NCBI RefSeq assembly: GCF_013177315.1
Contig: NZ_CP053661.1
Location: forward strand, 1,550,001 to 1,614,000
Source: Thermoleptolyngbya sichuanensis A183
Lineage (GTDB): Bacteria; Cyanobacteriota; Cyanobacteriia; Elainellales; Elainellaceae
DNA: 64,000 nucleotides
Reading direction: 5' to 3'
This document shows positions 1 to 64,000 of the stretch, one piece after another; positions within the stretch are counted from its first letter, which is position 1, and each line of letters opens with the position of its first letter. Position numbers and translations under genes: made by a program. Under the pieces are notes generated by a model. It searched no databases, was not told the origin of the DNA, and saw only the letters and a list, made by a program, of their open reading frames with translations.

Positions 1-1
1 C

Positions 2-1132
2 CTCGTCAACTACGTCCCCACGGAAACCTACCTGCGCGGTGTCGTGCCCCACGAAATTGGGCCGTCTGCGCCGCCCACCGCAGTCCAAGCTCAGGCAATT
101 TTGGCACGCACCTATGCCCTGCGAAACCTGCGGCGATTTGCCATCGACGGCTACGAACTCTGTGCTGATACTCAGTGCCAGGTTTACAAAGGGCTGACGG
201 GCGCGGTGGAATCGGCGGATCGGGCGATCGCCGCCACACGGGGTCAAGTGCTGACCTATCGCAACGAGCTAATCGACGCGCTCTATTCCTCCACCACGGG
301 CGGCATCACGGCTCCTTTTGCTGACGTGTGGAACGGGCAGAACCGTCCCTACCTGCGGGCCGTGGTGGACTCCGTAGAAGGCGTGTGGGATTTGGCCAAT
401 CGCCCCCTGTCGGACGAATTGAATCTGCGAGCTTTTCTAAACCTGCGGCAGGGCTTTAATGAAGTAGGCTGGGACAGCTTCCGCTGGCGCAAGGAAAGCA
501 CTCTGGAAAACATTGCCGAAGGGCTACGCCGCTATTTGCAAAGCCAGCGCCATCCGTTTGCCAACCTGACGCGGGTGGAGTCGGTGCAGGTGGTGGAGCG
601 ATCGCCCGCCGGTCGGGTGCAAAAGCTGCTCATCCAGAGCGATCGCGGCCCAATCACCCTAGAAAAAGACGAGATTCTCCGGGCACTCTATGCCCCCACT
701 AGTACCCTGTTCTACCTGGAACCCGTCTACGCCCAGGTGCCCATTCCCCAAAACGCGCCTAGCTCATCCGCACCAGAGGACGGAGAAACAGGGGTTGAAG
801 CCAACCTTTCTCCTTCGGTGTCCAAGCCATCCCCTGTTGCTACCGAACCCGATGCCGCCGAGACAGCGCCTATCAAAGCTGCAAAGCCCGCCGAGGAAGC
901 GACAGGCAATTCGCTAGAAGCGCAGAACCGCGTGCCGACGATGACGGTACTCAAGGGCTACACCTTTGTCGGCGGGGGCCTGGGCCACGCCGTCGGCATG
1001 AGCCAAACGGGGTCCTATCGATTGGGACGACTGGGCTGGTCGGCCGCCCGCATCCTCAGTTTCTACTACCCCGGCGCTCAATTGGTCACGCTCAACGAAA
1101 ACATTGTCTTCTGGCGCGACCCGTTGAACTAG
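2..1132 (+). CDS. SpoIID/LytB domain protein, 5' end outside window
   Basis: The frame is open from base 2, so the gene starts before the window; the GTG at 44 is internal. The first visible residues (NYVPTETYLRGVVPHEIG) followed by a QAQAILARTYAL stretch match the SpoIID domain, which in sporulation proteins is a lytic transglycosylase acting on peptidoglycan; cyanobacteria carry secreted homologues whose role is not settled. The C-terminal part has a low-complexity Pro/Ser/Ala/Glu linker (about residues 235-300) and then a conserved GGGLGHAVGMSQTG block and an ILSFYYPGA ending, typical of the end of the domain. The linker splitting the domain is an insertion. Catalytic activity is inference. 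Confidence 0.85.
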   Translation, partial: LVNYVPTETYLRGVVPHEIGPSAPPTAVQAQAILARTYALRNLRRFAIDGYELCADTQCQVYKGLTGAVESADRAIAATRGQVLTYRNELIDALYSSTTGGITAPFADVWNGQNRPYLRAVVDSVEGVWDLANRPLSDELNLRAFLNLRQGFNEVGWDSFRWRKESTLENIAEGLRRYLQSQRHPFANLTRVESVQVVERSPAGRVQKLLIQSDRGPITLEKDEILRALYAPTSTLFYLEPVYAQVPIPQNAPSSSAPEDGETGVEANLSPSVSKPSPVATEPDAAETAPIKAAKPAEEATGNSLEAQNRVPTMTVLKGYTFVGGGLGHAVGMSQTGSYRLGRLGWSAARILSFYYPGAQLVTLNENIVFWRDPLN

Positions 1133-1770
1133 CGCTGGAACCAACGCTGGAGCAAAGCTGGAACACTGCCAGAACACTGTCGGGACGTGCTTGCAGAGAA
1201 CGCACAGCAGGGGGTTCTTTTTTATACCAGATATCGACGTGCTGTGCTGACTGTTGACTCAGCGCTGTGCGGCATTTACTGTCGGGTTGACCTGCGTATA
1301 TCTTCGCAAGTCCTCTGCTGCCTTGGTATGAGGCGAACCCGTTGACAAGGGCCCAAAGTTTCTCCAGAAGCGCATTTGACAGGTTTCGGCAACTAAAAGT
1401 GCTTTGATTCTGTAAATCACTCAGCTTTCTTCCTTTCGATTCTTTGAAGTATCCGGAAAAATCCTGAGAAAAGTTTTTTCAAGCCTTACGTAGATTCTCT
1501 TAACTTAAAGGCTCCGTAAAACTTACTAGATTTCCTTTGCAAGGGGCGATCGCCCTCAGGTACTTGTATAGGAAGTCACGCTTAGCGTCGTTTTGTGGGA
1601 GGGCACGGACTCTCTTGGGAGTTGCGGTCGTCACAGAGCGGGGCCTGTTTGGCGTGCGTAAACGTCAATTTCGCGTCCGGGCCGGATCTGACGGTCACTG
1701 TCTAAGGTAACTGCTTGGCGATTTGACAGTCACGACCCGCTGAAGTTTTACAGATCTACGAGAAGCAGTT
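1133..1770. other. Intergenic region, no gene seen
   Basis: About 640 bases between the SpoIID gene and the RTX gene. It opens with short imperfect repeats (GCTGGAAC/AACACTG units, 1133-1190), then an A+T-richer stretch (about 1370-1530) that could hold the RTX promoter, and one HIP1 site near 1545. I see no convincing open frame and no structured RNA that I recognise. Confidence 0.5.
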
Positions 1771-4233
1771 ATGGCTACTTTTTCGGTTGCAACGTTCCAA
1801 GAGCTGGTCAACGCTATCAATTCGGCAAACACCAACGCTGAGGCAGATGTTATTGAAATTACTAATAATATCGTCCTGACCAGTGCGCTGCCCTTTATTA
1901 GAGAATCCGCCAGCCTCACAATTCGCAGCAGCACTGGCAACACCTTCAGCCTCAGCGGCGATGCCAACGGCAACGGTATCAATGACGAAGGAGATGTCCG
2001 ACTCTTCTTTATTGAAAGCGGCAATGTCACCTTTGAAAACCTGACGCTAACCCTGGGCCGGGCCGAAGGGGGTGACGGTTCAGGCGGCGGCGGCGGAATG
2101 GGCGGCGCCCTGTTTATCTTCGATGGCAACGTCACCCTGAGCAATATCACCCTCAGCGAAAACGTTGCCGTCGGCGGACAAGGACTGGCTGGACTGGGCC
2201 AGGGCGGCGGCGGCATGGGCGGCAATGGCGGAGTAGCCCACCCCTCTGGGGCCGCAGGCGGTGGCGGTGGCTTTGGCGGCGATGGCAGCCCTGGCAATGC
2301 CAACGGCACGGGCGGCGCGGGCGGTTCCGGCGGGCTGCTGAATAGCGCAGGCATTGGCGGTGTGGGCGGCAACAGCGCAGGCACAGACGGCGGCGGCGGC
2401 TCTGGCGCAAGTGGCGGCTTTGGCGCAGGCGGCGGTGGCGGCGGCGGCGGCAGCTTTGGTGGCAACGGCGGCGATGGCGGCTTTGGCGCAGGCGGCGGCT
2501 CTGGCGCGACCAACCCCAACGGTAGTCAGGGCGGCAAGGGCGGCTTTGGCGGCGGCGGCGGCGGAACGACCCTAACGCTGTCGAGCGAGGGCGGCTTTGG
2601 CGGCGGCAATGGCAATAGCAACGGCGGCGGCGGCGGCGCGGGCATGGGTGGTGCCATCTTCATCCGCACGGGGTCTCTGACGATGACCGACACGCGCTTC
2701 ATCAACAACAGCGCTCAGGGCGGTGCGGGCGCAGGCGGCGATGGTCAGGGCTTGGGCGGCGCGATTTTTGCGCTCAACTCGTTGACCAATAGCAACGGCA
2801 ACAATCTGGGAATGCCGACCCGCCTGCCCACGGTGACGGGCGATCGCCTCTTTGCCCAAGGCAACAGCGCCAGCAGCGACAACAACTCGCCCGCCAACAA
2901 CGACAATTTCTTTGGCGTGATTCTGTCGGCAGAGTTGCCGGGCCAGGCTCCTCGCGTATTCGCCATTTCCCGCGTCGGCCCCGAAGCCACCAATGCCCCA
3001 ACCGTCAGCTTTTCGGTCATCTTCAGCGAACCCGTGACCGGGGTCGATGTCACCGACTTCAGCTTGACGACCACTGGGCTGACCGGGGCAACCGTGGCCA
3101 GCGTCACGGGCACAGACGGCAAGTTTACGGTGGTGGTCAACACGGGCACAGGCAACGGTACGGTTCGCCTCAACGTGCTGAATGACGGCTCGATCAAAGA
3201 TTCAGAGAATTTGGCGCTCGTGGCCGGGGTCAACGGCACGGCCGCCTACACAATCGACCGCATCGCCCCAACAGTGGACATTGTGGACGTTACTCCCAAC
3301 CCCCGGACAACTGCGCTGGGCACGATCACGATTCAATTCAGCGAAGCCGTCAGAAACTTTGACCTGAGCGATTTGCAACTGACCCGTAGCGGCACCCCGC
3401 TGGACTTGAGCAGCGCCACGCTCTCCACCAGCGACAACCGCACCTTTACGGTGGGGAACCTAAATCGGCTGACCAGCCGCACCGGAGCCTATACCCTGAC
3501 GCTGCGTGTCAGCGACATCACCGACCTAGCCGGCAACGCGCTGGCTGCGGGAGCCTTCGACACCTGGGAAATGACCGCAGACGATGTGGGGCCAGGCAAC
3601 GAAGAACTCGTCGTTATTCCCTCAGCCCCCAATGGGCAACTGGGAACACCTTTGGTGTTTTCGCTAGGCCGTCGCCCTAACGTTGTCCGAGGCACCAACC
3701 GAGCAGAAACCCTGCGGGGAACCAATCGAAATGATCGGATTATTGCGCGGGGCGGCAACGACCGCGTGATTGCTCGCGGCGGCAATGACTTGGTGGATGG
3801 GGGCAGCGGCAACGACGACCTGCGAGGCGGCGGCGGCAATGACCAACTCGTCGGCGGTGCAGGCGATGACACGCTGCGCGGGCAGGCCGGCAACGATATC
3901 TTGATCGGCGGCGCAGGCAACGACGTGCTAATCGGCGGCGGCGGCAGAAATATGTTCGTGTTCAATAGCCTGGCCGAAGGCATTGACACGATCGCCGATT
4001 TCAAGACGACCGATGTCATCGACCTGCGCGGCATCTTCCAACAGCCCGCCTTTTTAGCAGGTGGCACGCCGTTCCAGCGGCTCAGCGCCTACGTTAAGCT
4101 GTCGCAGGTGGGCACAGCGACCCGCATTTTTGTCGATGCAGATGGCAGCGGCGCAGGAACTAACTTCGTGGCGATCGCCAACCTGAACAACACCCAGGTC
4201 AGCAGCGTCACCTCCCTCAACTTCGTCATCTAG
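1771..4233 (+). CDS. Secreted glycine-rich RTX (hemolysin-type calcium-binding) protein
   Basis: An 820-residue protein. The N-terminal ~100 residues look like a beta-helix/Pmp-type region (FENLTLTLG, LSNITLSEN motifs). About residues 105-300 are extremely glycine rich (runs of GGG with Asn, Ala, Ser). Two Ig-like/SwmB-type beta domains follow (about 390-600). Residues ~637-730 hold tandem GGxGxDxLxGG nonapeptides (for example GGAGNDVLIGG), which bind calcium and form a parallel beta roll. There is no N-terminal signal peptide, which fits type I secretion through a C-terminal signal in this family. The product is probably an extracellular or surface-layer protein. A strong terminator follows the gene. 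Start ATG at 1771. Confidence 0.85.
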   Translation: MATFSVATFQELVNAINSANTNAEADVIEITNNIVLTSALPFIRESASLTIRSSTGNTFSLSGDANGNGINDEGDVRLFFIESGNVTFENLTLTLGRAEGGDGSGGGGGMGGALFIFDGNVTLSNITLSENVAVGGQGLAGLGQGGGGMGGNGGVAHPSGAAGGGGGFGGDGSPGNANGTGGAGGSGGLLNSAGIGGVGGNSAGTDGGGGSGASGGFGAGGGGGGGGSFGGNGGDGGFGAGGGSGATNPNGSQGGKGGFGGGGGGTTLTLSSEGGFGGGNGNSNGGGGGAGMGGAIFIRTGSLTMTDTRFINNSAQGGAGAGGDGQGLGGAIFALNSLTNSNGNNLGMPTRLPTVTGDRLFAQGNSASSDNNSPANNDNFFGVILSAELPGQAPRVFAISRVGPEATNAPTVSFSVIFSEPVTGVDVTDFSLTTTGLTGATVASVTGTDGKFTVVVNTGTGNGTVRLNVLNDGSIKDSENLALVAGVNGTAAYTIDRIAPTVDIVDVTPNPRTTALGTITIQFSEAVRNFDLSDLQLTRSGTPLDLSSATLSTSDNRTFTVGNLNRLTSRTGAYTLTLRVSDITDLAGNALAAGAFDTWEMTADDVGPGNEELVVIPSAPNGQLGTPLVFSLGRRPNVVRGTNRAETLRGTNRNDRIIARGGNDRVIARGGNDLVDGGSGNDDLRGGGGNDQLVGGAGDDTLRGQAGNDILIGGAGNDVLIGGGGRNMFVFNSLAEGIDTIADFKTTDVIDLRGIFQQPAFLAGGTPFQRLSAYVKLSQVGTATRIFVDADGSGAGTNFVAIANLNNTQVSSVTSLNFVI

Positions 4234-4293
4234 CCACATCCATGCAATCTCTGGTTTTCTAACTCCTGTTTTCTAGCTCAGAGTTCTCCTGAG

Positions 4294-4319
4294 GAGCGGC
4301 CGCTGGCCGCTCTTTTTTT
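4294..4319 (+). terminator. Rho-independent terminator of the RTX gene
   Basis: A perfect 8-bp GC-rich stem (GAGCGGCC at 4294-4301, GGCCGCTC at 4305-4312) with a 3-nt loop is followed directly by seven T. It lies 61 bases after the RTX stop codon and ends that transcript before the phosphorylase leader. Confidence 0.92.
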
Positions 4320-4544
4320 GCCTAATTTTTTGCTCATTCGTAACGCAACGCAATGCAGTAGAGAAAAAGTATTAAGCCCCGCATCCTTAGAATCTGCTCA
4401 GGACACAATACAGGAGTCAGATCGATTCTCGATTTTGGATTTGCGATTCTGGATTACTAGTCCATCAGCTCCAAAGCTCCCAGCAACCTCATCCCCAGCC
4501 CCCCACCATTTCCCCTCAGAAGCATTAACCTCCCTTCCCTCCTT

Positions 4545-4612
4545 ATTTTTCGTTCTTCCCTCTTCGTTCTTTTTTCTTCGTTCTTGTTTCTTCGTTCTTT
4601 TTTCTTCCCTCT
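4545..4612 (+). repeat. Pyrimidine-rich repeats forming the glgP leader
   Basis: The RNA-like strand is almost purely T and C, made of imperfect TTCGTTCTTTTTTC units, and runs up to the start codon at 4613. There is no purine-rich Shine-Dalgarno sequence before that ATG. Confidence 0.6.
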
Positions 4613-7243
4613 ATGAAACCCATCCGCACCTTCAACGTCACCCCCGCCCTGCCGCCCCTGCTCGAACCCCTGCGGCGCATTGCTTATAACCTCCACTGGG
4701 ACTGGGATTATGAAGCGATAGACCTGTTTCGGCGGCTGGATCGAGACCTGTGGGAAACCAGCAAACACAACCCCGTGCTGATGCTAGGGACGATCAGTCA
4801 GGCGCGGCTGCGGGAGGTGGCCGAAGACGACGGATTTTTGGCGCAGATGGAGCGCGTAGAGCGGCAGTTGGATGACTATCTGCGGCAGCCAAGCTGGTTT
4901 CGCAAGCGGCGATCGCCCAAATCCCCTACCCCCAACGGCAAAACCCCAGCGGGAATCGCCCCTGAGACTGGGCTAACCGACTGCTACGCTTACTTTTCTG
5001 CCGAGTTTGGGCTAACCTCCTGCCTGCCCATCTACTCCGGCGGCTTGGGCGTGCTAGCGGGCGACCATTTGAAATCCGCCAGCGACTTGGGGTTGCCGCT
5101 GGTGGGCGTGGGCCTGCTCTATCAAGAAGGCTACTTTGCCCAATACCTCAACGCCGACGGCTGGCAGCAAGAGCGCTACCCCATCAACGACTTTTACAAT
5201 ATGCCGCTGCACCTAGAGCGCCACCCCGACGGCTCCGAAATCCGCATTGAAGTGGACTATCCCGGTCGCAAGGTCTACGCCCGCATCTGGCGTGTGCAGG
5301 TGGGCACGGTTCCCCTCTACCTGCTGGATACGAATATTGAGCCAAATAACCAGTACGACCAGGACATTACCGATGAACTCTACGGCGGCGATATCGACCT
5401 GCGAATTCACCAGGAAATCATGCTGGGCATTGGCGGCGTGCGGATGCTGCGGGCGCTGGGGCTAAACCCCACCGTGTATCACATGAATGAGGGGCACTCG
5501 GCGTTTTTGGCGCTGGAGCGGATTCGCCTGATGATTGAAGAAGCCGGGCTGACCTACGAAGAGGCCGCGCAGGTGGCCCTAGCCAGTCAGGTTTTCACCA
5601 CCCATACGCCCGTGCCCGCTGGCATTGACCTGTTTCCCTCCGACAAAATCATTTACTACCTAGGGCACTACGCCGAAAAGTTTGGGCTGGCGCGGGAGCA
5701 GTTTCTCTCGCTAGGGCGCGAAAATCCGGGCGATCTGGCGGCTCCCTTCAGCATGGCAATTCTGGCGCTCAAGATGGCCTCCTTCGTAAACGGGGTGAGC
5801 AAGCTGCATGGCGCAGTGTCACGGTCGATGTTTGCAACGCTGTGGTCGGCGCTACCCTTAGCAGAGGTGCCTATTACCTCCATCACCAACGGCGTTCACG
5901 CCCGCAGTTGCGTGGCCAAATCTACCCAGGATCTCTACGATCGCTACTTGGGCCCAGCTTGGAACATGGCCCCTGCCAGCGATCCCCTGTGGGAGCGGGT
6001 GAGCAGCATTCCCGATGAAGAATTTTGGCGGAACCACGAGCGCTGTCGGTCGGAACTGGTGCTGTTTGTGCGGGAGCGGTTGCAACAAAGCTTGCGCGAT
6101 CGCGGCGGTTCCCTCATCGAACTCAGCCAGACGCAGGACGTGCTAGACCCCAAAGTGCTGACCATCGGCTTTGCGCGGCGCTTTGCCACCTACAAGCGGG
6201 CGACGCTGTTCATGCGAGATGTGGAGCGGATCAAGCGGATTATGCTGGGGCTGGGCGATCGCTTCAAGTCCAACCATCCGGTACAGTTCATCATCGCGGG
6301 CAAAGCCCACCCCAAAGACAATCCTGGTAAGGAGTTAATCCGCGAGATTGTCCACTTTACCCGCGACCCCGACATTCGCCACCACATCGTGTTTATTCCC
6401 AATTACGACATCCACGTTTCGCGGATGATGGTGGCGGGCTGCGACATCTGGCTAAACACGCCACGCCGCCCCCGCGAAGCGTCTGGAACCAGCGGCATGA
6501 AGGCGGCGATGAACGGACTGCCCAACCTCAGCGTGCTGGATGGCTGGTGGGATGAGGCAGACTATGTGCGGACGGGCTGGGCGATTGGGCATGGCGAAGA
6601 CTACGATGACCCAGAGGAGCAGGACGAGGTAGAAGCTAATGACCTCTATGATTTGCTGGAAGAGGAGATCGTGCCGCTATTTTATGACCGTGACGAAAAC
6701 GATATTCCCCACGGCTGGATCGCCAAGATGAAGGACGCGATTCGGCTGAATTTGCCCATGTTTAACACAGCGCGGATGGTGGCGGAATATGCAGAGCGGG
6801 CCTATTTCCCGGCGAGCGATCGCGCTCGGGCGATGATCTCCAATGACTATGCCCCGGCCAAAGACCTGGCCCGCTGGCATCACCATCTGTTTGAGCATTG
6901 GTATGACATGAAAATCGACCGGGTGGACGTGTCCTCAGATGGCAATGTGCAGGTGGAACAGGAGATTCTCGTCACGGCCTACATCCGCCTGGGCAAACTG
7001 ACACCGGACGACATACAGGTAGAGCTATACCAGGGGGCAATCGACGAGCATGGCGAAATCGCCAACGGGCAGCCTGTGGTCATGGAGTATGTTGGGGCTG
7101 ATTCGGATAATCCTGCCATGAGTGTCTATCAGCGGGCGATCGCCTATCGCAACAGCGGCTTTCAGGGACTTTCCCTCCGCATCTTGCCCAAGCACGAAAA
7201 CCTCAGCAGCCCCTATCAGCCGGGATTGGTGCTTTGGGCGTAG
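4613..7243 (+). CDS. glgP: Alpha-glucan (glycogen) phosphorylase, GT35 family
   Basis: An 876-residue enzyme that releases glucose-1-phosphate from the non-reducing ends of glycogen using inorganic phosphate and pyridoxal phosphate. It has the N-terminal DUF3417 region of the bacterial 'alpha-glucan phosphorylase' subfamily (RIAYNLHWDWD) and not the classical E. coli GlgP N-terminus. The body shows YFSAEFGLTSCLPIYSGGLG (about 125-150) and the PLP motif EASGTSGMKAAMNG with the Schiff-base lysine at about 630. RFATYKRATLF (about 523) is a phosphate/substrate segment. The gene is solitary and converges with the response regulator. Its leader is pyrimidine rich and lacks a ribosome-binding site. 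The reaction is well supported by family; the role in glycogen turnover is inferred. Confidence 0.93.
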   Translation: MKPIRTFNVTPALPPLLEPLRRIAYNLHWDWDYEAIDLFRRLDRDLWETSKHNPVLMLGTISQARLREVAEDDGFLAQMERVERQLDDYLRQPSWFRKRRSPKSPTPNGKTPAGIAPETGLTDCYAYFSAEFGLTSCLPIYSGGLGVLAGDHLKSASDLGLPLVGVGLLYQEGYFAQYLNADGWQQERYPINDFYNMPLHLERHPDGSEIRIEVDYPGRKVYARIWRVQVGTVPLYLLDTNIEPNNQYDQDITDELYGGDIDLRIHQEIMLGIGGVRMLRALGLNPTVYHMNEGHSAFLALERIRLMIEEAGLTYEEAAQVALASQVFTTHTPVPAGIDLFPSDKIIYYLGHYAEKFGLAREQFLSLGRENPGDLAAPFSMAILALKMASFVNGVSKLHGAVSRSMFATLWSALPLAEVPITSITNGVHARSCVAKSTQDLYDRYLGPAWNMAPASDPLWERVSSIPDEEFWRNHERCRSELVLFVRERLQQSLRDRGGSLIELSQTQDVLDPKVLTIGFARRFATYKRATLFMRDVERIKRIMLGLGDRFKSNHPVQFIIAGKAHPKDNPGKELIREIVHFTRDPDIRHHIVFIPNYDIHVSRMMVAGCDIWLNTPRRPREASGTSGMKAAMNGLPNLSVLDGWWDEADYVRTGWAIGHGEDYDDPEEQDEVEANDLYDLLEEEIVPLFYDRDENDIPHGWIAKMKDAIRLNLPMFNTARMVAEYAERAYFPASDRARAMISNDYAPAKDLARWHHHLFEHWYDMKIDRVDVSSDGNVQVEQEILVTAYIRLGKLTPDDIQVELYQGAIDEHGEIANGQPVVMEYVGADSDNPAMSVYQRAIAYRNSGFQGLSLRILPKHENLSSPYQPGLVLWA

Positions 7244-7261
7244 TTTAGTCATACTCAACCC

Positions 7262-7933
7262 CTAATCTCGCAGCACATAGCCCACGCCGCGCACGGTTTG
7301 AATCAGCCGTTTGTCGCCCTGTTCTTCGAGTTTTAGGCGCAGGTAGCGGATGTAGACTTCGATGATGTTGGAGTCGCCCATGAAGTCGTAGCCCCAAACT
7401 TCTTCCAAAATGCGATCGCGCGTAATCACCTGTTTGGGGCGGCGCATCAGGTGTTCCAGCAGGTCAAACTCCTTGGCAGTGAGTTCGATCAGGCGACCGT
7501 TGCGGAACACCTCGCGGGTACGGCGATTCAGCGTCAGGTCAGCAAACTCCAGTGCGTCGGGGTCGGGTTCCTGGGTGCGGCGCAGGTGGGCGCGGACGCG
7601 GGCCAGCAGTTCCTCAATGCTAAAGGGCTTGACGACGTAATCATCGGCTCCCGCATCCAGCCCCGTCACGCGATCGCCAATTTCATCCTTCGCCGTCAGC
7701 AAAATCACCGGAATCTTGCTGCCTGTCGAGCGCAAGCGGCGACACAGTTCCACGCCTGTCATTCCCGGCAGCATCCAGTCCAAAATTGCCAGATCGGGCG
7801 GAGTCTCGCGCGCCAGCGTCAGCCCGCTCAGTCCGTCGTGGGCGACGTTTACCTGATAGCCCTCGCAGCCCAGTTCTAGCTGAATGAAGCGAGCCAGTTT
7901 TTCTTCGTCTTCAACTAAAAGGATAGTAGACAT
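7262..7933 (-). CDS. OmpR-family response regulator
   Basis: 223 residues: an N-terminal receiver domain with acidic pocket E8-D9, phospho-acceptor D52 ([10 protein letters not shown]), the T80 switch residue and conserved K102, then a winged-helix DNA-binding domain ([16 protein letters not shown] and the closing VRGVGYVLR). It is a two-component transcription factor. It lies about 100 bases downstream of the sensor kinase on the same strand, so the two form a kinase-first operon. Nothing in the sequence names the signal or the targets, so no gene symbol is given. Confidence 0.95.
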
Positions 7934-8035
7934 GATCAGGGGTTGGGGGGTTAAAGATTGGGGGGGGGAGAGAGGATTGGGATGAAGGGGTGAAGGCGTA
8001 GAAATGCCCTATCGCTCCATCGCTCCGCGACTCCA

Positions 8036-9487
8036 TCACTCCAAAAGCGGCAGCTTTACGGTAAACACACTTCCTACACCGGGAGTTGATTCGACACCGA
8101 TCTGCCCGCCCATGCCTTCGACCAGGGATTTGGCGATCGCCAGCCCCAACCCCACGCCGCCTGTGGCCCGGCTGCGGGAGGCATCAACCCGGTAAAAGGA
8201 TTCAAAAATTCGCGCCTGGTCTTCTTTGGAGATGCCACAGCCGCGATCGCGCACCTGAATCGTCGCCCAGGGTGCTTTGCGGCTGAGCGTCAGGCTGATG
8301 GGCTGGTTGGGTTCGGAATATTGAATGGCGTTGTCGATTAGGTGAACCAGTACACGCAGCAGGTGTTCGCGGTCGGCCCGGGCAACAATCGGCTGGCTGG
8401 GCGCTTCTAGCTTGAGCGATCGCTGCTTGAACTGTTCTGTCATGCGGATTACGTCACCAACCACTTCGCCAATCGGCACGGGTTCCAGGTTAAACAACAC
8501 CGCGCTGCTGTCGGTGCGGGCGAGTTCTAGCAATCCCTGGAGCAGCTCAATCGTGCGCTCGGTTTCAGAAACCGCCATCGACAGCATCTCCTGCTGCGCC
8601 TCGGTGAGGTTGGGGCTGCGGCGGAGGGTGCTTTGCAGATAGCCATAGACTAGACTCAGCGGCGTGCGAAGTTCGTGCGACACGTCGTTGGTAAACTGGC
8701 GCTGCCGTTCGGCGGTTTGCGACAGGCGATCGACCAGGCGGTTGCAGGTGTGAACCAATTCCTGCACCTCGACGGGCACCTGATCTGGGTCGAGGCGGGA
8801 GATGTTGGTGCTGCCAGCGCTGTAGGCTTCAGCGATCTGGTTGGCCTGCCGCAGGGGCGAGAGCGATCGCCAAATCAACCAGGCCGCCAGCCCGCTCATC
8901 GTCACCACGCCCATACCCGTGCCCATCATCAGATCGCGGTTGACCGACTGCAACATGCTGTAGTCGCGGGTCACGTCCTTGGCGACGTAGAGTTGCCCAA
9001 TCATCTGCCCGTCATGCTGTAGCGGATAGGTACACCAAATGATGAACTGCCCATGTAGCCGCAGGATTTTGGGGGTAGTGGTGGTTTCCGACAGATCCAG
9101 CAGCGCATCCTGATTTTCAGAAACCTGGAGATTGTTGGAGCGGGCTAAGATGTTGCCTTGGTGATCTCGAATCCACAGCCAGGTATTGGCCGACGACAGC
9201 CGGTTGACCATGTCCTGCAAATCGCTCTGGGAGGCAGATCCGTGGGCGATCGCCACTTCCTGATCGGGCATCTGCTGCACCATGGCCGACAGCTTGGCCC
9301 GGTGATCCGACAAAAACATTCGCTCCGTCCGCCAAGACATCCAGAGCATCCCCAACCCAAGCCCACCCCAAATTGCTGCGATCGCCCCCAGCGTCAGCCT
9401 CACTTGCAGGGACGATCGCAGCGGGCGTTGAAAATTAGCTCCGTCAGCCGGGGAGGACATGGGTTTTGGCAAATATAGCGGGTACAT
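8036..9487 (-). CDS. Membrane sensor histidine kinase
   Basis: 483 residues. Membrane segment 1 is at about 29-50, an extracytoplasmic sensor region at about 52-185, and membrane segment 2 at about 186-208, followed by a HAMP linker. The dimerisation box FTNDVSHELRTPLSLVYGY places the phospho-accepting histidine at 271. The ATPase part has the N box (HLIDNAIQYS), G1 (DRGCGIS), F (FESFYR) and G2 (GGVGLGLAIAK) boxes, so it should be active. Partner: the OmpR-type regulator just downstream. The ATG at 9460 (MSSPADG) is an alternative start; neither start has a clear ribosome-binding site. The stimulus is unknown. Confidence 0.93.
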   Translation of the reverse strand: MYPLYLPKPMSSPADGANFQRPLRSSLQVRLTLGAIAAIWGGLGLGMLWMSWRTERMFLSDHRAKLSAMVQQMPDQEVAIAHGSASQSDLQDMVNRLSSANTWLWIRDHQGNILARSNNLQVSENQDALLDLSETTTTPKILRLHGQFIIWCTYPLQHDGQMIGQLYVAKDVTRDYSMLQSVNRDLMMGTGMGVVTMSGLAAWLIWRSLSPLRQANQIAEAYSAGSTNISRLDPDQVPVEVQELVHTCNRLVDRLSQTAERQRQFTNDVSHELRTPLSLVYGYLQSTLRRSPNLTEAQQEMLSMAVSETERTIELLQGLLELARTDSSAVLFNLEPVPIGEVVGDVIRMTEQFKQRSLKLEAPSQPIVARADREHLLRVLVHLIDNAIQYSEPNQPISLTLSRKAPWATIQVRDRGCGISKEDQARIFESFYRVDASRSRATGGVGLGLAIAKSLVEGMGGQIGVESTPGVGSVFTVKLPLLE

Positions 9488-9806
9488 TGCAAGCCCAGCG
9501 GCTATCTTCGGAGTGTCTCCAATTTAACTGGATGCCCGAAACCAGAAATGAGTTTTTCCTGAGCAGAAGGAACGAACTCGCTGAGCAACAGCAAGGGTGC
9601 ATGGGCAGAATTTGAAAGTCAGGCAGCGCTTTTAGTGTACTCAAAGTTCGTTTTTTAGGGACTGCAATCACGTCTGGCTGATCTTCAGCCGAAACATCTT
9701 CAACAAAGCTGGCTCTAAATATTCTTCGATATTCTTCGATCGTCAAAAGAGCTTAACAGATTGAATTACAGATTGAATTAGTCCTAAGCATACAAAGATT
9801 GACGGG
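9488..9806. other. Intergenic region between kinase and IS-interrupted island
   Basis: This holds the severed 3' tail of the cysteine desulfurase gene (9784-9806, minus strand) and then about 290 bases without a gene I can support. A minus-strand frame (9746 to 9444, starting MTIEEYRRIFRASF) begins plausibly but soon turns into unconvincing Cys/Ser/Leu-rich sequence overlapping the kinase start. It may be a decayed remnant of another island gene. Confidence 0.35.
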
Positions 9807-9817
9807 TCATTTCATAG
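9784..9817 (-). pseudogene. Severed C-terminal tail of the cysteine desulfurase gene
   Basis: Read on the minus strand across the 11-bp target duplication, this piece continues the desulfurase frame as ...EAYEM-TRQSLYA-stop. The insertion at 9818-13072 separates it from the body of the gene. Joining 14198-13073 to 9806-9784 gives 1,149 bases, exactly 383 codons, which is the usual size for this enzyme family. Confidence 0.85.
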
Positions 9818-9887
9818 GGAGCATCCCACTTTCGCGAAAACAGTGCGAAGGGTGAGAATGGGAGGGTAGCCCCAGGGATGACTCACC

Positions 9888-10097
9888 ATGACACCTGAAG
9901 ACCAAAAGCGATTGGAAGCTTGTACAGCAGAGATCGCCGAGATTTTGTATCGCAATAGCAACCGAGAGGGGCTCGATAGTCTAGAAGGCATCGAGCAGAC
10001 TGTACGACGGCAAATGCTAGAGGAGGTGAGCCCTCGAGTTGCCCTTTTTTTGTCAACCAGAAAGCCTACCCCGCCCGAGGCCGGGTTCGCCGATTGA
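9888..10097 (+). CDS. ISKra4-like transposase, first frame (orfA)
   Basis: 69 residues, the N-terminal part of an ISKra4-type transposase, similar in position and pattern (ETDPE/NREGL...GIE..VR..mLE.V) to the first frames of the two other ISKra4-like elements here. The second frame is in the -1 register and is open back to a CCCTTTTTTTG run at 10042-10052. A -1 ribosomal slip there would give the full transposase, as is typical of this family. Confidence 0.75.
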   Translation: MTPEDQKRLEACTAEIAEILYRNSNREGLDSLEGIEQTVRRQMLEEVSPRVALFLSTRKPTPPEAGFAD

Positions 10098-10755
10098 AGA
10101 GTTTGGTAGGGGTCCTTGAGATTCGTCAAAGTCAGGCAGAACGGTTAGGCGTAAAGGCTTACAGCCGTCTCAGTGGTGGCCTAGAGAAAGCCAACCTACG
10201 CTTAAGTGCCAACGAATCGTTTCAAGATGCAGAGGATGACATCGTAGCCCTGACCGGGATGCGGGTCGGGCACTCGACCCAACAACGTCTGGTGGGGCGT
10301 CAGTCGTTCGAGTCTGCCGAGGCTAAACAAGGCGTCAGTGAGGTCAGCATTGATGGCGGCAAAGTCCGTCTGCGTGACCTGCTAGAGTCCGATAGCCCGT
10401 GGCGAGACTACAAAGCGGTGCGGGTGGAGGGGATTTATTACAACGCCTTCTTCCAAGACAATGACAGCTTGATTGATTATCTCAGCGCTCAACGCTTGCT
10501 CTCCCCACAGGTCTGTCTGGGCGATGGTCACGCTGGGGTGTGGAATCTGTTTGCTCAACTCACCACCGTTGAGACCCGTTGGGAAATCCTCGATTGGTAC
10601 CATCTCAAAGAAAACCTCTACAAAGTCGGTGGGTCGCTCAAGCGCTTAGCAGCGGCGGAAATGCTGTTATGGCAAGGTCAAGTGGAAGCCGCCAGGGCCC
10701 TCTTTGCCGACTGTCGGCGCAAGCAAGCCCGCAATTTTGAAGCCTATCTGAGCAC

Positions 10756-11327
10756 CTTTAGTTTGGACTAACTGGCATCACAATAATGCTCAACAGGATG
10801 CCATAAAGAATCTGCTCAACCGTTCATAACAGTTGAACTTAAGGAATTGGATACAATCCTGCTCGCAGTTAAGCTGCTGTTGCAACCGGACTGTTCAGGG
10901 ATTGTTCGGATGTCTTGCGTTTCGAGGCTCGTTTTTTGACCATCGGATAGCAGGGACGAGGAGTTGGCTTGTGCCCCTTGCCTCGTCCTGGCGATTTACC
11001 ACGAGGTTTAGGCGCAGGAGCAGGGGTGCCAATCGCTGCCAAAATGCCTGCAAACGCTTGTGCGACCCGACCCGGAGTCAACGTTTCTTGCGGTGCCTGC
11101 CAGGGCAAGGGGTGGTCAGTACAGTCCTTTCGCGCTAACCACAACTGCCAACTGAGCAACGGCATCAGGCTGCTCCACTGTTCGGTTGCCGATACAGAAC
11201 TGAACTGGGGATGTGTCCAATATAGCCTCTGCTTGGCAAAGCGATACCAGTGTTCAATGGCAAAGCGACGGAGGTAGTGCAACCACAGGGTTTCTAACGG
11301 AGGCATCTGCTCACCCAGCCAAACTAA
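10756..11327 (-). mobile_element. 572-bp fragment of the 1,517-bp IS4/IS701-like element (right end only)
   Basis: This carries the right terminal repeat (CTTTAGTTTGGACTAA, read inward from 10756) and the last 145 codons of the transposase on the minus strand (10869-11306). It matches the 3' part of the full copies. It stops inside the gene at CCAAACTAA and abuts the left end of a complete copy in the opposite orientation. The missing two-thirds of the element is nowhere else in the window. Confidence 0.9.
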
Positions 11328-12844
11328 CTTTAGTTTGGACTAATGGTGAAGAGGAAGGCAGTCAATGAGAAGCACCGACTGCCGTAAGGTCAATGAAGTA
11401 CAACCAACATTGACCCCATGATTTTCAACGAACTTCAGCAATTTCGCCAAACGTTGTATGCCAGCTTGGGAAACGCCAGAGATGCCCTGTTTGATCTGAT
11501 GGATGCCGTGTTAGTGAGTGCGTGCATCGTGTCGTTTGTGAGGCTATCGCAGAGTCCTGTCTTTCGTCGCCAGTGGTCGAGCACCTATGAAGCGTTGCGC
11601 GATAGCCGCCTACCCCGATCAAAGGTGCTGAAGCTGTTGGTGCAGCAGATACCGACTCAGCAGCAACCGTTGTTGGCAGGTGATGCGAGTCGGTGGAACC
11701 GTCCTGCTGCCAGGCGTTTGAAAGACCGCACCTTATCAGGCAGAACAGGACATGCCCCGATAGCCGGACAAAACTACAGTACCTTAGCCTGGATTGCTGA
11801 AGACAGGGGCAGTTGGGCATTACCATTGCGGCATGAGCGCATCACCAGCTTTGAAACACCCGCCAGTAAAGCGGCATTCCAACTCAAACAAGTGACTCGG
11901 CAGTTAGCGGTGCGTCCGTTGGCGATCTACGACCGAGGGTACGGCAATGCCAGTTTTGTCAACCAAACGGCAGGGATTGAGGCAGACTTGCTGCTGCGGG
12001 TTACATCCAATCGATGTGTCTATGGCGCGCCCCCAGCGTATCGAGGGCGAGGCGCACCTGCCAAGCATGGACATAAGATGAAACTCAATGACCCTGACAC
12101 TTGGAGTGTCCCGGTCGAAACCGTTGAAGTCGATGATCCCAACTGGGGACGAGTGCGGGTCAGTCGTTGGAGTGCATACCATTTCCGCAAATCCCCCAAA
12201 CGGGCAATGGAAGTGTTGCGCGTGGAGGTGCTGGAGACACAGAGCAGCACGCGACGCTTGGCTCCTTTGTGGTTAGTTTGGCTGGGTGAGCAGATGCCTC
12301 CGTTAGAAACCCTGTGGTTGCACTACCTCCGTCGCTTTGCCATTGAACACTGGTATCGCTTTGCCAAGCAGAGGCTATATTGGACACATCCCCAGTTCAG
12401 TTCTGTATCGGCAACCGAACAGTGGAGCAGCCTGATGCCGTTGCTCAGTTGGCAGTTGTGGTTAGCGCGAAAGGACTGTACTGACCACCCCTTGCCCTGG
12501 CAGGCACCGCAAGAAACGTTGACTCCGGGTCGGGTCGCACAAGCGTTTGCAGGCATTTTGGCAGCGATTGGCACCCCTGCTCCTGCGCCTAAACCTCGTG
12601 GTAAATCGCCAGGACGAGGCAAGGGGCACAAGCCAACTCCTCGTCCCTGCTATCCGATGGTCAAAAAACGAGCCTCGAAACGCAAGACATCCGAACAATC
12701 CCTGAACAGTCCGGTTGCAACAGCAGCTTAACTGCGAGCAGGATTGTATCCAATTCCTTAAGTTCAACTGTTATGAACGGTTGAGCAGATTCTTTATGGC
12801 ATCCTGTTGAGCATTATTGTGATGCCAGTTAGTCCAAACTAAAG
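11328..12844 (+). mobile_element. 1,517-bp IS4/IS701-like insertion sequence, copy in ISKra4-like element
   Basis: A complete element with terminal repeats CTTTAGTTTGGACTAA at both ends and one transposase gene. The right end is followed by GAGCAC (12845-12850). The matching GAGCAC (10750-10755) lies not at this copy's left end but left of the adjoining fragment (10756-11327), so fragment plus copy behave as one inserted unit. Confidence 0.93.
11418..12731 (+). CDS. DDE transposase, IS4/IS701-like (437 aa)
   Basis: The likely DDE residues sit in LLAGDASRWNRP (first Asp), LAIYDRGYGNASF (second Asp) and YLRRFAIEHWYRFAKQRLYW, which fits the Y-R-E-K signature of the IS4 superfamily. The C-terminus is a basic Pro/Arg/Lys tail. 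The predicted product is the same as those at 17606-18919 and 21527-22840. It contains no HIP1 octamer that I can see, unlike the host genes. Family assignment beyond the IS4 superfamily is uncertain because the 6-bp target duplication is not typical of IS701. Confidence 0.9.
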   Translation: MIFNELQQFRQTLYASLGNARDALFDLMDAVLVSACIVSFVRLSQSPVFRRQWSSTYEALRDSRLPRSKVLKLLVQQIPTQQQPLLAGDASRWNRPAARRLKDRTLSGRTGHAPIAGQNYSTLAWIAEDRGSWALPLRHERITSFETPASKAAFQLKQVTRQLAVRPLAIYDRGYGNASFVNQTAGIEADLLLRVTSNRCVYGAPPAYRGRGAPAKHGHKMKLNDPDTWSVPVETVEVDDPNWGRVRVSRWSAYHFRKSPKRAMEVLRVEVLETQSSTRRLAPLWLVWLGEQMPPLETLWLHYLRRFAIEHWYRFAKQRLYWTHPQFSSVSATEQWSSLMPLLSWQLWLARKDCTDHPLPWQAPQETLTPGRVAQAFAGILAAIGTPAPAPKPRGKSPGRGKGHKPTPRPCYPMVKKRASKRKTSEQSLNSPVATAA

Positions 12845-12911
12845 GAGCACCCATCGCTCTCGCATCGTGAATTATGGGTTCTACCAGGCTGAGCAACTCT
12901 GTTCTATTGGA

Positions 12912-14198
12912 TCAGGAGCCGTAGAATCGGCTGTCAAACAGATTGGGCGACGCCTCCAAATTTCGGGTGCTCGCTGGAATACGGCCTCCGTTAATGCCAT
13001 GTTGAGTCTGCGCTGTGCCTACCTCAATGGACAGCTCGCCAGTTGACTGTTTCATCGAAAGTGGGATGCTCCTCATTTCATAGGCTTCTATTAAGAAGTC
13101 TGCTGCTGCGTAAATCTCCTGATCCTGACTAAACTTACCAATCCCAATACGAAGTGCCCCATCAATCACTGTGTCTTGTAGCTTCAGTGCACGTAGCACA
13201 TGGGAAGGTTCTTCTAGACCAGAAGAACAAGCTGATCCAGTTGATATCGCTAATTTAGAACGGACTCTAGCGATGACAGCACTATTGGGAATACCAGGAA
13301 TTGAAATGTGAAGATTTCCTGCCAGCCGATGCTCTAGATCTCCATTAATCACTAGGTTAGGGATCTTCTCTAGGAGCAGATCTTGAAGTCGATCGCGCTT
13401 CATGGCGATCGCCCGCTCATCTTCTTCCATCTCCAGCGATCGCAACCGACAAGCTTCTCCTAACCCAACAATCCCAGGGACGTTAAGAGTACCCGATCGC
13501 ATTCCTTGTTGATGACCGCCACCAAATATAAGCGGCTCCAAGTGATAGCCTTTACGAACAGCTATGGCCCCAACTCCTTTGGGGCCATAGAACTTGTGGG
13601 CAGAGATTGCTAGGTAGGTGATGCCCCACTGTTCAAACTGAATGGGAATTTTACCGACTGCCTGAGAGCCGTCACATAGAAAAGGAATGCCGTAATGTTG
13701 AGCAATCTGCCCAATTCTTTGAATCGGGTAGAGGTTGCCAATCTCGTTGTTAGCTGCCATGACACAGAGCAGAGACAGTCCCTCAGCGCAGACTTGTTCC
13801 AAATGTTCCAGGTCAAGTCTGCCTCTGGAATCTACTTGCAGATAAACCAGTTCAGCCCAACCTCGCTGCTCCAATGCACGACAGGTATCGAGGACAGCTT
13901 TGTGTTCGATCGGCATTAAGCCAATGCGATGCGGTTTCGTGGGGTTAGGGGGGAGACTCCCTTGAATTGCCAGATTGATGCTCTCGGTTGCGCCAGATGT
14001 CCAAACAATTTCCCTCGGTGAGGCTCCAATTAGATCTGCAACTTGTTTAGCCGCTTGCATGATGGCTGCTTCGGCGCGATCGCCCCACTCATGATCTACA
14101 CTACTGGCATTGCCAAATTCGAGTGTCATGAAGTGATAGATGCGATCGGCCACACGCCGATCGACGGGAGTAGTGGCGTGGTAGTCGAGGTAAATCAC
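12912..14198 (-). CDS. Cysteine desulfurase (SspA/IscS-like) with IS-replaced C-terminus
   Basis: A PLP enzyme that moves sulfur from L-cysteine to a catalytic cysteine; in phosphorothioation systems this is SspA/DndA. MIYLDYHATTPVD, the PLP lysine in SAHKFYGPKG (K202) and the active cysteine in STGSACSSGLEEPSHVLRAL (about C324) are all present. The GTG start at 14198 overlaps the Uma2 stop by 4 bases (GTGA), so translation is coupled. After residue ~375 the frame enters the ISKra4-like element and gains about 53 foreign residues in place of the native 8-residue tail (encoded at 9784-9806). The catalytic core is intact, so residual activity is possible. It could also serve as a general IscS-type donor; the gene context argues for SspA. 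Confidence 0.85.
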   Translation of the reverse strand: MIYLDYHATTPVDRRVADRIYHFMTLEFGNASSVDHEWGDRAEAAIMQAAKQVADLIGASPREIVWTSGATESINLAIQGSLPPNPTKPHRIGLMPIEHKAVLDTCRALEQRGWAELVYLQVDSRGRLDLEHLEQVCAEGLSLLCVMAANNEIGNLYPIQRIGQIAQHYGIPFLCDGSQAVGKIPIQFEQWGITYLAISAHKFYGPKGVGAIAVRKGYHLEPLIFGGGHQQGMRSGTLNVPGIVGLGEACRLRSLEMEEDERAIAMKRDRLQDLLLEKIPNLVINGDLEHRLAGNLHISIPGIPNSAVIARVRSKLAISTGSACSSGLEEPSHVLRALKLQDTVIDGALRIGIGKFSQDQEIYAAADFLIEAYEMRSIPLSMKQSTGELSIEVGTAQTQHGINGGRIPASTRNLEASPNLFDSRFYGS

Positions 14199-14941
14199 AA
14201 GGGGGTTGGCTGGAGCGACTCAACAAAGGTCTGGTGGTCGGCGGTAGCAATCCGCCCAACCCGCGCCGCCGCCGCCGCCGCCCAAGACTCAACAAAGGTC
14301 TGGTGGTCGGCGGTAGCAATCCCCTGCTGAAGCGTTTGCAGCACCGCAGCGAGATGACCCGCCAAGAGTGCCGAAGCCGCTAACCATAGACCAGGAAACT
14401 GCCGACTTCGCAGAATGCCGCTAGCATCTGGAGACTGGGGCTTGTACTGGCCATCTTCGAGGTAAAACCAATCAATCTGCTGGCTGTAGGTACACCAAAC
14501 AATGTATTCTTGTACGCAATTGCGACGGTAGACCCGCAGTTTGTCATGCAAGTCGTAGGAGGCACTGCTAGCAGCAATTTCAACCACAAGTTCGGGCGCG
14601 CCTTCTAGGTAACCATCATCGCTAATCCATGAGTTGCCCCCCTGTTCCAGACGCAACACGGCATCAGGTTGAGGTTCGTTGTCGGCATCCAGGCGCACGG
14701 TGGGGTTGTCGTAGCAGGCAATACCCGGTGTAGCCGCGCGATAGGAACCCAGCCAAGTCATGAGGTCGGCATGGGGTTGGCTATGAATGACGCGGACGGG
14801 AGAACTCACGTAAACGACTCCTTCGATTAGTTCGGCTTTTTTGAGCTGGGGCATGGCGTTGTACCGCTGCTCAAATTCACTGCGGGTGAGGCGATCGCCA
14901 TTTTCCAAGGGGGGTAGCTTAACCAATCGTTCGGTCGTCAT
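14195..14941 (-). CDS. Uma2-family (DUF820) protein with duplicated C-terminus
   Basis: 248 residues with the Uma2 pattern: AELIEGVVYVSSPV, a PQPDAVLRLEQGG segment, ELVVEIAASSASYDLHDKL and YIVWCTY. Uma2 proteins have a PD-(D/E)xK-like restriction-endonuclease fold and are abundant in cyanobacteria; their biological job is mostly unknown. The C-terminus carries the peptide GIATADHQTFVES twice because of a 69-bp in-frame duplication. The start overlaps the 3' end of the helicase gene by 23 bases and the stop overlaps the cysteine desulfurase start by 4, so it is embedded in the island operon. Confidence 0.85.
   Translation of the reverse strand: MTTERLVKLPPLENGDRLTRSEFEQRYNAMPQLKKAELIEGVVYVSSPVRVIHSQPHADLMTWLGSYRAATPGIACYDNPTVRLDADNEPQPDAVLRLEQGGNSWISDDGYLEGAPELVVEIAASSASYDLHDKLRVYRRNCVQEYIVWCTYSQQIDWFYLEDGQYKPQSPDASGILRSRQFPGLWLAASALLAGHLAAVLQTLQQGIATADHQTFVESWAAAAAARVGRIATADHQTFVESLQPTPL
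14217..14321. repeat. 69-bp in-frame tandem duplication in the uma2 gene
   Basis: A 36-bp identical segment occurs at 14217-14252 and 14286-14321, separated by 33 bp that include a run of CCG/GCC triplets. The period is 69 bp (23 codons), so the reading frame survives. Confidence 0.9.
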
Positions 14942-15407
14942 GGTGAGTGAGAGATGAATGGGTTTCCAGACGTTGATAATATTCTACCAGGGCGGTTTCA
15001 GCCAGTTGTTTGAGGTCAGCTTTGTCCTGTTGAGTGAGACTTTTCCAAAGTACAGGGTCAAACTTGAGCAGGGTGAGTTCTTTCAGGCGACGGATGAATT
15101 TGCGCCGCTCAAATTTCTCGAAAGGCATTGAAAGTAGGATAGATTCAATATCGCGATCGCTCAGTTCAGCAATTCGCACCATCTTGCTTCCAGTTTTTTC
15201 CACTATTTCACCATTTTGTAATCGTTTCAGGTAAAAGGCTTTAAAGAAAGTAACAAGATCAGGAATTTTGATTTTTCCGCTAGAGTCTGCAAGTTGAAGT
15301 AAGCCCAGTAATAAAACAGGTTTATAGGAATATTTCATATCCATGTTCTGGACAAACTCAACAAACTTAACTTTAATATTCTCTTTTGTGATCGGTATGA
15401 TGTTGAA
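14919..15407 (-). pseudogene. Helicase fragment 4 (C-terminal region)
   Basis: This encodes about 160 native residues (IIPITKENIKVKF ... THHDDRTIG) and ends in TAA at 14919. The first residues of the present frame (MCLNSTLLF) come from the IS4-family element. The segment is rich in Lys, Leu and Glu and has no domain I recognise. It overlaps the uma2 start. Confidence 0.85.
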
Positions 15408-16509
15408 CAGAAGTGTTGAATTGAGACACAAAACTTTACATTCAACCCTACGAAGCTCCTACGAGTGTCTCTGGCAGCAGATCGTAGCTCCAATGGACAA
15501 TCGAACAACGACGACTCAATTCAAGTTGCAAATAGCGCAACTTATCTAGTAATTGATGACCATAAAACTCTGGAATTTCTATCAATTGCAGAATCAGATA
15601 GGCAATCAACACCATGTAGATTTGAATGGTGACTCCATTGACACTCTTAGAGATTAGTTTATCTAGCTTCAAGTGCATCTTTAGAAACTTCCACAGCACT
15701 TCTATCTGCCACCGATGGCGATAGACTTCACTAATCTCTTCATTCGTCATCAGTTCTACATTGGTCGCCAGCCGAAACTCCGTTTGGCTCTCTAAGTCAC
15801 AAAACCAAACCACTCGATATCGCTCATGCTCAAACTCGGTCTTCATCGTGTTCTTAAGGCGGACAACAAAGCGAGTCTGATCCTGGCTTAATTGGTCAAG
15901 GAAATCCCAACTGGCAAAGCCTCTATCCATGACGCCGATGGCATCTTCAGGAATCATTCCTGTCACTCTGTCAGCAAATTTTGCGTCATGTCCTTGACCA
16001 AAATGAATCAGGCATTCACTGGGATTACCTTGCGTTAAGTTGACTCCATTAAGCAATTTGACTTGATGATAGCCTTGCATCCAGAACAACTTGCTTGTCA
16101 ATGTGATGACCGTTGAATCAATGGAAAACAGCATCTGTGCTGTCGCTGGATTTTTTTGTTTTAGCTGTCTTATGAGCTCAGCGTAGATGCGACAAAAGTG
16201 TTCATCCTGTCGAGTCTTGCAGGCTTTAGAAAAGGTGGAAATATCAACCTTGATTCCTGCTTTGTTGAGACGATAAAACAGGCTTCTCATGCTCGTTAAA
16301 CCCTGGTCTAAAACGAAGGTCAACCAGATTTCAAAGAATAAGCGAGAGTTCAAAACAGGATAGTTATGTGGGCACAACTGCTTGAGTATCGGTTTGACAA
16401 GCGCAGGAAATGACACTAGCATCTTAAACATTGTTTTTGTTTGCTGGGGGCTAGAATACAATATTCTGCCCCCATTTTTTGTATGTTGAGCTATCTTTCA
16501 ACACTTCTG
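15408..16509 (-). mobile_element. 1,102-bp IS4-family insertion sequence, copy 1
   Basis: The ends are inverted repeats CAGAAGTGTTGAA, flanked by a 9-bp duplication GATGTTGAA (15399-15407 and 16510-16518). A second, nearly identical copy of the same length is at 25648-26749. It splits the helicase gene after QKQFNI. Confidence 0.95.
15448..16461 (-). CDS. IS4-family DDE transposase (337 aa)
   Basis: The catalytic signatures are FSIDSTVITL (first Asp), GVMDRGFASW (second Asp) and YRHRWQIEVLWKFLKMHLKLDKL (part of the Y-2-R-3-E-6-K signature of IS4 transposases). The predicted protein is identical to that at 25688-26701. Length and motifs suggest it is functional. Confidence 0.92.
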   Translation of the reverse strand: MYSSPQQTKTMFKMLVSFPALVKPILKQLCPHNYPVLNSRLFFEIWLTFVLDQGLTSMRSLFYRLNKAGIKVDISTFSKACKTRQDEHFCRIYAELIRQLKQKNPATAQMLFSIDSTVITLTSKLFWMQGYHQVKLLNGVNLTQGNPSECLIHFGQGHDAKFADRVTGMIPEDAIGVMDRGFASWDFLDQLSQDQTRFVVRLKNTMKTEFEHERYRVVWFCDLESQTEFRLATNVELMTNEEISEVYRHRWQIEVLWKFLKMHLKLDKLISKSVNGVTIQIYMVLIAYLILQLIEIPEFYGHQLLDKLRYLQLELSRRCSIVHWSYDLLPETLVGAS

Positions 16510-17515
16510 GATGTTGAATTGTTTCTGAATTTCATCTAGTCGTTCTTTTCTGAAGTAGAAATAAGTTTGATTCCCAATTGGAATTGTGTGATCAGGAATA
16601 AGTTTGCCCGTCACAACCCACTGTTTTACAACATTGTCAGCAACTCCCAATTCAGCTTCCAATTCACGAGTTTGATACATCTCTTTGACTTCATCTTGCC
16701 AACGAAAGATGTCGATTGCTTCGTACTTATCGACCCATAAATGAAGCCCCAATACAACACTCGGTTTTTCGCCTTTTGCGTAGGTCGCTGCCTCTTCAGC
16801 CAGCATATCATTTGGGGCTGCGACGAGTGCCCCAGGGCGATAGTGAGGATTTTTAAACAAGCGATGAGTATTAAGTGCCTGAGTATAACGACTGGTATTG
16901 TCAATAAAGTCAAATACTAGCAGGTATTCTTTACCTGGAGCAGTTCGGGTGCCACGTCCAAGCTGCTGAATGTAAACAACTTTGCTCAGTGTGGGACGTG
17001 CCATTAATAATACTTCTGTCTCAGGAGAATCCCAGCCTTCATTAAGGATGTCGCAGGCACAAAGAACCTGAATTTTACCAGTTCGATAGTCTGTTAATAT
17101 CTGTTCTTTCTGGTTTTCTGCCATGCGCCCAGACACATGAGATGCTTGAACATTCTGCTGATTGAATAGCTCTGCCATTCGTTCTGCATGAGCAATATCA
17201 ATGCAAAAACAAACAGCACGTTTACCCAGCGTATGACTACAATAAGTGTCCACAATTAAGCGATCGCGATCGGGCACCTTTAAAGCATGTCCCAAGTCAT
17301 TACTCCGGTAATCAACGCCATTAAATCGAACTTTGGACAAGTCAACATTCGTTTTAACTCGAATACAGCGGATTGGAACTAACAAACCTCGTTGAATTGC
17401 TTCTTCTAATTCAAGTCGATGGGCACAGTTCTGAAAAATTTCTGTTAAGGATTGCCCATCATGGCGTTCCGGCGTTGCTGTTAGTCCAAGAATGAATTTT
17501 GCACGAAAATAGCTG
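16510..17515 (-). pseudogene. Helicase fragment 3 (motif III to HTH-like region)
   Basis: Minus strand, from FRAKFILGLTATPERHDG to DEIQKQFNI. It covers the second RecA-like domain (VCFCIDIAHAERMAELF, SGRMAENQKEQIL, ILNEGWDSPETEVLL, QQLGRGTR). The longest present frame starts at 17385, well inside the domain. The fragment then reads into the IS4-family element (QKC-stop at 16498). Confidence 0.88.
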
Positions 17516-19032
17516 CTTTAGTTTGGACTAATGGTGAAGAGGAAGGCAGTCAATGAGAAGCACCGACTGCCGTAAGGTCAATGAAGTACAACCAACATTG
17601 ACCCCATGATTTTCAACGAACTTCAGCAATTTCGCCAAACGTTGTATGCCAGCTTGGGAAACGCCAGAGATGCCCTGTTTGATCTGATGGATGCCGTGTT
17701 AGTGAGTGCGTGCATCGTGTCGTTTGTGAGGCTATCGCAGAGTCCTGTCTTTCGTCGCCAGTGGTCGAGCACCTATGAAGCGTTGCGCGATAGCCGCCTA
17801 CCCCGATCAAAGGTGCTGAAGCTGTTGGTGCAGCAGATACCGACTCAGCAGCAACCGTTGTTGGCAGGTGATGCGAGTCGGTGGAACCGTCCTGCTGCCA
17901 GGCGTTTGAAAGACCGCACCTTATCAGGCAGAACAGGACATGCCCCGATAGCCGGACAAAACTACAGTACCTTAGCCTGGATTGCTGAAGACAGGGGCAG
18001 TTGGGCATTACCATTGCGGCATGAGCGCATCACCAGCTTTGAAACACCCGCCAGTAAAGCGGCATTCCAACTCAAACAAGTGACTCGGCAGTTAGCGGTG
18101 CGTCCGTTGGCGATCTACGACCGAGGGTACGGCAATGCCAGTTTTGTCAACCAAACGGCAGGGATTGAGGCAGACTTGCTGCTGCGGGTTACATCCAATC
18201 GATGTGTCTATGGCGCGCCCCCAGCGTATCGAGGGCGAGGCGCACCTGCCAAGCATGGACATAAGATGAAACTCAATGACCCTGACACTTGGAGTGTCCC
18301 GGTCGAAACCGTTGAAGTCGATGATCCCAACTGGGGACGAGTGCGGGTCAGTCGTTGGAGTGCATACCATTTCCGCAAATCCCCCAAACGGGCAATGGAA
18401 GTGTTGCGCGTGGAGGTGCTGGAGACACAGAGCAGCACGCGACGCTTGGCTCCTTTGTGGTTAGTTTGGCTGGGTGAGCAGATGCCTCCGTTAGAAACCC
18501 TGTGGTTGCACTACCTCCGTCGCTTTGCCATTGAACACTGGTATCGCTTTGCCAAGCAGAGGCTATATTGGACACATCCCCAGTTCAGTTCTGTATCGGC
18601 AACCGAACAGTGGAGCAGCCTGATGCCGTTGCTCAGTTGGCAGTTGTGGTTAGCGCGAAAGGACTGTACTGACCACCCCTTGCCCTGGCAGGCACCGCAA
18701 GAAACGTTGACTCCGGGTCGGGTCGCACAAGCGTTTGCAGGCATTTTGGCAGCGATTGGCACCCCTGCTCCTGCGCCTAAACCTCGTGGTAAATCGCCAG
18801 GACGAGGCAAGGGGCACAAGCCAACTCCTCGTCCCTGCTATCCGATGGTCAAAAAACGAGCCTCGAAACGCAAGACATCCGAACAATCCCTGAACAGTCC
18901 GGTTGCAACAGCAGCTTAACTGCGAGCAGGATTGTATCCAATTCCTTAAGTTCAACTGTTATGAACGGTTGAGCAGATTCTTTATGGCATCCTGTTGAGC
19001 ATTATTGTGATGCCAGTTAGTCCAAGCTAAAG
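17516..19032 (+). mobile_element. 1,517-bp IS4/IS701-like insertion sequence, copy in helicase gene
   Basis: The terminal repeats are CTTTAGTTTGG..., and the right end carries one change (CCAAGCTAAAG). It is flanked by a 6-bp duplication TAGCTG (17510-17515 and 19033-19038). It interrupts the helicase between the DESH box and motif III, in the codon for the tyrosine of VISYF. Confidence 0.95.
17606..18919 (+). CDS. DDE transposase, IS4/IS701-like (437 aa), second copy
   Basis: The same predicted product as at 11418-12731, with the same first Asp (GDASRW), second Asp (YDRGYG) and Y-R-E-K block (IEHWYRFAKQRL). It is complete, so this copy could supply transposase for all copies, including the truncated one. 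Confidence 0.9.
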   Translation: MIFNELQQFRQTLYASLGNARDALFDLMDAVLVSACIVSFVRLSQSPVFRRQWSSTYEALRDSRLPRSKVLKLLVQQIPTQQQPLLAGDASRWNRPAARRLKDRTLSGRTGHAPIAGQNYSTLAWIAEDRGSWALPLRHERITSFETPASKAAFQLKQVTRQLAVRPLAIYDRGYGNASFVNQTAGIEADLLLRVTSNRCVYGAPPAYRGRGAPAKHGHKMKLNDPDTWSVPVETVEVDDPNWGRVRVSRWSAYHFRKSPKRAMEVLRVEVLETQSSTRRLAPLWLVWLGEQMPPLETLWLHYLRRFAIEHWYRFAKQRLYWTHPQFSSVSATEQWSSLMPLLSWQLWLARKDCTDHPLPWQAPQETLTPGRVAQAFAGILAAIGTPAPAPKPRGKSPGRGKGHKPTPRPCYPMVKKRASKRKTSEQSLNSPVATAA

Positions 19033-19790
19033 TAGCTGATCACCTTGCGGTAAGTTTCTGCGGCTGCATGATGGCTCTCATCAATAATGATGTAACCAAA
19101 TTCGCGCTCATCAAATTGATTTAATGAATCTGCAATTGCCTGGATTGTAGATAACACGATATGAGAATCCGGCTTGCTCTTTTTCTTCTGATAAATAGCA
19201 GAAGTTGCATCAGACCAAAGCTCAGAAAATCTCTCCTGTGTTTGAGTAACTAAAGTCTTGCGATGAGCAAGATACAGAGTTCTAAAACCTAGATAGTGAG
19301 CATGGGAAATAGCAACATGGGTTTTTCCTGTACCTGTTGCATGAGTTAGTAAAGCAATTGTTTTACCTCGATTTCGTAATTCTTCCAGTTGTTTCAGTGC
19401 ATCCATCTGATGCTCTCTTAACGAAATCTCTCCAACTTCCTGTTTTGGCAAAAATCCATCTAGTGTTCCCTGCACAATTTCTCTTTCCAGGAAGAGTAAA
19501 AGTTGCTCCTGAATGCGTTCTCGCTCAGTGCTTAATTGAATATCTGTCCAACGATAAACTTTCCACCCCTGATAAACCAAACTGTTCTGACGTAATAATT
19601 GGTCACGGTAAATTTGTGAATTAACCATTGCACCATCAGGTGCGTGCCACACTTCACCGTCAATTTCAAAAGCATACTTATCCAGTCGGGAAAGAAACGC
19701 GAAATCAATAAACCGATTAGTGCCGTAGATATCTGTTACGGAATACTGAGGAATGAGCAATTGAGTTCGCTCAAACCCCAGAGTCTCCTG
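19033..19790 (-). pseudogene. Helicase fragment 2 (nuclease and helicase domain 1)
   Basis: Minus strand, from ETLGFERTQLLIPQYS to VISY. It holds the DUF559-like nuclease core (FIDFAFL, AFEIDGEVWH, GWKVYRWTDI), Walker A (THATGTGKTHVA) and the DESHH box. The present frame would start at the non-ATG codon 19760 and ends FSLD-stop inside the 1,517-bp element. Confidence 0.88.
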
Positions 19791-19814
19791 GGGTGCATCC
19801 CAGTCTTACAAGAC

Positions 19815-20567
19815 TCAGGATGAGAATTGACCATTGAGATAAGCGCAGCGATGGCGAAGGACTTGTGGAACGTTGTCTTCCTTCCACTGAGCGCCTGAAA
19901 TTTTCACCCGCCTACCAATTTGCTTGATAGTCGACTCCACGGCACCCGAGCCAATTGAAATCCCCTCAGCTTGGTAGTAGCTGTAGTTAACGATACGGAG
20001 CCGATGCTTAGCCAGATAGCCGATAAACTGGTCTACCCGCTCATGGGACCAGTCGTCGAATAGCCTAACCGCCCCATCCACATCCCCTTGCCACAAGCAG
20101 GCTTCGACGGCATCAAGACGCTGTTGAGACCCACCCACGTTACCCAAATTCTCCATCAGGTGGTACCAGTCCAAGATCTCAAGGCGCTCGCTGCGATGCC
20201 CGATCTGTGAAAACAGGTTCCAGATGCCGTCGTGACCATCCCCAAGACAAACGAGGGGATGCGCTAAGGGCTGCTGGTTGAGCCAGTTGACCAAGCTGTC
20301 GTTGTCTTTGTAGAAGGCGCTAATGCTGCACTGATGCAGGTTTACCCCCTTGTAATCGCGCCACTGGCAGGGCTGCCCCTGAGGAGTCCGCAGACGGACT
20401 TTGCCCCCGTCTAAGCTCATTTCCTTAACCCCGCTGTCCACCGCTGGTGGCTCTAGGTCTTGACGATGCACCAGCCGTTGCTGGGTACTCCCTGACACGC
20501 ACACCCCGGTGAGCACAGCGATATCGTCGGCAGCTCGCGCATAGGCTTCGTTGGCACTCAGCAGCAA
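19815..20567 (-). CDS. ISKra4-like transposase, second frame (catalytic part)
   Basis: KEMSLDGGKVRLRT, LGDGHDGIWNLFS, EILDWYHLMENL and SIGSGAVESTIKQIGRRVK are the ISKra4 core blocks. The frame is open upstream of the listed start, back to an AAATTTTTTA run near 20719, and lies in the -1 register relative to the first frame. The real product is therefore probably a frameshift fusion of both frames. Confidence 0.85.
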   Translation of the reverse strand: MLLSANEAYARAADDIAVLTGVCVSGSTQQRLVHRQDLEPPAVDSGVKEMSLDGGKVRLRTPQGQPCQWRDYKGVNLHQCSISAFYKDNDSLVNWLNQQPLAHPLVCLGDGHDGIWNLFSQIGHRSERLEILDWYHLMENLGNVGGSQQRLDAVEACLWQGDVDGAVRLFDDWSHERVDQFIGYLAKHRLRIVNYSYYQAEGISIGSGAVESTIKQIGRRVKISGAQWKEDNVPQVLRHRCAYLNGQFSS

Positions 20568-20644
20568 GCAGCACGTCTCAACCTGAGGACTCCACTGGGT
20601 GCGGGCCTTGACCTTAAGCCGCTGGCTCTGGCGCTGACTCAGAC

Positions 20645-20878
20645 TTAAGCGTCCGACGATACTCTGGATGTGCCGCTTTCGCCCAGAGCTTGTGCCGCTG
20701 CTTGTGCAGATAAAAAATTTCCGATCTCAGGCCCCACATACTCCAGTAGGTGGTCACGAACGGCGACTTCGATCCCGGCCAATGTTTTGACTTGTTCAGG
20801 GTCTGTCTCGTCGTAAAGCAACTCCGCTAACGCCAGTGCATGGGCTTTGATTTGGGCTTCCTTGGTGGCATCCATCGC
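20645..20878 (-). CDS. ISKra4-like transposase, first frame
   Basis: Starts at MDATKEAQIKAHALAL (an in-frame upstream ATG lies at 20935) and runs about 77 residues through DPEQVKTLAGIEVAVRDHLL to the slippery stretch at EIGNFL. It supplies the N-terminus of the frameshifted transposase. Confidence 0.75.
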   Translation of the reverse strand, partial: AMDATKEAQIKAHALALAELLYDETDPEQVKTLAGIEVAVRDHLLEYVGPEIGNFLSAQAAAQALGESGTSRVSSDA

Positions 20879-20972
20879 TTCAACTATCCTTAGAGCAACT
20901 GCTCTGAGCCTACGGCGTCTGCCCTTAATCTGCACTAAGCACTTCTACTCATTGCATAACTGGGATGCACCC

Positions 20973-21070
20973 GTCTCCTGAAAGATATCAATAAACAAAT
21001 CCTCACTAGAACTACTTTCAGCGGCTCGATCATGTCTAACGTGAGAAGTAAGATGATCAGGAGTATCCAT
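20973..21070 (-). pseudogene. Helicase fragment 1 (N-terminus)
   Basis: ATG at 21070, encoding MDTPDHLTSHVRHDRA ... EDLFIDIFQE before the ISKra4-like element takes over. The start lies 28 bases after the stop of the XRE regulator, so the two were one operon. Confidence 0.8.
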
Positions 21071-21097
21071 AGAAATATATTAAGAGAGCATTCCCTA

Positions 21098-21325
21098 TTA
21101 TTCCCGCTCCGAACTGAAGTCATCCGGCAGTTCATTGAGTGTTACACCTAAAGCCTCACAAAGGGCTTTCATCTGAGGAACTGTCAAGCTAGCCACATTG
21201 GTTCCTCGTTCCCAGTTGCTGACAGTCTTGCTACTAACCCCGACTAGACGTGCCAAAGCTTCCTGCGAGAGTTCCGCTTTCTCCCTCAATTGTTTTAGGG
21301 TAAGTTTTGGTCGATCCTGTTCCAT
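21098..21325 (-). CDS. XRE-family helix-turn-helix regulator
   Basis: About 75 residues from MEQDRPKLTLKQLREKAEL, with the HTH_3 motif SQEALARLVGVSSKTVSNWERG and a C-terminal helix. An ATG at 21355 would add 10 residues, but the one at 21325 fits the domain edge better. The protein is a small DNA-binding repressor type. It precedes the helicase gene by 28 bases, and a palindromic element lies just upstream of it (21362-21384), so autoregulation of the helicase operon is likely (inference). Confidence 0.88.
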   Translation of the reverse strand: MEQDRPKLTLKQLREKAELSQEALARLVGVSSKTVSNWERGTNVASLTVPQMKALCEALGVTLNELPDDFSSERE

Positions 21326-21361
21326 CTGGAAAAAGTTTTTAGAAACACTTGACAACTCCCC

Positions 21362-21384
21362 GCTTTTCTAGAAAACTTTTCTAG
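21362..21384 (-). promoter_or_regulatory. Candidate operator of the XRE regulator
   Basis: Two overlapping palindromes: TTTTCTAGAAAA (21364-21375) and CTAGAAAA-C-TTTTCTAG (21368-21384), so the TTTTCTAG half-site recurs with 13-bp spacing. It lies about 37 bases upstream of the regulator start. This is the expected place and form for a dimeric XRE repressor site. Confidence 0.5.
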
Positions 21385-21413
21385 TAAGAGGTTCTTTCTC
21401 ATTCTCCATTAAA

Positions 21414-22930
21414 CTTTAGTTTGGACTAACTGGCATCACAATAATGCTCAACAGGATGCCATAAAGAATCTGCTCAACCGTTCATAACAGTTGAACTTAA
21501 GGAATTGGATACAATCCTGCTCGCAGTTAAGCTGCTGTTGCAACCGGACTGTTCAGGGATTGTTCGGATGTCTTGCGTTTCGAGGCTCGTTTTTTGACCA
21601 TCGGATAGCAGGGACGAGGAGTTGGCTTGTGCCCCTTGCCTCGTCCTGGCGATTTACCACGAGGTTTAGGCGCAGGAGCAGGGGTGCCAATCGCTGCCAA
21701 AATGCCTGCAAACGCTTGTGCGACCCGACCCGGAGTCAACGTTTCTTGCGGTGCCTGCCAGGGCAAGGGGTGGTCAGTACAGTCCTTTCGCGCTAACCAC
21801 AACTGCCAACTGAGCAACGGCATCAGGCTGCTCCACTGTTCGGTTGCCGATACAGAACTGAACTGGGGATGTGTCCAATATAGCCTCTGCTTGGCAAAGC
21901 GATACCAGTGTTCAATGGCAAAGCGACGGAGGTAGTGCAACCACAGGGTTTCTAACGGAGGCATCTGCTCACCCAGCCAAACTAACCACAAAGGAGCCAA
22001 GCGTCGCGTGCTGCTCTGTGTCTCCAGCACCTCCACGCGCAACACTTCCATTGCCCGTTTGGGGGATTTGCGGAAATGGTATGCACTCCAACGACTGACC
22101 CGCACTCGTCCCCAGTTGGGATCATCGACTTCAACGGTTTCGACCGGGACACTCCAAGTGTCAGGGTCATTGAGTTTCATCTTATGTCCATGCTTGGCAG
22201 GTGCGCCTCGCCCTCGATACGCTGGGGGCGCGCCATAGACACATCGATTGGATGTAACCCGCAGCAGCAAGTCTGCCTCAATCCCTGCCGTTTGGTTGAC
22301 AAAACTGGCATTGCCGTACCCTCGGTCGTAGATCGCCAACGGACGCACCGCTAACTGCCGAGTCACTTGTTTGAGTTGGAATGCCGCTTTACTGGCGGGT
22401 GTTTCAAAGCTGGTGATGCGCTCATGCCGCAATGGTAATGCCCAACTGCCCCTGTCTTCAGCAATCCAGGCTAAGGTACTGTAGTTTTGTCCGGCTATCG
22501 GGGCATGTCCTGTTCTGCCTGATAAGGTGCGGTCTTTCAAACGCCTGGCAGCAGGACGGTTCCACCGACTCGCATCACCTGCCAACAACGGTTGCTGCTG
22601 AGTCGGTATCTGCTGCACCAACAGCTTCAGCACCTTTGATCGGGGTAGGCGGCTATCGCGCAACGCTTCATAGGTGCTCGACCACTGGCGACGAAAGACA
22701 GGACTCTGCGATAGCCTCACAAACGACACGATGCACGCACTCACTAACACGGCATCCATCAGATCAAACAGGGCATCTCTGGCGTTTCCCAAGCTGGCAT
22801 ACAACGTTTGGCGAAATTGCTGAAGTTCGTTGAAAATCATGGGGTCAATGTTGGTTGTACTTCATTGACCTTACGGCAGTCGGTGCTTCTCATTGACTGC
22901 CTTCCTCTTCACCATTAGTCCAAACTAAAG
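21414..22930 (-). mobile_element. 1,517-bp IS4/IS701-like insertion sequence, intergenic copy
   Basis: The ends are CTTTAGTTTGGACTAA inverted repeats, flanked by a 6-bp duplication ATTAAA (21408-21413 and 22931-22936). It inserted between the XRE regulator and the small plus-strand gene at 22999, about 30 bases upstream of the operator candidate, so it may separate or replace promoter elements. Confidence 0.95.
21527..22840 (-). CDS. DDE transposase, IS4/IS701-like (437 aa), third copy
   Basis: The same predicted product as the two other complete copies, in the opposite orientation. All DDE-type motifs are present (GDASRW, YDRGYG, IEHWYRFAKQRL). Confidence 0.9.
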   Translation of the reverse strand: MIFNELQQFRQTLYASLGNARDALFDLMDAVLVSACIVSFVRLSQSPVFRRQWSSTYEALRDSRLPRSKVLKLLVQQIPTQQQPLLAGDASRWNRPAARRLKDRTLSGRTGHAPIAGQNYSTLAWIAEDRGSWALPLRHERITSFETPASKAAFQLKQVTRQLAVRPLAIYDRGYGNASFVNQTAGIEADLLLRVTSNRCVYGAPPAYRGRGAPAKHGHKMKLNDPDTWSVPVETVEVDDPNWGRVRVSRWSAYHFRKSPKRAMEVLRVEVLETQSSTRRLAPLWLVWLGEQMPPLETLWLHYLRRFAIEHWYRFAKQRLYWTHPQFSSVSATEQWSSLMPLLSWQLWLARKDCTDHPLPWQAPQETLTPGRVAQAFAGILAAIGTPAPAPKPRGKSPGRGKGHKPTPRPCYPMVKKRASKRKTSEQSLNSPVATAA

Positions 22931-22998
22931 ATTAAACGACTTCGGGAGGCACTTTAGCTAGTGTCTCGCTAAACTTTGCGTTGATTTTGAGGAATATT

Positions 22999-23253
22999 AT
23001 GGATACTAGTCCGCTTCATGTCTGGGCGGTGGTTCGTCTGCTGCCCAATATGCAACGTACCGTAATTAATCGGTTTCGTCGTCGAAGCGATGCAGAAAAT
23101 TACTTGCGCCTTTTACGGCAGCACATTCACGACACTAATTTGACAATCGTGTTTGATCCGCCATCCAGGGCTATTAATCTCGAAGCCCATTCTAAAAATT
23201 GTGAGAAGTCAGGAATGTTATCGTCATCATCAAGGATTTCTCCTAATGATTGA
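22999..23253 (+). CDS. Small hypothetical protein, cyanobacterial type
   Basis: Starts at ATG 22999 after a GAGGAA ribosome-binding site: MDTSPLHVWAVVRLLPNM, then FRRRSDAENYLRLLRQ and IVFDPP. This pattern (VVRLLPN ... R.RSDA..YL..LR ... FDPP) fits a family of roughly 60-residue cyanobacterial hypothetical proteins. After FDPP the frame runs into the antisense of the DUF4007-like gene, so the last ~30 residues are probably not native. The two genes converge and overlap by about 125 bases; either the tail was lost or the ends overlap naturally. Confidence 0.55.
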   Translation: MDTSPLHVWAVVRLLPNMQRTVINRFRRRSDAENYLRLLRQHIHDTNLTIVFDPPSRAINLEAHSKNCEKSGMLSSSSRISPND

Positions 23254-24074
23254 ATTAAGGGTCTATTTGGAGTTGCCATATCATTTTCGTATGCTTTCTT
23301 CAATAACTCTATTGCCGTATCCCAACAACGATGAACTTGATAGGGAAATTCGTCATCATCTTTTGTTTGCGGTTTTGTTCCTGCAAGATGTGGCTTTGCC
23401 GATCGCTGCTCGATAATTTCATGTTTTTCCAGAATGTCTAATTGCTGTCTCAACTGTGCTTTATTAATTCCCAAAACACTAACTAAACCCATATCTGTGT
23501 CAAGAATCTCATTCACTAGAACAGATGCTCGAATGTTGTAGTTATATTCCCAAAGCTTTGCAAAAAGATATCCAGTCGTATAAGGATTTGATAGATCTGG
23601 ACTACTGATCGAATATATCTTTTTGTCTTGTCTCAGAAACCCAATTTTCGCGATCGCTTCTGATTCTGTATAGGTCCTCAGGATTAATCGAATGCTCTTT
23701 TTTAACGTCTCTGGCGATTCAATTGGAAAAGTTTCAATACAGCTATTGACTAACTCCTCTTGAGTGAAGGATGAATGGTTTGGTAAAAACTCACACATGA
23801 AATAGTGCCATAAACTGCGATCATTCAAACTTAAGTAAAAATGAATCAACCAATCTGTCACCGTTGCTTCCAGGTAAGGATCTTTGGTCGCTACCAGATT
23901 TCCTTCGGGTGTCAAACCCCGATCGTCTAGCAAATTTGCCGCGATCGCCCATTGTTTTGCCCTCTGCCGCGCCTGAGCCGACAAAGAACCCGTTGGGGCA
24001 TTGGGCTGGAGACTCTGAGCCAGCAGCACTCGGAGGTCAGCTTTAATCAGTAAGGAGGTGGGTAAACCAGGCAT
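23127..24074 (-). CDS. Second DUF4007-like protein (SspB paralogue)
   Basis: About 315 residues from ATG 24074, 23 bases after the Uma2 stop; a TTG at 24113 is an alternative start. The layout follows DUF4007: an N-terminal winged-helix-like part (RAKQWAIAANLLDDRGLTPEGNLV), DPYLEATVTDWLIHFYLSL, which matches the DPYLED..TLWLLHW block of the family, and two further helical modules. It is clearly diverged from the SspB-like protein at 31349-32311. SspB is a nickase in the characterised system; activity here is inferred. A second DUF4007 protein in one island may indicate a different target or a second module. Confidence 0.65.
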   Translation of the reverse strand: MPGLPTSLLIKADLRVLLAQSLQPNAPTGSLSAQARQRAKQWAIAANLLDDRGLTPEGNLVATKDPYLEATVTDWLIHFYLSLNDRSLWHYFMCEFLPNHSSFTQEELVNSCIETFPIESPETLKKSIRLILRTYTESEAIAKIGFLRQDKKIYSISSPDLSNPYTTGYLFAKLWEYNYNIRASVLVNEILDTDMGLVSVLGINKAQLRQQLDILEKHEIIEQRSAKPHLAGTKPQTKDDDEFPYQVHRCWDTAIELLKKAYENDMATPNRPLIQSLGEILDDDDNIPDFSQFLEWASRLIALDGGSNTIVKLVS

Positions 24075-24097
24075 AGGGCGTGAAAAACCAGAAGTGA

Positions 24098-24694
24098 CTA
24101 AGGAAAAATACAATCCAGGGATAAGACCTGCTCAGGAAAGGGGGGAAGGGCGATCGCAGCTTGTGCTGTGACGATCTGTCGATGTAGATACCCAAACTGA
24201 CCAGGAGCCACTTCAGCAGGTTGGCTATAGGCTTCCAGGTAGCGATCGACCACATTAAACAACCAGTAGTCTCGAATTCCGGCTTCTGCATACAAAGACA
24301 ACTTCACTGTGCGATCGTACTCCAGCGACGAATCTGCTACTTCCATAACCAAGAGCGTTTCCGCAGGTGTGGGATGGGCTGATTCATAGTCATCCTCTCG
24401 GTTTTGCACAATCGAAAAATCGGGTTCTGGTTCCCCATCAAAGGATAAAGTAATAGGAGACTGGCAGCGGAGAGTGGCGCGATCGCCCACTAACTCAGGT
24501 AAGACTCTGAGTAAGCGAGTGATACAGGTTTCGTGGGCAGTACCTCGTGCTGCCATTTGAATTAACTCCCCCCGAATGAGTTCGATGTGGTCATCCTCAC
24601 CCAAAAGGCCAAGTTCTACTAAACGGTGATAGTCTTGCACTGTAAACCGCACGGGTTGAGGCGTTTGAAGGGGTTTTGTGGCGGCTACTATCAT
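24098..24694 (-). CDS. Uma2-family (DUF820) protein
   Basis: About 198 residues from ATG 24694 (MIVAATKPLQTPQPVRF); an upstream start at 24727 is possible. Motifs: YHRLVELGLLGEDDHIELIRGELIQM, EPEPDFSIVQ, LLVMEVADSSLEYDRTVKLSLYAEAGIRDYWL. These carry the acidic residues and E-V of the PD-(D/E)xK-like Uma2 fold. It lies between the SspD-like gene and the second DUF4007 gene on the same strand. It is not closely similar to the other Uma2 protein here. Function unknown. Confidence 0.9.
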   Translation of the reverse strand: MIVAATKPLQTPQPVRFTVQDYHRLVELGLLGEDDHIELIRGELIQMAARGTAHETCITRLLRVLPELVGDRATLRCQSPITLSFDGEPEPDFSIVQNREDDYESAHPTPAETLLVMEVADSSLEYDRTVKLSLYAEAGIRDYWLFNVVDRYLEAYSQPAEVAPGQFGYLHRQIVTAQAAIALPPFPEQVLSLDCIFP

Positions 24695-24744
24695 TGAGTC
24701 TCCTTGATGGCATCCAGGACTGTGCAAAATGCCTTGAGTTCGGC

Positions 24745-25551
24745 TTACAAATGACAGGCGAGACAGGGTAAGGTTTCGTCTTCTTCGCCCAGAACGGCTT
24801 CTAATGCTTCCACCAAGGGGCGATCGGGCTTTTTCTGGGCTTCCCGTGCCATTGCCTTGTGATGGTCAGCGATAACCTGGTCTTTTCGCGCTAATAGTTC
24901 TAGCAGGGTTTCGCCCTGTGTCCAGGTGTAAGTTCTGCCGTCTCGATGATTTTGCTCGTATTCGACCGCCTTTTGGAAGAGGTCAGGATGCTCTTGTGCT
25001 AACATCACCCACTCATATTTGCGCTGGAAGAAACAAAAGTAACAGCCCGATCGCGATCGCCAGCGGTAATAGTCAGGCATTCCAATTCCGCTTTCTTCAA
25101 GTAAGCGGATAATGTCAGCTTTAACAAGTCCGTGTTCTTTGAAAGGAAATTTAGGTGTGATGTTGGGCTTGGTCGAGATGTAGCCATCTCGATTTTCATC
25201 GGCACGAATACCAATATAGGTAATCACTTCATCGTCACCTACCCACTTTTCCAGGGGAATGATTTTCATCTGCCTGGTACACCATCGCATTTTGGGAGAC
25301 GGTAATACTCCACCGTATACATCCAGCCAGTGGTCGAAGCCTCGTTCTGCTTCGAGGTAGTTAATCTTAATCCCAAGCCAATCTTCAATTCGCCCTAGAT
25401 ACTCGTAAGTTTCCTTCAATTCCTTATGGGTATCACAGAAGAAGTACTCGATTTCCAAGTCAGGATATTCTCGACGCATAAAGATAGCAAGGGCTGTACT
25501 ATCCTTGCCACCAGAGAGACCTACTATGTGCCGAACCTTCTTCTTACTCAT
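24745..25551 (-). CDS. PAPS-reductase-family ATP pyrophosphatase (SspD/DndC-like)
   Basis: 268 residues. The N-terminal PP-loop SGGKDST (residues 13-19) binds ATP. PKMRWCTRQMKIIPLEKW (C about 109) is the family's conserved cysteine block, and RSRSGCYFCFFQRKYEW adds two cysteines. In phosphorothioation systems this enzyme activates DNA or sulfur for replacing a phosphate oxygen. The C-terminus ends in a CLACHL motif. The ATG overlaps the stop of the SspC-like gene by 4 bases, showing that the two were translated together. It is the one clearly intact central gene after sspB. The SspD assignment rests on context (DUF4007 and large ATPase) more than on the domain alone. Confidence 0.85.
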   Translation of the reverse strand: MSKKKVRHIVGLSGGKDSTALAIFMRREYPDLEIEYFFCDTHKELKETYEYLGRIEDWLGIKINYLEAERGFDHWLDVYGGVLPSPKMRWCTRQMKIIPLEKWVGDDEVITYIGIRADENRDGYISTKPNITPKFPFKEHGLVKADIIRLLEESGIGMPDYYRWRSRSGCYFCFFQRKYEWVMLAQEHPDLFQKAVEYEQNHRDGRTYTWTQGETLLELLARKDQVIADHHKAMAREAQKKPDRPLVEALEAVLGEEDETLPCLACHL

Positions 25552-25647
25552 GCTGGCTGATCCCGCTTCCGTTTAGGTTTTCCAAATTCACCTTGAGAAT
25601 TAACATCCTTGCGACTCAAGAGTTTTTCATTGAGCTTTGCTAAAAGG
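25548..25647 (-). pseudogene. SspC-like fragment 3 (basic C-terminal tail)
   Basis: Encodes LLAKLNEKLLSRKDVNSQ ... PKRKRDQPA-stop. The upstream part of the present frame derives from the IS4-family element. The stop TGA overlaps the sspD start codon. Confidence 0.85.
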
Positions 25648-26749
25648 CAGAAGTGTTGAATTGAGACATAAAACTTTACATTCAACCCTACGAAGCTCCT
25701 ACGAGTGTCTCTGGCAGCAGATCGTAGCTCCAATGGACAATCGAACAACGACGACTCAATTCAAGTTGCAAATAGCGCAACTTATCTAGTAATTGATGAC
25801 CATAAAACTCTGGAATTTCTATCAATTGCAGAATCAGATAGGCAATCAACACCATGTAGATTTGAATGGTGACTCCATTGACACTCTTAGAGATTAGTTT
25901 ATCTAGCTTCAAGTGCATCTTTAGAAACTTCCACAGCACTTCTATCTGCCACCGATGGCGATAGACTTCACTAATCTCTTCATTCGTCATCAGTTCTACA
26001 TTGGTCGCCAGCCGAAACTCCGTTTGGCTCTCTAAGTCACAAAACCAAACCACTCGATATCGCTCATGCTCAAACTCGGTCTTCATCGTGTTCTTAAGGC
26101 GGACAACAAAGCGAGTCTGATCCTGGCTTAATTGGTCAAGGAAATCCCAACTGGCAAAGCCTCTATCCATGACGCCGATGGCATCTTCAGGAATCATTCC
26201 TGTCACTCTGTCAGCAAATTTTGCGTCATGTCCTTGACCAAAATGAATCAGGCATTCACTGGGATTACCTTGCGTTAAGTTGACTCCATTAAGCAATTTG
26301 ACTTGATGATAGCCTTGCATCCAGAACAACTTGCTTGTCAATGTGATGACCGTTGAATCAATGGAAAACAGCATCTGTGCTGTCGCTGGATTTTTTTGTT
26401 TTAGCTGTCTTATGAGCTCAGCGTAGATGCGACAAAAGTGTTCATCCTGTCGAGTCTTGCAGGCTTTAGAAAAGGTGGAAATATCAACCTTGATTCCTGC
26501 TTTGTTGAGACGATAAAACAGGCTTCTCATGCTCGTTAAACCCTGGTCTAAAACGAAGGTCAACCAGATTTCAAAGAATAAGCGAGAGTTCAAAACAGGA
26601 TAGTTATGTGGGCACAACTGCTTGAGTATCGGTTTGACAAGCGCAGGAAATGACACTAGCATCTTAAACATTGTTTTTGTTTGCTGGGGGCTAGAATACA
26701 ATATTCTGCCCCTATTTTTTGTATGTTGAGCTATCTTTCAACACTTCTG
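25648..26749 (-). mobile_element. 1,102-bp IS4-family insertion sequence, copy 2
   Basis: The same ends (CAGAAGTGTTGAA) and length as the copy at 15408-16509, with single-base differences such as GAGACATA versus GAGACACA near the left end. It is flanked by a 9-bp duplication GCTAAAAGG (25639-25647 and 26750-26758) inside the SspC-like gene. Confidence 0.95.
25688..26701 (-). CDS. IS4-family DDE transposase (337 aa), second copy
   Basis: Predicted protein identical to that at 15448-16461, with the same IDST, MDRGF and YRHRWQIEVLWKFLK motifs. Confidence 0.92.
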   Translation of the reverse strand: MYSSPQQTKTMFKMLVSFPALVKPILKQLCPHNYPVLNSRLFFEIWLTFVLDQGLTSMRSLFYRLNKAGIKVDISTFSKACKTRQDEHFCRIYAELIRQLKQKNPATAQMLFSIDSTVITLTSKLFWMQGYHQVKLLNGVNLTQGNPSECLIHFGQGHDAKFADRVTGMIPEDAIGVMDRGFASWDFLDQLSQDQTRFVVRLKNTMKTEFEHERYRVVWFCDLESQTEFRLATNVELMTNEEISEVYRHRWQIEVLWKFLKMHLKLDKLISKSVNGVTIQIYMVLIAYLILQLIEIPEFYGHQLLDKLRYLQLELSRRCSIVHWSYDLLPETLVGAS

Positions 26750-27265
26750 GCTAAAAGGCCCTTCTGAAGCCGGGGATTGTCTTTCAATGCTGGCGTATTC
26801 AACACCTCTTCAGTGAGGCGATCGAATAACGCTTCATATTCTTCATCGATCCAAACAACTTCATGAACTTCCTGACCATTTGGCCCAGTCACCGTAATTC
26901 GCAGAGCATCAAATCCTTTACCTTGCCGCCTGACTTCAGTCCGAAGGGCTTCTAGATTCTCGAACCGACGAACCAAATCACTCAAAGCAATTTCATATCG
27001 ACTGAAGTCCTCGTCAATCCAACCCTTTGGATGCTTGTCCGCCACAATTCTAACGAGTGCCTCTAGCCAATCTCTGTCAGACGAATCCTCTTCCACAGCT
27101 TTAGCGACAAAATGCCGCAGTACTGGATCGATGCACTGCCCTATCAAGTAGCTGGCACGAACTCGCAAATCCTCCCTTAAGTTGGCTTCCTTGCTGCGAA
27201 CCCCAAATGCTTCATAAAGGTGCTTTTGGCAGTCAGTCAGCAAATTGTCGTAAGCGGTCTGAATC
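26750..27265 (-). pseudogene. SspC-like fragment 2
   Basis: Native residues TAYDNLLTDCQKHLYEAFG to PRLQKGLLA. A present-day frame of 192 residues (27309 to 26731) uses an ATG supplied by the ISKra4-like element and a stop supplied by the IS4-family element. The helical acidic sequence (YEALFDRLTEEVLN) has no motif that I recognise. Confidence 0.85.
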
Positions 27266-27289
27266 GGGTGCATCCCAGTCTTACAAGAC

Positions 27290-28042
27290 TCAGGATGAGA
27301 ATTGACCATTGAGATAAGCGCAGCGATGGCGAAGGACTTGTGGAACGTTGTCTTCCTTCCACTGAGCGCCTGAAATTTTCACCCGCCTACCAATTTGCTT
27401 GATAGTCGACTCCACGGCACCCGAGCCAATTGAAATCCCCTCAGCTTGGTAGTAGCTGTAGTTAACGATACGGAGCCGATGCTTAGCCAGATAGCCGATA
27501 AACTGGTCTACCCGCTCATGGGACCAGTCGTCGAATAGCCTAACCGCCCCATCCACATCCCCTTGCCACAAGCAGGCTTCGACGGCATCAAGACGCTGTT
27601 GAGACCCACCCACGTTACCCAAATTCTCCATCAGGTGGTACCAGTCCAAGATCTCAAGGCGCTCGCTGCGATGCCCGATCTGTGAAAACAGGTTCCAGAT
27701 GCCGTCGTGACCATCCCCAAGACAAACGAGGGGATGCGCTAAGGGCTGCTGGTTGAGCCAGTTGACCAAGCTGTCGTTGTCTTTGTAGAAGGCGCTAATG
27801 CTGCACTGATGCAGGTTTACCCCCTTGTAATCGCGCCACTGGCAGGGCTGCCCCTGAGGAGTCCGCAGACGGACTTTGCCCCCGTCTAAGCTCATTTCCT
27901 TAACCCCGCTGTCCACCGCTGGTGGCTCTAGGTCTTGACGATGCACCAGCCGTTGCTGGGTACTCCCTGACACGCACACCCCGGTGAGCACAGCGATATC
28001 GTCGGCAGCTCGCGCATAGGCTTCGTTGGCACTCAGCAGCAA
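27290..28042 (-). CDS. ISKra4-like transposase, second frame (copy 2)
   Basis: Predicted product identical to that at 19815-20567 (SLDGGKVRLRT, LGDGHDGIWNLF, ILDWYHLMENL). It is expected to be made by a -1 slip from the first frame at the AAATTTTTTA run near 28194. Confidence 0.85.
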   Translation of the reverse strand: MLLSANEAYARAADDIAVLTGVCVSGSTQQRLVHRQDLEPPAVDSGVKEMSLDGGKVRLRTPQGQPCQWRDYKGVNLHQCSISAFYKDNDSLVNWLNQQPLAHPLVCLGDGHDGIWNLFSQIGHRSERLEILDWYHLMENLGNVGGSQQRLDAVEACLWQGDVDGAVRLFDDWSHERVDQFIGYLAKHRLRIVNYSYYQAEGISIGSGAVESTIKQIGRRVKISGAQWKEDNVPQVLRHRCAYLNGQFSS

Positions 28043-28119
28043 GCAGCACGTCTCAACCTGAGGACTCCACTGGGTGCGGGCCTTGACCTTAAGCCGCTGG
28101 CTCTGGCGCTGACTCAGAC

Positions 28120-28353
28120 TTAAGCGTCCGACGATACTCTGGATGTGCCGCTTTCGCCCAGAGCTTGTGCCGCTGCTTGTGCAGATAAAAAATTTCCGAT
28201 CTCAGGCCCCACATACTCCAGTAGGTGGTCACGAACGGCGACTTCGATCCCGGCCAATGTTTTGACTTGTTCAGGGTCTGTCTCGTCGTAAAGCAACTCC
28301 GCTAACGCCAGTGCATGGGCTTTGATTTGGGCTTCCTTGGTGGCATCCATCGC
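28120..28353 (-). CDS. ISKra4-like transposase, first frame (copy 2)
   Basis: Same predicted product as at 20645-20878, starting MDATKEAQIKAHALAL. Confidence 0.75.
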   Translation of the reverse strand, partial: AMDATKEAQIKAHALALAELLYDETDPEQVKTLAGIEVAVRDHLLEYVGPEIGNFLSAQAAAQALGESGTSRVSSDA

Positions 28354-28447
28354 TTCAACTATCCTTAGAGCAACTGCTCTGAGCCTACGGCGTCTGCCCT
28401 TAATCTGCACTAAGCACTTCTACTCATTGCATAACTGGGATGCACCC

Positions 28448-31352
28448 TCTGAATCTCATGGATGCATTGCACCAGTTTCTTTTGAAATGCTTTTGCTTCC
28501 TGTTCATTTTCCTCACTACCCGTTGTCATTGGCTTGAACCCACAAGCTTCTGGTAAAGAGACAAACAGTAAAGCATCAGGTTCCTGAGCCGTCTGTAATG
28601 CCTGTAAAACGTTTCGTGCTTCTGCACTCAGCCGCTTTGTCGATCGCGTGAATTCCGGCAGTTGACGGACAAATCCAAACAAGGGCTTAGCAACTGCTAG
28701 CAATGATGCATTACGCACTCCATCAGGAGTTTTGGCATTTGGAGATTTCAGAACGGTTTCCAGTTCCTTGAAGACTTGCGATCGCAGTCCAGTCATCTCA
28801 AAGTGCTTCACCGAAAAGCGCGAGGGCGATTTCACCAACAACTCAAAATGCTCTGCTCCCAAAACAGGAATGTAGGTGCCGTCCTTGTAGATTCCGACAT
28901 CGTCAACATGAGCCAGCAGAAAAGCAGCTATCAGGACGGGAACTACTCCTGGCTTAACTCCGTAGGGGGGTGCTTGCAGGTCGGCGTAAATCTGATCCAA
29001 GCTGCGCGATCGCTCCTTTGCCTCTAGACAAAACTGGGCGATCGCCCGCCAGGTCGTTGCCACACCTGATGCGGGGTTAGGCGGATAGAAACCCCACACT
29101 CCCTGTTCCTGGCGGTGAATCCCTGTCGCCTCTAGCACCGAACCATATATAGCGACTTCAGGCCCATAACCTTCTAACCCTAGTCGTTCTTGGCTAGAAC
29201 GTTCCAGCATTGCCTCAATCAGTTCACGTCGTGCTTTTGCCCCTTGGGAGGTCAATTCGCGGCGATTGATCAGTTCATTGTCCAGCACTGGGCCTTTGTT
29301 GTAAGCGCGATCGCACAAGTCTGAAAGCGCAGCTTGAAAACCCCGGTCAGACTCAATGGCAGCAAGTCGCCCATCGATCCAGCAAGTATTCTTTTGGGCT
29401 GACCAGTTGAACGCTAGAGCAACGGTTTCATTTAGGAGTTGCTCTGCTTCCACAAGGCGTTGTCTCACCTCTCGCTTTGCCACGCCATCCGTTTGCAACT
29501 CAGGGGCATCTTTCCAGATCTTTTTCAGTGCCAAAAAATCTTCACTACGCATTTGCAGTAGGTCAAGATTGGCAACTGTAATCACAATTAAAGGCTTGCC
29601 ATCTGCGGTAAAGGGTGGAACGGTTTTCAGAGGGTCTGGATCTAACCAGTAAGCAATTAAGCCGTCACTCCCTGTTGTCGTACACGTCAAAGTCTGTAGA
29701 TTAACCCGGCTATCAATGTACCGTTGCTCAAAATAGCGGAGGTTGCCCGTTGTGGTGTAATGGCGTTGAGCGACCAGCGGTTTTAAGGGATAGGTTGTAG
29801 TCAACAAATCGGCTAGGGGATGATAGGCTTGCGCGATTTGCGTTTGAATTGCCGCTTCAACGTCAAAATCTGAGCCTTGCCAAATCCGCAATTCATCTTG
29901 AGTTCGACTGCGGTGGGTGATTAATCTTTTGTCTTTGAGTTGCTGGATCGTCTTTTGCCAATGCTTACGTCCCTTCGCATCCGTGGGAGAGTCGCACAAT
30001 GCCAGCACGACTAATTCAGGCGTTGCACGAAACCTTCCGGTTGAGGTGACCAGATTGAGGACTCCAATGGTTTTCAGTACCTTAAGAACATCCTGATTCT
30101 GGTCTTTGGCATCCTGAATCAACCCTTGTACTTCAACCCAACGTTGTAAATTAAGCCGTGATGCCAGCCCGGCGACGGTCTCTACAAAGTAGTCATAAAG
30201 CTGGTGCAGCTTTAAGGTAGGAATTTGATCTCCTTCAAGGGTGGCAGTTTTAAGAAACTGACTGAAAGCGTAAGGCTCGTCGCTCGTGAGAAAGGTAAAT
30301 AGAGAGCGATCGTTCTGGGCGTAACGCACACAGAGCATTGGCAGCACCAGAGCCGTCAGGGGGTGCAGGGGGTAAGCATCTGCTAGCACCTTCGCTGAAA
30401 TCTCGTATTCCGAGAGTAGCTCTTTCAACGCATCAAACCAGCTTTCAGCTTGGCTGTAAACCCTGGGTCGGATTGGGTCAGAGCAACGAATAGCTTGCCC
30501 GATTAAGCGGGTCATCTGGCTGGGTGATTCAGTGAGAACGATGTCGGTGAATCTTCCGTGAATCTTTACCCATTCACTTTGTTCTGCTGTGGAGAGGCGA
30601 TCGCCATAGCCTGCAAACGACTGGTGGAGAATCCCCAACAGGTGAACCTGATAGTCTCCCTGAAGTTCTAGTTCAGCAATCTGTTGCAGCAGGTAAAGAT
30701 CTTGAATCCCCTGATGATGCGCCGCATACTCCAGATTCTTGCCCAACTCATCAATAATCAGCAGCACATCGGTTTCAGCCGTCTGGGCGATCGTTCGGAG
30801 CAATTTCAGCACTTGTTGGTCAGTCACTTGGCAGTTGCCCGCCTCCGCCTGAAAGCGCCACTCATTGAGATCCATCCAAAAATCTGGCTTTCGCTTCTTT
30901 TTCCAAAAAAGCTCAAACCCGCGCGATAAGGCACGGACGATCGTCCAGCTTAGGGGTTCTCGTTGAGCCGTTGCCACAGCCCTGAATAATCCAGGCTGAG
31001 GAACATTTGTGATGACAGCCATTTCAGGACTGTCAGCCGGAAAAACGGATTCGGCGATCGCCCTAGCTGCCTCAGCAACGCGACTACCTCCAGGCGCACA
31101 TAAAGCCGCCAGATAGTGAGCAAATGCCGACTTTCCTGTTCCATAGACTCCTGTTAATGTCCAGGCGCGGTGAGCAGCCGGATCGCCAATGGCAGATAAA
31201 ATCCGTCGCAACGCGATCGCCGATCGCTCCGTCGGAACATAGCCCTGAACCGCATCAGGCTTATCTAAGTCTCTCTCTAAATTGACGGATCGGTAGTAGC
31301 GGCGGTGTAGCTCAAAATAGGTTGATAGAACCTGATTGGTCATTTTGCTCAC
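28448..31352 (-). pseudogene. SspC-like fragment 1 (ATPase domain)
   Basis: The largest piece, 968 native residues plus 12 from the ISKra4-like element (RVHPSYAMSRSA) before a stop at 28410. It holds Walker A and B and most of the body, and it keeps its native start and the 4-bp overlap with sspB. It is therefore the piece most likely still translated. Confidence 0.88.
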
Positions 31353-32311
31353 CTTCCCGTTCGCGGAGCGTCTCCACAGAAGAACCGATAGTAGCCGTCT
31401 AAGATAGCCGCTGCCAGCTTAAGTGGCTCCCCTTCAAAGGAAAATTGCAGCTTTCCGGCGGCATCCGAGAGGCGAATTTGATTCCACCGTCGGGCGACAA
31501 CTTCGATCGCGTCGCAGATCGCACTCTCGGTCAGCTTAAAAACAAGCCCTGGACTGCCAAGGTCGTAGAGCAAATTGGCAATTGGAATCGTTTTGGCGGG
31601 GCTACCCGTTCGAGCGTGGTGCTCTAAGCAAGCGTAGACCACAATTTCGGGGGGCAAGCTTGGCTTCTGCCCAACGCGGAACCGATAGTGTCGAGAATCC
31701 CCTGCGGTGTAAATTAACCCCAGTTCCGTAAATGGACAATCCAGAGAGTCTTCGCTAACCTTCGCTTTTTTACTGGGTTGCACGACATACATCCGCAAAA
31801 TGCAACTCACGTCTTTTTTGAGTGAAGAATCAGAAATACGAGGCGCAACCCGATCGCGGTATTCACAAAGCTGGTAAAACAAATCTTCAGCCGTAAACTC
31901 GACCAGGCGAAAATCGTTGAAGGCAACATCCCAGGCAGTTGCCAAGTTAGGCGCTTCTAGCAATTTCCAATGCAACAGCCAAAGGGAGGCCGGATCTTCC
32001 AAATAAGAGTCCCAACCGTCCTGCCCCAAAAGTTGCTGACCAAATTCTGTCGGCTGGTCATCCTTCAGCAGCTTAAAGGCAGAACACCAGTACCGAATCG
32101 ATCGCACCATGTTCTTTCCCACGCCGAGTCGAACAGGGGCATCCTCCCTTAAGAAAATTTCTGAATCGATAGAGGCACGATCAAAACCCTTCTTCAACCA
32201 ACCAAAGCGAGGGTGAAACGTTTCATGACGAGCAAAGATACATGGCCTTGAAACATCACGGCCCGCTAGTCCCTGGTTGACTGTAGTAGAACTGACAGAC
32301 TCTGTTGCCAT
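31349..32311 (-). CDS. DUF4007 protein, SspB-like
   Basis: 320 residues. Hallmarks of DUF4007: FARHETFHPRFGWLKKGFD, VRLGVGKNMVRSIRYWCSAFKLL, SYLEDPASLWLLHWKLL and a C-terminal winged-helix-like part. In SspABCD phosphorothioation systems the DUF4007 protein SspB is the DNA nickase that opens the site for sulfur insertion. It is the first gene of the minus-strand cluster and its stop overlaps the start of the SspC-like gene by 4 bases (GTGA). The frame is intact. About 280 gene-free bases separate it from the tRNA-Ala gene, and the operon promoter should lie there, though I see no clear -35/-10 pair. Confidence 0.85.
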   Translation of the reverse strand: MATESVSSTTVNQGLAGRDVSRPCIFARHETFHPRFGWLKKGFDRASIDSEIFLREDAPVRLGVGKNMVRSIRYWCSAFKLLKDDQPTEFGQQLLGQDGWDSYLEDPASLWLLHWKLLEAPNLATAWDVAFNDFRLVEFTAEDLFYQLCEYRDRVAPRISDSSLKKDVSCILRMYVVQPSKKAKVSEDSLDCPFTELGLIYTAGDSRHYRFRVGQKPSLPPEIVVYACLEHHARTGSPAKTIPIANLLYDLGSPGLVFKLTESAICDAIEVVARRWNQIRLSDAAGKLQFSFEGEPLKLAAAILDGYYRFFCGDAPRTGR

Positions 32312-32589
32312 AATTTCACGCAGCGCCCATTCCCACTTGCCTACGTTTGTCTAACACTGATGCTTGGGGGCACCTCGAAAAATAGGGTTGCTTGCTAAAA
32401 ATAGCTTGATCTTAAATTTGATACAGCACGGCTAACTCTAGCAATAATTCGCAGAAAGGTAGTTCGAGATGCCCTTAGGCTCGCAGTGAGTCTGGAAAAT
32501 AGGCTGATGCTAGCACTTCCGCAGCCTAGGCGCAGGCATAATCAGCAACAGAGAAACAGAGCTATGAAAAATCAAACGGAACTTAAGAA

Positions 32590-32662
32590 TGGAGCTAAGC
32601 GGATTCGAACCGCTGACCCTCTCAATGCCATTGAGATGCGCTACCAACTGCGCTATAGCCCC
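32590..32662 (-). tRNA. tRNA-Ala (anticodon GGC)
   Basis: A 73-nt cloverleaf on the minus strand. Acceptor arm GGGGCTA/TAGCTCC (one G-U pair), D arm GCGC/GCGC, anticodon arm TCTCA-ATGGCAT-TGAGA with GGC in the loop, T arm AGCGG-TTCGAAT-CCGCT. CCA is not encoded. It marks the right edge of the defence island. Confidence 0.96.
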
Positions 32663-32791
32663 TTGTGCGTTTCCTATAATGCCTGACGAACAGTAACTTC
32701 GTCAACTAATCTTTGGATTTCAAGTAAGAGATTTGGCGTTTAATGGGGAATAGCCTTGTTGCTCGCCCTTCGGCACAGAACCTCACACTCT

Positions 32792-33901
32792 ATGATTAAC
32801 CTGCCACCCGAACCTTCCGAAACGTCTCCAGCGTCGCCCGCTCCCGACCGCGCCCCCGCCGAGCCAGACATAGAAGCGCTGATCCTGTTGCTGCGGCGCA
32901 AGCAGGGCACCTGGATGGACTGGGGCAAAGCCTGCTTGCAGTTGCAAAAAGCAGGGTATTCGCCGCAGCAAATTTTTGAGGCAACGGGGTTTGAGCCTGT
33001 GCAGCAAAACCAGATTGTAGTAGCGGCGCAGGTGTATTTGTCGATGCTGAAGGTGGGCGTGTCGGACGCGGTGCGGGCCCGTTTTGAGCGGACGGGTAGC
33101 GATACGCTGTACGAGTTTCGGGTGCTGAGCCAGGGCGATCGCGCGGCGGTTGCAGAACTGGTAGTCCAAAAAGGCGTGGACTCGGAAGGGGCACGGGATC
33201 TAGTGCGGGCGGTGAAGGAGTATTCGCGGCTGGCGGCCCCGCCAGAGAAGTTTCCCCAGGCACCAGGCGACGCGGTGGCCTATTTTTGCTGGAACCTGGC
33301 GCGGCAGCAGGCGGATCTGCAAGCGCGATCGCGCCTGATTGCCCAGGGGTTGAAATTCGCCAGCAGCGACAGTGCCCGCCAGCAGCTCGAGCATTTGCTG
33401 ACGGATTTTGGCGTGGCTCGTGTACAGCAGGCTCCCCGGCTGCCGTTTTATCGGCTGGAAACGGAGTCGGAGGTGCCGAGGGTGATTCCGGTGGCGGGTC
33501 GGCTGCCGCTGTCTCGCGCCCACCTCCAGGCGGTGCCGATTCTGCAAGAGGAGGAACCCTTTGGCATTGTCAAATTTTCGGGCATAGGGGCGTGGGTTCC
33601 AGTTCCCGGCTGGCAGGTGATTTTGGCGGCCGAAGACCCCGTAGCGCTGATCACCGACAGCGACCAGTTGCCCAATGTGCCGGAGGGCCCGTCGGAGCCG
33701 GTGTTAGTGATTCTTGACCGGGCGCAGCGCCAGTGGGACGAGTTCAGCTACTTTGTGGTAGACCAAGAAGGACATTTGGATATTCAGTGGTTTGACGTGC
33801 CGCCTGCCAAGCCAATCCTGGGGCGAGTGGTGCTGATCATGCGGCCGAAGCGCGTGCTGGACGAAGACTTTAATAAAGAGCTGTGGCAACTGGAAGAATA
33901 G
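32792..33901 (+). CDS. raf1: Rubisco accumulation factor 1 (Raf1)
   Basis: 369 residues from ATG 32792 (MINLPPEPSETSP); a TTG at 32756 would add 12 unlikely residues. The alpha domain (KQGTWMDWGKACLQLQKAGYSPQQIFEATGFEP) and the beta domain (LPFYRLETESEVPRVIPVAGRLPL, and the end ILGRVVLIMRPKRVLDEDF) are those of Raf1, the dimeric chaperone that clamps the Rubisco large-subunit dimer and hands it on during RbcL8S8 assembly in cyanobacteria and plants. Length is usual. The 3' end overlaps the start of the Rieske gene. Confidence 0.93.
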   Translation: MINLPPEPSETSPASPAPDRAPAEPDIEALILLLRRKQGTWMDWGKACLQLQKAGYSPQQIFEATGFEPVQQNQIVVAAQVYLSMLKVGVSDAVRARFERTGSDTLYEFRVLSQGDRAAVAELVVQKGVDSEGARDLVRAVKEYSRLAAPPEKFPQAPGDAVAYFCWNLARQQADLQARSRLIAQGLKFASSDSARQQLEHLLTDFGVARVQQAPRLPFYRLETESEVPRVIPVAGRLPLSRAHLQAVPILQEEEPFGIVKFSGIGAWVPVPGWQVILAAEDPVALITDSDQLPNVPEGPSEPVLVILDRAQRQWDEFSYFVVDQEGHLDIQWFDVPPAKPILGRVVLIMRPKRVLDEDFNKELWQLEE

Positions 33902-34965
33902 GGTTCGATCTGGGCGTGGAGGGCGGTCTTGAAGAGTCTGGCGATCGCCCGGCCAATCCGGCTGCCAATCCACTGAAGGCAACTGCGGCGGCGATTGACC
34001 CGGTGATTTGGAACGACTGGTATGTGGTGGCTCGGTCGGTGGATGTGCCCATTGGCGCAGTGGGGCGATCGCGCTTGCTCGATACGGGCATCGTCCTCTG
34101 GCGCAGTGCAGATGGGGCGGTGCAGGCGTGGCGCGATCGCTGTCCCCATCGCAGCGTGCAGTTGTCAAAAGGGCGGGTGGCGGGCGATCGCCTTGTGTGT
34201 CCCTATCATGGGCTGGCATTTGACCCCACTGGGCGCTGCGTGTTGGTTCCGGCGCACCCCGGCTATACGCCGCCGCCCCAGTCCCACGCCGAAACCTACG
34301 CAGTGCAGGAGCGCTACGGGCTAGTCTATGTCTGCCTGGGTGTTCCGGGGCAGGAAATAGTGGACTTTCCCGAATGGCACGAACCGGGTTATCGCGGGCT
34401 GATCGCCGGGCCCTACACGATCCACACCAGCGGGCCGCGGGCAATCGAGAACTTTTTGGACGTGACCCACCTGCCGATTCTACACGCCGACATCCTGGGT
34501 TCTCCCCAGCGCCCCGAAATCGCCGACTATGAGGTACAGGTTACGCCCACTGGTATCGAGGCTCGCAACCTGCGAATTTGGCAGCCCGACCCCTATGGCA
34601 CAGGCAGCGGCAGCGAGGTGGTCTACGATTACCGCGTGGAGCGTCCGCTCACGGCGCACCTCCGCAAGCCCAATCCCAGTGGCGCAAACTTGGCGCTGCT
34701 GTATCACGTCACGCCTGTCAGCGAGACGGAGTGCGTCGGCTGGATGGCAATGGCGCTGAACTTTGGGCAGGAGATTCCCGATGCAGAACTGATTGCCTTT
34801 CAGGATCGCATCGTGCAGCAAGACTTAGACAATCTGGAATCCCACAACCCGCCGCAACTGCCGCTGAATCCTGCGGTCGAGTTTCACCTGCCGGGCGATC
34901 GCACGTCGCTGGCCTATCGCAAGTGGCTCCGGCAGTTGGGGGTGCAGTACGGCGTAATGGCTTAG
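33883..34965 (+). CDS. Rieske [2Fe-2S] ring-hydroxylating oxygenase
   Basis: About 360 residues from GTG 33883, overlapping raf1 by 19 bases; a GTG at 33916 is an alternative start. The Rieske cluster motif is CPHR-x16-CPYHG (about residues 87-108). The catalytic domain shows ENFLDVTHLPILHAD, which holds the mononuclear iron ligands (the two His, with a bridging Asp nearby). Cyanobacterial relatives include pheophorbide-type and vanillate-demethylase-like oxygenases; the substrate is unknown. No ferredoxin or reductase partner is adjacent. Confidence 0.88.
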   Translation: MATGRIGFDLGVEGGLEESGDRPANPAANPLKATAAAIDPVIWNDWYVVARSVDVPIGAVGRSRLLDTGIVLWRSADGAVQAWRDRCPHRSVQLSKGRVAGDRLVCPYHGLAFDPTGRCVLVPAHPGYTPPPQSHAETYAVQERYGLVYVCLGVPGQEIVDFPEWHEPGYRGLIAGPYTIHTSGPRAIENFLDVTHLPILHADILGSPQRPEIADYEVQVTPTGIEARNLRIWQPDPYGTGSGSEVVYDYRVERPLTAHLRKPNPSGANLALLYHVTPVSETECVGWMAMALNFGQEIPDAELIAFQDRIVQQDLDNLESHNPPQLPLNPAVEFHLPGDRTSLAYRKWLRQLGVQYGVMA

Positions 34966-35043
34966 CGGAAAATGGGTTAGCGCGGAAAATGGGTCAGCGG
35001 AAGATCAACGATTTACACAAGCCGTCGCGCTTCCGATACGCCT

Positions 35044-36018
35044 CTAGCCCCTCGCGCCCACGCTAGCAGAGTCGCGAATATGCTCTAGCGTCAGCGTGCC
35101 CACGGGGGAACCGTCTTCTAAAACCGTGAGCTTGGGTGCGCCTGTGCGAAGAATCAGCGACAGGGCATCGCGCAGGCTGTCTTCGCGGGCGATAGTGGGG
35201 TGTCCATTGTGTCCATTGAGGGCGTAGCCGTCGGGCAAGCGAGTCATGGCGGTGGACACGCGCAGCAGGCTGAGCTGGCGCACCATGTCGTCTGCGCCCA
35301 CCAGGTCATGCACAAACTCGTTCGTGGGCTTGGTCAGAATATTGAACGGCGTGTCGTATTGCACGATCTGGCCGGCTTTCATGATCAAAATGCGATCGCC
35401 CAGCCGCAGCGCCTCTTCAACATCGTGTGAGACAAACAGAATCGTCTTTTTCAACTGCCGTTGCAGCCGCAAAATTTCGTCTTGCAGCGTAGCGCGGGTA
35501 ATCGCGTCGATCGCCCCAAAGGGTTCGTCCATCAGCATCACCTGCGGGTCGCCCGCCAGCGCCCGCGCCAGCCCCACCCGCTGCTGCTGTCCGCCGGAGA
35601 GTTGGGCAGGATAGCGATCGCGATATTCCCCTGGCGGCAGCGCCACCAGATCCAGCAGTTCGTCGATCCGCGCCTGAATGCGGGGATTGGCCCAGCCCAG
35701 CAGCCTGGGCACAACAGCAATGTTCTGCGCTACGGTCATGTGGGGAAACAGCCCCGACTGCTGAATCACATAGCCAATCTGCTGGCGCAGCCGGGTTTTC
35801 GGCAGTTGGCGAATGTCCGTGTCGCCCAGATAAATGGTGCCTGCTGTCGGCTCATACAACCGATTCACCATCTTCAGCAGGGTCGTCTTGCCGCAGCCGC
35901 TCGGCCCCAAGATGACGACCAGATTGCCGGACTCCACCTCGCAACTGACGTGATCCACCGCCGCCCGCGCCATGCTCGGAAAGCGGAGCAGCACATTGTC
36001 AAATCGGATAGCGCTCAT
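35044..36018 (-). CDS. ABC transporter ATP-binding protein, glycine betaine/choline (OpuCA-like)
   Basis: 324 residues. Walker A GPSGCGKTT, Q loop, signature LSGGQQQRVGLARAL, Walker B VMLMDEP and H loop FVSHDVEEAL. The C-terminal part (about 230-324, ending in SPVGTLTLEHIRD) is a CBS-like regulatory extension typical of osmoprotectant importers. It lies 10 bases downstream of the substrate-binding protein gene on the same strand. No permease gene is next to the pair, so that subunit must be encoded elsewhere or has been lost. Confidence 0.9.
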   Translation of the reverse strand: MSAIRFDNVLLRFPSMARAAVDHVSCEVESGNLVVILGPSGCGKTTLLKMVNRLYEPTAGTIYLGDTDIRQLPKTRLRQQIGYVIQQSGLFPHMTVAQNIAVVPRLLGWANPRIQARIDELLDLVALPPGEYRDRYPAQLSGGQQQRVGLARALAGDPQVMLMDEPFGAIDAITRATLQDEILRLQRQLKKTILFVSHDVEEALRLGDRILIMKAGQIVQYDTPFNILTKPTNEFVHDLVGADDMVRQLSLLRVSTAMTRLPDGYALNGHNGHPTIAREDSLRDALSLILRTGAPKLTVLEDGSPVGTLTLEHIRDSASVGARG

Positions 36019-36028
36019 GGAGTAGCCC

Positions 36029-36958
36029 CTAAATCAGCCCTTCGCTGGTCAGAAACTCGCGGGCCACGTCGGCGGGTTCCTTCTGGTTGCCGCTGACTTC
36101 AAAGTTGAGGGTTTGCATCACATCGTCGGTAAGCTTGGGCGCAAGGGCATTCAGCGCATCCGCAATTTGGGGATTGGCATCCAGCGCCTTTTGCCGAACC
36201 ACGGGCGCAACCTGATAGGGCGGGAAGAGATTTTTGTCATCTTCCAGCAGCACCAAGTCAAACGCCGCGATTTCGCCATCGGTGCCAAAGGCAACAGCCA
36301 CATCGGCTTCGCCATCCACCAGCCCTTTGTAGCGCAGACCCGGATCAACGGCTTTGTAGCCTTTTAGCTGGAAGTCGCCGTAGGCTTTTTTGATGCCGGG
36401 GAGACCGTCTTCACGCTGCTCAAACTCTGGCGGGCCGATAATCGTCAGTTCGCTGGCTCTAGCAGCCATCTCAGAAATGGTTCTAATGCCCAGTTGCTCA
36501 GACTTGGCGCGGGTCATGGCTAGCGCCTGGGTGTTGTTCATGGGCGACGGTTCCAGCCACACCAGGTCAAATTGCTCTTTATAGCCTTTAGAGACGGCTT
36601 CAAACACGGCCTGGCGATCGCTCCGGGCAGGCAATTTCAGCACCGTCAGCAGCCCCGTGCCCGTGTATTCGGGGTACAAGTCGATTTCGCCACTCATCAG
36701 CGCAGCTTGGGCCACGGGCGTTCCCCCCAGGTTCAGCTTGCGGTTCACCGTCAACCCTGCCTTTTCCAGCACCAGCGCATACATCTCGCCAATGATAAAT
36801 GCTTCGGTGAAGTCCTTGGAGCCGACCGTGACCGTCCCTCCGGAGGTGGAGCCGCTGGGGCCGCCACTGCCGCCCGCGCAGGACACCACGACAAAGGCGG
36901 AAAACAGCGCCACTAGGGGCAAAATCAGCAGCCGGCGCAGGGACTTGGAAACGTGCAT
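36029..36958 (-). CDS. Glycine betaine/choline-type substrate-binding lipoprotein (OsmF/OpuCC-like)
   Basis: ATG at 36958 (MHVSKSLRRLLILPL), preceded by an AAGG ribosome-binding site; the upstream ATG 36973 has none. The signal peptide ends in a lipobox (VVVSC), giving a lipid-anchored protein with a Gly/Ser-rich linker. The domain is OpuAC/type 2 periplasmic: TVTVGSKDFTEAFIIGEMYALVLE, IDLYPEYTGTGLLTVL and VAVAFGTDGEIAAFDLVLLEDD. Ligands of this family are quaternary amines; the exact one cannot be read here. It forms an operon with the ATP-binding gene downstream. Confidence 0.9.
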   Translation of the reverse strand: MHVSKSLRRLLILPLVALFSAFVVVSCAGGSGGPSGSTSGGTVTVGSKDFTEAFIIGEMYALVLEKAGLTVNRKLNLGGTPVAQAALMSGEIDLYPEYTGTGLLTVLKLPARSDRQAVFEAVSKGYKEQFDLVWLEPSPMNNTQALAMTRAKSEQLGIRTISEMAARASELTIIGPPEFEQREDGLPGIKKAYGDFQLKGYKAVDPGLRYKGLVDGEADVAVAFGTDGEIAAFDLVLLEDDKNLFPPYQVAPVVRQKALDANPQIADALNALAPKLTDDVMQTLNFEVSGNQKEPADVAREFLTSEGLI

Positions 36959-37089
36959 ATTGAAACCTTGCATAGTCTAGATTTGGGCGCGATAGAAGAG
37001 TGGGAGTCAGGGTGCGGAAAGCCCGCTTAATCGAGGCTGCTGAACCTTCCTAATTGTTCTGAATAACGGTTTTTATATCTGTTCTGACG

Positions 37090-37168
37090 ATTGCACTAGC
37101 GACTTGCAACAGCAGCTTGCAACTTCTTGCAACCTCTTGAAACTTTTTGCAACTTCTTTCAACCTCCA
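37090..37168. repeat. CTTGCAACTT short tandem repeats
   Basis: About six imperfect 11-12-base units (CTTGCAACTT / CTTGAAACTT / CTTTCAACCT), upstream of the lipoprotein gene. It resembles the other short repeats beside genes in this window. Confidence 0.7.
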
Positions 37169-37224
37169 AAGATTGGAAGTCTAGAGGCCGATTTTGAGCC
37201 AAAAATCGCTCAGCGAAAAAAGTC

Positions 37225-37455
37225 AGGACTTAGAGCTAATTTGTAAAGGAGCCTGAAAGCCTTGTTAATCAAGGATTTCCGAGAAACCGCTTTTCCTGGG
37301 CAAACATGACCTCAAAGCCACACATGCCAAGAGTTTCAGGCTTCTTAAGATTTGCTTCATAAATTAGCTCTTATGCACTTGCGATAAGTTCTCTGGATTT
37401 TGGACAATTCCTCGCGGGCGCAGTCCACGAGAAATTGTTCAACTGCGTAAGTCCT
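37225..37455. mobile_element. MITE-like element, 231 bp
   Basis: Terminal inverted repeats AGGACTTA (37225) and TAAGTCCT (37455). There are three further nested or sub-terminal complementary pairs: AGAGCTAATTT with AAATTAGCTCT, GCCTGAAA with TTTCAGGC, and a GACAATTCCTCG/CGAGAAATTGTT hairpin near the right end. It has no coding capacity and no clear target duplication. The AGGACTTA terminus is common in small cyanobacterial elements mobilised in trans. Together with its flanks it fills the gene-free stretch 36974-37612. Confidence 0.5.
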
Positions 37456-37612
37456 AAAGGTTTCACTCATCATAAAGGATTCAGCCCAAATCCAGGCGTT
37501 TGCCCGGCAAACTCAGCCCAAGGGGGCAAAAATTTTAGCACGTCTCCTTCGCTGGGTTGAGCGAGTCGTGCCTGAAGGTTCCATTCGCAGACCCCATTCC
37601 CGACAGGCTAGC

Positions 37613-39172
37613 CTACGGTAACCATCGCGGTCGTAGCCCTGCCACCGCCAATGGCTGGGGGGCGACTTTTTGGGGATTGCCCTCGTCGTCAAGCTGTAGG
37701 GGCAAGAACCAGAGGCGGCTGGTGGCGATCGCCCGTCCGTCGCTGCCCTGAGCAATACCTTCCTCAGTGTTATCTGAGGCGGACACCACCTGATCAAACA
37801 GCAGCCCCAATCCATCCGGGGCCAGCGCGATTTGGATATCCCGCTGGATGGGCAGCTTGAGCAAGTCAGTCCGAATCCCAGATTTTAGGTTAACGGCCAC
37901 GAGATAGGGCTGTTCGACGTAAATATCCCCTGGCAGGCGGGTGGAAACCAGACAGTAGAGTAGCGAGTTTGTAGGATCAAACTGGGCGGTGAAAATAGAG
38001 CCGTCGGTGGTCAGCAGTTCCTTTTCTTGCCCCTGATTGGTGACCAAAAAGAGCGATCGCGTCGGGTTCTGCGGGTCGCGGTTAAAGCGCACCATCGCCG
38101 CCGCCGCGCCATCTTTGCTAAAGCTCAGCGCTAGGCCATACTTTGGCAAAAAGTCCAGCGGCTTGCCCTCTTCGGCTGCATCTTCCTCTGGCGTGAGCGA
38201 CAGGATTGCCATGCCTTCGCCCTGGGCCATGGCCAGCGTTTTGCCGTCGGGGGCAATCACAAAGTCCCCGCCCGGTTCAGTCGGCACGGGCTTGGCAGGC
38301 TCACCAGGCTCGATCACCCACAGCCCAAACTCGGCCGGATTTTGCCGATTGACCCGCTGCACGGCGATGCGCTGCCCGTCGGGCGACAGGTCAAATTTCA
38401 AATTCTGGTACTCATTGTCGCCCAGCACCAGTTGCACGATGCCCGCGGGCTGGGGGGCGCGATCGCTCCTCACTCGTTCTCCCGCTTTGATTTGGCTAAT
38501 GGTGGGGGCGGGTGCTTCCGGCAGCAGCCCCGTGGTGACCGTGTAGAGAAACGGGCTAATATCGTCGGCGCGATGTTTGCGATCGACAGCTGAGAACAGG
38601 ATGCGATCGCCCTCTGGATACGGCTCGTAGTCGAAAATACCCAGATCCGCCGGGGTGAGAATGGTCTTTTCGTCGCGGGTCAGGTTTTGCAGCACCAGCC
38701 GCCCCGCCTCGTCGCCCTCCGCACCCAGATACACAAAAGCGCGATCGCGCGTTTTGAAGCTGCTTTCAAAGGGTTGCAGCAGGTTGGTATCGGTGGACTG
38801 ATTGAAGCGATCGCGGGCCCCTTGAAGCCGCACCTGATACTCGGTTCCGTAGGGCGCTGGGGTATCGAGCGTGTAGGCCATGCGCCGCCCCGCCCAACTG
38901 ATCTTGCCCGACAGCGGCGGCTCAATTCGCAGATTTTGCTCCACGCTCTGGCGATCCATCGGACGGCTAAAGGTCATCAAAAACGCCCGATCTTCCGCGC
39001 CCACCTGCCGCCCGTCCCAGCTAAAATCGCGCACCCGTGGCGAAGCATGGTCGCCCCCCGCCAGCAGCAGCCCCGTCAGCACCAGCAGCACCGCCATCAT
39101 CAGCCAAGCCACCCGGTCGAGCGGCTGGAGCCAGCCAGAGGAACCAGTAGGGGGGGCAATGCGACGAACCAT
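37613..39172 (-). CDS. Membrane-anchored PD40/WD40-like propeller protein with Ig-like domain
   Basis: 519 residues. A single N-terminal membrane segment (VAWLMMAVLLVLTGLLLAGG, about 20-40) is followed by an SbsA-type Ig-like domain (FLMTFSRPMDRQSVEQNLRIEPP) and then repeated TolB/PD40-like blades (FDLSPDGQRIAVQRV, FVIAPDGKTLAMAQG, LSFSKDGAAAAMVRF, IALAPDGLGLLFDQV). It is probably exported and membrane tethered, and may bind protein or cell-wall ligands. Function unknown; conserved in cyanobacteria as a hypothetical protein. It stands alone, with no operon partner. Confidence 0.8.
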   Translation of the reverse strand: MVRRIAPPTGSSGWLQPLDRVAWLMMAVLLVLTGLLLAGGDHASPRVRDFSWDGRQVGAEDRAFLMTFSRPMDRQSVEQNLRIEPPLSGKISWAGRRMAYTLDTPAPYGTEYQVRLQGARDRFNQSTDTNLLQPFESSFKTRDRAFVYLGAEGDEAGRLVLQNLTRDEKTILTPADLGIFDYEPYPEGDRILFSAVDRKHRADDISPFLYTVTTGLLPEAPAPTISQIKAGERVRSDRAPQPAGIVQLVLGDNEYQNLKFDLSPDGQRIAVQRVNRQNPAEFGLWVIEPGEPAKPVPTEPGGDFVIAPDGKTLAMAQGEGMAILSLTPEEDAAEEGKPLDFLPKYGLALSFSKDGAAAAMVRFNRDPQNPTRSLFLVTNQGQEKELLTTDGSIFTAQFDPTNSLLYCLVSTRLPGDIYVEQPYLVAVNLKSGIRTDLLKLPIQRDIQIALAPDGLGLLFDQVVSASDNTEEGIAQGSDGRAIATSRLWFLPLQLDDEGNPQKVAPQPLAVAGLRPRWLP

Positions 39173-39512
39173 AGCAATCCGGCAGAAAATTACGACATTG
39201 CCTACCTTAGCAAAAGGAGGGGTTAGGGATTAGGGGTTAGAGGCAGGGTTTGCCGAAATTGAGTGAACCTCAAAAGGCAGCAGGATAAAAAGCCCCGCCT
39301 CCATATCCTGGCTTGTTGTACGCTATTTCCCATCAGCCGCTTGTTAACTTTATGAGATTGCCAGATTTCGGCACTGGTTTCTAGAAAGGAGAATAGATAT
39401 CTAAAGCATCTGCCGTACAAAGACTTTAGGCGATTTTGACTTCGGACTGCGAAATGTCTGTCCGCAAGGACTCTGTTAAGCTCATCCTCGCCTAGCAGTC
39501 CAGTGTCATTTT
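39173..39512. other. Intergenic region, no supported gene
   Basis: A 97-codon minus-strand frame (39516-39223) has no recognisable motif and atypical composition, and I do not call it. Nothing else is seen. Confidence 0.4.
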
Positions 39513-40041
39513 TCACAGAGCATTAGCTTCAAATGTTTGAATCAGTTGATATTCTGAATCAGGATTTTTCCTGTCCTGTTTGTATAACTCAACGCGCAAG
39601 CTTTTAATGTTTCCTTTTCTGAAGGATCTATCAACTTCCTCGTCATAGCTGTAGCGACCTATAGGATAGAATGAGTTCTCGCTATCAAGCCAATATGAAA
39701 GGCCAATATGAAAGATTGTCATCTCTCGCCAGTCCCTCTTGTATTCCTTCAATACTTGAAGGTTCATGTTTCCATCCAGTATAAGACTCAACCCAATATT
39801 TTATACCGTATGGATATCTAAGAAACCCGGCAGGATTAAGTTCTACGCGAGTCAAAGGTCTGTTGAATGCGATGATCAGCTCATGATCATTTCGTGGTGA
39901 AGCATCAGGAATTTGTCGCAAGTATGCCGATACAATTTGAAGCTGTTGTGAGTTGGCTATGGCTTTATCAGGTACAGCTATAGAACCAATAATAAGCAGC
40001 AAGCAGATGAATGCTACTGAGACAATAAAATTGCGTAACAT
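39513..40041 (-). pseudogene. Secreted hypothetical protein gene, frameshifted by a 13-bp duplication
   Basis: ATG at 40041. A signal peptide (MLRNFIVSVAFICLLLIIGSIA ... ANS) is followed by a region with ELIIAFNRPLTRVELNPAGFLRYP. The frame is intact to DDNLSYW and then stops at 39685 because the 13-bp unit CTTTCATATTGGC is present twice (39689-39714). Deleting one copy continues the frame as LDSENSFYPIGRYSYDEEVD to the stop at 39513: 516 bases, 171 residues. Without the deletion the two halves appear as separate overlapping frames. No family is recognised. The G+C content is lower than that of neighbouring genes, suggesting acquisition. Confidence 0.8.
39689..39714. repeat. 13-bp perfect tandem duplication causing a frameshift
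   Basis: GCCAATATGAAAG is present at 39689-39701 and 39702-39714. Replication slippage between these copies could restore the gene. Confidence 0.95.
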
Positions 40042-40166
40042 GGATAAACTCGCAATTGACAGCTCTCTTAAGATTCCCTGATATGAATGTTGTTGAACTT
40101 CAGAATATAAACTTTTGCACTCAGTAAGTCATAATTACAATCCCAACCCCCTAACTCAAACCCCTT

Positions 40167-41519
40167 ATGCTTCCTGCGGCGCGACTGTATCAATTGATTC
40201 TGGCTGGAACGGGTGCGGGACTGGCGATCGCCCTCCTGCTGTCTGGTCAGACTCGTCCCTCTGGGCTGGCGATCGCGCTGGGGCTGACGCTGCTCTACGA
40301 CGGGGTGGTGCTGGGGCTGGGCGTGGTGGATGCCCGACGGGGGCGATCGCGGCGGGTGTCCGTGGCGCGGCGGCCGTTAGACAAGCTCTCGATTGGGCGC
40401 GAAAATCCGGTGCATTTGACCGTGACCGCGGGCAACGCGCCTGCATTGATCAAACTGCGAGACGACTACCCGACCGACTTTGGCAGGCCGCAAGCGGAAG
40501 AACCCCTGGCGTTTCGCGAAGCAATCCAATGTGAAATCGCTCCCCAGGAAACGCGGGAAATCACCTACACTGTTTTCCCAAAGCAGCGCGGAGTCTACGC
40601 CTGGGGCGATCTCTATCTGCGACAGCTTGGGCCCTGGGGGCTGGCATGGCACGACTGGCGCATTCCCCAGGCGGCTTCCGTGGCGGTCTATCCCGACCTG
40701 ATTGGTCTGCGGGAACTGTCGCTGCGGCTGACGCTGCAAACCAGCGGCAATATCCGCCGGGCGCGGCGCATGGGCATGGGCACGGAGTTTACGGAACTGC
40801 GGGACTACAGCGCCGGGGACGACCTGCGGTTTGTGGACTGGAAGGCGACGGCCCGCAAAAGTCATCTGCTGATGCGGGTGTTGGAGCCAGAGCAGGAGCA
40901 AACCCTGGTGATTTTGCTGGATCGGGGGCGATTGATGACGGCGCAGGTGGCGGGGCTGGCGCGGTTTGACTGGGCGCTGAATGCGGCGCTGGCGCTGGCG
41001 CTGGCGGGGCTGCATCGGGGCGATCGCGTCGGGGTTGGGGTCTTCGATCAACAAATGCACGCCTGGATTCCGCCAGAGCGCGGCGCACACCAGTTACCAG
41101 AACTGCTGGCTCAGCTCACGCCCATCGAGCCTGTATTCCAGGAGCCAGACTATCTCAACGCCGTGACCACCGTCGCCCAGCGCCAGACCCGCCGCGCCTT
41201 GGTGGTGCTGCTGACCGATATCATAGACCAGACTGCTTCGGCAGAACTCTTCGGCGCGATGGCTCAGCTTGCACCCCGTTATCTGCCGTTTTGCGTGGCC
41301 CTGCGCGATCGCCGCGTAGACGACCGAGCAAACCACCCCGCCGAAGACGTGCAGACGGCCTATAGTCGCGCTGTTGCCCTCGATCTCTTGGCTCAGCGGC
41401 AGCTTGCCCTGGCCAAGCTAAAGCAGCGCGGCGTGCTAATCCTAGACGCACCTGCTGATCGGATCAGCACGCAACTGGTTGATCGCTATCTCCAACTCAA
41501 AGCCCGAAATCTTTTATAG
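40167..41519 (+). CDS. DUF58 domain protein, membrane-associated
   Basis: 450 residues. Two N-terminal hydrophobic segments (about 8-26 and 32-52) are followed by a beta-rich domain, then the DUF58 signature GMGTEFTELRDYSAGDDLRFVDWKATARKSHLLMR, then a von Willebrand A-like fold (VILLDRGRLM, a MIDAS-like segment). In many bacteria DUF58 proteins are encoded with MoxR ATPases and help assemble or activate membrane or periplasmic complexes; no MoxR gene is adjacent. Solitary gene, start ATG 40167. Confidence 0.88.
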   Translation: MLPAARLYQLILAGTGAGLAIALLLSGQTRPSGLAIALGLTLLYDGVVLGLGVVDARRGRSRRVSVARRPLDKLSIGRENPVHLTVTAGNAPALIKLRDDYPTDFGRPQAEEPLAFREAIQCEIAPQETREITYTVFPKQRGVYAWGDLYLRQLGPWGLAWHDWRIPQAASVAVYPDLIGLRELSLRLTLQTSGNIRRARRMGMGTEFTELRDYSAGDDLRFVDWKATARKSHLLMRVLEPEQEQTLVILLDRGRLMTAQVAGLARFDWALNAALALALAGLHRGDRVGVGVFDQQMHAWIPPERGAHQLPELLAQLTPIEPVFQEPDYLNAVTTVAQRQTRRALVVLLTDIIDQTASAELFGAMAQLAPRYLPFCVALRDRRVDDRANHPAEDVQTAYSRAVALDLLAQRQLALAKLKQRGVLILDAPADRISTQLVDRYLQLKARNLL

Positions 41520-41626
41520 TCGGGTATGGTCGGGCTGATAGTCGGGACTGTATTGATTCTGAATTTCGGATTTGCGATTTTGGACTGCTAGTCGAGCGTC
41601 TGCGGTGCTTCCAGTGACTTCACTCG

Positions 41627-41884
41627 TTACTTCTCCAATCGCACTGCATACCATTGCAAGAACTGCCCCGGCCCGATGTCTAGTTCGCAGGCGGTGTCGA
41701 GCAAGTGACGCGCTTGCGCTGCCAACGTGGGAATGTCTTGCAGTTCGCGGGGCAAGCTATCCTGCATAGTTTCTAGCACCGATGCCAGCTTCTGCAACAG
41801 TTCCTCGGCAGTGAGGAATTGTTCTGGCTGGTTAGTTTCCAGCACGACAAACGCATCCTCACGAAACATGATCGGGTCGGGCAT
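41627..41884 (-). CDS. CRR7-like protein (NDH-1 associated)
   Basis: 85 residues: MPDPIMFREDAFVVLETNQ, FLTAEELLQKLASVL, and a conserved end CELDIGPGQFLQWYAVRLEK. This is the cyanobacterial form of the 'chlororespiratory reduction 7' domain; the plant CRR7 is needed for assembly of the chloroplast NDH complex. The cyanobacterial role is inferred from that. It lies 14 bases after the pdhA stop on the same strand, so it is probably co-transcribed. Confidence 0.75.
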   Translation of the reverse strand: MPDPIMFREDAFVVLETNQPEQFLTAEELLQKLASVLETMQDSLPRELQDIPTLAAQARHLLDTACELDIGPGQFLQWYAVRLEK

Positions 41885-41898
41885 AAGGGGGATGGGTT

Positions 41899-42927
41899 TT
41901 AGTCTTCCGCAAAGACATACTTATACAAATCGGCAGGATTTGGCTCAGGGCTTTCCAGCGCAAACTGCACTGCGTCTTCCACCGTTGCCTGAATCTTGCG
42001 GTCGATCGCCTTCAGTTCTTCATCTGTCGCCAGGTTTTGCTCGATCAGATGGGCGGCAAGGCGCTTGATCGGGTCACGGGCAAACCAGAACTCTTTCTCT
42101 GCCTTAGAGCGCAGTTCGTCAGGGTCAGCCAGGGAGTGCCCCCGGAAGCGGTAGGTGAGCGCTTCGATCAGGGTGGGGCCTTCGCCTGCGCGGGCCCGGG
42201 CCACGGCTTCTTGGGCCACGGCTCGCACCGCCAGCACGTCCATCCCGTCCACTTCTACGCCCACCATGTCAAACACGCTGGCTTTTTTGTAAATTTCTGG
42301 CTGCGACGTAGCGCGGTCGTGGGCCATGCCGATCGCCCACTTGTTGTTTTCCACCACAAACAGGATTGGTAGCTTCCACAGCGCCGCCATGTTCAGGCAT
42401 TCAAAAAACTGACCATTGTTGCTTGCGCCGTCGCCAAAGAAGCAGGCCGTCACCTGATCTGCGGATTCGTCTCCCAGCGCTTCGCGGCGATATTTGGTTT
42501 GAAACGCCGCGCCCGTCGCCACAGGAATGCCCTCCGCCACAAACGCATAGCCACCGAGCAGGTTATGCTCTGCCGAAAACAGGTGCATCGAGCCGCCGCG
42601 CCCCTTGCTGCATCCCGTCGCCTTGCCAAACAGCTCTGCCATCACCTCGCGGGCGGGCACGCCTGCACTAAGCGCATGGACGTGGTCGCGGTAGGTGCTG
42701 CACACATAGTCATCGCTCCGCATAGCCTTGATCACCCCGGACGACACTGCTTCTTGCCCGTTGTAGAGGTGAACAAAGCCAAACATCTTGCCCCGGTAAT
42801 ACATCTCGGCACACTTGTCTTCAAAGGTGCGTCCCAGCACCATGTCTTCGTAGACCACCAGCCCATCTTCCCGGCTGATCTGGGAAGGGCTAGCGGAAAA
42901 GGCGGGCAATACACGTTCCTGAACCAT
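41899..42927 (-). CDS. pdhA: Pyruvate dehydrogenase E1 component alpha subunit
   Basis: 342 residues. The thiamine diphosphate/Mg motif [31 protein letters not shown] (about 165-195), [21 protein letters not shown] and [17 protein letters not shown] (the phosphorylation-loop region of E1-alpha) are all present. The enzyme decarboxylates pyruvate and passes the acetyl group to the E2 lipoyl domain, forming acetyl-CoA. The E1-beta subunit is encoded elsewhere, as is usual in cyanobacteria. Start ATG 42927 ([12 protein letters not shown]). Confidence 0.95.
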
Positions 42928-44111
42928 GAGACTGTCCTATGGGGTTGAGAAGGATGTGGCGAGGGCGATCGCCCCTACAGAAAAACTTGGCAAACCCAAA
43001 CTGGCACGTACAAGCCAGCGGGCTTCTGGGAAAAGCAGCTATGGCTATTAAAATACCTGAGCGACCTATTCGCCAAATGCCACTGCCAAATGCCGCTGCC
43101 AGAAACCAGCGCCAGAAACCCAAGGGCCATCAACTTGCCAAATGGCTTGGATCTCCGCCAATGGCTTGACTTGCCTAGTAACAAATCGTAACAGGAATTC
43201 GGTTGCCTACACTAAAATGGATGCCGGTTTTGTTTGTGCCGGAGGTTCGCGTTGCTGGATGCGGCGGAATATTCGGATACAGCGAAATATAGTGTCGCGA
43301 ACCTTAACCTTTTCCTTCACTGACAAATGCAGGGGTTTACGTGAAACTATAGGGACTGGAAACTATAGGGACTGGAAATGAACCGGGTGCATCGGTGTAT
43401 CAGGGTGCATTGGCCGTCCATGAAGTTTGTACAGAAGTTTGCACAAAACTCGCACAATGCTAAAAACCTGTGGCATTTTTCTAGGTTTTTTGTATGCTGA
43501 TGAGTAAATTTTGTCTCAGGAGTCGCTCACTTGACGCAGTTTGCTAAGAGAAGAAGATGACTGGGATAAGAGAGATTGACGTAGCATAGACTGGCGTGGC
43601 CCATCATGGAACTCAAATGCAAAACTCAAATCAGGACTTTTGTTCGGAGGACACGTTGAGGTTGCTCATCCAGCAGTTAATGCTGATAATAGGTGTCCGC
43701 CTGTGAAGGTGTCTGCCTGTAAACATCCGCCTGTAAACAAATGTCCGCCTGACGGGTCTGCTCAATTCTGCTCAATGGAGTAGTGCCTGGAATATGCAGG
43801 GTTCGAGGGGTTTACGAAACGTGCTTCTACCCGCACTGAGTTTTCTTGAGCATGGGTTGAGTCTTTGTTGGTGATTCGTTCGGTGATTTGTCGGTGAATC
43901 GTTGGGTGAATCGTTGCTTGATAGCATCTGAGGTCAGCTTGCTGAGCTTAGATGCTGCTTTTAGAAGCCGCTTTGGGAGCCTGGATATGGTAGGTGCTAA
44001 AGCCTGTTGGAAGTTAGTCTAGCTGGTCTTACAAGGCTACGTGATGCCGCCTGCTGGCATGGGTCGATTTAGAAGATGTCTTGATAACGTTGAGTTTTGG
44101 GGAAGTGGGCC
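42928..44111. other. 1.2-kb gene-free region with short tandem repeats
   Basis: Between divergent pdhA and ftn2. It contains repeated CCACTGCCAAATG/CGCCAGAAACC units (43077-43125), two copies of ACTATAGGGACTGGAA (about 43346-43378), an A/T-rich inverted repeat AAAAACCT...AGGTTTTT ending in T6 (43462-43491, terminator-like), repeats of GTCCGCCTGTAAA (about 43690-43760) and GGTGAATCGTTG (about 43873-43920). I find no convincing protein gene. A promoter pair and perhaps a small RNA ending at 43491 would fit. Confidence 0.5.
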
Positions 44112-46520
44112 GTGAGAATTCCGCTTGATTATTACCGCATTTTGGGGCTACCTATTCAGGCAACGGCTGACCAGCTTCAGCAGGCCCACCGCGATCGCAC
44201 GCAGCAGCTTCCCCGACGCGAATATTCCGAAGCGGCGATCGCCTCTCGCAAGCAGCTTCTGGACGAGGCCTACGCCGCCCTGTCGAACCCGGAGCAGCGC
44301 CGCGCCTACGATGCCACCTTCCTCGCCAGCAGCTACGACCCAACGAGCGATCGCTTTGCTGGGGCAGAATCGGGGGCGATCGCCCTAGAAACCGAGGCAG
44401 ACCCCTACGCCCCCAGCATCGACATCGACGACAGCCAGTTGGTCGGGGCGCTGCTGATCCTGCTGGAGTTGGGAGAGTACGAACTGGTGCTGAAGCTGGG
44501 GCATCCCTACCTGTCTAATAGCGCCTTCAGCGGCAGCGCGGGCCGCAGCGCCCAGGCCGATATTGCCCGGTCAGATGTCGTGCTGACACTTGCCTTCGCC
44601 TACCTAGAACTGGGCCGCGAACAGTGGCAGCAGGGACAGTACGAAAGCGCTGCCGAATCTCTAGAAGCAGGACAAGAACTGCTGTTGCGGGAGGGCATGT
44701 TTGCCGGAGTGCGCGGCGAAATGCAGTCCGACCTCTACAAGCTACGCCCCTACCGCATTCTGGAACTGCTGGCGCTGCCCGAAGCCCACGAGATTGAGCG
44801 GGGCCAGGGCATGAACTTGCTGCGCGACATGCTGCAAGATCGCGGCGGCATCGACGGCACCGGCGACGACCGCTCTGGGCTAAATGTAGAAGATTTTCTG
44901 CGGTTTATGCAGCAACTCCGGGGCTACCTCACCGCCGCCGAGCAGCACGCCCTGTTTGAGGTCGAAGCCCGTCGCCCGTCGGCTGTGGCGACCTACCTGG
45001 CAGTGTATGCCCTGCTGGCCCGCGGCTTTGCCTATCGCCAGCCCGCCCTGATTCGTCGCGCCAAGCAAATGCTGATGCGTCTGGGTACGCGCCAGGATGT
45101 GTATCTAGAGCAGGCAGTGTGCGCCCTGCTGCTGGGGCAAACCGAAGAAGCCACCCGCGCCCTAGAACGCAGCCAGGAGCATGATTCCCTGACCTTCATT
45201 CGCGAACATTCCCAAGGCTCACCCGACCTGCTGCCGGGGCTGTGTCTCTACGGCGAACGCTGGCTGCAAAACGAGGTGTTCCCTCATTTCCGCGACTTGT
45301 CCCAGCAGCGGGCATCCCTGAAGGATTATTTTGCCGACGATCAGGTGCAGGCGTATCTAGAGGAACTGCCCAGCGAACCGGACACAGCTCAGTGGGAGTC
45401 GGCTCCGGCTCCAGTGGGCAGCACGACCACGCCCTTTGCCCGTCGGGCGACTGCGCCCCAGAGCCGCTATGGCCAGGCCGGCACGGCAGGTAATGGACTC
45501 GGCATGGGTGGCACGGCGACGCTAGAGCCTGCGGCCGCCGCCTACACTGCCACAAACGGCACTTCAGCCGTTCCAACAGCCGAGCGCGTGTCCCAGATGT
45601 CTCCTTCGGGACGGCTGACCACGGGGGACGGCGGCGGGCGATCGCCCCGGACTTCCTTCAGCGACAGCAGCCGCCGCACCACCACCTCGCTGCCCAGCAG
45701 TTCCGGCGGCGGGGGCATTACGCTGCGGCTGGATCGGCTGATGCTGCTGCTGGCGCTGGGCGTGCTCAGCTTGGGACTCCTGTGGCTATTGTTTAGCTGG
45801 GTGGCCCGTTCGTTCAACAGCGGCCCGGTGCTGGAAGGCGAACAGCTCAGCATCAGCCTTGCAGAACCCGTCGTTCCAATTCCCGAAGAAACAGAGCCGT
45901 CGCCCTCCCCTGCTGACTCCAGCACCCCCCTCACGGCTGAGTCTGGGAAGACACTAGTTGAAACTTGGCTGCGGGCGAAATCTGCCGCAATGGGCAGCAG
46001 CTACGACACCAGCCAGCTTGGTCAAATCCTGGCAGATCCCATGCTGTCGCAGTGGCGCAGCAACTCCGATGCGGCGCGACTGGCGGGCGAACCCCTGACC
46101 TATACCCACCAGGTTCAGCAGGTCAACGTGCTGCCCCCGACCGCTTCTAGCAGCACCGACGAAGCCCAGATCGATGCAGTGGTGGTGGAAAACGGCGATA
46201 CGCTAAATGTCCGCTATTACCTGACTCGCCAAGGAGGACAGTGGCGGATTCGCAGCAATGAAATTTTGCCGGATGGGCCGCTAGAGAGCATGACCACCAA
46301 TGAACCCTCTGACCCGGCCAGCAACCCTGCTGCGTTGCCTATGACTTCTCCAGGCTTGCGGCCTGCGCCCTCCCCTGCGCTGCCCCAAAGCCCTGGCCCT
46401 AGCCCGCTCCCCGAAGGCTCCTTGCCTGCACCAAGCAGCGCGGTTCCCGGTGCGCCTAATGCCGCTCCTGCGGGGAGTGGAACTTCTGGCAGAATCGATC
46501 CGGCAGATGCCAGTAATTAG
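44112..46520 (+). CDS. ftn2: Cell division protein Ftn2/ZipN (ARC6 homologue)
   Basis: About 802 residues from GTG 44112 (VRIPLDYYRILGLP); the upstream TTG at 44097 is less likely. The N-terminal degenerate DnaJ-like domain (YYRILGLP ... RRAYDATF) is followed by a long helical region, a Ser/Thr/Gly-rich linker, one membrane segment (RLMLLLALGVLSLGLLWLLF, about 548-568) and a C-terminal ARC6-like IMS domain (AKSAAMGSSYDTSQLGQILADPMLSQW ... RYYLTRQGGQWRI). In cyanobacteria Ftn2/ZipN is the central membrane anchor that tethers FtsZ and recruits other divisome proteins. The Pro-rich tail of ~60 residues after the IMS domain is unusual. Confidence 0.93.
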   Translation: MRIPLDYYRILGLPIQATADQLQQAHRDRTQQLPRREYSEAAIASRKQLLDEAYAALSNPEQRRAYDATFLASSYDPTSDRFAGAESGAIALETEADPYAPSIDIDDSQLVGALLILLELGEYELVLKLGHPYLSNSAFSGSAGRSAQADIARSDVVLTLAFAYLELGREQWQQGQYESAAESLEAGQELLLREGMFAGVRGEMQSDLYKLRPYRILELLALPEAHEIERGQGMNLLRDMLQDRGGIDGTGDDRSGLNVEDFLRFMQQLRGYLTAAEQHALFEVEARRPSAVATYLAVYALLARGFAYRQPALIRRAKQMLMRLGTRQDVYLEQAVCALLLGQTEEATRALERSQEHDSLTFIREHSQGSPDLLPGLCLYGERWLQNEVFPHFRDLSQQRASLKDYFADDQVQAYLEELPSEPDTAQWESAPAPVGSTTTPFARRATAPQSRYGQAGTAGNGLGMGGTATLEPAAAAYTATNGTSAVPTAERVSQMSPSGRLTTGDGGGRSPRTSFSDSSRRTTTSLPSSSGGGGITLRLDRLMLLLALGVLSLGLLWLLFSWVARSFNSGPVLEGEQLSISLAEPVVPIPEETEPSPSPADSSTPLTAESGKTLVETWLRAKSAAMGSSYDTSQLGQILADPMLSQWRSNSDAARLAGEPLTYTHQVQQVNVLPPTASSSTDEAQIDAVVVENGDTLNVRYYLTRQGGQWRIRSNEILPDGPLESMTTNEPSDPASNPAALPMTSPGLRPAPSPALPQSPGPSPLPEGSLPAPSSAVPGAPNAAPAGSGTSGRIDPADASN

Positions 46521-46529
46521 GGTTCGCAA

Positions 46530-46595
46530 GGCATTGCGGTGAGGCCTTGCGATGAGGCATTTCAGTGAGGCATTTCAGTGAGGCATTGAGATGCA
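46530..46595. repeat. GAGGCATTTCAGT tandem repeats after ftn2
   Basis: Four imperfect units of about 14 bases (GTGAGGCATTTCA / GTGAGGCATTGAG), starting soon after the ftn2 stop codon. Confidence 0.7.
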
Positions 46596-46708
46596 CTCAA
46601 GCCATAATCTGGCTAATGACCGGGGTATTAAGTGCGGACTGGCTTGGCGAATGGCGGCTGTTCCCGTAAAGTACCCAGTAGTCGAAGGCGCTGATTGCTG
46701 ACACTCTG

Positions 46709-47785
46709 ATGCTGGAAATGTCTGATACGCTGCTCCATGCCTATGGGCCGCTGATCTTTTGGACGGGGCTAGGGCTGCTGTCCTGTTCGCTCTTGCCCGA
46801 TTCGCTGCCGCGCGTGCTAGGGCGCGGTCTGTATTGGGTGGGCGTGCCGATACAAATCTTTACGCTGGCTCGGCAGACGGATTTCTCGTCGCAGGTGGGG
46901 CTGGCTCCGCTGGTGGTCATGCTGGCCCTGGTAGGTGGGCTGGGTGTTGCCTGGGGGACGCTGCAAGGGCTGCGCTGGCTTGAGCTAGGGCGATCGCCCT
47001 GGAACCCCCTCGCCGCAAATCCGCCAAAGATCATGACCAGCGTTTCCAGTTCCTCCGCAAGCGTAGACCCGCTAACGTCCACTCCAGCGCTAGATGAGCC
47101 AGGTTTGGCACGCCCGGTCGATTCCGGTTGGGAAGATTCGGCCCGGCGCGGCAGTTTCCTCATCTCTGCGGTGTTAGGCAACACGGGCTTTGTGGGGCTG
47201 GCGATCGCCCCCAGTCTGATTTCCGAGCCTTACCTGGGCTGGCTAGTGTTCTACAGCGTCACGCAGAACGTGGTTGGAACCTACGGACTGGGCGTATGGC
47301 TGGCGAGCATCTATGGGCGATCGCACGGCGGCAAAGCCTGGTGGGTTCACCTGCGCGACGTGCTGACAGTGCCCTCGCTGTGGGCCTTTGGGCTGGGAAT
47401 GCTGACGCGGGCGATCGCCCTGCCGGATAGAGTCGATACAGGGCTGCGGGGGGCGCTGTGGTGGGTGATTATTCCTGCTGCGCTGCTGCTGATGGGGCTG
47501 CGGCTGCGGCAAATCCACGGCTGGCGTAGCCTCAAGGGGGCAATCGCCCCAGCATTGCTCAAGGTCATGGTGCTGCCCGTTGGGGTGGCCGGACTAGCCA
47601 CGCTGCTGGGCCTGTCTGCCGAGCCAAGACTAGCACTGGTGCTGATGTCGGGAATGCCGACAGCCTTTGCCGGACTCATTCTGGCTGAGGAATACGACCT
47701 CGACCGTGAGCTGATCGCCAGCAGCATTGTCCTCACAACGGCCACGCTGCTGTTTACCATTCCGGTGTGGCTGCTACTTAGATAA
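46709..47785 (+). CDS. AEC (auxin efflux carrier)-family transporter
   Basis: 358 residues, with eight to ten hydrophobic segments arranged in two bundles. The GNTGFVGLAIAPSL motif in the centre and VMSGMPTAFAGLILAEEYD near the end are the conserved unwound-helix motifs of the AEC family. A 50-residue hydrophilic loop (about 110-150) separates the halves. Substrates of bacterial AEC proteins are usually small carboxylates; the substrate is not predictable here. ATG 46709 or 46721 (MSDTLLHAYG). Confidence 0.85.
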   Translation: MLEMSDTLLHAYGPLIFWTGLGLLSCSLLPDSLPRVLGRGLYWVGVPIQIFTLARQTDFSSQVGLAPLVVMLALVGGLGVAWGTLQGLRWLELGRSPWNPLAANPPKIMTSVSSSSASVDPLTSTPALDEPGLARPVDSGWEDSARRGSFLISAVLGNTGFVGLAIAPSLISEPYLGWLVFYSVTQNVVGTYGLGVWLASIYGRSHGGKAWWVHLRDVLTVPSLWAFGLGMLTRAIALPDRVDTGLRGALWWVIIPAALLLMGLRLRQIHGWRSLKGAIAPALLKVMVLPVGVAGLATLLGLSAEPRLALVLMSGMPTAFAGLILAEEYDLDRELIASSIVLTTATLLFTIPVWLLLR

Positions 47786-47822
47786 CCCAGATAGCGATAA
47801 CCCAAATAGCGATAACCCAAAA
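47779..47822. repeat. Tandem repeat across the end of the AEC gene
   Basis: Three units of ATAGCGATAACCCAA (about 16 bases). The first includes the stop codon of the transporter gene. Confidence 0.8.
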
Positions 47823-47855
47823 GCCAGCCTGGGTTCGGCAGATCAGCACCCAGCG

Positions 47856-48194
47856 CTAGAAGGATCTCGGCAGCAGCGATGGAGCTTCCACAGCCGCAGC
47901 CGCCGCCACAGGCTCCAGTTCTGTCCGCGGGGTTTCGTCTACAAACATCTCAACCAGTAGGGCAATGGGCTGAGGTTCTGGAAGAACAAGCGGCGGGCAA
48001 TGAATCACCTGCTCGACATCTGCCACCGCAGCGGCGATCGCCACTGGCAAAAACTGCGGCTGCGCCATCGGGCAAGCGTCCCAAGCGCCCTGCACGGGAA
48101 CCCCCAAGAGTTGGCAATGTCCGCCGCGTCGCCCCTCAATGTGGTAATGGGCACAACGACGGCAGGAAGAAATGCTGTGATGTAAATCATCCAT
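47856..48194 (-). CDS. Small cysteine-rich hypothetical protein
   Basis: 112 residues. The N-terminal 45 (SSCRRCAHYHIEGRRGGHCQLLGVPVQGAWDACPM) hold five cysteines plus histidines in a CxxC...C...C layout that could bind a metal. The remainder is Ala/Pro/Glu rich. It looks like a cyanobacterial conserved hypothetical protein; function unknown. Confidence 0.6.
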   Translation of the reverse strand: MDDLHHSISSCRRCAHYHIEGRRGGHCQLLGVPVQGAWDACPMAQPQFLPVAIAAAVADVEQVIHCPPLVLPEPQPIALLVEMFVDETPRTELEPVAAAAAVEAPSLLPRSF

Positions 48195-48832
48195 TTCGAG
48201 AGGAGCGGTAAAGGAGAGGCAAAGACCGGATCTTCTCTACTATTCTGAGTCAACAAATTTGGTCAAAAATCATCAGAAAAACGTTGCTTTGTAGAGCAGG
48301 CAACCCTTTCAGCGATCCCAAATAAAAAGTAAGTATTTAGATTGTTTTTAGCTTCAGATTCTGAGAGATCTCCAAATTTAGAATTCCCCTGATTCAAGCA
48401 AGCACACCAATAAACCCCGTAGTTTTGCTTAAAACTGAGCGGGGATCACGAGGAAATGAGATGTGTATGAGAAAAAAATGATTTTTCTTGGATGCCTTTA
48501 AGAATTGAAAATAATAGCTTTAGAACTGTAAGTAAAAGCAAAGATAAGAGACTTTTGAGGCGTGAGCAGCGGGCTAATAGAACGGCTTCCCGCTGTAGAA
48601 CCACAAGAAGATCATCGATGGGCGATCGCCACAAAGCAGCCTTGAAAGCATCAACGCAACCAGCCCAAAACTGCATCCGCAGGCTGCCTTGACTGGTTGA
48701 ACTAAACCCGTATTTCAGCACCCGGATTTTAGCCCACGCCTGCCCGTTTAAAGGCTAGCAGCCCTCCGCAAAGACCGTTACGGTGAAATTACTGTGAAAT
48801 GAGCGTGAAATTACGGTGTTACAATTGCCGGT
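48195..48832. other. Intergenic region, no gene seen
   Basis: About 640 bases with no supported frame. It is A+T richer than its surroundings in 48290-48560, with one HIP1 site near 48623. No RNA structure that I recognise. Confidence 0.45.
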
Positions 48833-49408
48833 TTACCACTGCTTGACCGCACACAGCCCACAGCAAGACCAGCGCTCAAGTTCTCCCTGGGGGGTGGGGC
48901 ACTGACAGCGGGGACAGAGCGGCATCTGAGCCGTGCGCGATCGCATCTGGTTGGCCCAGGCGCGAAAGGCTGATTCGGGGTCTGTGGGTTGAGCAGCCGC
49001 GCCGTGGTGAGGGCGATCGCCCGCTGTCCCGTCTAGTCGGCTAGGGTGTTCTCGCCAGACTCGCGCGGATTCGGTTTGCAACTCGGCCGAGCTATGGAGC
49101 GATCGCCGATGCCACCAGGTCGTAGAAAAGCGGATATCGGTAATGCGGTAGGGCAGTCGAGCATTCAGCTTTTCTAAAATGTGGAGCCGCTCAAACATCA
49201 GCGTTTGCACCCAGGGAGAGCTAGACACGCCCACCTGAAGCACCCCCGCTTGTAGGGCCCACGGACGAGTCTGGGCTGCCACCGCTGGGCCGACCAGTTC
49301 TGGCCAAACCGTGAGAACCTGCTGGATCTGTCGGTGCGATCGCCAAGAGGACTGCTGATCGAGGTCACCTAAAACACGCTGGAGAGATTGAAACGTCATG
49401 AGCGGCAA
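48833..49408 (-). CDS. DciA-like (DUF721) protein with C-terminal zinc ribbon
   Basis: About 188-191 residues; the start is probably ATG 49399 (MTFQSLQRVLGDL). The DUF721 domain (VLTVWPELVGPAVAAQTRPWALQAGVLQVGVSSSPW ... LNARLPYRITDIRF) is that of DciA, the ancestral bacterial loader of the replicative helicase DnaB. A C-terminal extension ends in a four-cysteine ribbon (CPRCQCPTP ... CCGLC) that the basic family lacks and cyanobacterial members often have. Solitary gene. The helicase-loading role is inferred from family. Confidence 0.8.
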   Translation of the reverse strand: MPLMTFQSLQRVLGDLDQQSSWRSHRQIQQVLTVWPELVGPAVAAQTRPWALQAGVLQVGVSSSPWVQTLMFERLHILEKLNARLPYRITDIRFSTTWWHRRSLHSSAELQTESARVWREHPSRLDGTAGDRPHHGAAAQPTDPESAFRAWANQMRSRTAQMPLCPRCQCPTPQGELERWSCCGLCAVKQW

Positions 49409-49855
49409 GATTTGTGAATTGCAAATGCAACAAGGGATGATTCTTTAATTACAATTCCAGATAGCTGCTTTGACCGAGAATTATAAGCAGCCTGGGTGTA
49501 TCGTGCTTTGGCGCGTGATTAAGATTAACTCAACCTCTACGTGGCGAGCGAACGCTGTGTTTGCTTGGCTTTTTGCACAAAGCCTTATATCGCGCAGGAG
49601 CTCCTTCGCTAGAATTTCTTTGGTCGTCCGCTATCGGTGGCTCCTTGGTTGAGTCGAAGGTTTAGTCGAAAGACTTGCTCCAGAATCGTCAAATCCCTCG
49701 CAACCGTCTAGATAGTATTCTATGTATTCAATTTGATTGAGCAGTGCTGAGCTGACCTAAACGGGATTAGAAACAGTACTGGAGTCGTCAACGTTTCATC
49801 AAACAGCTTTCAACATAAATCGCTACTTAAATTTAGCCTTGCCAGGAGTTCTGCG
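49409..49855. other. Intergenic region, no gene seen
   Basis: About 450 bases between the divergent dciA-like and SPOR-like genes. No supported frame; both promoters should lie here. Confidence 0.45.
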
Positions 49856-51328
49856 ATGCGTCGCTCACCCGCTACCCCGTCCCAATCTAGCTCCTCTACG
49901 CCGCTGCACCCGGCGCTGCAAGCCATTTTTGAAAATCTGGATTTGCGGCTAGAAGATGAGTTAGCCCGCTATCGTCGTCAGCAAGGTCGGCGGGGCATTG
50001 CACCTGTGCTTCAGGGCAATCGACGAGCAGACAGCCTGACTGCTCAGGCTGAAGCGCGATCGCTCCCGGCAAGATGGAACGAGGCATCCAGGGGTGCTGC
50101 TGAGTCTCGTCCCTATCTCCAGCTTGCACCAGACGCAGCCAGGAATACCGATTCGCATAGCCCATTGCCAGATCTGGGGTATGCCCCTGAGCCACAAGCT
50201 CGCTCAGAACTGCTGCTGGGTGGGGCGATCGCCCCCCAAATGGCTCCTCCTGCTGCGGATTATGGTGCAGTTCCGCTGCATCCTCAGCATGACCACGACC
50301 TCTACCCCACCGCCAAACCAGCGGACGAGCCAGACGATTATTTGGAATCCTCTGAATATCTGCTGCGGAATCTGGCGGAAGACGAGCGCGACTTGCGGGC
50401 CAGCCAGCAAGAGCCAGGAATGCTGCAAAGCTTGCTCACGCCACTGGGGATCGGGTCGATGATTTTGCTGCTACTGTCGAGCCTTAGCTTTGGCTATCTG
50501 GTGATGAACCCGGCTGGATTGAGCGTCATTGGTCTGGGCGAAGCGGCTCGCAGGACGGCAGACGGCTCTAGTCCAGGGGCAAATGCGGGCGCAGACGGCT
50601 CCTTGACGGCGGATGCGGGGGCTGGGAACAGCGCCATTTCTCCCGATTTATCTGCTCAAGAGTTCCCTGAGGTGAATCTGGATACCCTAAGTACGCTTCC
50701 CAGCGGACGCACTGCCATTCTGGAACCCTCGGCCGAGGCTGATTCATCGTCCGAGCCGCCCGTTCTGTCGGGTTCACCGCTCCCCGCAGAGGCTCCCACT
50801 GCCCCAGCCGAAGCTTCCACAACCGAGCCTGTTGCACCAGCCCAACCTGCTGCTAGAAGCACGCCTTCTAGCCCAACCCCTCCTCGCCCCGCTAGCCGCC
50901 CCAGCGCCCCAGCCCGTTCTCAGCCTGCCGCCAGTTCCCGCAGCGAGAGCCGTCCTGCTGCCACCGCTGCTGCACCAGCGCCCCGTGCTAGCGCATCCAG
51001 CGCCACCAGCCGAGCAGCCGAGCCAGCCCCGCGTCCTGTGCCCAGTGCTGAGCCTGCTGCACCTCAAGACGTAGCTACTGCGCCCCGCCAGCCTGCGATC
51101 GCCCCTAGTCCTGCGGCTCCCTCGTCAAATCGCTACTATGTAGTGGTGGACTTCAGCGGCGATCGCAGCCTAGAGCAAGCCCGCGAAGTGGTCGGCGATG
51201 CCTGGGTTCGCAACTTCGACAATGGGGCAAAAATTCAGCTTGGCGTATTTGGCGATGCCGCTAGCGCCCGCGACCTGGCCGCCTCGCTCCAACAGCAAGG
51301 ACTCCCCGCCCAAGTCTACCAGCCCTAA
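49856..51328 (+). CDS. Single-span membrane protein with C-terminal SPOR-like domain
   Basis: 490 residues. An acidic cytoplasmic N-terminus (about 1-195) is followed by one membrane helix (IGSMILLLLSSLSFGYLVM, about 198-216), then a long Pro/Ala/Ser-rich stretch (about 240-420), then a C-terminal domain RYYVVVDFSGDRSLEQAREVVG ... IQLGVFGDAASARDLAASLQQQGLPAQVYQP. That end has the fold pattern of SPOR domains, which bind denuded peptidoglycan at division sites in other bacteria. The kinase gene begins 48 bases downstream on the same strand. Septal peptidoglycan binding is inference. Confidence 0.75.
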   Translation: MRRSPATPSQSSSSTPLHPALQAIFENLDLRLEDELARYRRQQGRRGIAPVLQGNRRADSLTAQAEARSLPARWNEASRGAAESRPYLQLAPDAARNTDSHSPLPDLGYAPEPQARSELLLGGAIAPQMAPPAADYGAVPLHPQHDHDLYPTAKPADEPDDYLESSEYLLRNLAEDERDLRASQQEPGMLQSLLTPLGIGSMILLLLSSLSFGYLVMNPAGLSVIGLGEAARRTADGSSPGANAGADGSLTADAGAGNSAISPDLSAQEFPEVNLDTLSTLPSGRTAILEPSAEADSSSEPPVLSGSPLPAEAPTAPAEASTTEPVAPAQPAARSTPSSPTPPRPASRPSAPARSQPAASSRSESRPAATAAAPAPRASASSATSRAAEPAPRPVPSAEPAAPQDVATAPRQPAIAPSPAAPSSNRYYVVVDFSGDRSLEQAREVVGDAWVRNFDNGAKIQLGVFGDAASARDLAASLQQQGLPAQVYQP

Positions 51329-51376
51329 GCCTATCAGCCCTGATCTAATCGCGTCCCATCCAAATCCCCACACGGC

Positions 51377-52471
51377 ATGGCCAAGCCTGATTTGAGATCG
51401 CGCCTCTTCCTCTCTCACTTTGCCGTGATGCTGGTGGGTTTGGTGACGCTGACGGTGATTGGCAAGGTGTCGTCACCCCGCTTTTTTGTAGTTTATCTCC
51501 AGCACATCGAAGGGCGCGTCATCAGCATTCGAACCCTGCGAACCGAGCTCGTGCGCGGCTTTGAGTTTGCCTGGAGCCGGGGCGCACTCTGGTCAATGGC
51601 GCTGGGAGCCAGTGCTGCCGGAGCGCTCAGCTATCTGGTAGCCAAGCGGATTGTGCAGCCGCTAATTCAGATGGAAGAGATTACGCAGAAATTTGCCGCC
51701 GGAGAACTCGACGAGCGGGTTCCCGCCAGCGAAATCCCAGAACTCAACCAGCTTGCTGCCAGCTTTAACCGAATGGCGGCTGACCTCCAGGGGGTCGAGC
51801 AGCGCCGCCGTGACTTAGTGACCGACCTGACCCATGAACTGCGAACGCCGCTGACGGTGCTGGAGGGCTATCTGGAAGGACTGGCAGACGGAACCATCGC
51901 CCCGACTCCAGAGGTTTATGAACTGCTGGGCAAAGAAACGGTCCGAATGCGCCGTCTAGTCAATGATTTGCAAGAACTGTCCAAGATTGAAACAGGCTAC
52001 TTGCCTATCGACGCGCAGCAGATGGATCTGTATCCGCTGCTGACCTCAGTGGTGCAGCGATTTTCTGACCAGCTTTTGACCGGCGACGGCCCGCTGATCA
52101 GCCTGGAATGTCCGCCGGAAACGCCGCTGGTGCTGGCCGATGCTGGCCGGGTCGAGCAGATTCTCGTCAACCTGCTGAGCAACGCGCTACGCTACACGCC
52201 CGTCGGCAAAATTACGCTCCGAGTCTGGCATACCGAAACCCACGCCTGGATTGCCGTGAGCGATACGGGACAGGGCATCGCGCCCGAAGACCTGCCCCAC
52301 GTCTTTGAGCGGTTTTGGCGGGCCGATCGCTCCCGCAATCGCCACTCTGGAGGCACGGGACTGGGGCTGGCCATTTCCCAGCGGCTAGTGCAGCTTCAGG
52401 GGGGCGAGATCGAGGTGGAAAGCGAAGTGGGCAAGGGCAGCACGTTCCGATTTTCGCTCCCGCTTGCCTGA
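51377..52471 (+). CDS. Membrane sensor histidine kinase with HAMP domain
   Basis: 364 residues. Membrane segments at about 10-30 and 68-88 enclose a very short periplasmic loop, so the protein probably senses membrane or intracellular conditions. A HAMP domain (VAKRIVQPLIQMEEI ... ELNQLAASFNRMA) is followed by an H box TDLTHELRTPLTVLEGYLEG with His at 153. N (NLLSNALRYTP), G1 (DTGQGI), F (FERFWRAD) and G2 (GGTGLGLAIS) boxes are complete. No response regulator gene is adjacent, so it is an orphan here. ATG 51377. Confidence 0.93.
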   Translation: MAKPDLRSRLFLSHFAVMLVGLVTLTVIGKVSSPRFFVVYLQHIEGRVISIRTLRTELVRGFEFAWSRGALWSMALGASAAGALSYLVAKRIVQPLIQMEEITQKFAAGELDERVPASEIPELNQLAASFNRMAADLQGVEQRRRDLVTDLTHELRTPLTVLEGYLEGLADGTIAPTPEVYELLGKETVRMRRLVNDLQELSKIETGYLPIDAQQMDLYPLLTSVVQRFSDQLLTGDGPLISLECPPETPLVLADAGRVEQILVNLLSNALRYTPVGKITLRVWHTETHAWIAVSDTGQGIAPEDLPHVFERFWRADRSRNRHSGGTGLGLAISQRLVQLQGGEIEVESEVGKGSTFRFSLPLA

Positions 52472-52617
52472 ACAGAATGCAGCCTAGAAGAATCAGAAAT
52501 AGAAGCCTGGGAACCGCCAATTCTAACAATTCTATCTAACAGTTCTACCTATCTAACAGTTCTAAAGGTGTTCTGAGGGTGTTTTAAAGTTGCCGTACCT
52601 AAAGTTGCCATAAAATG

Positions 52618-52860
52618 CTACCAGCCCCAATCCCGAACCAGTTCACCGCTGCTTAGCTTGTTCCAGATGAGTTCCCGCACTAGCTCCATTTCCTCAGGAC
52701 TCACAACGTGGTTGCTATAAATGACCTGCTTGATTCTGTATTGCTCGTCTGCGGTTAGTACTCCATCGGCGATCGCCCTTTCAATTACTGCCTTGAGGCG
52801 ATCTAGGTTTGCCAGGTCTTCGCGGGTCAGCGGTTTTGCATTCGGACGCTCGATTTCCAT
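52618..52860 (-). CDS. Small conserved hypothetical protein
   Basis: 80 residues: MEIERPNAKPLTREDLANLD, AIADGVLTADEQYRIKQVIY, VVSPEEMELVRELIWNKLSSGEL. All helical with two EF-hand-like/TerB-like helical repeats (ADGVLTADE). It looks like a conserved cyanobacterial protein. Function unknown. A single gene. Confidence 0.7.
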   Translation of the reverse strand: MEIERPNAKPLTREDLANLDRLKAVIERAIADGVLTADEQYRIKQVIYSNHVVSPEEMELVRELIWNKLSSGELVRDWGW

Positions 52861-53342
52861 AAGAACTTTGAAAAACTTAATCCTGTAAGGTTATAGAGCA
52901 TACTAGCACTCTACACGGTGGGGTCACGGTCGCCCCAAATTTAACCAGAATCTTTTAATAACCTCAGAGTATATGCAGTTGCAATAGGCTTTCTGGATTG
53001 TGGACGACTTCGTAAGTTCTAAACCTCTTGCTTTGGGAGCGAAGGTCAACAGTCCGGCAAGAGCGCGATCGCCCCAAGTCCAGGTGCATTGTGCCCTACC
53101 CTTCACCGCCACAAACTTGCCGGATGTCGCAGCGGGCAGGAGTAGAGTATTATCAGCCTTGGAATGCCACGTTTTTAAGATTGGCTTTAGACTTCGCCAG
53201 CGGGCGTTTTTAATGCGCTCGAATGCTTCGATAGCGTATGTTCCAGGCATAGGGCGATCGCCCTCTGGCAACATAGCATTCAGGAAGCGCAGTCTTACTA
53301 AAGAGAAGAGAGCGCCGTTTGTTTACAGCCTGCGGATGTGTT
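52861..53342. other. Intergenic region with uncertain open frames
   Basis: A minus-strand frame (53274-52924, 116 codons) and an overlapping plus-strand frame (53000-53473) are both open. Neither has a motif I recognise and both contain translated HIP1 sequence (GDRP, ARSP). I do not call either; the minus-strand one is the more protein-like. Confidence 0.3.
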
Positions 53343-54155
53343 ATGGAAGAACCGGTTATCAGCTTCGATCAGGTCTACAAGTCCTACCCGATGTATCACC
53401 ACGTCCGGGGGGTCAAAAACCTGATGTTCAACTTTCCCCACAACCTGAAGGCTCTCCGCAGGCAGCAGTTTGAAGCGCTGAACAACATTAGCTTTGAGGT
53501 CTATCGCGGCGAAAAGTTTGGCATTGTAGGCTATAACGGCGCAGGGAAAAGCACCACCCTGGGGCTGATTGCGGGCGTGCTGAAGCCCAGCAGTGGGCGC
53601 GTGGTGGTGCGCGGGCGGATCTCGCCTCTGCTGGCGCTGGGCACGGGCTTTCATCCAGAGCTAACGGGCCGCGAAAATATCTTGCTCAATGGGGTGCTGC
53701 TGGGGCTGACCCGCCGCGAGGTAAAGGCAAGACTAGAGGAAATTATCGAGTTTTCAGAACTGGGCGAATTTATTGAACGGCCAATTCGCACCTACTCTAC
53801 AGGCATGATGGCGCGGCTGGGCTTTTCCGTGGTGGCACATCTCGACCCAGAGATTTTGCTGATCGACGAGGTGCTGGGCGTAGGCGACATCCGGTTTCAG
53901 CAAAAGTGCATCAACAAAATGGCGGAGTTCCGCAATAGCGGCGTGACGATTGTGCTGGTGAGCCACTCCATGACGAGCGTTTCGGAAATTTGCGATCGCG
54001 CTCTGTGGATTCAAGACCACCATGTGAAAATGATCGGCAGCGCCACCGAGGTCGCCGAAGCCTATACCGCCGCCGCCCAGCTTGACATCGCCGCCGCAGG
54101 GAAACGCATCAATCGCCGCAAGCTTTCAGAAAAGGTCAGCGGGCCGCTGTTCTAG
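53343..54155 (+). CDS. ABC transporter ATPase, polysaccharide export type (Wzt/TagH-like)
   Basis: 270 residues from ATG 53343 (MEEPVISFDQVYKSYP). Walker A GYNGAGKST, the signature region RTYSTGMMARLGFSVV in place of the canonical LSGGQ, Walker B EILLIDEVLGVGD, and switch VSHSMTSVSEIC are those of ATPases that export O-antigen or capsular glycans. The canonical C-terminal carbohydrate-binding domain of Wzt is absent; the protein ends ~30 residues after the switch region. No permease gene is adjacent. The sulfotransferase gene follows by 95 bases on the same strand, suggesting export of a sulfated glycan (inference). Confidence 0.9.
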   Translation: MEEPVISFDQVYKSYPMYHHVRGVKNLMFNFPHNLKALRRQQFEALNNISFEVYRGEKFGIVGYNGAGKSTTLGLIAGVLKPSSGRVVVRGRISPLLALGTGFHPELTGRENILLNGVLLGLTRREVKARLEEIIEFSELGEFIERPIRTYSTGMMARLGFSVVAHLDPEILLIDEVLGVGDIRFQQKCINKMAEFRNSGVTIVLVSHSMTSVSEICDRALWIQDHHVKMIGSATEVAEAYTAAAQLDIAAAGKRINRRKLSEKVSGPLF

Positions 54156-54164
54156 CCCGGCCAG

Positions 54165-54245
54165 GTTTTGGCGGGTCTGGTTTCGGCTAGTCTGGTTTCG
54201 GCCGGACTCGTTTTAGCCTGATACGGTTCGCCTGGTATAGTTTTA
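54165..54245. repeat. GTCTGGTTTCGGC imperfect repeats
   Basis: Several imperfect units (GGTTTTGGCGG, GGTTTCGGCTAGTCT, GGTTTCGGCCGGACT) fill the gap between the ABC ATPase gene and the sulfotransferase gene. Confidence 0.6.
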
Positions 54246-54250
54246 CCGTA

Positions 54251-56029
54251 ATGCGGCAGCCGGGCGATCGCTCTGGAAAGCTCTGGGGAACAATGAGACA
54301 TTTTCCTGCTCAATACGACTTGCAGCCCGACGACACGCTCTATTTCTGCCACATTCCCAAAACGGCAGGGATGACGTTTCGGACGATTCTGGAAGATTAC
54401 TTCGCCTGCGAGGAGATTTGCCCAGCCACGCTGTCCAACCAGATTGCCGACTACACACCAGAGCAACTGCGCGAATATCGCCTGTTTCGCGGGCATTTGG
54501 GCTTTGTCAACATTCCGGGGCTGCTGGCAGGCAAAAACCTGATCAAGGTAACCGTGCTGCGCGAACCCGTGTCGCGGGTGATTTCGCACTACGAATACAT
54601 CCGCCGCACGCCGGATGACCCCTATTACGAATCCGTCAGCCAGATGTCGCTGGAGGAGTTCGCCACGGGCGAAGGGCCAGGGCGCATCGGGAAAAACGTG
54701 CAGGTATACCACATTGCGCGGCTGCTGCAATACGACATTGGCAGCCTGGAGCCAGAAGAGGCGCTGTCGCTGGCGCAAAAAAGCCTGAATCTGTGCGCTT
54801 TTGCTGGAATTCTAGAGCGATTTCAAGAGTCGCTGTTTCTGCTGTCCTACATTTTTGGCTGGAAGCCAATTGTCAACAGCCGCCGCGAAAACGTCGCCAA
54901 ATCCAAAACGCCCCTGAGCGAGATTCCGCCGGAAGCGCTGGCGCGGATTCGGGAAGCCATGTCGCTGGATCGGGCGCTATATGACGATGGCTGCGAGATT
55001 TTCCAGCAGCGGTTTGACGAAATGCAGCAAGATCTGGTGCAGCGCTATGGCGATCGCCTCGCTCTAGATGCGCCGCCACCGGGTCAAGTGCTGGAGTTTG
55101 CCACGCTGCAACAACTGCTGGAATGGCACTCCCAAGACCGCTACCAGGCGCAAAACCCGCCCCCTTCGGAGGTGTCGGTTTACAACTTCTGTCAGCCGCT
55201 ACGAGGGCTGGGCTGGCAGCGGCGCGACTGTGACCAGAACCGGCCCAACGCCGCCCATCGCTGGACGGGCCCCGTCACCATGTCAACTCTAGATTTGCCT
55301 ATTGCCCCCACGCCGACCGATTATCGAGTCGAGTTTCAGGTAACTCAAGTCTGGGCCACCGCACCGGAGGTGCTGGATAGCCTGAAATGTCTGGTCAATG
55401 GGCATCCAAGCGAGCTGGCGATCGCCTATAGCAGCGACACCACGCGGCTCTATCAGGCGCAAATTCCAGCAGATTGGCTACCGCCGGATCGACTGTTTGC
55501 AGAACTCACGCTTCAGGTTGACCGAGTTGCGCCAATCAACCACAAGAATCCCGACCCCAAAGATAAACGGCTGGTAGGCGTGGCGCTAAGCTACCTGCAA
55601 CTGTTCCCCGCTGCGCGAGAAGCAGAATTCAGCCTGCTGCGATCGCTCTTGCAGGATGCCCTGACCACGGCAACCATCGACTTTATGCGCGATCGCCTCA
55701 AGCCCCAAGAGCAGATCGCCGCGCCACCCCAGTTTCGGCTACCGTTTTCGGGCCAGGTAGAAGGATATGCAGACTTTTTGCGATCGCCCGGTCGCTATCA
55801 CTGGCTCGTGTTGCACAAAGGCATGGCGCTACCTGTGGAGGCACTGCTGTTTCAACTTGCCCGCTGCGGCTTTCGCCCAGTGTTTGCCAATGAGGTGTAC
55901 GTGGTCTTTGTCCGCCGCCGTCCAGACGTGCCCTCGCTATCCTATTTCACGCCCGATGTCCGGCATCTCTACGTCGGTCGCTACCTCAATAGCCTCCGCC
56001 AAAAGGTTGCCAGCTTGAAGCGATCCTGA
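54251..56029 (+). CDS. Sulfotransferase-family protein with two extra C-terminal domains
   Basis: 592 residues from ATG 54251, or about 578 from ATG 54293 (MRHFPAQYDLQP). The PAPS 5'-phosphosulfate loop is FCHIPKTAGMTFRTIL and the 3'-phosphate-binding strand VTVLREPVSRVISHYEYIRR, as in sulfotransferase family 2 (carbohydrate sulfotransferases). Beyond about residue 270, a second domain (VYNFCQPLRGLGWQRRD ... VEFQVTQVWATAPEVLDSLKCLVNG) resembles a beta-sandwich glycan-handling module. A third region (about 455-590, YHWLVLHKGMALPVEALLFQL) is unassigned. The neighbouring Wzt-like ATPase supports a role in exported polysaccharide sulfation; the substrate is unknown. Confidence 0.82.
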   Translation: MRQPGDRSGKLWGTMRHFPAQYDLQPDDTLYFCHIPKTAGMTFRTILEDYFACEEICPATLSNQIADYTPEQLREYRLFRGHLGFVNIPGLLAGKNLIKVTVLREPVSRVISHYEYIRRTPDDPYYESVSQMSLEEFATGEGPGRIGKNVQVYHIARLLQYDIGSLEPEEALSLAQKSLNLCAFAGILERFQESLFLLSYIFGWKPIVNSRRENVAKSKTPLSEIPPEALARIREAMSLDRALYDDGCEIFQQRFDEMQQDLVQRYGDRLALDAPPPGQVLEFATLQQLLEWHSQDRYQAQNPPPSEVSVYNFCQPLRGLGWQRRDCDQNRPNAAHRWTGPVTMSTLDLPIAPTPTDYRVEFQVTQVWATAPEVLDSLKCLVNGHPSELAIAYSSDTTRLYQAQIPADWLPPDRLFAELTLQVDRVAPINHKNPDPKDKRLVGVALSYLQLFPAAREAEFSLLRSLLQDALTTATIDFMRDRLKPQEQIAAPPQFRLPFSGQVEGYADFLRSPGRYHWLVLHKGMALPVEALLFQLARCGFRPVFANEVYVVFVRRRPDVPSLSYFTPDVRHLYVGRYLNSLRQKVASLKRS

Positions 56030-56193
56030 TGCAGGCAATCTGGGTTATCGTAGCTTCGTCGTCATGGCTGAGCCTGGGGCTAGTCATCTACTCGTCGAGA
56101 AAAAATATTTGATTTGGGCGATCGCACTAGACGCAAAGCGACCCAGCAGTTTACTATAGAAGACTGTGAGTTTTTGCAAAGAGCCAGAGAGCC

Positions 56194-56556
56194 ATGAAAG
56201 CCCAGGAGATCATCCGCTCCATTGAGTCGGAACAGTTGAAGACCGATCTGCCCGTCATCCACGTCGGCGATACGGTCAAGGTCGGAGTTGTGATTCAAGA
56301 AGGTGGCAAGGAGCGGGTTCAGCCCTATGAGGGCACCGTGATCGCCATGCGGAATGGCGGCATCAATGAAACCATCACGGTTCGCCGAATTTTTCAGGGC
56401 GTTGGGGTAGAGCGGGTGTTTCTGCTCCATTCGCCCCGCGTCGCCAGCATCAAGGTGCTGCGCCGAGGCAAGGCCCGTCGCGCCAAGCTCTACTATCTGC
56501 GCGATCGCGTGGGCAAGGCAACCCGTCTGAAGCAGCGCTTCGATCGCCCGCTCTAG
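56194..56556 (+). CDS. rplS: 50S ribosomal protein L19
   Basis: 120 residues: [30 protein letters not shown] and the end [11 protein letters not shown] are typical of L19, which sits at the 30S-50S interface. The N-terminal [16 protein letters not shown] is usual. A tRNA-Trp gene follows by 130 bases, an order common in cyanobacteria. Start ATG 56194 after GAGAG. Confidence 0.97.
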
Positions 56557-56685
56557 GTCTGGTTTCTCAGGGGCGATCGCTCAGAAATCTTCAACACTGG
56601 GCTAGGCTGGGCGATCGCAACCTGATAGACTTGGGTAAACAGGCTTTGCTAGTTGTAGTAAATCCTGTCAAAAACCTACAGCTTT

Positions 56686-56758
56686 GCGCTCTTAGTTCAG
56701 TTGGTAGAACGCAGGTCTCCAAAACCTGATGTCGGGGGTTCGAGTCCTCCAGGGCGCG
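56686..56758 (+). tRNA. tRNA-Trp (anticodon CCA)
   Basis: A 73-nt cloverleaf: acceptor GCGCTCT/AGGGCGC (one T-G pair), D arm GTTC/GAAC, anticodon arm CAGGT-CTCCAAA-ACCTG with CCA, T arm GGGGG-TTCGAGT-CCTCC, discriminator G. CCA end not encoded. In many cyanobacteria secE and nusG follow this tRNA; here a convergent GAF protein gene does instead. Confidence 0.96.
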
Positions 56759-56817
56759 TTTTCAAATTTTCAAATATTCATCCAGTCGCCTCCGCTCGGC
56801 GCAGCGCTCTGGGCTTT

Positions 56818-59610
56818 TTAGGGTTTTGGCTTGTCGGGCGGCATTCCCAGGGCGATTGGCAGCAACATCCGGCTGAGAATGCGGCCGTCTTCAAGCTGAT
56901 ACAGGCTCAGTTCGCTGCCCATCTGCTGCATGAGGGCCTGGCAGATTTCCAGGTGCAGCCCAGGTGGGGTGTCGAGGATGGAGGGCGCTAGCAGATCTTC
57001 GGGGCGGCCCGTTTGCAGTTCTTCAAGCAGTCGCGGTTCGATGATGCCGTTGTCGGTGATGGACAACTCCAGCCAGCGGGCATCCAGCGGGCGACACCAT
57101 ACGTCGAGGCGGCTGCCCGCGGGCGATCGCAAGCAGGCATTGGTCAACACTTCGTGCAGCACGAGCTCTAGCTTGGTCAGGTCGCCGCCGATATTCAGGC
57201 TGCTTTCCTCGTTGTGAACCTGGTGCCAGAGTTGGCGCTGGCGAATCAGCGGCTCGACGCGCTCCATTGCCCGCTTGAGCAGCGAGGCCAGGGGGGTCGT
57301 CTCGTATTCGCTGTGGAGTTGCCACTGCTCGTTTTTCAGCACTGGGGCGATCGCCGACAGCAGACCCCCCAGTTGCCGCACGACCTGCTGATAGCGGTTG
57401 TTGGCCAGGGGGTCTTTTTGGTTGCTGAGTTCGTTGAGCCGTTTCACCCCAATGCCCAGCGCCCGGTAGATCTCTTCCAGTTGCCGATGCTTATACCAGT
57501 TGATTTGCTCTAGATCGCGCTGTCGCAGGGTGAGGGCTTCCGACAGGATGAGGTAGCGTCGCGACCAGGCTAGCTGGCTAACGAGGGTGCCAAAGGCATT
57601 GAGCTGACGCTCGTGCCAGTAGCGATCCAGGTGATCTGCCACGATGACCATGCCACCCGGTTCATGCTCAGGCGTGGTTCGCAGCGCCATGACCAGAATT
57701 TGCCCAATGTCGCTGCCGTTGAGCCAGCGGCGCGTTTCGGCATCGATGTCGTCGATGGTAAGCGGGAGGAGTCCGTCGGTGTGCTTGGCCCACTGCACGA
57801 GTGAGTCAGAATGGAGGGCGACCGCCGCATCCAGATGAATCGAAAAGCGAGCATTGCCGACCACGGCGGAGGTGATGTATCCCAGATTGCGGCCCGGCTG
57901 CCAAGTGACTAGCGCCGCCAAGGGAACCTCAAGAATTTGGGCAATTTGCTGCATGGCTGAGCGCTCCAGCGTTTCCAGGGTGTGGATTTGCTGGAGGGTG
58001 GTCATGCCCCACTGAATCGTCTGGTTGATCTTTTGCTGTTGCTCGGTCTGCCGCTGGAGTTGCCACTGGTGCAGGATTACGCCGATTTGCTGGCTAGCGA
58101 CGCGCAGCACGGCCCGTTCGGCGCGGTTCCAGGTGCGGGGCAGGTCGTGACCCAAGACCACCAGCCCTTCGAGCGATCGCCCGATCGCGGTATGGCACAC
58201 CACGACTGATTGCAGCCCCGCATCCAGAAACGCCTGCCGCCAAGCCATCAGCTTCAGGTCTTCGGTCAGGTTTTCAATGCCGACGGGGTCGGTGCTGCGC
58301 TCCAGCATTTGCCAATCGACCTGGTTGAGCGCGTCTAGCCAGGGGGGCAAATTGCGTCGCTGCGACCCATGACTTTGATAGACCACCTCAAAGCCCTCCT
58401 GATCGAAACTGTAAAGCAGCACCGCAAAGGTTTCGGCCCGCAGCCGTTGGCTCAGCAAGTCGGAGGCCCGCTTCAGGGTTTGGTTCCAGTCATAGTCGCT
58501 GAAGATGGCGGTGGACAGTTCAGCCGTGAGCGCCTGATCCAGCTTCACCTGCTGAATGGTTTCCTCCATACCCTCCAGGGGCGCAGTCAGGGCGATCAGT
58601 TGAGCCGCGCCGCGCACGTAGCTCTTTTCCTCGTCTGACCAGATGCGGGGTTCGCTGCCCTCGACGGCCAAAAAGCCGTGTAGCTCGTTGTGCAGCAGAA
58701 TGGGAGCCACCAAGAGCGATCGCGCCTGAATCTGCTGCATCAGTCGCCCCGTCACTTCTGCCTTGAGCGAGCTATGGGCCTCGCCCACCGACACCAGTTG
58801 ATCCGCCGCCAACGCCTGATAAAAGCTGTTCACTTCCTGGGCAGTAAAACCCGTGATGGCTTGTCCGCTGCCGTAGCCGTTGCCATCGCGGCTGCTGGCC
58901 CGCAGCCAAAAGTAGCGTCGCTCAGTCTCAAACCAGTAGACGTTGGTGCGCGTAGGGGCGACAAAGCGCTGGGTTTCGTCCACCACTGCCGCCAGACGAG
59001 CGGAGAGATCTGGGAGCGATCGCAGCTTGCCCAACAGCGCCAAGAGCGGCTCGGCGGGGCGCTTGGTCTGCTGCCGCTGTCGCTCTGCTTCAAGCTGAAA
59101 GAGCGACGATGCCAGCGCCCCAAAGACCATCGACAGTCGGGTTCGCTCGTCGGCATGGGGCGACACCCCCCAGAGAAACGACCCCAAAATTACCACACCC
59201 AGACATTGATCCCGATGCCGTAAGGGAAAGATGGAGGCTCCCTGGATGGCATACTTTTGGGCCAGCTTGCGCCAGTCGCCTGCCCGCATCTCTTCGCGCA
59301 GATCCGGCACGCCCATCGGCCGCTGCTGAATCACCACCTGCTCCATTAAATCGCCCGGATTTAGCCCAAACTGCTGCCGTAGGGGGCCGGTGTCACCATT
59401 GGGCACGCGCCCACCCCGCCCGCGCAGACAGTGCCCCACCCGGTCATAGGAGGCAATCCAGATGAGCGAATAGTCGCATTCTTCCTCGACATAGGCGATC
59501 GCCGTTTCTACCAGCACATCTTCAGTTTCCTCCTCACGCAGAGCCTGAAGAGTTTGCTTTAGAGTCGCCAGTTGTTTTTCAGGGTTTGACGGCTTTTTGG
59601 AAGAACCCAT
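56818..59610 (-). CDS. Multi-GAF sensor protein with degenerate histidine-kinase end
   Basis: 930 residues. At least three GAF-type domains in series (about 30-165, 185-350, 375-530), possibly a fourth (540-690), then a kinase-like end: a helical stretch with INWYKHRQLEEIYRALGIG, where a dimerisation/His box would lie but the usual H-E-L-R-T-P is absent, and an ATPase-like domain with ELVLHEVLTNACLRSPAGS (N box) and weak G boxes (TDNGIIEPRL). Soluble, no membrane segments. It could be a light- or redox-sensing scaffold or an atypical kinase. GAF Cys residues for a bilin are not obvious. Convergent with tRNA-Trp. Confidence 0.8.
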   Translation of the reverse strand: MGSSKKPSNPEKQLATLKQTLQALREEETEDVLVETAIAYVEEECDYSLIWIASYDRVGHCLRGRGGRVPNGDTGPLRQQFGLNPGDLMEQVVIQQRPMGVPDLREEMRAGDWRKLAQKYAIQGASIFPLRHRDQCLGVVILGSFLWGVSPHADERTRLSMVFGALASSLFQLEAERQRQQTKRPAEPLLALLGKLRSLPDLSARLAAVVDETQRFVAPTRTNVYWFETERRYFWLRASSRDGNGYGSGQAITGFTAQEVNSFYQALAADQLVSVGEAHSSLKAEVTGRLMQQIQARSLLVAPILLHNELHGFLAVEGSEPRIWSDEEKSYVRGAAQLIALTAPLEGMEETIQQVKLDQALTAELSTAIFSDYDWNQTLKRASDLLSQRLRAETFAVLLYSFDQEGFEVVYQSHGSQRRNLPPWLDALNQVDWQMLERSTDPVGIENLTEDLKLMAWRQAFLDAGLQSVVVCHTAIGRSLEGLVVLGHDLPRTWNRAERAVLRVASQQIGVILHQWQLQRQTEQQQKINQTIQWGMTTLQQIHTLETLERSAMQQIAQILEVPLAALVTWQPGRNLGYITSAVVGNARFSIHLDAAVALHSDSLVQWAKHTDGLLPLTIDDIDAETRRWLNGSDIGQILVMALRTTPEHEPGGMVIVADHLDRYWHERQLNAFGTLVSQLAWSRRYLILSEALTLRQRDLEQINWYKHRQLEEIYRALGIGVKRLNELSNQKDPLANNRYQQVVRQLGGLLSAIAPVLKNEQWQLHSEYETTPLASLLKRAMERVEPLIRQRQLWHQVHNEESSLNIGGDLTKLELVLHEVLTNACLRSPAGSRLDVWCRPLDARWLELSITDNGIIEPRLLEELQTGRPEDLLAPSILDTPPGLHLEICQALMQQMGSELSLYQLEDGRILSRMLLPIALGMPPDKPKP

Positions 59611-60857
59611 GTCAGCGTGACGATCGTGCGCGGGTAATAACTATCTGGGAAGAACCTTGGGAAGAGTCTTGGGAAAAGTCTACAGAGAAATCTACAGGGA
59701 ACAATCTGCGAAAAGCCTGGGTAGTCCGGGCAGATAGGTGGCTAGCGCAAAACCGCTGTAGGGCAGAGCGATTGGACAGGCTAGGGCGATCGCTCTAGCG
59801 TGAAATAGCCTGGTACAAATCTAAGAACACCCTCTTTCCACATCAAGCCCACATCAAGCCTGTATCAAGCCCACAATTGGCCTTTGGGGGCTAGCTTGGG
59901 CAACCCGATGCGCTGAACCGACTCATTGTATCGACTGAAAACCCAATTGGCACGGCACCCCGAAATCCCAACGACACCCTGCTGCTGAGTGCCAGTTTAA
60001 GTCTAATCACAGCTTAAATCTAGCGAGAGTGCCGAAAGCTGTCTGTTGGGACAGAACGTTTTATAAGCTGCATCTGGACGGAGATAGCCTAGGCATTGTT
60101 TTATAGCTTTCTAGGTCGTTGATTGCCCTGAGTCGATCCCCCTAAATCCCCCTTAACAAGGGGGACTTTAGACTTTTTAGGTCGTTGATTGACTTGAGTC
60201 GATCCCCCTAAATCCCCCTTGACAAGGGGGACTTTAGACTTTCTAGGTCGTTGATTGACTTGAGTCGATCCCCCTTAAATCCCCCTTAACAAGGGGGACT
60301 TTAGACTTTTTAGGTCGTTGATTGACTTGAGTCGATCCCTTTAAATCCCACTTCAAAAGGGGGACTCCCGGAGCGGTTTGACCCGGTTCCCCCCTTGTTA
60401 AGGGGGGCTAGGGGGGATCAAAGGGTTTTAAAACATGCCCTAGCAGTCAAACCCCAGGCATGGATGTCGAGCGAGTGTGTCGAATGGGCAGGGGGCGGGG
60501 TCTGTTTTTTGGGATAGCGCGGGCCGCCCCCATAAATCCTCTGGGCTAAACATGCCCTGATCTACAAAACCGATGACGCTCCCTGACGTGATCTAGAATG
60601 CCCCGTCAGCGGGCAAGTCTATCTGGGAATGCCCAAATACGGTTTGGCCTTGCTCAACGGGGGAGGTGTTTATCCCACAGGGCAAGCAGGGTCAAGGTTC
60701 GGAGAGGTGCGCGTGGAACCACCGGCCAAACCGCAGCGTTGACGAGGGCCGCAGCGGCTTAGCGGCTTCATCATGCAGCAGATTTGGGCAAATTTGATAG
60801 GACGGATTTGATGAGGCAGATTTGATGGGGCAGATTGAGACGGATTAATTGAACAGA
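59611..60857. other. 1.25-kb gene-free region rich in repeats
   Basis: It holds TTGGGAAGAGTC-type short repeats (59636-59705), a HIP1 site at 59786, the 66-bp tandem array (60113-60379), a CCCCCCTTGTTAAGGGGGG hairpin (about 60390-60408) of a kind common in cyanobacteria, and GATTTGAT/GGCAGATT repeats (60775-60855). No gene I can support. Confidence 0.55.
60113..60379. repeat. 66-bp tandem repeat array with internal hairpins
   Basis: Four units beginning AGGTCGTTGATTG start at 60113, 60179, 60245 and 60312 (period 66, 66, 67). Each contains GAGTCGATCCCCCTAAATCC followed by CCCCCTTAACAAGGGGG, a near-perfect hairpin. The last unit is diverged (CCCACTTCAAAAGGGGG). There are no unique spacers. 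Confidence 0.92.
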
Positions 60858-61268
60858 TTAATACTGAATCACACGGGGCAGTTCCTTTGCCTGAGCGACC
60901 CAATTGGCAACGAGGACGGCTTCGGGCAATAGCTTGACGATATTCCGTTCTTCGTTCAAGCGGACAATTTGCTGATGCAGGTTTTCGGGGTTTCGCTGGG
61001 CCAGTTCGGGCACGGTGTCTACGCCCGCCAGTTCGAGCAGGTCGGCATATTCTCGCCCGATGCCTTTGATGCGATACAGATCTGCCAGGTTGAGCCAGCG
61101 CAGCAGATCGGCTTCGGGCAATCCGGTTGCTTGCGCCAACTGCTTGCGCCCGCTGGGGGTTGCGCCTTTTTCTAGCAGGGCTTCGGTGGTTTCGATGCCG
61201 GCGGCTTGCAGGGCTTTGGCGGCCGCGTCGTCAATACCTTTGATGACGGTTACATTATTATCTTTCAT
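60858..61268 (-). CDS. DUF4332 helix-hairpin-helix protein
   Basis: 136 residues with two helix-hairpin-helix-like repeats: VIKGIDDAAAKALQAAGIETTEALL (about 8-33) and LYRIKGIGREYADLLELAGVDTVPELAQRNPENLHQQI (about 63-103), the pattern of DUF4332. Such HhH motifs bind DNA or proteins without sequence specificity. The C-terminus (LLPEAVLVANWVAQAKELP) is conserved in cyanobacterial members. Solitary gene; function unknown. Confidence 0.88.
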   Translation of the reverse strand: MKDNNVTVIKGIDDAAAKALQAAGIETTEALLEKGATPSGRKQLAQATGLPEADLLRWLNLADLYRIKGIGREYADLLELAGVDTVPELAQRNPENLHQQIVRLNEERNIVKLLPEAVLVANWVAQAKELPRVIQY

Positions 61269-61513
61269 TTGTAAGGCGATTTAGGGTAGCTAGATGGGAG
61301 AGTCTAAATATTGGGCGATCGCCATTCTGCTGTCATCCCAACCATCTATCTGCTTGAGACAGCGGTCGGAACTGCATTCGCACGGCAAAGCCCCAGCCCC
61401 TAATATCCGCTGTGAGCTGCGTCCCTGTAGGTAATCCGGGTGACATCCGGCAGCCGGGGGAGGAATCTGATTTAGGGCAACATGGGCGACCTGAACCCTG
61501 ACCGCATCGGCCC

Positions 61514-61566
61514 TCTCAAAATTGCCCCTAAAAATTGCCCCTAAAAATTGCCCTTAAAAATTGCCG
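61514..61566. repeat. 13-bp tandem repeats covering the thrS stop codon
   Basis: Four units of GGCAATTTTTAGG (minus-strand sense), the first of which encodes the last residues and stop of ThrS (GNF-stop); three more follow downstream. Confidence 0.85.
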
Positions 61567-63386
61567 TAGTGGGCGATCGCCCCCGTCAGCCGTTCTAGCA
61601 CCTCCGCCACGGGTAATGCCCCGAGTTCACCGGAGGCGCGGGTGCGGATGCTGAGGGATTGGGTTTCCATCTCCTTGGCTCCGATCACCGCCATCACCGG
61701 GATTTTGTCCTTTTCGGCATTGCGGATCATCTTGCCCAGGCGTTCGCCACTGGTGTCGAGTTCGGCGCGGATGGAGCGCGATCGCATCTGCTCCACCACC
61801 GACTGGGCAAACGGTACCTGCTCCTCCGTCACGCACATCAGCCGCACTTGAACCGGAGCCAGCCACAGCGGAAAGTCGCCCGCATATTCTTCAATTAAAA
61901 TCCCAATCAGCCGCTCCAGCGAGCCAAAGGGGGCGCGGTGAATCATCACAGGGCGCTTGCGGGAACCATCTTCGGCGACGTATTCCAAATCAAATCGCTC
62001 CGGCAGGTTGTAATCCACCTGCACCGTGCCTAGTTGCCACTCGCGATCGAGCGCATCCTGGAAGATAAAGTCCAGCTTTGGCCCGTAGAACGCCGCTTCG
62101 CCAATGCCCAGGAAGTGATCCATACCCAGCGTTTCGACTGCGCGGCGAATCGCGCCCTCGGCCTTGTCCCAGACCTCATCGGAGCCGATGTATTTATCCT
62201 GTTCTGGGTCGCGGAAGCTGAGGCGGGCGCGGAAGTTCTTAAGCTGGAGGCTCTTGAACACGTTGAGGATCAGATCCACCACGTTGAGGAATTCCTGATC
62301 GAGCTGCTCCGGAGTGACGAACAGGTGCGAATCATCCACCGTGAAGCCGCGCACGCGGGTCAAGCCGCCCAGTTCGCCCGACTGCTCATAGCGATAGACC
62401 GTGCCGAATTCTGCCAGCCGCATGGGCAGTTCTCGATAGGAGCGCAGTTGGCTTTTGTAAATCTGGATGTGGAAGGGGCAGTTCATCGGCTTGAGCACAA
62501 AGCCCTCTTCGTCCTGACGGGCTTCGTCATCGTCCGCCATCATGGGGAACATGTCTTCTTTGTACTTTTGCCAGTGCCCGGAGGTTTTGAACAGGTCGAT
62601 GCGGGCGATGTGGGGCGTGACGACGGGCAGGTAGCCGCGCTTGATTTGCTCCTGCTTGAGGAAGTCTTCGAGGAGCGATCGCAGCAGAGTTCCCTTCGGA
62701 GTCCACAGGGGCAGCCCCGGCCCCACGATGTCGGTGAAGATGAACAGTCCCAGTTCTTTGCCCAGCTTGCGGTGGTCGCGGCGCAGGGCTTCTTCTTTGC
62801 GGCGGTGATATTCCGCGAGTTGTTCTGGCGTTTCCCAGGCGGTGCCGTAGATGCGCTGGAGTTGGGCTTTGGTTTCATCGCCGCGCCAATAGGCTCCGGC
62901 CACGCTTTCTAGGGCGATCGCATCTGGATTCAGCTCAGCGGTCGATTCCACATGGGGCCCAGCGCACAAATCCCACCACTGGTCGCCCAGATGATAAATC
63001 GTAATCGGTTCCTTCAAATCCGCCAGGATTTCTAGCTTATAGGGTTCGCCCAGTGCTTTGATGCGGCGCTCGGCCTCTTCCCGCGAGACCTCTTCGCGAA
63101 TCACGGGCAGCTTGCGATTGATGATTTTGGTCATCTCTTTTTTGATGGCCTTCAGATCCTTTTCGGTAAAGGGTTCTGGGCTATCAAAGTCGTAGTAAAA
63201 GCCGTTCTCGATCCAGGGCCCAATGGTGACTTGGGCTTTGGGAAAGAGCTTCTGCACGGCCATCGCCATCACATGGGAAGTCGTGTGCCGAATCTTCTTG
63301 AGCGTTTCCGATTCGCTGGTGCGAGGCAGATAAATCTTTTGGGCGGATTCGTCTTCGGGTTGTGCAGAAGGAACGGCGTTCGACAT
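61554..63386 (-). CDS. thrS: Threonyl-tRNA synthetase
   Basis: 610 residues. Editing domain with RHTTSHVMAMAVQKLFPKAQ (HxxxH) and the DLCAGPHVEST cysteine/histidine block. Class II motifs 1 (FLKQEQIKRGYLPVVTPHI), 2 (MRLAEFGTVYRYEQSGELG) and 3 (GSLERLIGILIEEY). Zn-binding Cys in LKPMNCPFH. C-terminal anticodon-binding domain. It lacks the N-terminal TGS domain of the 642-residue E. coli enzyme, as in other cyanobacterial ThrS. Charges tRNA-Thr and hydrolyses Ser-tRNA-Thr. Its stop codon lies inside a 13-bp tandem repeat. ATG 63386. Confidence 0.97.
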   Translation of the reverse strand: MSNAVPSAQPEDESAQKIYLPRTSESETLKKIRHTTSHVMAMAVQKLFPKAQVTIGPWIENGFYYDFDSPEPFTEKDLKAIKKEMTKIINRKLPVIREEVSREEAERRIKALGEPYKLEILADLKEPITIYHLGDQWWDLCAGPHVESTAELNPDAIALESVAGAYWRGDETKAQLQRIYGTAWETPEQLAEYHRRKEEALRRDHRKLGKELGLFIFTDIVGPGLPLWTPKGTLLRSLLEDFLKQEQIKRGYLPVVTPHIARIDLFKTSGHWQKYKEDMFPMMADDDEARQDEEGFVLKPMNCPFHIQIYKSQLRSYRELPMRLAEFGTVYRYEQSGELGGLTRVRGFTVDDSHLFVTPEQLDQEFLNVVDLILNVFKSLQLKNFRARLSFRDPEQDKYIGSDEVWDKAEGAIRRAVETLGMDHFLGIGEAAFYGPKLDFIFQDALDREWQLGTVQVDYNLPERFDLEYVAEDGSRKRPVMIHRAPFGSLERLIGILIEEYAGDFPLWLAPVQVRLMCVTEEQVPFAQSVVEQMRSRSIRAELDTSGERLGKMIRNAEKDKIPVMAVIGAKEMETQSLSIRTRASGELGALPVAEVLERLTGAIAHYGNF

Positions 63387-63565
63387 GGATTGGCTGACGG
63401 TTTGAGTAAAAAAGCAGGAATGGAATGAACGCTTTCTATCTTACACGCGAGGCTGGCTGACCGAGGTTCTGCCGCAGTTCTGAGGCTGGGCGGAATCGGG
63501 GCGATCGCCTCCCTTGCTGCTTTCGAGATCAGCTTCCCAAGCCATCGCGACTTCCAAACCCGTCG

Positions 63566-63904
63566 CTACCCGCCACCGCCAGCATCGAGGGTCTGCCCCA
63601 AATAGCCATAGATGCCCAGCAATATCAGCAGAAACACCCCGTAGCCCAGGATCGTGCTGCGGAGAGGCGGCCCAATCGGTTGCTGCGTCGCGACCCAGCC
63701 CAGCCAGCCGAGCCACAGGGCAACTGGCACACTGACCCAGAGAAAAATTTGACCCAGCAGCTTTTTGGCGCGATCTAGCTCGGTCAAAAATCCGTCTGGA
63801 AAGCCCAATCCCTGCCCATCGAGGTAAATCATCCCCGACAGCGCGAGAACCAGAAACGCACAGAGAAAAGCAGCGACCCGGTTGCTGGCTGAGGACTGTC
63901 TCAT
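63566..63904 (-). CDS. Small membrane protein, hypothetical
   Basis: About 112 residues from ATG 63904 (MRQSSASNRVAAFLC); an upstream start at 63952 is less likely. Three hydrophobic segments (about 9-25, 50-70, 84-102: FLCAFLVLALSGMIYL, IFLWVSVPVALWLGWLGWV, ILGYGVFLLILLGIYGYLG) suggest an integral membrane protein. No family recognised. Same strand as thrS, 179 bases upstream of its start. Confidence 0.6.
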   Translation of the reverse strand: MRQSSASNRVAAFLCAFLVLALSGMIYLDGQGLGFPDGFLTELDRAKKLLGQIFLWVSVPVALWLGWLGWVATQQPIGPPLRSTILGYGVFLLILLGIYGYLGQTLDAGGGG

Positions 63905-64000
63905 GGGCGATCGCCCTTTGCATTCATTTGAATGATTTGAATGATTAAACACGCGATAAGCAAAGATGCGTCAAGCAGCGCACTCTACGAATTACTGGAA

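What the first reader, a model, noticed from the sequence alone, without database searches (positions are those of the whole stretch)
39513..40041. Secreted protein gene switched off by a 13-bp tandem duplication
Deleting one CTTTCATATTGGC copy fuses the two overlapping frames into a 171-residue protein with a signal peptide. The duplication is perfect and could revert by slippage, so this may be a reversible on/off state.
Basis: seen in the sequence. Interest (0 to 1): 0.5.

Follow-up and report, generated by a model that had tools for sequence, protein, structure and literature searches.

The report
Orphan gene broken by tandem duplication
A small, probably cyanobacterial gene with no relatives found looks broken by a 13-letter doubling, but doublings of this kind are scattered through this genome, so it is most likely an ordinary decayed gene and not a genetic switch.

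Summary
A perfect 13-bp tandem duplication (39689-39714) separates two overlapping minus-strand frames of 118 and 92 aa; reading one copy gives 171 aa with a signal-peptide-like start. Statistics favour one former frame, mainly for the first part: random 13-bp deletions at low-GC noncoding sites gave such a join in 0 of 1244 trials; the tail alone is weakly coding-like.

The reversible-switch reading has no support. No credible homologue was found. The gene sits in a ~950-bp, ~40% GC stretch not found at either flank in the same-genus genome.

Above all, such duplications are background here: 118 perfect ones of period 10-40 in 464 kb of this genome, 88 outside ORFs of 150 aa or more (0.78 per kb, so about 0.7 expected in this stretch). 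E. coli K-12 had 0 in 300 kb. A two-copy repeat in an orphan, without allele data, best fits a recently frameshifted, weakly constrained gene. Rare reversion, as in gudB or phnE, is possible but untested.

The parts
39689..39714 (-). perfect 13-bp tandem duplication, two copies
39685..40041 (-). 118-aa ATG frame with signal-peptide-like N-terminus; upstream part of the interrupted gene
   Evidence: coding-like codon use
39513..39791 (-). overlapping 92-aa frame; its last 57-60 codons are the probable former C-terminus
   Evidence: weakly coding-like
39216..40166 (.). low-GC (about 40%) stretch whose flanking homology to the same-genus genome G001 stops on both sides; the gene lies inside it
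39418..39505 (.). about 88-bp dispersed repeat (3 other places in this genome, 76-83% identical over 58-88 bp) next to the second frame's stop
37613..39172 (-). flanking conserved 519-aa protein (weak Big_5 Ig-like match, below the Pfam cut-off)
40167..41519 (+). flanking conserved DUF58 protein

Best explanation
An orphan gene of about 171 codons for a small, probably exported protein of unknown function, in a low-GC stretch between two conserved genes, was frameshifted by a recent 13-bp tandem duplication. The duplication is one event of a genome-wide mutational process that makes perfect two-copy duplications of about 10-17 bp, probably by replication slippage or another copying error. Frame-disrupting ones persist where selection is weak. 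As it stands the locus can make at most a 118-aa protein whose last five residues are foreign, and it is most likely a young pseudogene. Shown: the duplication, the two frames, no homologue in the collections searched, the genome-wide background. Inferred: former coding of the tail, export, loss of function, slippage as the mechanism.
For: Duplication and frames. Coding ancestry: an ATG ORF of 118 aa or more arose in 1.75% of 2000 Markov copies of the 951-bp stretch; random 13-bp deletions gave a joined frame of 171 aa or more at 0 of 1244 low-GC noncoding sites and 92 of 7213 noncoding sites in all. The tail staying open 57 codons has chance probability 0.033; the head's codon score lies at the 36th percentile of held-out low-GC genes and the 99.5th of wrong frames. 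Background process: 88 perfect pairs in 112.8 kb outside ORFs of 150 aa or more, 22 of 88 with a period that is a multiple of 3; 30 in 351.2 kb inside, 23 of 30 with such a period. By the method this genome has 86 outside and 31 inside, E. coli K-12 0 and 0 in 300 kb. Period 13 is near the mode (14 of 88 at 13, 16 of 88 at 14). A 16-bp pair in this window (43343-43378) is single-copy in G001 in an alignable stretch.
Against: No homologue, so the 171-aa ancestor is unproven. The tail's codon score is only at the 11th percentile of true frames and the 85th of wrong frames, and 8% of shuffles reach it. In a looser control joining is not enriched: 6 of 64 frame-disrupting duplications (this locus among the 6) would join a frame of 120 aa or more, against 11.9 expected from random nearby deletions (75 of 405). 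The AlphaFold model of the read-through was too poor to judge (mean pLDDT 46.6, one sequence). The cause of the duplications was not tested.
Confidence: 0.72

Rival explanations
1. Reversible on/off switch: the two-copy allele is an OFF state that returns to ON by slippage at high frequency and is kept by selection, like a phase-variable gene.
For: Perfect head-to-tail copies. Precedents in which a copy is lost often: gudB at 10^-4 in a rocG mutant (PMC3681913, passages) and phnE by 8-bp deletion between direct repeats (PMC4759930, passages). A secreted product would suit it.
Against: Only two copies; the same class of duplication is a genome-wide background at 0.78 per kb of noncoding DNA; no relative found, so no recurrent or conserved switch site; no allele data.
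Confidence: 0.07
2. The 118-aa frame is the real, intact gene; the downstream frame is open by chance (or is a separate overlapping orphan gene, or is reached by ribosomal frameshifting), and the duplication only altered a tolerant C-terminus.
For: The head frame scores as coding and ends in two tandem stops. The tail is only weakly coding-like.
Against: Tail openness has chance probability 0.033 and the join is rare at low-GC noncoding sites, 0 of 1244.
Confidence: 0.13
3. Neither frame was ever a gene: both are chance open frames in low-GC intergenic DNA.
For: No credible homologue.
Against: A 118-aa ATG frame has a chance of 1.75% in such a stretch; codon score of the head, reached by 0.2% of shuffles; signal-peptide-like start (by eye).
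Confidence: 0.05
4. Assembly or sequencing error that doubled 13 bp.
For: Tandem repeats can cause assembly errors (PMC6868369, seen only as title and start of abstract).
Against: 26 bp is shorter than a sequencing read; not a homopolymer; similar duplications occur in three other genomes. No reads were seen.
Confidence: 0.03

Closest known systems
Cryptic gudB of Bacillus subtilis 168
   Same: A perfect short two-copy repeat (9 bp; PMC3681913, passages) keeps a gene inactive.
   Different: gudB's repeat duplicates three residues in the active centre without a frameshift; related strains have a functional gene and activation was measured (10^-4 in a rocG mutant). Here 13 bp shifts the frame, no intact relative was found, and loss of a copy is untested.
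phnE of E. coli K-12
   Same: A short direct repeat frameshifts a gene; an 8-bp deletion restores it (PMC4759930, passages). Flagged as pseudogene in the record seen.
   Different: phnE has a known transport function and its restoration was selected in the laboratory; this is an orphan.
Slipped-strand phase-variable genes
   Same: Tandem repeat at a frame transition, possible exported protein.
   Different: PMC3711429 (passages) called clusters phase-variable if they had five or more frameshifted homologues, characteristic repeats and a function already tied to phase variation. This locus has no homologue and two copies; for unclustered orphans that paper lists errors, orphan pseudogenes, overlapping orphan genes or programmed frameshifts.

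Membership tests
Phase-variable (slipped-strand) gene | tandem repeat at the frame transition | tested here: met
Phase-variable (slipped-strand) gene | homologues with repeats at a corresponding site, or known phase-variable function | tested here: not met
   no credible homologue:
Phase-variable (slipped-strand) gene | both alleles present in a population, reversible | not testable with these tools
   one genome per species, no reads
Frameshifted pseudogene | frame-disrupting indel inside a former coding frame | tested here: inconclusive
   indel real; coding ancestry supported by statistics only, with a looser control against
Frameshifted pseudogene | intact homologue elsewhere (the usual proof, not part of the definition) | tested here: inconclusive
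   none found, but other strains of the species are not held
Secreted protein | N-terminal signal peptide | tested here: inconclusive
   basic start, hydrophobic run and AIA site read by eye; no predictor available

The most novel reading that the evidence does not exclude
Bacteria of this group carry hundreds to over a thousand perfect two-copy 10-17-bp tandem duplications, and the frame-disrupting ones form a genome-wide store of gene inactivations that a single slippage event can undo; this locus would be one member.
Probability: 0.1. Interest if true: 0.5.

Novelty: new member of a known kind. Interest (0 to 1): 0.15.

Why it matters
The locus matters little by itself: an orphan gene with a frameshift. 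What could matter is the setting. Short perfect tandem duplications are dense in noncoding DNA of this genome and of three others of its class that I sampled, and absent from the E. coli K-12 sample. That points to a lineage mutational habit that could be measured, and it cautions against reading a single two-copy repeat here as a switch.

Tried and rejected
Homology. The first half (P0001) was searched in Pfam, NCBIfam, PHROGs, PDB sequences, plasmids, viral and genome contigs, the own genome, 60 relatives and 388 class genomes; the second half (P0002) in Pfam, NCBIfam, PHROGs, the own genome and genome contigs only; the frameshift read-through (P0003) in Pfam, phages and 36 genomes of the order. 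The genome- and viral-contig scans find close relatives only; they met 75, 21 and 14 pattern matches, none confirmed. Weak hits, dismissed as chance: in relatives and class genomes E 1.2e-4 to 0.0098, 31-35% identity, frames mostly of about 410 codons, and in the own genome E 0.33. Pfam names the own-genome one a methionine gamma-lyase; the others look the same by length and aligned range, not tested one by one. Also dismissed: 4r8z at E 0.31, PHROGs at E 0.015-0.47. DNA of the stretch: no plasmid match.

Other. AlphaFold on the read-through: mean pLDDT 46.6, so no fold search was made; the second structure job was not used. Rfam: none in 39000-40400. Promoter-like sites 3 against 2.3 in shuffles; terminator-like sites 3 against 0.8, all on the strand opposite to the gene, not pursued. 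Allele state in G001: BLAST alignments spanned 0 of 11 window duplications; hand alignments around 5 of them gave one clear single-copy case, 43343 (gap of 17 against a period of 16), the rest not alignable at the repeat; automatic flank placement for 29 sites in the window, L074 and L077 placed 5, none clean. I dropped the argument that imperfect copies bound the rate of copy loss: in a steady state they do not. One search also found one perfect pair in the Markov copies of the G040 sample.

Full report
What is there. The window lies in a 5,525,100-base single-contig genome. At 39689-39714 two exact 13-bp copies stand head to tail. On the minus strand an ATG frame (39685-40041, 118 aa) stops directly after the duplication, in two stop codons; its last five residues come from the second copy read out of the old frame. 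A second frame (39513-39791) overlaps it and runs to 39513. The protein starts with a basic, then hydrophobic segment ending in AIA that looks like a signal peptide (by eye).

Was it one gene? In 2000 Markov-1 copies of the 951-bp stretch 39216-40166, 1.75% had an ATG frame of 118 aa or more. A frame stays open 57 codons, the tail's length, with chance probability 0.033, and 109 codons, the head's, with 0.002. Random 13-bp deletions at noncoding sites (300 bp either side free of ORFs of 150 aa or more) produced a joined frame of 171 aa or more in 92 of 7213 trials, and in 0 of 1244 at sites with GC of 46% or less; the sites are not independent of each other. With a codon model trained on half of 55 low-GC frames from this and three other genomes of the class, the head scores like a gene (36th percentile of held-out genes, 99.5th of wrong frames); the tail is weaker (11th and 85th; 8% of shuffles reach it). 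A looser control goes the other way: of 64 frame-disrupting duplications outside long frames, 6 (this locus included) would join a frame of 120 aa or more, against 11.9 expected from random nearby deletions. A join is therefore not by itself evidence of a broken gene. I hold the 171-aa ancestor as likely, not shown.

Relatives. No credible one was found: Pfam 0, NCBIfam 0, genome contigs 0 for both halves, viral contigs 0, plasmids 0, phages 0. With the first half, 5 of 60 relatives and 6 of 388 class genomes matched, the own genome counted in each; the others were weak partial hits to frames mostly of about 410 codons, which I read as the methionine gamma-lyase-like enzyme that Pfam names for the own-genome hit. 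In 36 genomes of the order only the own genome matched the read-through. In the same-genus genome G001 (630 contigs, 85% complete) both flanking genes exist at 86-88% identity, on different contigs. Homology stops at 39215 and resumes at 40167, and what lies beyond each gene there is different; next to DUF58 there is a Uma2 gene. The stretch is about 40% GC against about 60% in the flanks. So in the data at hand the gene is an orphan in an insert or breakpoint region.

The decisive context. I sampled 464 kb of this genome (20 stretches of 20 kb and the window). It holds 118 perfect tandem pairs of period 10-40; 88 lie outside ORFs of 150 aa or more (112.8 kb, 0.78 per kb) and 30 inside (351.2 kb). 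The period is a multiple of 3 in 23 of the 30 inside and 22 of the 88 outside. Twenty Markov copies of the window gave none. Of the 88 outside, 82 have periods 10-17, with the mode at 13-14, and 67 have 2.0-2.3 copies (the lower limit of 10 was my choice). The same count gave 0.63 per kb in G001 (21 in 33.2 kb), 0.25 in G003 (22 in 86.5 kb) and 0.59 in G040 (58 in 98.7 kb). A second counting method, used with E. coli K-12, gave 86, 21, 22 and 57 outside for these four and 0 in 300 kb of E. coli, 56 kb of it outside ORFs. A 951-bp unconstrained stretch here is thus expected to carry about 0.7 such pairs; one was found. Scaled to the genome this is about 1,400 pairs (an extrapolation). A 16-bp pair in the window (43343-43378) is single-copy in G001, the one clear case of 5 sites aligned by hand. 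The shortage of frame-disrupting pairs inside long frames is what purifying selection would give.

How it works. The simplest account is a copying error (slippage or similar; inferred) that doubled 13 bp in a gene under weak or no selection, leaving a truncated product. Loss of a copy by the same error is possible: gudB in B. subtilis (9-bp repeat; PMC3681913, passages) and phnE in E. coli K-12 (8-bp deletion; PMC4759930, passages) are restored this way under selection. That makes the locus cryptic in principle. It does not make it a switch: nothing shows repeated switching, conservation or selection. By the criteria of PMC3711429 (passages) it would not count as phase variation; for unclustered orphans that paper lists errors, orphan pseudogenes, overlapping orphan genes or programmed frameshifts, of which the last two are not excluded here.

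Literature. The listed papers (15 of 53; 12 of 22; 9 of 9; 10 of 22,719; 8 of 54) showed none on abundant 10-17-bp two-copy duplications in cyanobacteria, by title and start of abstract only; PMC8619395, on microsatellites in Leptolyngbya-like genomes, was not opened. Precedents were found. This is no proof of novelty.

Verdict. Observation confirmed; the break is plausible; the switch is unsupported; low interest. The genome-wide duplication habit is the more interesting by-product.

Noticed in passing
G000 sample (window, L073-L092), L093-L112, L113-L132, L133-L152; control L153-L158: Short perfect two-copy tandem duplications (period about 10-17) are dense in noncoding DNA of four genomes of one class (0.25-0.78 per kb) and absent from 300 kb of E. 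coli K-12.
   Followed up: partly
window 43343-43378: A perfect 16-bp tandem duplication that is single-copy at the aligned place in the same-genus genome G001.
   Followed up: yes
window 39418-39505: About 88-bp dispersed repeat with three other copies (76-83% identical over 58-88 bp) in this genome, beside the broken gene's end; no Rfam match.
   Followed up: partly
window 60107-60366: 66-bp unit repeated about 3.9 times (92% matches); parts of that area match many contigs of G001.
   Followed up: no
L078 4199, L079 6938: Other frame-disrupting duplications (16 and 11 bp) that interrupt potential frames of 312 and 227 codons; since joins are no commoner than in the control, they may be chance.
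   Followed up: no
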